Below are positions 1 through 33,727 of a DNA stretch of 33,727 nt, piece by piece. Positions within the stretch are counted from its first letter, which is position 1. Every line of letters begins with the position of its first letter. The notes beneath the pieces are model-generated. The model made no database searches. It was not told the DNA's origin and saw only the letters and a list, made by a program, of their open reading frames with translations. Made by a program: the position numbers and the translations under genes. The stretch lies in the NCBI GenBank assembly GCA_009992505.1, contig JAACVI010000113.1, positions 1 to 33,727 of the forward strand, in the 5' to 3' direction. This DNA is from Myxococcales bacterium (GTDB lineage Bacteria; Myxococcota_A; Polyangia; Polyangiales; Houyiibacteriaceae).

Positions 1-52
1 CGACTGGGTCGGGGCTGTTGCCCTGAGGCGCCGGGCACCCTAACGTCTGGGC

Positions 53-964
53 ATGGCCGGGGGCGAGTTCGATTTTGGTGGTTTCGTGGCGTCGAGCAAT
101 CGACACGCCGGGCGCGAGCAAGCGGGCCGTGTGGCCTACGCCTACGAGGGCGATCGGGCGATGATGCGCACGCTCTCCAAGATGCCGCCCATCACGCTGG
201 CGGCGGCCGCTCTGGTGCGCGCCTACAAGCGCTTCTTGAAGAACCAGTACCTGGGCACCACGGTGCGGGTGTCGGAGCAGCAGTTCCCGCGCATCCACGC
301 CATCGCCGCGCGCTGCGCCGAGCGCTTGGACGTGGCGACGCCCACGCTCTACGTGGCCAACAGCCCCTTCCTCAACGCCTACACCTTTGGCACGCAGGAG
401 GACTCCTTCATCGTCGTGCACTCGGCGCTGATCGATCACTTCACGGAGGCCGAGCTCTCCTTCGTGATCGGGCACGAGACCGGCCACATCCAGAACCAAC
501 ACGTGGTCTACGGCACGCTCCTGCACGTGCTGCGCACCACGGCGTCGCTGCTCCTGCGCTGGATCTCACCGCCCATCGAGGTCGCGCTCCTCGCCTGGTA
601 TCGCCGCGCAGAGATCACCTGCGATCGCGCCGGGCTGCTCTGCTGCGGCGACGTCGAGGTCGCGACCAAGAGCTTCCTGAAGATGGCCACGGGCTCGCAG
701 AAGCTCTACGCCGAGCTCGACGCGGACGCCTACCTCTCGCAGCTCGAAGAGGGGCGCCACGGCTTCGGGCGTTTCACGGAAGCGTTCGCGACCCACCCCT
801 ATCTGCCGAAGCGCGTGTCGGCGCTGCGTCTCTTCACCGAGAGCGCGCTCTGCCGTGAGGCGCTCTCCCTGGGCGAGGGCGGCCTCTCCATGGAAGAGGT
901 CGACCGCCGCACCCACGACATCATTCAGATCCTGCGATCCCCCGGAGCCACGGAAGAGCCATGA
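53..964 (+). CDS. M48-family zinc metalloprotease
   Basis: ORF 303 aa with the HExxH motif VIGHETGHIQNQH and a downstream region of M48 type (AEITCDRAGLL). Confidence 0.85.
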   Translation: MAGGEFDFGGFVASSNRHAGREQAGRVAYAYEGDRAMMRTLSKMPPITLAAAALVRAYKRFLKNQYLGTTVRVSEQQFPRIHAIAARCAERLDVATPTLYVANSPFLNAYTFGTQEDSFIVVHSALIDHFTEAELSFVIGHETGHIQNQHVVYGTLLHVLRTTASLLLRWISPPIEVALLAWYRRAEITCDRAGLLCCGDVEVATKSFLKMATGSQKLYAELDADAYLSQLEEGRHGFGRFTEAFATHPYLPKRVSALRLFTESALCREALSLGEGGLSMEEVDRRTHDIIQILRSPGATEEP

Positions 965-2727
965 CTGCGAGCCCGAACGAATCCACGACCGACTCCGCCG
1001 GCGCCGGCTGGACCGAGCAGAAGCACGAGGCGCTGGCGAACCTGCGCGAGCTGGCCGCCTTGGCCACCGAGTCCGGGGCTGGCACCTTGGCGCGCAACCT
1101 GCGCGACGACCGCATCCCCAGGCTCGAGGCGGAGCGCCTGCACCTGGTCGTGTTGGGCGAGTTCAACCATGGCAAGACCACGCTCGTGAACGCGCTGCTC
1201 GGTGCGCCCGTGCTGCCCATGGGCGTCACGCCCACGACGGCGCTGATCCACCGCATCGTGTACGGCGAGACGCCCAGCGCGCACCTGCTGGCGGAAGATG
1301 GCAGCGAGGGCGAGGAGCTCGGCCTCGACGGCCTTTTGCGACTCACGGTGGAGGGCGGAGGCTCGGAGAAGGGCGCGCACGAGGTCGTCGTGCGCTATCC
1401 GGCGTCGCTGCTCGAGCGAGGACTGGTGCTCGTGGACACGCCCGGCGTGAACGACCTCGAGGACGCGCGCGCCGAGGTCACCTACGGCTACGTCCCGCGC
1501 TCGGACGCCGTGCTCTTCTTGCTCGACGCCGGTCAGATCCTGAAGGAGAGCGAGCGCTCGTTCCTGGAGCATCGTCTGGCGAAGCAGGCGCGCGGCCGCA
1601 TCTTCTTTGTGGTCAACAAGCTCGACGTGCTCGACGCCGACGAACAGCGCGAAGCCCTGGCCTATGCGCGCACCAACCTCGCGCGATGGATCGACGAGCC
1701 GCGCGTCTGGGGCATCAGCGCGGAGCAGGCCCTCGACGGCGCGGGCGAGGTCTCGGGTCTCGACGCCTTCGTGCAGGAGCTCGAGCGCTGGCTGACGCAG
1801 GAGCGCGTGCCGGTGCTGCTCTCACGAGCGCGTGCCGCGGGTCGCTCCGCTCTCAGCTCGCTGCGCGCGGGCCTGGAGGTGCAGCGCGCGGCGCTGGCCA
1901 TGGAGCAGGAGGAGCTCGCACGTCGTCTGGGGATCTTCGAGTCCGATCTCGAGGCCTCGGCCGAGCGCGTGCAGGCGCGGGAGCGCGCCCTCGGTCAATC
2001 CTTGGCGGCGGTGAAGGCCGTGGTCCGTGAAGACATGGAGCGCTTCGCCGAGCGCTTCGCCGCGGCGTTGCCGGACGAGATCGAGTCGAGCCAGGCGACG
2101 GACCTTCGTCGCTACCTGGCCGGCTTCATCGAGCAGAAGCTGCGCGAGCAGGTGGAGGACGAGGCCGAGGAGGTCGCGCATCGCCTGGAGCGCGTGGCCG
2201 ACGAAGCCGTGGCCTTCGTGACCGACGAAGCCCGCGCGCGCGCCGAGCGCTTTCGGGGATCCTTGGGCAAGGACGCACCCGTGCTCGATCTCGCGGTCGA
2301 CACCTTGGCCTACGACGTGGGCGTGTTCGCCGTGGGCGCCGTGGGCGTGACCTTGATGGTGCTCTCGAATGTCCTGCTCGGCGGCGCCATGACGCTGGCC
2401 GCGCCCGTGCTCGCTTACGTGCTGCGCGGCAGGAAGGACGAGCGGGTCAAGGAGCGCGCGAAGGAAGAGGCTCCGGCCCTGGTGCACAAGGCCACGCAGA
2501 AGGTGATCGAGGCCTTCGAGGTCCGCATCGACGAGTTCGGGCAGCACCTGCGCGACTTCCTCAATCAGGCCGACGACGAGACGCGCCGCTCCATCCTCGA
2601 GCTGGTCGGTGCCGCGCGCACTGCACAAGGAGCGGGTGCGGACGGCCGGCTCGCGCTCCAGCAGCGCATCGAAGCGAGCCTGGACCGCGTCGTCGAGTTC
2701 GAGCCGAAGTTCGCCGACGCGGACTGA
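961..2727 (+). CDS. Dynamin-like / large GTPase with C-terminal membrane segment
   Basis: 588 aa; P-loop GEFNHGKTTLVNALLG, G3 VDTPGVND, G4 NKLD; long helical region, then a hydrophobic segment (VFAVGAVGVTLMVLSNVLLGGAMTLAAPVLAYVL). ATGA overlap with the M48 gene. Confidence 0.85.
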   Translation: MTASPNESTTDSAGAGWTEQKHEALANLRELAALATESGAGTLARNLRDDRIPRLEAERLHLVVLGEFNHGKTTLVNALLGAPVLPMGVTPTTALIHRIVYGETPSAHLLAEDGSEGEELGLDGLLRLTVEGGGSEKGAHEVVVRYPASLLERGLVLVDTPGVNDLEDARAEVTYGYVPRSDAVLFLLDAGQILKESERSFLEHRLAKQARGRIFFVVNKLDVLDADEQREALAYARTNLARWIDEPRVWGISAEQALDGAGEVSGLDAFVQELERWLTQERVPVLLSRARAAGRSALSSLRAGLEVQRAALAMEQEELARRLGIFESDLEASAERVQARERALGQSLAAVKAVVREDMERFAERFAAALPDEIESSQATDLRRYLAGFIEQKLREQVEDEAEEVAHRLERVADEAVAFVTDEARARAERFRGSLGKDAPVLDLAVDTLAYDVGVFAVGAVGVTLMVLSNVLLGGAMTLAAPVLAYVLRGRKDERVKERAKEEAPALVHKATQKVIEAFEVRIDEFGQHLRDFLNQADDETRRSILELVGAARTAQGAGADGRLALQQRIEASLDRVVEFEPKFADAD

Positions 2728-2946
2728 GGCTGCGCTGCGGGAAGTCCGGTCCACGGTCGCGCGGACGAGCTCGACGCAGCGAGTCGAGGCTGGCCGCAAG
2801 CGACTGAAGCTGGGCTGGGTCGAGGATCAGCCGCGCCACCGCTTCGCTGCCCTCGGTGCGATATCGAATGGAGCGCAGGACGCGGGCCAATTCGGGCAGC
2901 GAGACCGCGATCCCGCTGGCGAACTCCTCGATCTGGGCCCTGTGGC

Positions 2947-3768
2947 TCAGCAGGGACGTGGCCCCGCCCGCCGTCGTGCTGCGAGCGCGCGCCTCGAAGT
3001 CGAGGCCTTGGGCGACGGCTGCCTGCGCCTGGAAGCTGCCTGCGCCTGGAAGCTGTCGAACACCACGTCGAAGCGCTGCGCCAGCTGGTCGCGCATGGCG
3101 GGCGTCTGAAGCGCGAGCACGTCCAGCGTGTGTTGGCCGAAGGCGTCCTCTCGAGCCAGCGCGAGCAGCGCGTCGACAGGCCCGTGCGCAGCCGCCGACG
3201 CGTCGGCGATCTGCAGGAGTCGTTCCGAGGAGACGCCGTCAGCAGCGACGATGGTCTCGGGATCGCTCGCGAGCAGGGTGAACTCGTCGTCCCTGTCGGA
3301 GCGCACCAGCAGGCGGCTGGCGCGTCGCTCGTGGTGCAGGTCGTTGCGAGTGGTCAGCGCGTCCGCCCAGCTCACGAGTTCCGCCTGGCGGTAGTGGCCG
3401 CTGCGGACCAACACCCACGCCAGCTGGTTCGAGTCTCGGGGCAGGGTGGCTCCGAACAGGATCCTGTCGGTGGCGCGCCACCAGGCCAGACCAGCCGCGA
3501 AGCCGGCGCGCGCTTCGGCGTCATGGGGCAGGGAGTCGCCCACGGTTGCAAGCCATCGTTCGATCGGTTCGGCCAAGGCCGGCTGGCGCAGGGAGTCGAC
3601 GTCCACACGCAGCATCAGCGCCGTGTCCGCGAGCAGATACGCCGTCGGTTCCACGCGGCTCGAAGCCGTCGCGTCGGCGGAGGACGCGCCTCGTGTGTCG
3701 GCGGTCGCGCCCCCACAGCCCGCGGCGAGCAAGAGGACGAGCGCCAGGGGCGAATGCAGGAGTCTCAT
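2947..3768 (-). CDS. Lipoprotein, probably frameshifted near its 3' end by a 17-bp tandem duplication
   Basis: Lipobox LLLAAGCGG. Coding-like up to FDSFQAQAA, then a low-complexity basic tail. Removing one 17-bp repeat unit restores ...FQAQAAVAQGLDFEARARSTTAGGATSLLSHRAQIEEFASGIAVSLPELARVLRSIRYRTEG..., which continues into the frame of ORF 2561..2890(-). Confidence 0.7.
   Translation of the reverse strand: MRLLHSPLALVLLLAAGCGGATADTRGASSADATASSRVEPTAYLLADTALMLRVDVDSLRQPALAEPIERWLATVGDSLPHDAEARAGFAAGLAWWRATDRILFGATLPRDSNQLAWVLVRSGHYRQAELVSWADALTTRNDLHHERRASRLLVRSDRDDEFTLLASDPETIVAADGVSSERLLQIADASAAAHGPVDALLALAREDAFGQHTLDVLALQTPAMRDQLAQRFDVVFDSFQAQAASRRRQPSPKASTSRRALAARRRAGPRPC
3018..3055. repeat. 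17-bp tandem duplication (gctgcctgcgcctggaa x2 + gctg)
   Basis: Two perfect adjacent copies at 3018-3034 and 3035-3051, then a partial gctg. Confidence 0.95.
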
Positions 3769-3820
3769 CGGAGCTCGCGCGTGAGGTGTGCGCGACTGCT
3801 CTCGGTCTCCGCCCCGCGTG

Positions 3821-5101
3821 TCACGGCTCCTCGAGCGCCCAGAGCGAGGAGATGGTGCCGCGGCGGCGGACCATGCGCGTCTTCTTTCCGTCGACCAGGA
3901 TCTCGCGCGCGGCGGGCCGGCCGTTGTAGGTGCTGCTCATCTCGCGGCCGTATGCGCCAGCGCCGCGGATGGCGAGCAGGTCGCCGCGCTTCACCGCGGG
4001 CAGGGGCCGACCTCGGGCGAGGAAGTCTCCGGACTCGCACACCGGGCCGACCACGTCGGCGGCGGACCACTCACCGAGGTGTTCGCGCACCGGCATCACG
4101 GCGTGGTGCGCGCCATAGAGCGCCGGTCGCACAAGCTCGGTCATGGCGCCGTCGACGATCACGAAGCGCCTGCCGCCTTGATGCTTCTCGGCCAAGACGC
4201 GCACGAGCAAGATGCCCGCGTCTCCGACCAGGGCGCGCCCCGGCTCCGTCACGACCTCGAGCCCGGCGTCGCTCATCCCGGCGTCCGCGATGCCCGCGGC
4301 GATGGCCGCGCCAAAGGCCTGATGGGGCGGGAAGGGCGTCTCCTCCGCGCCGTAGGACATGGGCCAGCCGCCCCCAGGATCGATGCTGCGCAAAGGCGCG
4401 CCCGCGTCAAGACACTCGCGCGCGAAGAGCGCCAACAAGCGCGTGGCCTCGCGCAGCGGCACGGGTGAGTCGAGCTGAGAGCCCACGTGGCAGGCGACGC
4501 CTTCGAGGCGCAGCGTGCGGCTCTGCACCAGGCGCGGCAGCAGGCTGCGGGCGACCGCGACTTCGAGGCCGAACTTGGTCGAGTGTAGACCCGTGGACAG
4601 GTAGGGATGGGAGCCCGAGTCCACGTCGGGGTTGATGCGCAGCGCCACGCGTACGGGCGCGTCCGGCGAGCCGAAGCGCTCGAGCAGGTCGAGCTCCTCG
4701 ATGCACTCGATGTGGATCGCGCGCAGTCCTGCGCCCGCGGCGACCCGCAGCTCGCGATCGCGCTTGCCGACGCCACTCCAGACGATGCGATCCGCGGGCA
4801 CGCCCGCTCGCAGGGCGCGACGCAGCTCACCCTCGGAGACGATGTCCGCGCCGGCGCCAGCTTTGGCCAGGCGCGCCAAGATCGCGAGGTTGCCGTTGGC
4901 CTTCACGGCGTAGGCGATCAGATGGGGCGCGAAGCTCATGGCCTGGTCGACCGCGGCGTACGCCTGGTCGACCACGCGCGCGCTGTAGACCCAGGTCGGA
5001 CCACCCTCGTCGGCCAGATCCGTCAGCGGGACGTCGTCACAGTGGAGGATCCCGTTGCGATAATGGAAGGCGGTCGAGGGAGGGAAGTGCACTGCGGTCA
5101 T
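3821..5101 (-). CDS. lysA: Diaminopimelate decarboxylase
   Basis: MTAVHFPPSTAFHYRNGILHCDDVPL...YAVKANGN (PLP lysine region), HVGSQL, DPGGGW, EPGR, CESGDFLA. Start reassigned to the ATG at 5101 inside the 905-aa ORF, giving an ATGA overlap with argH. Confidence 0.95.
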   Translation of the reverse strand: MTAVHFPPSTAFHYRNGILHCDDVPLTDLADEGGPTWVYSARVVDQAYAAVDQAMSFAPHLIAYAVKANGNLAILARLAKAGAGADIVSEGELRRALRAGVPADRIVWSGVGKRDRELRVAAGAGLRAIHIECIEELDLLERFGSPDAPVRVALRINPDVDSGSHPYLSTGLHSTKFGLEVAVARSLLPRLVQSRTLRLEGVACHVGSQLDSPVPLREATRLLALFARECLDAGAPLRSIDPGGGWPMSYGAEETPFPPHQAFGAAIAAGIADAGMSDAGLEVVTEPGRALVGDAGILLVRVLAEKHQGGRRFVIVDGAMTELVRPALYGAHHAVMPVREHLGEWSAADVVGPVCESGDFLARGRPLPAVKRGDLLAIRGAGAYGREMSSTYNGRPAAREILVDGKKTRMVRRRGTISSLWALEEP

Positions 5102-6534
5102 CGTCCTGTCACTTTCACGCCGAAGCGCTCGGCGACCTCTGCGGTGTCCACGCCGCGAGCCATGAGCTCGCCCACGAGGCGTTCCGTCTGGCTCGTCACC
5201 TGAGCGCGTGCGGGACCTCCCACGAGCGCGCGTCGCTCCACGGCGCGTTCGAAGTCGAGCGCCTCGTACACGTCCTGGTCGAAGGCCTCGTGGGCAGCCT
5301 TCAAGACCTCGAGGCTGAGCTCCGAGAGCACCTTCTTCTCCGCGCTGGCGCGCGCCACCAGAGCGCCGACGACGTGGTGTGCCTCGCGGAAGGGCACGCC
5401 TCGGGCGGCGAGGTAGTCGGCAAGCTCGGTCGCATCGGCGAAGCCTTCGCGCAGCGCGGCTCGCATGCGATCCCCGTCGAAGCGCGCCGTGGCGACGCAG
5501 CCCGTCAACACCTCGAGCGAGTCGTCGACGGTGTCGAAGGCGTCGAAGACCGGGCGCTTGTCCTCCTGCATGTCGCGGTTGTAGGCGAGGGGGAGCCCCT
5601 TCAGCATGACCAAGAGCGAGACGAGGTCGCCCACGACGCGTCCGGTCTTGCCGCGGATCAGCTCCGCCATGTCGGGGTTCTTCTTCTGCGGCATGATCGA
5701 CGAGCCCGTGGTGAAGGCGTCGCTCATCTCGACGAAGCCGAACTCCTGACTCGACCAGAGCACGAGCTCCTCGCCGATGCGCGAGAGGTGGACCGCGCAG
5801 TTCGCCAGCGCCGCCACGGCCTCGACCAGGAAGTCGCGGTCCGCGACGGCGTCCAGGCTGTTGCGCATGGGGCGACGAAAGCCGAGCGCGTGGGCGGTGG
5901 CCTCGCGATCGAGATCGAAGGTCGTGCCCGCCAGCGCGGCCGCGCCCAGGGGTGACTCGTTCATGCGGGCGGCGGCGTCGAGCATGCGTCCACGATCGCG
6001 GCCGAGCATCTCGGCCCAGGCGAGCAGGTGGTGGGAGAGGCGCACGGGTTGGGCGCGCTGCAGATGCGTGTAGCCCGGCATCAAGACGTGGATCTCGGTG
6101 CGCGCGCGCGAGGCCAGCACGGCCAGCACGGCGTCGATGGAGGCGGCCGTGTGCTCGCAGGCGCGCCGCGTGAACAGGCGCATGTCGGTGGCGACCTGGT
6201 CGTTGCGGCTGCGCGCGGTGTGGAGCTTGCCGCCCGCGGCGCCGATGCGCTCCGTCAGCGTGGCCTCGATGTTCATGTGCACGTCTTCGCGGGCGTCGGT
6301 GAACTCGAACTCGCCGGCGGCGATCTCCTCGGCGATGTGCGTGAGTCCCCGCTCGATGTTGAGCGCGTCCTCGAGCGGGACGATCCCGCGTTCGGCGAGC
6401 ATGCGCACGTGGGCGATGGAGCCCTCGACGTCCTCCGCGGCCAGGCGCTGGTCGACGTCGACGCTGGCGCTGAAGGCGAGGGCCTTGTCGTTCAACTCTT
6501 CCCCGAAGCGTCCGCCCCATGCCTTCTTGGTCAT
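5098..6534 (-). CDS. argH: Argininosuccinate lyase
   Basis: 478 aa; KKAWGGRF N-terminus, TGSSIMPQKKNPD signature, PGYTHLQRAQPV. Confidence 0.97.
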   Translation of the reverse strand: MTKKAWGGRFGEELNDKALAFSASVDVDQRLAAEDVEGSIAHVRMLAERGIVPLEDALNIERGLTHIAEEIAAGEFEFTDAREDVHMNIEATLTERIGAAGGKLHTARSRNDQVATDMRLFTRRACEHTAASIDAVLAVLASRARTEIHVLMPGYTHLQRAQPVRLSHHLLAWAEMLGRDRGRMLDAAARMNESPLGAAALAGTTFDLDREATAHALGFRRPMRNSLDAVADRDFLVEAVAALANCAVHLSRIGEELVLWSSQEFGFVEMSDAFTTGSSIMPQKKNPDMAELIRGKTGRVVGDLVSLLVMLKGLPLAYNRDMQEDKRPVFDAFDTVDDSLEVLTGCVATARFDGDRMRAALREGFADATELADYLAARGVPFREAHHVVGALVARASAEKKVLSELSLEVLKAAHEAFDQDVYEALDFERAVERRALVGGPARAQVTSQTERLVGELMARGVDTAEVAERFGVKVTGR

Positions 6535-6555
6535 CCAAACCTTCTCTCTCGGGCC

Positions 6556-8835
6556 TCAGCCGCGTGCGGGAATTCTGAGCGCGACACGCCTCAACAGGCG
6601 CGCCCCCGCGGGAAGCGTGAGCGCGTCCACGGCCACCGCAAGCAGAGCGGCCAGAGTCGGGTCGAGCAGGCCGAGCGCGGACGCCGTCACCATCAGCCCA
6701 CCGATGCCCACGGTCGCGATGGCGCCACGCCAGGCTCCGTCGCGTGCGGCGCGCGCGATCCAGATGGCCGCCGCCGCGTCGCGGATGTCGTGGGTCGTCA
6801 ACGAGACGGCGTGATCACCCGCGGGCGAGCCGGCGGCGCCGAGCACGATGGGCACGTCCGCCTCGGCCAGGGCGGCGCCGTCGCGCGCGGGATCACCGAC
6901 CAGGCCGACCAACCCGCCCGCATCTCCCAGGCGCGCCACCTCGGCGCCACGCTCGACGGGCGTGAGATCGGCCTTCACGTGGGTGATGTCTACGCGGGAC
7001 GCCAGCGCCTCGAGGGTGGTCCGATGATCACCACCCAGCAGCACGACCTCGACGCCCAGATCGAGCACCCGCTGGATGGCGGCGCGCGCGCCCGCGCGAA
7101 CCGGATCGCGGAGCGAGAGCAGCGCGCGCACCCGACCGTCGACGGCCATGAACAAGGCCGTGTGCCCCCGTGCTTCTTCCAGCTCCGCCTCGGGCTCGGC
7201 GGCGGCGACGGAGACGCCCTGCTCGAGCAGGAGCTGGCGGTTGCCGATGGCCACGGGTTCGCCGCCGGGGCCCACGGCCGTGACGCCGCGACCGGGCTTG
7301 CGCAGGACCCGGCGTACGGTGGGCAGGGAGAGCTTCATCTCGCGTGCGCGTGCGGTGAGCGCGCGGGCGATGGGGTGCTCCGTCAGCGTGGCTTCGCAGG
7401 CGGCGGCCAGGGCGAGGCTGGCGTCCGCCGAGGCGCCATCGATGGGGTGAATCGCCACCACGGTGGGCGCGCCCGTCGTGACCGTGCCACGCGCCGAAAG
7501 GGCCACCACGCTGAGGTGCCCCGCCGTCTCGAGGGCGAGCGCGTCGCGGAAGACGATGCCGCGCTCTGCGGCAGCGGCCGCGGCGGCTTCGAGGGGCAGC
7601 TCGGCGGAGCGGCGCGCGGCCAGCAGCGGTGCGGCCAGGAGCACTGCGGCGGCCGCGGCCAGACGACCCGCGAAGCCAGGCATGCCCGTCAACGCGAGGC
7701 CGCTGAGCGCGGCCCCGAAGGCGAACAGACCACCCCAGCGGGTGATGCGACCGGCGAAGCGCGCGGAGGCGGCTGCTCCTCGCCCGCGGTCGACCCCGAA
7801 GCGTGCCATGCGCAGCAGCGCGCGTTCGTCGCCCACGCGCGTCGCGAGCACGCGGATGGCGCCGCTCTCGACCCGTGCCCCGGCCAGCACCGGATCGCCT
7901 TCCTTGCGTGGGCTCGGGGCGGCCGCCGTCGGATGCAGCCAGACCATCGCGTCGCCCGCACGCACGACTCCGTCCACGGTCACGACCTCACCCTCGAGCG
8001 CCATCACCTCGTCGCCAGAGCGCACGAACTCGTCGCGCACTTCGTCGTAGGTCAGCGCCAGGGAGTCGTCGTCCCTTCGCGGCACCCGGGCGCCGCGTGG
8101 AATGCGCTCGGCCAAGCTCGAGGTCACGGCGTGCACGGGCGCGCGCGCGCGGCGGTCGAGCCAGACGCGGCCGACGACCGCCAGCGAGGCGACGCCCGCT
8201 CCTGCCAAGCCGAGCCACGCCGTGGGGTCGTCCAATCGTGCCCACAGGGCCGCTGCCGCCGCCAGGCTCGCGCCCAGGGGCGCGCCCAACCAGGCGGGGA
8301 AGCCGACCTCGCGCCGCAGACTCGCGCTCGAGCTCAAGGTCGCGAGGGAGGCGAGCAGCGTGGCTCCGGCGCTCAACCAGGCCGCCGCGAGGGAGGTGGC
8401 GGCGAGCCCGAGCACGGCAGCGAGCAAGCTGGCGATCAGGGGTAGGCGCAAGCCCTCTTCGGCGCTCTCGGGCTGGGCGGCCGTGGGTGCGCGCAGGGCG
8501 CCGGGCAGCGTGGTACGGGTCGCCTCGCGCACGAGCTCGGTCAGGGTGGGGTCACGCCGCGGCTGGCGAGGCTCCTCGTGAGGTCGCTCGCCTTCGCCGA
8601 AGTGCTTGCGGCAGGCCTCGTCGCACAGGAAGCGCAGCCCGGTCTCGAGCGCGACGACCTCGGCGGCCCTCAGCGGGTCGACCGGGCGCCCGCAGGCGGG
8701 GCAGGGTCGCGAAGGCGCCGTGGGCCTCGAGGGATGCACGGGGGCTGCGTACGTTTGAGCGAGCAATGCGTCAAGCCCGCGCCCTCGAGCGAGGCACGAG
8801 TCGAGTGCAGCGTGCGCGGGCTCGCGCGTGCGCAT
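6556..8835 (-). CDS. P1B-type ATPase-like protein with degenerate catalytic motifs and N-terminal CxxC...C...C (TRASH/YHS-like) segment; probable pseudo-ATPase
   Basis: 759 aa; several hydrophobic segments; A-domain-like GDEVMALEGEVVTVDGVV...VLAGARVESGAIRV; AERGIVFRDALALETAGHLSVVALSARGTVTTG aligns with the DKTGTLTxG region; TEHPIARAL (SEHP-like); VGLVGDPARDGAALAEADVPIVLG aligns with the GDGxND region. The catalytic residues are substituted. Confidence 0.8.
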   Translation of the reverse strand: MRTREPAHAALDSCLARGRGLDALLAQTYAAPVHPSRPTAPSRPCPACGRPVDPLRAAEVVALETGLRFLCDEACRKHFGEGERPHEEPRQPRRDPTLTELVREATRTTLPGALRAPTAAQPESAEEGLRLPLIASLLAAVLGLAATSLAAAWLSAGATLLASLATLSSSASLRREVGFPAWLGAPLGASLAAAAALWARLDDPTAWLGLAGAGVASLAVVGRVWLDRRARAPVHAVTSSLAERIPRGARVPRRDDDSLALTYDEVRDEFVRSGDEVMALEGEVVTVDGVVRAGDAMVWLHPTAAAPSPRKEGDPVLAGARVESGAIRVLATRVGDERALLRMARFGVDRGRGAAASARFAGRITRWGGLFAFGAALSGLALTGMPGFAGRLAAAAAVLLAAPLLAARRSAELPLEAAAAAAAERGIVFRDALALETAGHLSVVALSARGTVTTGAPTVVAIHPIDGASADASLALAAACEATLTEHPIARALTARAREMKLSLPTVRRVLRKPGRGVTAVGPGGEPVAIGNRQLLLEQGVSVAAAEPEAELEEARGHTALFMAVDGRVRALLSLRDPVRAGARAAIQRVLDLGVEVVLLGGDHRTTLEALASRVDITHVKADLTPVERGAEVARLGDAGGLVGLVGDPARDGAALAEADVPIVLGAAGSPAGDHAVSLTTHDIRDAAAAIWIARAARDGAWRGAIATVGIGGLMVTASALGLLDPTLAALLAVAVDALTLPAGARLLRRVALRIPARG

Positions 8836-8859
8836 CGCCCCACGTCCAAACGGAGAACG

Positions 8860-10647
8860 CTAGGGCGCGGCATTCGCGGGTGTGCTGGCCGGAGGGGCCG
8901 CCCGCGTGATCCAGACCGCGGTGCCCGGCTCGCCCACGCGGGCGAACACGCCGTGCCAGGAGTCGGGCAGCGTCGGTAGGCTCCACTGGAAGAGATAGCG
9001 TGCGTCCGCAGGGGCCAGGTTCACACAGCCATGGCTCTTCACGTGGCCAAACGCGGAGTGCCAGAAGGCGGCGTGCAGGGCGAAGTTGCCCTCGAAGTAC
9101 ATCGTCCAGGGCACGTCCTCGATCAGGTAGGACTCCTCGCCTCGACCGAGGTCGTCCATGGTCGTCGACAGATGCTTGGACTGGATGTGGAACAGGCCGG
9201 TCGGCGTGTCGTGGCCCTCGCGACCGCTCGAGACCACCGTGGCGAAGTTCGGGTCGTCGCCCACGTAGGCGACCAGAGTCTGGGTATCGAGATCCACGTG
9301 GATCCAGCGCTCCTGCGGGCCGACGCCGGCGGGTCGTGCATGCACGCGAGCGATGCGCAGCGACGAGGAGCGCACCAGAAACCCGTCCGAGGACACGGCG
9401 TAGGGGTGGTCGCCGCGCCGGATCTCTTCCGCGACAGGGAAGGGCGTCAGGCGCGCGACGATGCCGTCGTCGGAGAGCCGACCGCTGCTGGGGTCGCGCA
9501 GCAATCGATGCGTGCCGTCGCGGTAGACGAAGGCCACGGGGAGCTGCCACGCGCCACCCAGAACGACGCCACGATGGTCGGGCGGATCGTTGGGCGTCAC
9601 GGCGTCCGCGCTCACGTAGCCCCCGCGGATCGTGCGCAGGAAGCGGCGATTCCCATCGCGCTCCTCGTGATCCACGCTGACGTAGAAGCCTCGACGCAGG
9701 ACGCGCCTCAGGATGCTGGGCATGGCCGGGACCCCGCCGTCCGTTGCGACTCCGGCGTCGGGCGCGCGCCTGATGGGGGCCGCGGTCACCGTCGCCACGG
9801 TTCCCTCTTCGGCCACCAGACGGTCAGCGTCGTCGCTGTCGTCGTCCGTGCCCGGAGGCGGAGGTGCCTCGACCCCGTCATCGCCAGCCGCGTCGTCGGG
9901 CTGGGACTCGGGCGTCGGGGCCGCCGGGGCCGCCGTCGCTGCGTTCGCGGCGCGCGCCAGGCTGCGCGCGATGGCCGCGCGTGCTTCGGCCTCTTCCGCG
10001 ACCGTGGGCAGGCGCCAGAACTCGGGTTCGTGGTCGTGGGCGACCCAGACGTAGGCGTAGGGCAGGGCGTCGTCGATGGCGGGCGGCACCGGCGAGGGCT
10101 CGAAGCTCTGCGGGTCCGCACCTATCTTCGTGCCTTCCCCGCGGCAGACGAAGCCTCCACCCGGCACCGGGAAGAATCCGCGAGCGCAGCCCACGCCTGC
10201 GGCGCGTTGTCCGGCACGGAAACGGGCGCCACGACGCATGTAGCCGATGACGGTCGCGTTCGCGTTGGGCTCGGCGTAGACGCGGGTCAGGAAATGGAAC
10301 GCGACGCCACCCATCGGCCAGCGCGTCTCGAAGGCGATGCGGTCAGCCTCGACGCGAGCGCGCTCTGCACGCTCGGCGCGCTCGCCCGCCGCGGCTTCGG
10401 CCTGCGGTCGCGCAGCTTCGAGGGCTCTCGCCCGTGCCCGCTGCTCACGTTCGGCGAGGCGGGCCTCCACGGCGCGGGCTCGGGCCGCGGCCCGGCGCTG
10501 GACTTGTAGCTCCGCCGCCGTGGGCGCACCTGCGTCGAGCGTGCCCGTGCCCGTGTCGGCGTCGGGGGCGCCGAGGCCACCCGTACAGGCCTGAGTCAGC
10601 GCCAGGGAGAGGACGAGGAAGAGGACGGACGCGCGCGCCGTGGACAT
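8860..10647 (-). CDS. L,D-transpeptidase (YkuD) lipoprotein
   Basis: Start at MSTARASVLFLVLSLALTQACTGG (lipobox), within ORF 8860..10974. YkuD motif HAAFWHSAFGHVKSHGCVNLAPADARYLF. Upstream SH3-like segment (RVYAEPNANATVIGYMRRGARF). Confidence 0.88.
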   Translation of the reverse strand: MSTARASVLFLVLSLALTQACTGGLGAPDADTGTGTLDAGAPTAAELQVQRRAAARARAVEARLAEREQRARARALEAARPQAEAAAGERAERAERARVEADRIAFETRWPMGGVAFHFLTRVYAEPNANATVIGYMRRGARFRAGQRAAGVGCARGFFPVPGGGFVCRGEGTKIGADPQSFEPSPVPPAIDDALPYAYVWVAHDHEPEFWRLPTVAEEAEARAAIARSLARAANAATAAPAAPTPESQPDDAAGDDGVEAPPPPGTDDDSDDADRLVAEEGTVATVTAAPIRRAPDAGVATDGGVPAMPSILRRVLRRGFYVSVDHEERDGNRRFLRTIRGGYVSADAVTPNDPPDHRGVVLGGAWQLPVAFVYRDGTHRLLRDPSSGRLSDDGIVARLTPFPVAEEIRRGDHPYAVSSDGFLVRSSSLRIARVHARPAGVGPQERWIHVDLDTQTLVAYVGDDPNFATVVSSGREGHDTPTGLFHIQSKHLSTTMDDLGRGEESYLIEDVPWTMYFEGNFALHAAFWHSAFGHVKSHGCVNLAPADARYLFQWSLPTLPDSWHGVFARVGEPGTAVWITRAAPPASTPANAAP

Positions 10648-10799
10648 GTTTGAAGTGCTCTCACGGCGCCTCGGATGCGTAAAGAATTCGGCAGTACGTC
10701 GGGGTCGCATGACGGGAACAACCGCCGGCTCCGGCGCGCCGATTCCCGACCACGATCGACGCGCGCGTGTTCGAGCCGCGAGGCCGCGCGTCGGATGCG

Positions 10800-13502
10800 T
10801 CAGCGCAGGAAGAGCCGCGGGTCGTCGGGGCGGGCGTCGAGGTGAAGGTGGTCCCGATGGCCTTCGTTGTAGTTCGGCGTGAGCACGGACGAGAAGAGAT
10901 CGCTGCGGGAGATGGCGCAGGCGATGGCTCGCAGGCGTCGGGCCTTGGCGCCCGAAGGAGCCGGTCCCGTGCACGTGCCCTGGTCGGGCGTGGCCGCGTA
11001 GTCGTCGAGCACCGAGAGCCAGCCCGTGCTCGTCCAGAAGCGCGCGAGGTCGAGGCCGAGTCCCATGGTGTGGAAGCTCGTGCGCGGGTGATCGCGATAG
11101 GCCGAGAGGATGTCCACGCCCAGCACGCCCCGCTCTTTCAAGACACGCATCAGGGCGGGCAAGCGCGCCGCGAGCTCGCAGGAGATGACGAGCGGTCGCT
11201 CCGGATGCATCGAGCGCAGCCAGACGCCCTCGATCGGTCCCAGCAGCTCCACGGGCGTGGGCACGAGCGCGCTCTGCGGCGGGCTGGGTCGCATCAGAAC
11301 GCCCTGTTGGCGCAGGTCCTCGAGGCAGGCCTCGCTCGGGCGGATCGGGAAGCTCGCCTGTCGTCGCACGCGCCAGACCGCGCCCGGGACGAGCGCGCGG
11401 AAGTTCTCGAAGTGGGGGATCAGCTGCCAGATGGCGCGCGCCGCGTCGCCCGCCTGATCACCGGCTGGGGCAAGGAACTCACGTGGCGCGTGCGGGACGG
11501 GCGGCGCCTCGGGGATCGGCAAGCTCGAGGCGAGGGGGCTGCCGTCGTCGGGGCCCGCGCCCTCGCTCGGCGTCCGCGTGCCGGGGAGGCGCCAGAGGTC
11601 GTCGAAGTAGCCCACGTCCAGAGGACGATTCGGGCCGAAGACGCGTCGCTGAGCACCGCGCAGCGTGCGCGCGTCGAAGACCACCCAATCGCCGCCGAAC
11701 TCGGCCAGCTTGTTGGCGGCGCCAACCTGCTCGGGCGTGACCGCCGCCTGCACCACCACGTAGCGTCCTGGCGCGAGCGGGTTGGGGTAGATGAAGCGCA
11801 CGCCCACGTCGTCGCCGTCGAAGCGCCGGTCGCCGATGCTCACGCCGTGCGCGTCCACGTGGATCGGCAAGGCGCCGTCCATGCGCGTCAGGAGCGTGTT
11901 GTCCCCCGGTGAGCCGTACAGCACGATCGTGGCCGAGCGCATCATCTCGGGTGTCACCTCGCTGTCGGCGACGACCTGCTGCTTCAGATCCCAGGCCCAC
12001 AGAGGCCAACCGCGGGCGCCACGCTGCGCCGCGTCGCGCAGTGCATCCGTGTGCTCGGCGTTGGCCGTGCCGTAGACGTGGATCATGGCGTCGAAGTAGG
12101 CGTCCGTGATCGGGCCCGAGAGCTCCGGGCGCTTCTCCCTCGCGCGCGCGTCGGGGAATCCGCGCTGCCACTCGTCTCCACGTCTCACCAGATGCAGCGC
12201 CTGACCCAGTGCAGCGCGCGGGCCCGCGTAGACCTCCTGCCCGTCCGCGACGACGCGCACGGGGTCGCCCTCGAGAGGACAGCGGCTCAGGTCCACACGC
12301 AGCGCGCCGGCGCCGTGCGTCTCGAGCGAGAGCTGCGCGCCCTCCACGTGCCCATGCACGTTCGCCAGATCCGGATAGCTCTGGATGTGCGTCAGCCGAA
12401 GCCAATGTTGCTCGGCGGCGCGGTAGTCCCCCGACACCAGCAAGACGTCGTGGGGTCGCGGGTCGCGTCGCTCCTCGGCGAGCTGCGCGTAGATGCGACC
12501 GTGGCGATGCACGTAGTAGAGGATGTCGTGACCGGTGTCGTACCAGGTCGCGTGGTTGTCCATGCCCAGCTCGTCGAGGTGAGCCTCGAAGGCGCGCACG
12601 TAGTCCGGGCGCATGGGGCCGCCGTCGCGCAGGCCGTGGTAGTAGCGAAAGTGGGTGTTGGTCAGGTTCTTCGCCAGGTCCATGGCCGACCAGGGGCGCA
12701 CGGAGCGCTCGACCTCGGGCCGCGTGCGCCCGAGGTATTGCAGCCAGCTCGGCGCGCCCGACATGGCCTGCACCACGCTGAAACGTGAGGCGTGACGCGC
12801 GCCCACGGCGTAGGCGCCGACGCCGCCGTTAGACAGCCCACCCAGCACCACGCGGTCCTCGTCCACGTGGTAGTGGCGCTCCACGTCCGCCAGCACGTCG
12901 AGCAGATCCTGCTCGCCCATCCAGCGCCACATCACCTGCCCAAAGCCCGTGGGCGCGACCACGATCCACGCGGGCGACCACTGCGGCGTGTACACGTCGT
13001 ACAGGTGCTCGGGGTAGGTCAGCCAGTCCATGTTGTTCCCGAGCACGACACCCAGGAAGAGGTTGCCGTTGGACGAGCCGCCGTGGAGCGCGATGTACAC
13101 GGGGTAGGCGCGTGAGGGGTCGTAGTCCGGCGGCACGTACACGCCGTAGTTCTGCAGCGCGGGGCTGATGCGCGACTGGTAAGCGCGCACCGTGATCTCG
13201 CCCTTGGCCTCGGCGAAGGGATCGGCGCCCGCCTCGGCGCGCGTGAGGTAGTGGTCGGCGCGGGCTCGCCAGGCGTCGGACTCGGGCTCGTGCTCGTCGC
13301 GCATGCGCGAGGCCTGCTCCAGCTCGTAGCGGATCGAGGTCAACGCACCCTCGGGCACGGCGGCGGGGTGGTGCGCCTCCAGAGCTGCGAGGCGCTGCAT
13401 CAGGGCGTCGGTCCCCTGCGCGCGCGCCGGCCTGGCCGAGGCGGCGGTCAGGATCGCGAGGGTGAGAATCAGGAGCGGTCGGCGGGTGCCCATCGGGCGC
13501 AT
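10800..13502 (-). CDS. Secreted fusion: alpha/beta hydrolase (esterase/PHB-depolymerase-like) + C-terminal extensin-like/M15-type peptidase domain
   Basis: 900-aa single ORF; signal peptide (LLILTLAILTAASARPARAQ); nucleophile elbow GGLSNGGVG with DTGHD; C-terminus LSAYRDHPRTSFHTMGLGLDLARFW...NYNEGHRDHLHLD (HxxGxxxD ... HxH). Confidence 0.75.
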   Translation of the reverse strand: MRPMGTRRPLLILTLAILTAASARPARAQGTDALMQRLAALEAHHPAAVPEGALTSIRYELEQASRMRDEHEPESDAWRARADHYLTRAEAGADPFAEAKGEITVRAYQSRISPALQNYGVYVPPDYDPSRAYPVYIALHGGSSNGNLFLGVVLGNNMDWLTYPEHLYDVYTPQWSPAWIVVAPTGFGQVMWRWMGEQDLLDVLADVERHYHVDEDRVVLGGLSNGGVGAYAVGARHASRFSVVQAMSGAPSWLQYLGRTRPEVERSVRPWSAMDLAKNLTNTHFRYYHGLRDGGPMRPDYVRAFEAHLDELGMDNHATWYDTGHDILYYVHRHGRIYAQLAEERRDPRPHDVLLVSGDYRAAEQHWLRLTHIQSYPDLANVHGHVEGAQLSLETHGAGALRVDLSRCPLEGDPVRVVADGQEVYAGPRAALGQALHLVRRGDEWQRGFPDARAREKRPELSGPITDAYFDAMIHVYGTANAEHTDALRDAAQRGARGWPLWAWDLKQQVVADSEVTPEMMRSATIVLYGSPGDNTLLTRMDGALPIHVDAHGVSIGDRRFDGDDVGVRFIYPNPLAPGRYVVVQAAVTPEQVGAANKLAEFGGDWVVFDARTLRGAQRRVFGPNRPLDVGYFDDLWRLPGTRTPSEGAGPDDGSPLASSLPIPEAPPVPHAPREFLAPAGDQAGDAARAIWQLIPHFENFRALVPGAVWRVRRQASFPIRPSEACLEDLRQQGVLMRPSPPQSALVPTPVELLGPIEGVWLRSMHPERPLVISCELAARLPALMRVLKERGVLGVDILSAYRDHPRTSFHTMGLGLDLARFWTSTGWLSVLDDYAATPDQGTCTGPAPSGAKARRLRAIACAISRSDLFSSVLTPNYNEGHRDHLHLDARPDDPRLFLR

Positions 13503-13575
13503 CCTAGGTCAGCGCGGGCCCTGGTCAATTTGCGGGGGAGTTCTGGCCGCTTCCGGAGGCGTGAGCGGGCTCCTT

Positions 13576-13598
13576 TACCGTCGCGAAAGCGCGCGGTA
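13576..13598 (+). promoter_or_regulatory. Possible 5'-UTR stem-loop upstream of fumC
   Basis: taccg-t-cgcg aaag cgcgcggta: 9-bp stem with a 1-nt bulge, ending ~15 nt before the GGAGG ribosome-binding site. Confidence 0.3.
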
Positions 13599-13620
13599 GA
13601 GCGCGGCATCGGAGGAAATC

Positions 13621-15015
<1,395 letters not shown>

Positions 15016-15167
15016 GATCGACGGGAGCGCTCTGCGGCGGGTCGCCTTCGAGCGCATGCGAGGGCGGACTCTACGACCTGCACCCGTCGGGCTGTGCGTC
15101 CCGCTGACGCTCCAGGCGTCGTCTCTGGAGTCGCGAGCGGCGAAGGAACGGCCTAAGCTCGGTCCCC

Positions 15168-15470
15168 ATGCGTGCACGAGTCGTGTTGCCGGCCGTCGTG
15201 ATCGCCCTGCTGGCCGGGGCGGCGCTCCACCATGTCCTCGCCGGGGACGACTCTTCCGGGGAGGAGCTCGACGCGGGCCTCGGGCAGGGCACGGCGCTTC
15301 CGGACGCGCTCTCCACCTGCTTCGCGCAGGGGCTCTCGGGCATGACCACGGGCAGCTCGCCGGGGGAAGACGGCGTGCGTGTGTCCATGCAGATGCCCGC
15401 ACGTCGCGGACGTGATCAAGCCGGGCGTACATCGCGACCTCCCGATAGGGCGCCAGGAGAACAGCCATGA
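15168..15470 (+). CDS. Small hypothetical secreted/membrane-anchored protein
   Basis: N-terminal hydrophobic segment MRARVVLPAVVIALLAGAALHHVLAG; ATGA overlap with the downstream FAD oxidoreductase gene. The C-terminal half is low complexity. Confidence 0.45.
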   Translation: MRARVVLPAVVIALLAGAALHHVLAGDDSSGEELDAGLGQGTALPDALSTCFAQGLSGMTTGSSPGEDGVRVSMQMPARRGRDQAGRTSRPPDRAPGEQP

Positions 15471-16771
15471 GCCAGAGTGTTCCGACCTCCTTGCCCGCCT
15501 CGGTCGATCTCGTCGTGGTCGGCGCGGGGACCGCGGGTGCGGCGCTTGCGGGAGCCGCTGCGGCGCGAGGCCTGAGCGTGCTCTGCCTCGAGCGGGGAGA
15601 CCTCGGCGCGGCGGGGGCGCGCTGGGTGAACGGCGTGTCGGACGAGGCCTTCATCGAGGCAGGCGTCCCGTTGCCGACGGGCGAGGAGCTGCTCAGCGAG
15701 GGCGGGAACTTCCACCTCCTGGCCGGTTGGGGACCGGAGCGCATCGTGATCGATCGACGTGGCCTGTACGAGGTGGACATGCGGCTGCTGGTCGCACGTC
15801 TGCAGGCGCGTGCGCTCGAGGCGGGCGCGCGGCTCGAAGGAGGCGTGCGCGTGGACGGCATCGAGGGCCGGCGTGTGTCGACCTCCGCCGGGCCGGTCGA
15901 GGCCGAGTTCATCGTCGACGCGTCCGGGCTCTCGGGGGCGCGCCTGCTCGCACAGCCGAAGACGCCGCCCTCCGACATCTGCTCCGCTGCCCAGGGCGTG
16001 TACGCCCTGAAGGACGTCGCCGCAGCGAAGGCGTTCTTGGCCGAACACGAGGTGGGCGAAGACGAGACCCTGTGCTTCGCCGCGGTCGAGGGCGGCTACT
16101 CGATCCTCAACATCTCGCTCCACGGCGACGAACTCAGCATCTTGACCGGCTCCATCCCCGCCGATGGTCACGCCTCGGGCGCGAAGATGATCGAGCGCTT
16201 CCTCGCCGAGCACGAGTGGGTGGGCAGGCGTCGCTTCGGCGGATCACGCGCGATTCCCCTCGGCCGTCCCCACGACCTATTGGCGAAGGGCTCCGTCGCC
16301 GTGCTCGGTGACTCCGCGCGTCAGGTCTTCTCCGCGCACGGTTCGGGCATCGGTCCGGGTCTGGTCGCTGCGCGCATGCTGGCCGAGGCGCTGGCCGAGG
16401 GACGCGGCTGCGAAGGCTACGCGCTCGATTGGATGCGAAGCCATGGCGGTGTCTTCGCGGGCTACGATTCCTTCCGGCGCTTCTCGCAGCGGCTCGGCGT
16501 GCCTGAGCTGCTGTATTTGATGCGCACCGGGTTGATGGATCCAGACAGCGCCGGGGCCGCCTTGGTCCAGCGCTTTCCGCGTCCGAGTCCCGGTCGCGCC
16601 CTCAGCCTCGCGCCCGCCATCGCGGGTTCGAGTCGTCTGCGTCCGCGCTTGATCTCCCTCGGCGCTGGCATCGTCGCGCTCACCGCCTTGTATGCGCGCT
16701 ATCCCGAGGCTGGCTTCAAGCGCGACGCCTGGCTGCGGGCCGTGCAGCGCGTCCATGGAGGCGCGGCGTAG
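15467..16771 (+). CDS. FAD-dependent oxidoreductase (geranylgeranyl reductase / flavin monooxygenase-like)
   Basis: Rossmann motif VVVGAGTAGAALAGAAAARGLSVLCLERG; FAD motif VAVLGDSARQVFSAHGSGIGPGL. Confidence 0.85.
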   Translation: MSQSVPTSLPASVDLVVVGAGTAGAALAGAAAARGLSVLCLERGDLGAAGARWVNGVSDEAFIEAGVPLPTGEELLSEGGNFHLLAGWGPERIVIDRRGLYEVDMRLLVARLQARALEAGARLEGGVRVDGIEGRRVSTSAGPVEAEFIVDASGLSGARLLAQPKTPPSDICSAAQGVYALKDVAAAKAFLAEHEVGEDETLCFAAVEGGYSILNISLHGDELSILTGSIPADGHASGAKMIERFLAEHEWVGRRRFGGSRAIPLGRPHDLLAKGSVAVLGDSARQVFSAHGSGIGPGLVAARMLAEALAEGRGCEGYALDWMRSHGGVFAGYDSFRRFSQRLGVPELLYLMRTGLMDPDSAGAALVQRFPRPSPGRALSLAPAIAGSSRLRPRLISLGAGIVALTALYARYPEAGFKRDAWLRAVQRVHGGAA

Positions 16772-17406
16772 TGGCGGAGCTCGCGCCGTTGGTGCCGTCC
16801 GGGGCCCGCTTCGAGTTCGGACAAAGCCCCTTTCACGTCAAGGGCGTGCTCTACCGCAACACCCAGGGCTACTTGCGCGCCGAGGTCGACGGCGGGATGG
16901 ACACACTGCTCGCGGCCATCGAGGAGCCCGCTCTGCGCGAGTTCATCTCCCAGCCCTTTCTACCCTCGTCGAAGTACGACGTGATGCCCGTCCCGGCCCT
17001 GATCGATCGTGAGGCCAAGGCCACGGGACAGAGCCTCGAGGCCTACCTCGAGAGCCGTACCGCCTGGCAGGCGCGGCACGACATCCACGGCATCTATCGC
17101 ATGCTGCTCAAGCTCACGAGCCCCGAGCGAGTCATGTCACGCCTCCCCCGTCTGCTCGTGCAGCTCTTCGATTTTCCCGAGGTGACGTTCGACGCAACCG
17201 GTGAGCGCGCCCGCCTCTTGGAGTTCTCACGCATCCCGCAGCCGCTCGAGGCGTGGTTGCGCGTCGGCTTCCGCGTCTACGCCCAGACGGCTCTCGAGCT
17301 CGCGGGCGCGCGACAGGTGGTCAGCGACTTCGAGCGATCGGAAGACGGCCCCCTCGAGATGGGCCTTCGCCTGCGCACGATGCGCATGCACGTGTCCTGG
17401 AGCTGA
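16771..17406 (+). CDS. Hypothetical protein, possibly of the TIGR02265/DUF2378 type found in Myxococcales
   Basis: 211 aa, GTG start overlapping the TAG of the FAD gene by 1 nt (TAGTG). Family resemblance (FHVKGVLYRNTQGYLR... size and helical character) is by eye only. Confidence 0.6.
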   Translation: MAELAPLVPSGARFEFGQSPFHVKGVLYRNTQGYLRAEVDGGMDTLLAAIEEPALREFISQPFLPSSKYDVMPVPALIDREAKATGQSLEAYLESRTAWQARHDIHGIYRMLLKLTSPERVMSRLPRLLVQLFDFPEVTFDATGERARLLEFSRIPQPLEAWLRVGFRVYAQTALELAGARQVVSDFERSEDGPLEMGLRLRTMRMHVSWS

Positions 17407-17909
17407 GCCGGCACGCGCGGTGACACCGCCGACCCGACTCGACGCCGCGCCGTGGCCGTGAATCTCAACCGTCCGCTGCGCTCGGCGCCGCCGTGACCGC
17501 GCGAGTACACGCCGACGCTCAGCGTGCCGTCGTCTGCGGGTCGCACCAGGCAGAACTGCCCATGCTGCGTGCGCGGGCCGCACTGGAGCTGCGCGGACTC
17601 GCTCCGGGCGTGCCACAGCATCGTGCTCGGCCGATGGCCTGGGTCCATCGATCGTCCAAAGCGGTGTCGAAGCACGTTCATGTCGAGCTGCGCGGAGACT
17701 CGAAGGCCCGTGCTGCTCTGCGCCTCGATGCGCCAACGCTCGCCGGGCCAGGGCGTGGAACACCCGACGAGCGCGGCTCGCACGGCCCTCGGGATGCCGC
17801 GAGTCTGAGCGGCACCGAGCCTGGGCAGGGCGCCGCTCGCGACCAGCAAGACCAGACCACGGGCGGCGAGGCCGAGGGAAACTCGACGACGGGGACGAGG
17901 ACGAGGCAT
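17277..17909 (-). CDS. Putative secreted hypothetical protein
   Basis: Sub-ORF of 17277..19265(-) from MPRPRPRRRVSLGLAARGLVLLVASGALPRLGAAQ (signal peptide). It fills an otherwise empty interval; the last ~130 bp overlaps the convergent gene. Confidence 0.45.
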   Translation of the reverse strand: MPRPRPRRRVSLGLAARGLVLLVASGALPRLGAAQTRGIPRAVRAALVGCSTPWPGERWRIEAQSSTGLRVSAQLDMNVLRHRFGRSMDPGHRPSTMLWHARSESAQLQCGPRTQHGQFCLVRPADDGTLSVGVYSRGHGGAERSGRLRFTATARRRVGSAVSPRVPAQLQDTCMRIVRRRRPISRGPSSDRSKSLTTCRAPASSRAVWA

Positions 17910-18014
17910 GAAGTTCGCGTGCGTCACCTCGTCGGGACGCACGAGCGCGCCATCGGATCCGAGACTGCCGCTCGCCTTGCTCCGTCTGACGGCCACGGGC
18001 ATGCTCCGCGCCTC

Positions 18015-19160
18015 ATGTCTATCGAGATTCGCGAGCATCGTCCCGGTAGGGATATCAAGGACTTCGTCCGTTTCCATCACACGCTCTACGCGAACGATCC
18101 GGCCTGGGTCGCGCCGCTCGACATGGAGCTCATGGACAGGCTCTCGCCGGGCAAGAACCCCTTCTTCGAGCACGCCGAGGTGGCGCTCTTCAGCGCGTGG
18201 AAGGACGGCCGCATGCTCGGCCGCATCTCCGCGCAGATCGATCACGAGCACCTGAAGCTGCACGACGATGGCGCCGCCTTCTTCGGCTTCTTCGACACCG
18301 TCGACGATCCCGAGGTGGCCAAGGCGCTGCTCGCGCGCGCCGAAGCCTGGGCTACGGAGCGCGGGATGAAAGTGCTGCGTGGACCCTTCTCCCTGAGCAT
18401 CAACGAGGAGTCGGGCACCCTGATCGAGGGCTTCGAGCATCCGCCCGTGGTGATGATGCCGCACGCCTTGCCTTATCAAGCCGGGCTCGCGGAGCAGGCC
18501 GGCTACGACAAGGCCAAGGATCTCTTCTGCTGGCGCTACGACGTGCAGAAGATCCCGCCTCGCGCGACCCGGGCGTGGGAAGCCGTCGACGCTTTGCCCG
18601 AGGTGCGCTTCCGCTCCGTCGACCGCAGCAACATGCTCTCCGAGCTCGAGATCCTGCTCGAGATCTTCAACGACGCCTGGAGCGAGAACTGGGGCTTCGT
18701 GCCCTCGACACCGGCCGAGGTGCGCAAGGCCGCCGCCGACATGAAGCTCCTGATCGATCCCGACCTGGCGTTCTTCGCCGAGATCGACGGGCGGCCCATG
18801 GGCATCTGTGTCTGCCTGCCGAACCTCAACGAGGCGACGCGCGACATCCACGGCAAGCTCTTCCCCTTCGGCTTCGCGAAAATGCTCTGGCGGTTGAAGG
18901 TGAAGGGCCCCAAGAGTGCCCGACTGATGCTGCTCGGATTGCGCAAGGAGTTGAGGGGCGTGAAGCGCTACGGCGCGCTCTCGACGGCGATGTACGTCGA
19001 GCTGACGCGTCGCGGTGTGCCGAAGGGCTACGAGTGGGCCGAGCTGTCCTGGACGCTCGAGGACAATCGACCCATCAACCTCGGCATCCGCGCCATGGGC
19101 GGCGAAATCTACAAGAAGTACCGCATCTTCGAGAAGGCGCTGCCCCAGGTGAACGCCTGA
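18015..19160 (+). CDS. GNAT-like N-acetyltransferase-superfamily protein (~381 aa)
   Basis: MSIEIREHRPGRDIKDFVRFHHTLYANDPAWVAPL...; internal start of ORF 17493..19160; GNAT-like N-terminal and C-terminal organisation. Confidence 0.75.
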   Translation: MSIEIREHRPGRDIKDFVRFHHTLYANDPAWVAPLDMELMDRLSPGKNPFFEHAEVALFSAWKDGRMLGRISAQIDHEHLKLHDDGAAFFGFFDTVDDPEVAKALLARAEAWATERGMKVLRGPFSLSINEESGTLIEGFEHPPVVMMPHALPYQAGLAEQAGYDKAKDLFCWRYDVQKIPPRATRAWEAVDALPEVRFRSVDRSNMLSELEILLEIFNDAWSENWGFVPSTPAEVRKAAADMKLLIDPDLAFFAEIDGRPMGICVCLPNLNEATRDIHGKLFPFGFAKMLWRLKVKGPKSARLMLLGLRKELRGVKRYGALSTAMYVELTRRGVPKGYEWAELSWTLEDNRPINLGIRAMGGEIYKKYRIFEKALPQVNA

Positions 19161-19576
19161 TGCAGCTCGATCTCGTGTTCCGCGCGCTCCACCTGGCCGC
19201 CGCCATCCTCTGGCTCGGCGGGCTGACGAGCGTGTCCCTGGCCGCCGCCCTGGCGCCTGACGCATCTCGTGCCGAGCTCGCGGGCATTCTGCGCAAGGTG
19301 GCCCTGCGCGTCGCGACCCCGGCGATGGTCGTCGCCTTCGTCTTCGGGCTGAGCGTGCTGATCCCGCATTTTCGCGAGCAGTACGCTCACGCCGGCTGGA
19401 TGCACGCCAAGCTGACGCTCGTGCTCGTGGCCTCCGCGCTCAGCGGCGCCGTCACGGGTCGCCTGCGCAGGGTCGCGGCGGGCTCGGCGGCGCCTGGTCC
19501 GCTGCGGATCTTCGGTATCCTGCTCGGCGTGCTGACGTTGCTGATCGTGGCCTTGGCCGTGCTCAAGCCCTTCTGA
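19160..19576 (+). CDS. HemJ/CopD-like (UPF0093-type) small membrane protein
   Basis: 138 aa; LDLVFRALHLAAAILWLGGL, then WMHAKLTLVLV and a third/fourth hydrophobic helix. TGATG overlap with the upstream gene. Confidence 0.6.
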   Translation: MQLDLVFRALHLAAAILWLGGLTSVSLAAALAPDASRAELAGILRKVALRVATPAMVVAFVFGLSVLIPHFREQYAHAGWMHAKLTLVLVASALSGAVTGRLRRVAAGSAAPGPLRIFGILLGVLTLLIVALAVLKPF

Positions 19577-19695
19577 GGCCCAGCCGAGTGCGCAGCTTCA
19601 CGCTCGCTGCGAGAACATCACTTCACGCGTGCCGGAGCTCCCCCTGGTAAACACTGGCGATCTTCCGTGGCATAGTGCTTGCTGTGAATATCTCC

Positions 19696-20193
19696 ATGCG
19701 CTTCGCCACTCATCGCCTCCTGCCCCTCTTCGTGCTCGTCTCCTTGCTCGGCTGCGCTCCGGATCCGCATCTGTCGGCTTCGGGCCTCGCCAGCGTTCAG
19801 GTCGGCAGCACGGTGTCGGGCTTCGACTTCGCCCAACCCACGCGCCTGTCCGAGGACGCCCTCGAGACTTTGCCCGCCGGCACCCCCGCGGGACGCTGCG
19901 TGCTCGGTCCCTCGGGTGTGAGCTTCGCCCTCGCGCGGGCCACCGCCGGCGTGCCCGGGAGCGTCAGCCTCGAGTCGCTCGAGGTCGTCGTCCACGACGT
20001 GGGCGATCCCGAGGTGCGCGTCTCTTTGAGTGACGGTCTCTACCTGCCGTCCGGAACCTGCGACGTCACGCTCGTCTACGCGAACCGCGCCGACCAGGTC
20101 GCCGCCTTCACGGCGAGCTGCGATCTCGACGGTCCCTCGGGTGCGGCCCACTTCGACGCCAACCTCGAGTACGCCGCCTGCCGCGTTCAGTGA
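19696..20193 (+). CDS. Hypothetical lipoprotein
   Basis: MRFATHRLLPLFVLVSLLGCAPD (lipobox LLGC); four further Cys. Confidence 0.7.
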   Translation: MRFATHRLLPLFVLVSLLGCAPDPHLSASGLASVQVGSTVSGFDFAQPTRLSEDALETLPAGTPAGRCVLGPSGVSFALARATAGVPGSVSLESLEVVVHDVGDPEVRVSLSDGLYLPSGTCDVTLVYANRADQVAAFTASCDLDGPSGAAHFDANLEYAACRVQ

Positions 20194-22508
20194 GTGGCGG
20201 CTCGTCGTTCTGACACATCCGGCCAGGGCAGGGTGGGCGTGATGCGGAGCGCGCGACCATCCGTCTCGACCATCACGCCTCCGACCGTGTCCGTGCGTAG
20301 CGCGTAGGAGGCCACGTCGCGCAGCCGCGCCAACGTCTCCAGGTGCGGATGACCGAAGCGATTCTGTCGGCCGCAGCTCACGATGGCCCAACGCGGCCGC
20401 ACGAGATCGAGGAAGGCCAACGTCGACGACGATCGCGATCCGTGATGCGGCACCTTCAGCACGTCCGCGTAGAGCGCGTGGCCCAGGCGCAGGAGCCCGT
20501 GCTCCGCGAGCGCCTCCACGTCTCCGGTGAAGAGCAGGCGATGACGCCCGTACTGGATCCGCAGCACGAGGGAGTTGTCGTTCAGGTCGTAGCCCGAGTC
20601 GTAGCCAGGGCACGGCGCGAGCACCTGGGCCACGGCATGCGCGAAGAGACGCGGCCGCCCACACAGTTCGGACGGATAGAAGATGCGCGTTCCTGAGTCG
20701 CGCGCGCGCCGGATGATGCGGCTCACGCTCTCTCCGGGCGCCTCCTGCTCCGACTGACGATTCAGCCACAGCTCGCGGATCGGCACGCCAGCGTCGAGCA
20801 AGGCCTCGAGTCCGCCGTAGTGATCGGGGTGTCCGTGGGTGAGCACGAAGACGTCCACGTGACCGCGACGCCTAGCTGCCAAGAGCGGCAAGATCACGCG
20901 TTCCGGCGCCTGGCCTTCGCGCGGACCCGCGTCGATCATCATCAGCTCGCCGTCGGGCAGGTCGACCATGGCGCCGTCGCCCTGACCGATGTCGAGGTAG
21001 GTCGCGCGCAACCGATCGTGGGGCCGCTCCTGCACGCGCAGGCTCCACTCGAGGCCGAACAGGGCGCAGACGAGCAGGCAGAGCAGCACGAGCCCATGGC
21101 GCGGGCGACGCATGAAGAGTCCGATGCCGCAGGCGATGGCCAGCACGAGCCCCTGGGCCCAGCTCAGCGGTGGGAGCACGGACGCGGGGCCCACGGACGC
21201 GGCGGCGGCGGACGCGGCGAGCAGCGCGCGCACGAGCTCCGTCAGGGGTTTGCCCGTGAGGGCAGCGACACTTGGCAGACCCAGCGCGAGTCCGGCGTGC
21301 AGCCAGGTCAGCGGCACCAGCACGAGCGCGAAGAGCGGCAGGACGAGCACGTTCACGAGCCAGCCCAGCAGCGGCGCCTGGGCGAAGACGTAGGCCGTGA
21401 AGGGCGTGGTCGCGAGCAACGCCCGTCCCGCGCTGCGAGCGAGGCGCTTGAGCGCGTCTCCGTCGCCGCCGCCCCCGAGCAAGGCCGAGGTGGCGAGCAC
21501 CGAGAGCAAGAGCGCGGGCGAGAGCGCGTCCGTCGGCGCCCAGAGCGTGAGCATCAGGATGGCCATGGCAGAGATGGTGGGGGCGTGGGCGCGCCGGCCG
21601 AGGACGCGCATGCCCAGCGCGAGGCCCGCCGTCAGCGCCGCGCGTTGCGCGCTAGGCGCGTTCCCCGCGAAGGCCGCCAGCGGCGAAGCGAGCACCAGCC
21701 CGAGCAGCGCGGCCCAGCGTCCCGCGTCCGCCACCACGCGACTCAGGAGCGCACGCCACAGGGCGACGAGAAGGCCCAGCAGCAACGTGATGTGCAAGCC
21801 CGAGACGGCCATCAGATGCGCGAGTCCGGCTGCTCGCACATGCGCCCGGTCCTCGGGATCGAGGGCGCCCCCTTCGCCCAGCAACAGCGCACGCGCAACG
21901 CCCACCACGTCGGCGGGCAGGCTGCGCTCGAGGGCACGTCGCGCGCGTCCTCGCGCCTGCTCGAGGGCATCGGCCGCGGCGCTTCGCGACAAGACGCGCG
22001 GCGCCACGCCTTCGACCCGCCGCGCGCGGCCCGCGATGCCTCCATGCGTGGGCCAGGCAGGGTGGGGCGTCTCGTCGTAGAAGCGGGCGAAGGGCCTCAG
22101 CTTGGCCAGCAGGCGCACGCGCGCGCCGACGGGCAGGGGCGAATCCAGCAACAGACGCGTGCGTGGCAGCGGGGCGCCGTCCTCCAGCATTCGGCCGCGC
22201 TCGATCTGGATCACCGAGAGCCGCTCGCTTCCGCGTGTGCGTTCCTCTACTACCCTGGCGTCGAGGCGCGCGGTCCCGGCGTGGATCACGGGCGCCTCGG
22301 CCTCGGGCGCGACGGCCAGGCCCGCGGAGAGCGCCGCGGCGAGCAAGAGCACGGCCGCGCGTTGTGGTCGGAAGAAGAGCCCCGTGCTCAGCGCCAACGC
22401 CAGCGCGCCGGCGGGCGCTCGCCAGGCGTCGGGCCACAGCCCCGAGAGCAGGAGGCCGAGGTACCAGGCCGCGACGAGTGCGGGCAGGGCGCGTGCATGG
22501 AGACGCAT
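20187..22508 (-). CDS. comEC: ComEC/Rec2-family DNA internalization channel protein
   Basis: 773 aa; ComEC signature HLMAVSGLHITLLLGL; C-terminal metallo-beta-lactamase domain VLTHGHPDHYGGLEAL, LKVPHHGSRSS. Confidence 0.92.
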   Translation of the reverse strand: MRLHARALPALVAAWYLGLLLSGLWPDAWRAPAGALALALSTGLFFRPQRAAVLLLAAALSAGLAVAPEAEAPVIHAGTARLDARVVEERTRGSERLSVIQIERGRMLEDGAPLPRTRLLLDSPLPVGARVRLLAKLRPFARFYDETPHPAWPTHGGIAGRARRVEGVAPRVLSRSAAADALEQARGRARRALERSLPADVVGVARALLLGEGGALDPEDRAHVRAAGLAHLMAVSGLHITLLLGLLVALWRALLSRVVADAGRWAALLGLVLASPLAAFAGNAPSAQRAALTAGLALGMRVLGRRAHAPTISAMAILMLTLWAPTDALSPALLLSVLATSALLGGGGDGDALKRLARSAGRALLATTPFTAYVFAQAPLLGWLVNVLVLPLFALVLVPLTWLHAGLALGLPSVAALTGKPLTELVRALLAASAAAASVGPASVLPPLSWAQGLVLAIACGIGLFMRRPRHGLVLLCLLVCALFGLEWSLRVQERPHDRLRATYLDIGQGDGAMVDLPDGELMMIDAGPREGQAPERVILPLLAARRRGHVDVFVLTHGHPDHYGGLEALLDAGVPIRELWLNRQSEQEAPGESVSRIIRRARDSGTRIFYPSELCGRPRLFAHAVAQVLAPCPGYDSGYDLNDNSLVLRIQYGRHRLLFTGDVEALAEHGLLRLGHALYADVLKVPHHGSRSSSTLAFLDLVRPRWAIVSCGRQNRFGHPHLETLARLRDVASYALRTDTVGGVMVETDGRALRITPTLPWPDVSERRAATH

Positions 22509-22644
22509 GCCCGCCCCGGTTCAAGCCCCGTGCCTAGCGCGGAGGTCGCGAACTCATGGCGCTTTCCCGTCACGCGCCCGGCGGTTGGCGGCGAAATCGG
22601 AAGCGTCCGCCAGGCGGCCGCCAGCCTTCCGCCCAAAGATCAGT

Positions 22645-22681
22645 GGCTCCGCGGCCCCAGTCGGCCCGCGACCGCGGAGCC
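22645..22681 (-). terminator. Possible hairpin/terminator downstream of the Tat lipoprotein gene
   Basis: Perfect 10-bp inverted repeat ggctccgcgg ... ccgcggagcc with a 17-nt loop, 6 bp past the stop codon; no clear U-tract. Confidence 0.4.
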
Positions 22682-22686
22682 GTGGA

Positions 22687-23151
22687 TCACGCGCACGAGA
22701 TGGTGACGTCGTGGGTGTGACCGTTGGTCAGGGACGACGTGATGGTGACGGGGCCGCCACCCTGGAGCGTGGTGAAGTCGGCCGCCGCGACCGTGAGGTC
22801 GTGCGTGTGGGAGGCCGTTCCCTGGATGTCGTAGACGACCTGCGCGCCCGCCGCGACATCGCTTCCCAGCACGTCCAATGCGTGTCCGTGGTTGGCGCTG
22901 ATGTTCGTCGTCGTGCCGGTGCACGCGGCCGTGCCCGTGTCGGCCGTGCCCGTGTCGGCCGTGCCCGTGTCGGCCGTGCCCGTGTCGGCCGTGCCCGTGT
23001 CGGCCGTGCCCGTGTCGGTCGCCGTGCCGGAGTCGGTCGCCGTGCCCGAGTCCGTGCCTGTGCTGTCGTCGCCACATCCGGTCATCGCGAGGACACCGAG
23101 CCCCACGCTGCCCACTGCCACTGTCTTCAAGAATCTTCGTCGAGTCGCCAT
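22687..23151 (-). CDS. Tat-exported lipoprotein with (TADTG)n linker and HxH-rich C-terminal domain
   Basis: MATRRRFLKTVAVGSVGLGVLAMTGCGDD (twin-Arg + lipobox); six-copy pentapeptide repeat; NHGHALD, SHTHDLT, GHTHDVT. Confidence 0.8.
   Translation of the reverse strand: MATRRRFLKTVAVGSVGLGVLAMTGCGDDSTGTDSGTATDSGTATDTGTADTGTADTGTADTGTADTGTADTGTAACTGTTTNISANHGHALDVLGSDVAAGAQVVYDIQGTASHTHDLTVAAADFTTLQGGGPVTITSSLTNGHTHDVTISCA
22931..23020. repeat. 15-bp tandem repeat, 6 copies (gtgcccgtgtcggcc)
   Basis: Five perfect copies plus one with a single substitution (gtgcccgtgtcggtc); in-frame, encoding the TADTG-type linker. Confidence 0.95.
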
Positions 23152-23296
23152 GTTAGAACCTGCCCTGTTTGAGTTACGTCAATCGGGGCATGCTACCGGC
23201 CCTGCGGGGATCATGAAAGTTCCCTTAGGGAACGTGCACGGCCCACACGCCACGGCTTGCACGGAGCAGGCGCATCCGTTAGACCGGCCACCCCTG

Positions 23297-23373
23297 GGAT
23301 GCTTAGCTCAGCTGGATAGAGCATCGGCCTCCGGAGCCGAGGGTCAGAGGTTCGAATCCTCTAGCATCCGCCA
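23297..23373 (+). tRNA. tRNA-Arg (anticodon CCG)
   Basis: Cloverleaf: acceptor GGATGCT/AGCATCC, D-stem GCTC..GAGC, anticodon stem TCGGC-CTCCGGA-GCCGA, T-arm AGAGG-TTCGAAT-CCTCT, encoded GCCA 3' end. Confidence 0.95.
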
Positions 23374-23427
23374 GCGGCCTTCTGCAGCGAGCCTCGCTGT
23401 ACCCGAGGTCGCCAACTGGGCCGCGCC

Positions 23428-24144
23428 ATGGGCGGGGTCATCGCGGGGGGCGACGAACGACTCGTGCAACTAGACGCCATCTTGACGCAACGCTTTGGGG
23501 TGGAACGCGCGCGGTTGGATGAAATCCGGCGCGAGGCGGCGCTCGCACGCTTGCCTTACGCCCAAGCTCTGGCGGCCGCCGGAGTCTGCACCGAGGAGGA
23601 TCTGGCGTCGGTTCTGGCGGAGGCCATCGGAGGCGTCGTGCTCGACCTGGCGGCGGGCGCCTTCGACGCGGAGGCCGTGGCGCTGCTCTCCGAGGCCGAC
23701 GCGCGACGCTTCTTGATGATCCCCGTCGCCCATGGACCTTCCGGCCAGAGCCTGCGTGTCGCCTTCGCCAATCCCCTCGATGAGGAGGCGGTCGTAGCGG
23801 TCGAAGCCGCCGCCGAATTGCCCGTGGAGTGCTCCGTGGCCGTGGCCACCGACGTGCTCGACGCCATCAATCGCGAGTATCGGCGCCGCGAGACCAAGGT
23901 CGTCTTCCGGCCCGCCCCGAAGCCCGTCGAAGCCAACCGCCTCCCGTTGCCGGTCGAGCCACCGAGCGAGCCCGCGCCCGAGCTGGTCGACGCCTCGATC
24001 ACGGCGCCTGCCCGTCGCCTCGACGGCGAGGCCTCGCTCGAGCTCAGGCACGAAGCACTCCTGTTGGCGCTGATCGAGCGCGGGCTGGTCACACGCGCGG
24101 ACTATCTCGAGGCGCTCAAGCGTTTGCTCGGACGCGAGGGTTAG
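23428..24144 (+). CDS. Stand-alone GspE/MshE N-terminal-like (T2SSE_N) domain protein
   Basis: GVERARLDEIRREAALARLPYAQALAAAGVCTEEDLASVLAEAIGGVVLDL...RFLMIPVAHGPSGQSLRVAFANPLDEEAVVAVEA resembles T2SSE_N/MshEN; no ATPase domain follows. Confidence 0.7.
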   Translation: MGGVIAGGDERLVQLDAILTQRFGVERARLDEIRREAALARLPYAQALAAAGVCTEEDLASVLAEAIGGVVLDLAAGAFDAEAVALLSEADARRFLMIPVAHGPSGQSLRVAFANPLDEEAVVAVEAAAELPVECSVAVATDVLDAINREYRRRETKVVFRPAPKPVEANRLPLPVEPPSEPAPELVDASITAPARRLDGEASLELRHEALLLALIERGLVTRADYLEALKRLLGREG

Positions 24145-24420
24145 GGTCTACCTCGTCCGCTTCAGCTCGAGCGGCATCGGCCGTGCATTTGTTGACGAAA
24201 CGCCCGCCTCGTCGGAAGGGAATGTCCGACTGCGGACCGTTCCCGGACGCGTGGTGGGGCCTTCCTGCGTCAGGGAGGCGCTGGTGCGAATCGTGCACAG
24301 CAGCTGGCCCACGGCCCGGCGTGTGGCCCGTTCGTCGAGCTCCCGAGGCACTCCGTGTCGAGGTTCTCGTCGGGTCGGCACACGACGGAACGACCCCGGG
24401 ACACCCCTGGGGGCGACCGC

Positions 24421-24449
24421 TTGACACCCTTTCGCGCGCCGGGTAGCGT
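24421..24449 (+). promoter_or_regulatory. Putative sigma70-type promoter P1 (TTGACA-N17-TAGCGT)
   Basis: Perfect -35 at 24421-24426, 17-bp spacer, TAGCGT at 24444-24449. Confidence 0.55.
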
Positions 24450-24460
24450 CGCGCGGATTT

Positions 24461-24488
24461 TTGACAGGCTTTCATTGGGATCTACGAC
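24461..24488 (+). promoter_or_regulatory. Putative second promoter P2 (TTGACA-N16-TACGAC)
   Basis: Second perfect TTGACA exactly 40 bp downstream of the first, 16-bp spacer, TACGAC. Confidence 0.4.
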
Positions 24489-24543
24489 CCGCTTGAAACC
24501 TGTCCAACGTCGGCCCGTTCCGGGCCGCGGAGGATGGATCGCT

Positions 24544-26112
24544 ATGGCTGAGATTTTCAGGATGACAGGACGGGCCGGCCTCATGGGTCTGGTTTGCGCC
24601 ATGGCCCTCGCGGGCTGTGGTGATGACAGCAGCTCACGCGCCGACTCGGGTTGCACGGGCATCTGCCTGGACGACGGCGGCACGGACAGCGCCACGATGA
24701 CGGACGCGGGTCCGGACACCGGCGTCATCGTCATCGACAGCGGCACGGACACCGGTATGCCGCCCAGCTGCGCTGGCGTCGGCGGCGCGTGCGACCCCGC
24801 ACGTGGTTGCAGCACCGGCGGCTGCTTGGCTGAGAACTCCACCAGCATCGGTGACGCCACCGACCCGATCGACATGGGGCCTGGCGGCGCCATCTCGATC
24901 CCTGCGATCTTCTGGCTCGGCGGCTACTGCTCGCCCAACATCAGCGAGACCGGCGGCCTCACCGCCTCCTGCGACGTGAACAACGCGGACGATCCCCTCT
25001 GCGGCGACTGCGCCACCTGCGTCAACGTGGGCGGCACGCCTCCCGCGGGCCTCTGCCTCGCCAAGTGCACCACGTCCATCACGGACAACGGCGGCTGCCG
25101 CACCGGCTACGACTGCAACCTCAGCATCGAGGCTTGCTTCCGGGGCTGCGGCGGCGACGACGAGTGCAAGGTCAACCGCCAGGACACCAACGGCATCGCG
25201 GGCATCCAGACGCCCACCGACTGCACGGGTGACTCGGCTCGCGCCGCAGCCGATCAGCTCTGCGGTGGCACGGACAGCAACTTCGACCACCTCGTCTATG
25301 ACGCGGCGTCGGCTTCGATCTGCGACACGCACACCTTCCGCTGCACCAACCCGGGCACGGCGGGCGCTCAGGGTGGTGACACCTGCACCGACGACACCCA
25401 GTGTGAGGCCGAGGGTCGCTGCCTCGACGAGGCCAGCTTCGACTGGCCCGGCGGCTACTGCACCAAGTTCCGCTGTGACCTCGCGGGCAACTCCTGCGCG
25501 GGTGACGCGGTCTGTCAGGATCGCCGCATCGGCGTCTCGCTCTGCCTCGGTGGCTGCACCGTCGCTGACGGCGCGACCATGGCCGACCAGGCCGCCTGGC
25601 TCACGAACCGTGGCGGCTGTCGCGACGGCTACTCCTGCACCTGGAACGGTGTCGGCGGCGCCGGTACGGCGAACAACGGCGCTTGCGTGCCCGGCAACTT
25701 CAACGCTGTCGCGGCCAACAACATCGGCGGTCCCTGCACGGCGGACGCCGACTGCTGGTCGCCCTTCGGCCAGGGCCTGTGCCTGACGCCGGCCGACGAC
25801 GGCTCGGGCTTCCGCAACGGCTACTGCACGGTGCTCGACTGCCTTGCCCCCGGCATGCCCACCAACACCTGTGGCACGAACGGCAGCTGCATCGATCTCG
25901 ACGGCTCCTCCGGCGACATCACGGGCTGCCTCCTGAACTGCACCGCGGCCACGGACTGCCGCCCGCAGTACGCCTGTGCCGACGCGGACGGTGACCCGAG
26001 CACCGCCGGCGGCCTGTGCGTGCCGAGCTGCTCCGCCTCCACGGAGTGTCGCAGCACCGAGACCTGCAGCATCCCCGCAGGTGACACGGTCGGCGACTGC
26101 GTCCCCATGTGA
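24544..26112 (+). CDS. Large Cys-rich secreted lipoprotein
   Basis: Start at MAEIFRMTGRAGLMGLVCAMALAGCGDDSSS (lipobox LAGC); repeated CxxDxxC / C-x(n)-C segments, no frameshifts. Confidence 0.8.
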   Translation: MAEIFRMTGRAGLMGLVCAMALAGCGDDSSSRADSGCTGICLDDGGTDSATMTDAGPDTGVIVIDSGTDTGMPPSCAGVGGACDPARGCSTGGCLAENSTSIGDATDPIDMGPGGAISIPAIFWLGGYCSPNISETGGLTASCDVNNADDPLCGDCATCVNVGGTPPAGLCLAKCTTSITDNGGCRTGYDCNLSIEACFRGCGGDDECKVNRQDTNGIAGIQTPTDCTGDSARAAADQLCGGTDSNFDHLVYDAASASICDTHTFRCTNPGTAGAQGGDTCTDDTQCEAEGRCLDEASFDWPGGYCTKFRCDLAGNSCAGDAVCQDRRIGVSLCLGGCTVADGATMADQAAWLTNRGGCRDGYSCTWNGVGGAGTANNGACVPGNFNAVAANNIGGPCTADADCWSPFGQGLCLTPADDGSGFRNGYCTVLDCLAPGMPTNTCGTNGSCIDLDGSSGDITGCLLNCTAATDCRPQYACADADGDPSTAGGLCVPSCSASTECRSTETCSIPAGDTVGDCVPM

Positions 26113-26134
26113 CGCTGTAGCTGAATCTGCCATG

Positions 26135-26165
26135 GGCCCCGTCGCAACTCGCGGCGGGGCCTTTT
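26135..26165 (+). terminator. Rho-independent terminator
   Basis: ggccccg ... cggggcc followed by tttt, 23 bp after the Cys-rich lipoprotein stop codon. Confidence 0.75.
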
Positions 26166-26353
26166 GCGTGCTGCGGACCGAGACGAGGCCGTTGAGCGGT
26201 GTTCCTCCGCGCCACGACCCTCGACGTACGTTCGTGCGCCTTCGGCCCGCGGCTGTGGGGGCGCTCGCGCCTCGACCCCGTCTGGGCCCGCGGAACCCAC
26301 CCGCGAAGGCGGGCGGTCGCCGCAAAAGATTGCTCGAGATCGCCTCAGATGGC

Positions 26354-26382
26354 TTGATCCTCGCGCCCGCATCCCCTATAGA
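26354..26382 (+). promoter_or_regulatory. Near-consensus sigma70 promoter (TTGATC-N17-TATAGA)
   Basis: TTGATC at 26354-26359, 17-bp spacer, TATAGA at 26377-26382, ~21 bp before the ATG at 26404. Confidence 0.7.
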
Positions 26383-26403
26383 GCCGCTCCCACCGAGGAA
26401 ACT

Positions 26404-26553
26404 ATGTACCTTCACGTCAAGCGCGATCCCCGCCTCAAGAAGCGCGGCAAGTCCAACCGTTACAAGGCCAAGGCCGCCGCCAAGAACAGGCGTCGCGTCC
26501 AAGGCATGCATGGCCGCACCGTCGGTCGCCGCGTCCGTCGTAACGCCGCTTAG
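26404..26553 (+). CDS. 49-aa highly basic small protein
   Basis: MYLHVKRDPRLKKRGKSNRYKAKAAAKNRRRVQGMHGRTVGRRVRRNAA; GAGGA ribosome-binding site 4 nt before the ATG; own promoter. Confidence 0.75.
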   Translation: MYLHVKRDPRLKKRGKSNRYKAKAAAKNRRRVQGMHGRTVGRRVRRNAA

Positions 26554-26594
26554 CCCTGCATACCCCAGATCAGGGAAGGCTCAGCGCCGTCACC

Positions 26595-27434
26595 GTGCAA
26601 GACAAGCCCATCTTCGTCGTCAGCGACTCCACCGGCGAGACCGCCGAGCGAGTCGTGCGCGCGGCCCTCTTGCAGTTCCCGCAGCATCGCGTGCGAGTGC
26701 GCCTCTTCACCCGGGTTCGCGACCGCGAGGCTGTGGCCGAGGTGCTGGAGAAGGCACGCGAGCAGGGCGCCATGGTGGTGTTCACCCTGGTGCGCCTCGA
26801 TCTGCGTGAGGACTTCCACCAGGTGGCGCACGAGCTCGGCGTCGAAGCGGTCGACGTGATCGGCTCGCTCATCCACAAGGTGGGCACCTTCCTCGAGGCG
26901 GCTCCGCTCAACGTGCCCAGCGCCCAGATGCCGCTCTCGGAGGAGTACTTCCGCCGGGTGGAGGCGATCGAATTCGCGGTCAAGAGCGACGACGGCAAGG
27001 AGCCGCGGAACCTCCGCCGCGCCGACCTCGTGCTCACGGGCGTCAGCCGCACCAGCAAGACACCGCTCTCCACCTACCTCGCGGGTCGCGGGTTGAAGGT
27101 GGCGAACGTGCCGCTCGTGCTCGGCGTCGAGCCCCCGCCGGAGCTGTACGAGGTCGCGCCGCACAAGGTGGTCGCCCTGACCATCGCCACCGACTCCCTG
27201 CGCGAGATCCGTCAGAAGCGCCTCGAGCAGCTCGGCATGCCGCCCGAGGCGAACTACGGGCTTCGCGATCACGTCCGAGCCGAGCTCGACTTCGCCCACA
27301 AGATCTTCAAGGCGCATCCCGAGTGGATGGTGATCGAGGTGACGGGTCGCGCCATCGAAGAGACGGCGACGATCATCCTCGAGGCGTTCAAGGATCGCGA
27401 CGAACGTCGGTTCGTAGCCGCGCCACCTGCCTGA
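26595..27434 (+). CDS. ppsR: Pyruvate, water dikinase / PPDK regulatory protein (DUF299 kinase-pyrophosphorylase)
   Basis: MQDKPIFVVSDSTGETAERVVRAALLQFP; TGVSRTSKTPLSTYLA P-loop. Confidence 0.92.
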   Translation: MQDKPIFVVSDSTGETAERVVRAALLQFPQHRVRVRLFTRVRDREAVAEVLEKAREQGAMVVFTLVRLDLREDFHQVAHELGVEAVDVIGSLIHKVGTFLEAAPLNVPSAQMPLSEEYFRRVEAIEFAVKSDDGKEPRNLRRADLVLTGVSRTSKTPLSTYLAGRGLKVANVPLVLGVEPPPELYEVAPHKVVALTIATDSLREIRQKRLEQLGMPPEANYGLRDHVRAELDFAHKIFKAHPEWMVIEVTGRAIEETATIILEAFKDRDERRFVAAPPA

Positions 27435-27466
27435 CTCGGCTGCCTGACTCGGCTGCCTGACTCGGC
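27428..27466. repeat. 13-bp tandem repeat x3 (tgcctgactcggc)
   Basis: Three perfect adjacent copies at 27428-27440, 27441-27453 and 27454-27466. Confidence 0.97.
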
Positions 27467-27470
27467 GTGC

Positions 27471-27998
27471 TCAGCTGCCGTCGCGCGGGGCCACGTAGGC
27501 GTCGGAGACCGTCGTCATGAACTGCGCCAGGATGCCGTCGGCGACTCGCAGGCGCCGGCTGAGTTCGCGCGCGATGTTCATGACCAGGAGCGAGTAGGCC
27601 TTGAGGTCGCGTCGATAGAGCAACCTGTCCACGTGCTCGCTGGTCATCTCCAACAACATCGTCGGCGCCACCGCGCGCACCGTGGCGGAGCGAGGCTGCA
27701 CGTCGAGGATGGACATCTCGCCGAACCAATCGCCGGGACCGAAGAGGGCCACGCGCACGTCTCCGGCGCCATGCCCGCGCTTGACGACCTCGAGCTCGCC
27801 CCCGATCACCAGATACATGGCTTGGCTGTGGGAGCCCTCTTCCACCACGGGCTCGCCGATCTCGACGTGACGCGTCGGCAGCTCGCGCGCCAACAGGCCG
27901 AGCGTCTCCTCATCGAGCCCGCCGAAGAGACCCATGTCCCTGAGCATGGCCGAGGTGACTCGAATGCTGCCGGCTCGGTCGCTTTCTCTCTTCGTCAC
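27471..27998 (-). CDS. Cyclic-nucleotide-binding (cNMP) domain protein without obvious HTH
   Basis: MYLVIGGELEVVKRG...VRVALFGPGDWFGEMSILDVQPRSATVRAV. GTG start at 27998 preferred over 28049 because of AAGGAG 7 nt upstream. Confidence 0.82.
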   Translation of the reverse strand: MTKRESDRAGSIRVTSAMLRDMGLFGGLDEETLGLLARELPTRHVEIGEPVVEEGSHSQAMYLVIGGELEVVKRGHGAGDVRVALFGPGDWFGEMSILDVQPRSATVRAVAPTMLLEMTSEHVDRLLYRRDLKAYSLLVMNIARELSRRLRVADGILAQFMTTVSDAYVAPRDGS

Positions 27999-28247
27999 GT
28001 TCGGCTCCTTGGTGGGGAAATCGTCGCCCGTGTGGCACAGGCATAGCACAGCCGTCGAGGGCCGGGCAGACCTCCAAAGGGCTAGCCGTTCGATCCCGCC
28101 GGCTTCCTAGTGACGAGGGTGACGAGGAGCGTCCCCAGACACGGCCGCACGGGGAACTTGTAGGCCATGGCTACCGCCGACTATGCTCGGAGGGCTCGGC
28201 GACAGCCGCGTTTGGTCCTCTAGAACCCCCAGTCTCGCCGGCGACCC

Positions 28248-30650
28248 ATGGATCTCCCCAGGCCTTTCGGTCAATACAGCCTGTTGCGCCGCTTGGCCGT
28301 AGGCGGGATGGCGGAGGTCTATGTAGGCAAGGCGCGCGGTCTCGGTGGCTTCGAGAAGCTCGTGGCCATCAAGGTCATCCACCCGCGCTACTCCGAGGAT
28401 CCGCACTTCCTCGACATGTTGGTGGACGAGGCCAAGCTCGCGGTCCTGCTGAACCACGTCAACATCGCCCAGGTCTTCGACCTCGGGCAGCACGAGCACA
28501 CCTACTTCATCGTGATGGAGTTCGTCGAAGGCGCCGACACCTCGAGGTTGTTGGCCCGGACGCGCGAGCTCTCGAAGAAGCTGCCCTTCGACGTGTGCGC
28601 CCACATCGCGGCCGAGGTCTGCAACGGCCTCGACTACGCGCATCGTCGGCGTGACTCGGAGGGGCGCCCCCTCGGCATCGTGCATCGCGACATCTCGCCC
28701 CAGAACGTGATGGTCAGCTTCGCCGGCGAGGTGAAGGTCGTCGACTTCGGCATCGCCAAGGCCGCTCAGCGCTCGAGCGAGACCGAGGTCGGGGTGATCA
28801 AGGGCAAGTACTACTACATGTCGCCGGAGCAGGCCTGGGCCGATCCCGTGGACCACCGCAGCGACATCTTCTCCACCGGCGTCGTGCTCTACGAGCTGCT
28901 CACGGGCGAGATGCTCTATCAGGAGAACAACCTGCCAGACCTGCTGGCCAAGGTGCGCAAGGCGGAGATCGACCCACCGTCCAGCGTGCGCCACGGAATC
29001 CCCGAGGAGCTCGACGCCATCACCATGAAGGCGTTGGCGGCGCGCCCCGAGGATCGCTACCAGTCGGCCTTCGACTTCGGTCAGGCGCTGACCCAGTTCG
29101 TCTACGGCTTCAACGCCTCCTTCGCTTCCGGCCGCATGGCGGCGCTGATGGCGGAGGCCTTCTCGGACGAGCTGGCCAAGGCGACGGCGACCATCCGGCT
29201 GCCTTCGGCGGAGCAGGTGCTGACCTCCAACATGACGACCGACGGCGGTGGCTCCACGGAGGAGCACTCGCTGCCACCCATGAACGCGGACGACTTCCTG
29301 CCCGACTCGGCCAAGAGCGTGATCTTCGAACTCGAGGCGGACGAACGCGACCACATGACGCGTCGGGACATCCCTCCCTATCGGCGGCGCGCCAACCTCG
29401 CGGCCACGTCCGACGAGGCCCGACGGCAGACCGGTCCCGTGTCCATCGTGGAGTCCCTGCCCGCCGTCGACGAGGCCGACGAGGAGGAGGACCGGACGAT
29501 CGTGCAGACCGGTGGCCCGGAGCTGTGGCGTTCTCTGGGCATCGGGCGCCCGGCCGCACGACCGAAGGACGACGAGAGCGACACCAGCAGTCCGGGCTTC
29601 GCGCCGGAGCCCACGATGGTGGACTCCACCGGCGATCTCGCGCGGCGCGTGCGCGAATCGTTGTCCGACAAGCGCGCCGGTCGGGGCGTGGCTCCGCCAC
29701 CCGTGGCGCGCCCATCCGCGCCCCCACCCGTAGCCCGCCCATCCGCGCCCCCACCCGTAGCCCGCCTGTCGGCTCCGCCACCCGGGGTGATGCCGCCTCC
29801 GGCACCCATGCCCACGCCACGCCCTGCCGCAACGCTGCCCTGGGGAGGCGCCCCCGTTCACCACTCCCCACCACCGCCACCTGGTCCCGCGCCGCCCGGC
29901 TCGATCCCAGCGGCGGATCCCTTCGCTCCGCCTTCCTTCCCTGGGATGGATCCCTTCGGCCCGCCGCCCCCCCTCTCTGCCGAGCCGCTGCCCGCGGTGG
30001 CCAACTTCTCCGCCGCGAGCGCGATGGTCGCGAACCTGCGCCGGCGCTGGCGCTGGGTTCTGGGCCTGGTCGTCGTCGTGACCGTCCTCGCCTTCGCCTT
30101 CGGCGCGCTGCTCTCTCCGGGCTCCCCCGAGGCCACGCTCTCGATTCGCTCGACACCGGCGGGTGCCCGGGTGCAGCTCGACGGGCACGCGCTCCCCGGC
30201 CTGACGCCCCTGGCGAGCGTTCCCGTGGAGGTGGGCCATTCCTATCATTTGCGCGTCGAAGCCCAAGGCTATCGACCCACCGAGGTCGTGTTCACCGCTC
30301 GCGCGGGTTCCCAGGGGCAGACCGTGTCGCTACAGCGCCCGCGCGTGAGGCTCAGGGTCGAGGCCTCCACAGCGGAGCTACGGGTCAGCATCAACGGCTC
30401 GGAACCCCAACCTCCGCCTGTGGAGATTCCGGGTCTGCTGCCGGGCAGCAGCGTGCGCATCCTGGTCTCGGGACCTGGAGACGCGCCCGAGCGCGAGCTC
30501 TCGCACGTGGTCAGCACCGACGATCCCAACGTCCTGAACGTCGATCCGCCGCCGTCGGCCGCCGTCCCGGAGCCTGCGCCGCCTCCAGGTCGGCCACCGC
30601 GTCGGCCGGCGCCGCGTCGGCCGCACATCTTCCGGCTCCCGCGACACTGA
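28248..30650 (+). CDS. Ser/Thr protein kinase with Pro-rich linker, TM segment and extracytoplasmic PEGA-like domain
   Basis: LAVGGMAEVYVGKA, VAIKVI, IVHRDISPQNVMV, VDFGIAKA, SPEQAW; TM WVLGLVVVVTVLAFAFGALL; PEGA-like ATLSIRSTPAGARVQLDG...VEVGHSYHLRVEAQGYRP. Confidence 0.93.
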   Translation: MDLPRPFGQYSLLRRLAVGGMAEVYVGKARGLGGFEKLVAIKVIHPRYSEDPHFLDMLVDEAKLAVLLNHVNIAQVFDLGQHEHTYFIVMEFVEGADTSRLLARTRELSKKLPFDVCAHIAAEVCNGLDYAHRRRDSEGRPLGIVHRDISPQNVMVSFAGEVKVVDFGIAKAAQRSSETEVGVIKGKYYYMSPEQAWADPVDHRSDIFSTGVVLYELLTGEMLYQENNLPDLLAKVRKAEIDPPSSVRHGIPEELDAITMKALAARPEDRYQSAFDFGQALTQFVYGFNASFASGRMAALMAEAFSDELAKATATIRLPSAEQVLTSNMTTDGGGSTEEHSLPPMNADDFLPDSAKSVIFELEADERDHMTRRDIPPYRRRANLAATSDEARRQTGPVSIVESLPAVDEADEEEDRTIVQTGGPELWRSLGIGRPAARPKDDESDTSSPGFAPEPTMVDSTGDLARRVRESLSDKRAGRGVAPPPVARPSAPPPVARPSAPPPVARLSAPPPGVMPPPAPMPTPRPAATLPWGGAPVHHSPPPPPGPAPPGSIPAADPFAPPSFPGMDPFGPPPPLSAEPLPAVANFSAASAMVANLRRRWRWVLGLVVVVTVLAFAFGALLSPGSPEATLSIRSTPAGARVQLDGHALPGLTPLASVPVEVGHSYHLRVEAQGYRPTEVVFTARAGSQGQTVSLQRPRVRLRVEASTAELRVSINGSEPQPPPVEIPGLLPGSSVRILVSGPGDAPERELSHVVSTDDPNVLNVDPPPSAAVPEPAPPPGRPPRRPAPRRPHIFRLPRH
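29694..29774 (+). repeat. 27-bp coding tandem repeat x3 (PPPVARPSA)
   Basis: Peptide PPPVARPSA-PPPVARPSA-PPPVARLSA within the kinase linker. Confidence 0.85.
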
Positions 30651-30654
30651 GACG

Positions 30655-31515
30655 CTAGGGCCGGGTGTCGACGCCGAGCCAGAGGTTGTCGATGAGCCGG
30701 GTCTTGCCCACGTGGGCGGCGATCAAGAGCACGCCTTCGTTGACCTCTCCGTCGACCCGTTCGAGCGTGTCGGGAGAGGCCAGCGCGACGTAGTCGATGC
30801 GATCGAAGGCCGGCTCCACCTCCTGGCGAACCAGCTTCGAGAGCGCATCCGCGTGGCGTGTCCCCGCCTGCCAGGCGTCGTGGGCCGAACGAAGACCGCG
30901 TGCGATCCCGAGCGCGCGTTCACGCTCGTCGCTCGAGAGGTAGCGATTGCGCGACGACAGGGCGAGGCCGTCCGCCTCGCGCACGATGGGCATGCCGACC
31001 ACGTCCACGGGCAGGTCGAGGTCGCGCGCCATGCGCTCCACGATGCGCCACTGCTGGAAGTCTTTGCGACCGAAGTAGGCGTGGCAGCGGCCCGTGTTGG
31101 CGAAGAGCTTGGCGACGACGGTGGTCACGCCGTCGAAGTGGCCGGGACGGTGCTCCCCCTCGAGTTGCCGCGTGATGCCCGTGACGCGGACCTCGGTCTG
31201 GAAGCCCGCCGGATACATCGCGTCTCTCGCGGGCGCGAAGACGAGATCCACGCCCAGCTCTCGGCAGGCGTCGAGATCGGCCTCGAGCGTGCGCGGGTAG
31301 CGATCGAGATCCTCGCCAGGCGCGAACTGCAGCGGGTTGACGAAGATGGTCAACGCGACGAAGTCGGCGCCGTCTCGGCGCGCCGCCCGCGCCAACGAGA
31401 GGTGACCTGCGTGCAGGGCGCCCATGGTCGGCACCAGGCCCACGCGTCCGCCCTCACCCCGAGCACGCTCGCAGGCTGCGCTGAACTCGGCGCGCTCGTG
31501 GCAGACCTCCATCAT
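30655..31515 (-). CDS. panC: Pantothenate synthetase
   Basis: [44 protein letters not shown]. Confidence 0.96.
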
Positions 31516-32402
31516 CCGCGCGGGCCGTAGCCGCCGCCACGCGCCTCGACCAGGACGGGGGCGTCACGACGCACCTCGCCGAAGCCGTGCGCCTCTTCCG
31601 GGAAGGCGCCGCTCTTGACCTCTTCGCAGTAGCGCGCCGCCGCCTGGCGGCCGCTCTCGAAGAGCTCGGCGTAGCGCTTCACGAAGCGGGGCGCGAGATC
31701 CTGCGTCAGGCCGAGCAGGTCGTAGCAGACCAGGACCTGGCCATCGCAGTGCGGACCGGCGCCGATGCCGATGGTCGGGATCGAGAGCGCGTCGGTGATG
31801 CGCGCCGCCAGATCGGTGGGGATGCCTTCGAGCACGAGCGAGTAGGCGCCGGCTTCTTCCACGGCCATCGCATCCGCGAGCACGCGCTCCGCCGCCGCTG
31901 CCGTGCGACCCTGCACGCGGAAGCCGCCCATGGCGTGGACACTCTGGGGCGTCAGTCCGACGTGGCCCATCACGGGGATGCCCGCCCTCACGACTCGTTC
32001 GATGGTGGGCGCCGCGTCGATGCCACCTTCGAGCTTGATGGCGTGGGCGCCGCCCTCCGCCAGAAAACGCGCCGCGTTGGTGAGCGCCTGCTCGGGGCTG
32101 AGCTGCCAGCTCATGAAGGGCATGTCGCCCACGATGTGGGCGCGTCGCGTGCCGCGGGCTACGGCGCGGCAATGGTAGATCACCTCGTCGACGGTGACGG
32201 GCAGGGTGGAGTCTCGTCCCTGCACGACCATGCCGAGGGAGTCTCCGACCAAGAGCACGTCCGCGCCCGCTTCGTCGAGCATCCTCGCGAAGGTGGCGTC
32301 GTAGGCCGTGATCATGCTGATCCGCTCGCCCTTGCGCTTCATGCTGCGCAGGGCCGGGACCGTAACTCGGCGCACGAGGCGCTCGTCCGTGGTCTGAGTC
32401 AT
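31512..32402 (-). CDS. panB: 3-methyl-2-oxobutanoate hydroxymethyltransferase
   Basis: [66 protein letters not shown]. Start set at [10 protein letters not shown] (32402); ATGA overlap with panC. Confidence 0.95.
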
Positions 32403-32477
32403 GATGCTGTCGTTCGGCTGGTCGCGGCCGGGTCGAGTCCCGGTCCACGCCGCTACACGAGCACACCCTAGCGCGTC

Positions 32478-32792
32478 ATGACCCACGCGTCATGTGCTCT
32501 GGCGCAAGCCGGGATCGGGGGGCGTCGCTGGCAGGGCCCGAGGTCCGTTGCGAAACTCGCCGCGAAGCATGGAGCGGCGAAGTCGTCGCTGGATTGCTGG
32601 GGTTCGGAGTTCCCCGCGGAGGCCCGCGAGCGCCTCGACGCGGTCTCCGTTCCTGTCGAAGTCACCGAGTCGGCGCCGGCGACGGATCGCGACGCAGCGG
32701 TGCTGTGAGGAGAAAACGTGACGCTCCAGATCCTGGCGTCGGCGCAGGCGAACTGGCTGGTGCACGTGCTTCGCGCGCTGGATCGGTGCTGA
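32478..32792 (+). pseudogene. IS66-type TnpA-like accessory protein with internal nonsense codon
   Basis: RSVAKLAAKHGAAKSSLDCWGSEF...VPVEV is HTH-like; the in-frame TGA at 32706-32708 is followed in the same frame by GENVTLQILASAQANWLVHVLRALDRC*, typical of IS66 Orf1 C-termini. Confidence 0.6.
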
Positions 32793-32860
32793 CGCCGCTG
32801 TCCTCCATGCGGGTCTGGCTGGCGATGGAGCCTGTGCACATGGGCAAGAATGCGCTGCGG
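32787..32860 (+). pseudogene. IS66-type TnpB-like N-terminal remnant
   Basis: GTG start overlapping the tnpA stop; VLTPLSSMRVWLAMEPVHMGK resembles TnpB VRVWLA-x-EPVDMRKxFDGL; similarity is lost afterwards. Confidence 0.55.
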
Positions 32861-33196
32861 ATGTTGATGCGGAGTTGGCGCCGCTTCGGACCAGCCTGGC
32901 CGACGAACCCGGAGTCGACTCGTCGCGATCCTGACCAACTTCTTCATCAGCCCCTTCCCTACTGTGGTGCGTATCCTGCGTACGTCGGATACTTGTGAAC
33001 GTTCATCACGCGGAGCATGTGGACAGCCAATGCTTCCTGTCGGTTAGGTGCTTCCTGCATACCCGCTTGACGATCAGTCCTAAACTGGGCATCGTGGTGG
33101 ACACAAGCTGGAAGAAGACTGGGACAGTCTCGGTGCATAGATCAAGGTCGCTGCCAGCGTGGTATCCTAGTGCACGACTGGAAAGGCACAGTGAAC

Positions 33197-33727
33197 ATGA
33201 TATTCGATAAGAGACTCGACAGGCTGTGGCTCGGAGTTGTCTGTTTCCTCGTGCTTGCAGGATGTTCGTCTCAGGCGCCCGGTGTGGCGGCTGATGCTGG
33301 AGAAAATCCTGAAGTTAACAGGATGTTTTCGAGGCAGCGGTCACCAGATGACCGTGTCACTATTGGCATGACAACGACAGCTGCGCAGACGGACGCAAGC
33401 GATAATAGAGAAAACGCTCTTGGAGTATTGAGCGTCGGTCCAGACTATGTTGTCACCGGCTCCGATGCACATGTCACGTATGTGTATCAAGAGCCAACCG
33501 GGACGCGTATGCGCTATGGAGGTGGCGAGAGCGACTCTCTTCGAGCTGCCGGCGCATATCTCCGACCATCACAACGGATGGCGATCGGAGTCGTCGATCC
33601 ACACCCGTGGTATCCTTTGGGAACTCGACGGCGTATTCAAATACACATTGCCGATGTGGACCCTGACGTCCTGACACGACACACCCTATTGTCTGAAGGT
33701 CGGCTCACGGGGCCGGCGCCGTGGCGA
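33197..33727 (+). CDS. Lipoprotein, 3'-truncated by window end
   Basis: Open from the ATG at 33197 (GTG at 33191 also possible) to the last base: MIFDKRLDRLWLGVVCFLVLAGCSSQAPGVAADAGENPEVNRMFSRQRSPDDRVTIGMTTTAAQT...; lipobox LAGC. Absent from the ORF track because no stop lies in the window. Confidence 0.75.
   Translation, partial: MIFDKRLDRLWLGVVCFLVLAGCSSQAPGVAADAGENPEVNRMFSRQRSPDDRVTIGMTTTAAQTDASDNRENALGVLSVGPDYVVTGSDAHVTYVYQEPTGTRMRYGGGESDSLRAAGAYLRPSQRMAIGVVDPHPWYPLGTRRRIQIHIADVDPDVLTRHTLLSEGRLTGPAPWR

Follow-up and report, generated by a model that had tools for sequence, protein, structure and literature searches.

The 33,727 nucleotides of Myxococcales DNA analysed here (the window) encode on the minus strand a protein which has kept the architecture of a P1B-type heavy-metal ATPase and lost the residues by which such an enzyme pumps. 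P-type ATPases are defined by the phosphorylated Asp of the DKTGT motif, which is essential for transport. The protein belongs to an ancient, order-wide clade of P1B descent whose members have lost DKTGT and GDGxND, needed for phosphorylation, TGE, needed for dephosphorylation, and CPC with the M5 and M6 ligands, needed for metal translocation, and this clade is a pseudoenzyme variant of the P1B ATPases and not a P1B pump. Two different arrangements tie its gene closely to genes of arginine biosynthesis. From these sequence data we propose, at a probability of roughly 0.45, that a P1B pump has been turned into a membrane-anchored regulator or scaffold which would bind metal and nucleotide and would be tied to arginine synthesis. 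The features of the locus are collected in Table 1.

Table 1 Features of the pseudo-ATPase gene, its product and its neighbours (positions in the window)
Feature	Position	Strand	Residues and basis
P1B-type pseudo-ATPase gene	6556..8835	-	759-codon ORF; probable start GTG 8737-8739, about 727 aa
Cys4 TRASH/YHS-like finger, putative metal site	8611..8703	-	C45-x2-C48 ... C71-x3-C75; alignment, hhalign
First membrane helices, counterpart of MA, MB, M1, M2	8107..8469	-	residues 123-243; hydropathy, AlphaFold
A-domain	7771..8106	-	residues 244-355; PF00122, AlphaFold model
TGE position, here PTA	7924..7932	-	residues 302-304; Glu absent from all members
CPC position in M4, here PLL	7621..7629	-	residues 403-405, by alignment; both Cys gone
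DKTGT position, here SARGT	7483..7497	-	residues 447-451; Asp absent from all members
N-domain	7141..7461	-	residues 459-565; E481, H487-P488, G515-x-G517, G531-N532 retained
GDGxND position, here GDPARD	6880..6897	-	residues 647-652; alignment
M5-M6	6586..6795	-	residues 681-750; Tyr-Asn, Met and Ser-Ser metal ligands lost; acidic residue 737
argH (argininosuccinate lyase)	5098..6534	-	21 bp downstream of the pseudo-ATPase gene; PF00206, PF14698
lysA (diaminopimelate decarboxylase)	3821..5059	-	TIGR01048-matched region, above cut-off
L,D-transpeptidase (YkuD) gene	8860..10974	-	directly upstream of the pseudo-ATPase gene

The similarity of the protein to P1B ATPases is far above chance. An earlier note on this DNA had recognised segments resembling the A-, P- and N-domains in P1B order, and the homology indeed spans these three domains and the membrane core. 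The P1B model TIGR01525 matches with E 2e-69 and 235 bits, which is below its curated cut-off of 346.25, while the generic model TIGR01494 is passed (64.6 vs 62.3) and PF00122 and PF00702 exceed their gathering cut-offs. Legionella CopA (3rfu) is matched over residues 211-741 with E 8e-47. An AlphaFold2 model computed from a 39-row alignment (pLDDT 91, pTM 0.82) has its best Foldseek matches among CopA, ATP7B and ZntA structures (7r0g, TM 0.65/0.74). Hydropathy and the AlphaFold helices agree with the 4+2+2 membrane topology of the P1B lineage, with an approximate count for the first bundle. The whole-core homology, the domain order, an eight-helix-type topology and the E, H, GxG and GN of the N-domain are thus common to the pseudo-ATPase and the heavy-metal pumps (CopA/CopB/ZntA; TIGR01525). 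Unlike these, however, the pseudo-ATPase is without DKTGT, TGE, CPC and GDGxND and forms a separate clade.

The reading frame is open over all 759 codons without a frameshift, as the earlier note had stated, but its 5' end probably has to be moved: homologues begin with [M/V]xPxRP..PCPACG, and GTG 8739 (Val33) is therefore the probable true start. A plus-strand ORF (6028-8445) that overlaps the gene was rejected as a high-GC mirror, the homology being on the minus strand. Such mirror ORFs on the opposite strand are common at this GC content; elsewhere in the window, a gene for a Ser/Thr kinase with a PEGA domain (28248-30650) is also mirrored by a long ORF on the other strand. A sequencing or assembly artefact was rejected, since dozens of genomes obtained independently, some of them single-contig, show the motifs in the same state.

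Residues were compared in one alignment of 39 degenerate members and 28 intact pumps. The replacement of DKTGTLT by SARGTVT (7477-7497), with Ser447 in place of the Asp, had been described before, together with HPTAAAP at the TGE position, AAPLLAARR at the CPC position and a surviving TEHP, and all four readings are correct for the window protein. The same is true of GDPARD at the GDGxND position, but the first Asp of this sequence is itself gone in most relatives; across the 39 members one G and the last D of the motif are retained, and its first D, the other G and the N are lost. At the position of the phosphorylated Asp the members have Cys (17 of 39), Ser (10), Ala (4) or Leu (3). The Ser is consequently not a fixed replacement, only the loss of the Asp being conserved, and a role of Ser as substitute phosphoacceptor was rejected. 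The Glu of TGE is lost throughout, with Ala, Ser or Gly at its position in 39/39. Furthermore, the P-domain Lys is replaced by Arg in 34/39, and, relative to the 28 intact pumps, both CPC cysteines, the Tyr-Asn of M5 and the Met and Ser-Ser of M6 are gone. The motifs are missing in all of the about 70 members inspected. The other P1B ATPases inspected, one of them (L002) from the genome of the window itself, all have DKTGT.

Of 145 genomes of the order, 83 gave a homologue in a single-sequence search (E<=1e-60), and of 97 searched with a profile (E<=1e-95), 74 did so. Where no match was obtained, some genomes nevertheless have a member that is divergent or cut off, and in some no member was seen. 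A scan of contigs with the window protein alone gave just one near-identical fragment. In a genome of the same genus (G019) the gene runs off the contig end, and the 118 residues that remain are 95% identical. No member was found outside the order, either in about 83 further genomes of the class or in phylum samples, and each locus inspected in these encoded an intact pump. Across the order, the frames of the family are open over 700-870 codons. The family profile gives complete members about 330-985 bits and intact pumps at most 315, with two divergent degenerate proteins (L081, L092) at or below that maximum. In the tree a single branch with 100% SH-aLRT splits 33 degenerate from 32 intact proteins. 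One origin followed by vertical descent fits this tree because the degenerate proteins cluster mostly by family of the order. More divergent degenerate members come from further genera and families within the order (L075, L081, L092, L076, L102, L085), and the missing A-domain alignment in some of them suggests further erosion.

Despite the lost motifs the gene is kept by selection. Nei-Gojobori dN/dS was 0.05-0.30 in 17 of 19 pairs, 0.55 and 0.47 in the two pairs of greatest divergence (identity of 54% and 60% at the amino-acid level) and 0.05 over 118 codons between the window protein and the fragment of its congener. When ten pairs were pooled, the two halves of the P-domain had the lowest values (0.06 and 0.10), followed by the N-domain (0.16), the A-domain (0.16), M3-M4 (0.16), M5-M6 (0.18), the finger (0.22), the first helices (0.30) and the linker (0.31). 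Relative to intact pumps, the mean column identity of members is lower in M3-M4 (0.30 against 0.62), not lower in the N-domain (0.43 against 0.40) and higher in the finger (0.45 against 0.23), a contrast that is indicative only, because the two sets differ in breadth. The membrane transport path is relaxed, and the whole fold is under purifying selection. The earlier note had argued against simple decay and for a maintained non-transporting paralogue, and had named an intact DKTGT among homologues and a dN/dS near 1 as signs of the opposite. Neither holds, because none of the clade's homologues inspected carries the motif and the dN/dS values are far below 1; order-wide relatives without the motifs, under purifying selection, support both of its views.

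Two parts of the protein suggest what selection might act on. The first is an N-terminal C-x2-C...C-x3-C finger (residues 45-75), which is invariant in all 39 rows of alignment A1 and agrees with the TRASH/YHS ligand set C/D-x2-C ... C-x3-C. In hhalign it matches the DPVCGM...FCxxxC YHS domains of intact pumps with 96.7% probability (E 4.5e-10). Pfam YHS gave no significant match, only weak zinc-finger and DUF models being found, and the archaeal TRASH model matched in 4 of 14. Since the Cys4 set is invariant and the finger resembles YHS domains by profile, a metal site is likely on sequence grounds. The ligand spacing is the same as in YHS/TRASH domains such as the N-terminal YHS of bacterial Cu-ATPases. 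However, the finger of the pseudo-ATPase has four Cys, like TRASH, and is joined to a dead pump. YHS domains, by contrast, often begin their ligand set with Asp. The TRASH domain of the ribosomal protein L24e holds a metal ion by four Cys in its crystal structure, and the YHS domain of an adenylyl cyclase of Mycobacterium phlei is a probable Cu sensor (PMC4626032).

The second part is the N-domain, in which the nucleotide signature (E, HP, GxG, GN) can still be read: G515, G517 and G531 are present in 39/39 members, E481 in 34/39 and H487 in only 27/39, and residue 532 is Asn or Ser, much as in intact pumps. By motif, residues 515, 517, 531 and 532 would correspond to G1099, G1101, G1149 and N1150 of ATP7B, which lie close to ATP by NMR (PMC3203118). 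In addition, the clade has acquired invariant residues of its own (R508, R533, Q588, D592, G669, A687).

The strongest functional clue, which the earlier note did not contain, is the operon link to arginine biosynthesis. In the window the gene lies between the L,D-transpeptidase gene and argH-lysA. Among the mapped loci, argH is directly downstream in 20 of 21 genomes of family f1, in 6/6 of f9 and in the single genomes of f2, f4, f8 and f10; many loci have a gap of about 8-23 bp, and elsewhere it extends to as much as about 340 bp. The second arrangement, argD-argF-gene-fur, is found in f12, presumably the Polyangiaceae, with argD upstream in 21 of 23 loci (TIGR00707 above cut-off) and argF (TIGR00658 above cut-off) likewise upstream. 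Of 12 distinct f12 loci tested, 9 have the ATG of the pseudo-ATPase overlapping the stop codon of argF (ATGGnTGA or similar), and a start/stop overlap is a usual sign of translational coupling. A fur gene follows next downstream in 13/23 f12 loci and in some f7 loci; loci with a Fur-family regulator gene directly downstream, which may be of the Fur, Zur or PerR subtype, include L042, L044, L047, L052, L185 and L229. The argH-lysA pair is older and also occurs outside the order, and an undivided argD-argF-gene-argH cluster was not seen among the loci mapped. Either an ancestral arginine cluster was split into the two arrangements or they arose independently; in the former case they may be weak functional evidence. 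The link is not obligatory, since it is absent in f5, where cinA and recA, or a YkuD gene, are nearby instead, and in most f3 loci. Other genes of the window include one for a dynamin-like GTPase near the argH-lysA end (961-2727), a type of gene that also stands beside argH in f12 genomes without the pseudo-ATPase there, and one for a ComEC-like competence protein with a metallo-beta-lactamase domain (20187-22508).

The loss of the pumping residues, the retained selection and the usual arginine operon point to a regulator or scaffold rather than a transporter. The protein would pump nothing; its Cys4 finger would bind a transition metal, its N-domain may retain ATP or ADP binding, and the cytosolic A-, N- and P-domains would relay the metal or nucleotide state to a partner. 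Most likely this partner would be the arginine pathway, at the level of its enzymes or its regulation, or a Fur-family regulator where fur follows. The metal sensor considered in the earlier note fits, at the level of sequence, the invariant Cys4 finger and the fur gene of many f12 and some f7 loci. A bolder version is put forward tentatively: a single conversion, at or before the base of the order, would have made a P-type ATPase into a membrane regulator that senses metal and ATP, is co-translated with arginine enzymes and controls or scaffolds their pathway, a class not described so far.

Against this regulator or scaffold several other readings have to be weighed. The protein could be a non-pumping subunit which associates with an intact P1B ATPase present in the cell, as its modulator or as its supplier of metal, in the manner of a prozyme. 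The intact pump in the same genome and the retained finger would suit such a partnership, and dead paralogues that activate their partners have a precedent (PMC5201418). We consider it unlikely, as none of the mapped loci has an adjacent intact P1B gene, the co-directional coupling is with arg genes, and conservation is lowest in the membrane path, at which metal would be shared between two pumps.

Slightly less likely again is an energy-independent conduit, in which the membrane domain would serve as a passive channel or facilitator, perhaps for a cationic solute, arginine or ornithine for example. Residue 737 in M6 (codon 6625-6627) is acidic in 31/39 members and Ser in intact pumps; it is a possible new intramembrane site, to judge by the alignment, and together with the arginine operon it speaks for a conduit. 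But compared with intact pumps the membrane domains are the least conserved, M4 is not lined by invariant polar residues, and a conduit would leave the constraint on the cytosolic domains without a reason.

The linkage to L,D-transpeptidase offers an alternative partner and counts against the arginine regulator. The pseudo-ATPase might regulate or anchor this neighbouring enzyme in a cell-wall role, with the arginine genes as bystanders. A YkuD gene is nearby, in variable orientation, in f1 (6/21), f3 (8/8), f4, f5 (2/8), f8 and f9. Its absence from the f12 and f7 loci mapped, the low share of f1 loci and the 34-36% identity of the f5 YkuD, which may be a different gene, make this role improbable. 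The window also has an esterase/extensin-C fusion-like gene (10800-13502), and YkuD and esterase/extensin-C-like genes occur near the pseudo-ATPase in f1, f3 and f8, with changes of orientation in f3.

If catalytic residues had migrated, some ATPase or phosphatase activity might persist. Such activity would agree with the strong constraint on the P-domain, where D652 is retained and D603 mostly retained in the 39-row alignment, but it is quite improbable, since the phosphorylated Asp and the Lys of the P-domain are gone, as are the Glu of TGE and the first Asp of GDGxND, and no single replacement of the phosphorylated Asp is conserved. A neutral relic, to which only the drift of the catalytic columns (Cys/Ser/Ala/Leu at the Asp position) would point, can be set aside for the family in view of the selection data, the new invariant residues and the order-wide open frames.

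Among described systems, the uncharacterized type-1 P-ATPase families 25, 27 and 32 of Saier have P1-type topology and members in Myxococcus and Streptomyces, families 27 and 32 being placed in Myxococcus (PMC3924187); the comparison with the pseudo-ATPase is by description only, and that paper is silent on a loss of the catalytic Asp. Pseudoenzymes in general (PMC10211241; prozyme, PMC5201418) resemble the present protein in that the fold is retained, catalytic residues are lost and ligand binding is possibly kept, and regulatory roles are known for them in other families (PMC10211241, PMC5201418). The text of the review PMC10211241 nowhere mentions ATPases, pumps or transporters. In the literature searched, which covered few subscription journals, no bacterial P-type ATPase clade without the catalytic Asp was found, no P-type ATPase given as an instance of a pseudoenzyme, and nothing relevant on arginine together with P1B.

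The pseudo-ATPase passes a generic P-type annotation model, and counts of metal-efflux pumps that include it would be wrong. A conserved clade without the Asp in most of an order means that the P-type fold can be retained for a job other than transport. With a pseudo-pump and an intact pump in the same cell, the portions of the fold that are used only for sensing can be sought, and a role in arginine metabolism is open to direct test through the operon link.
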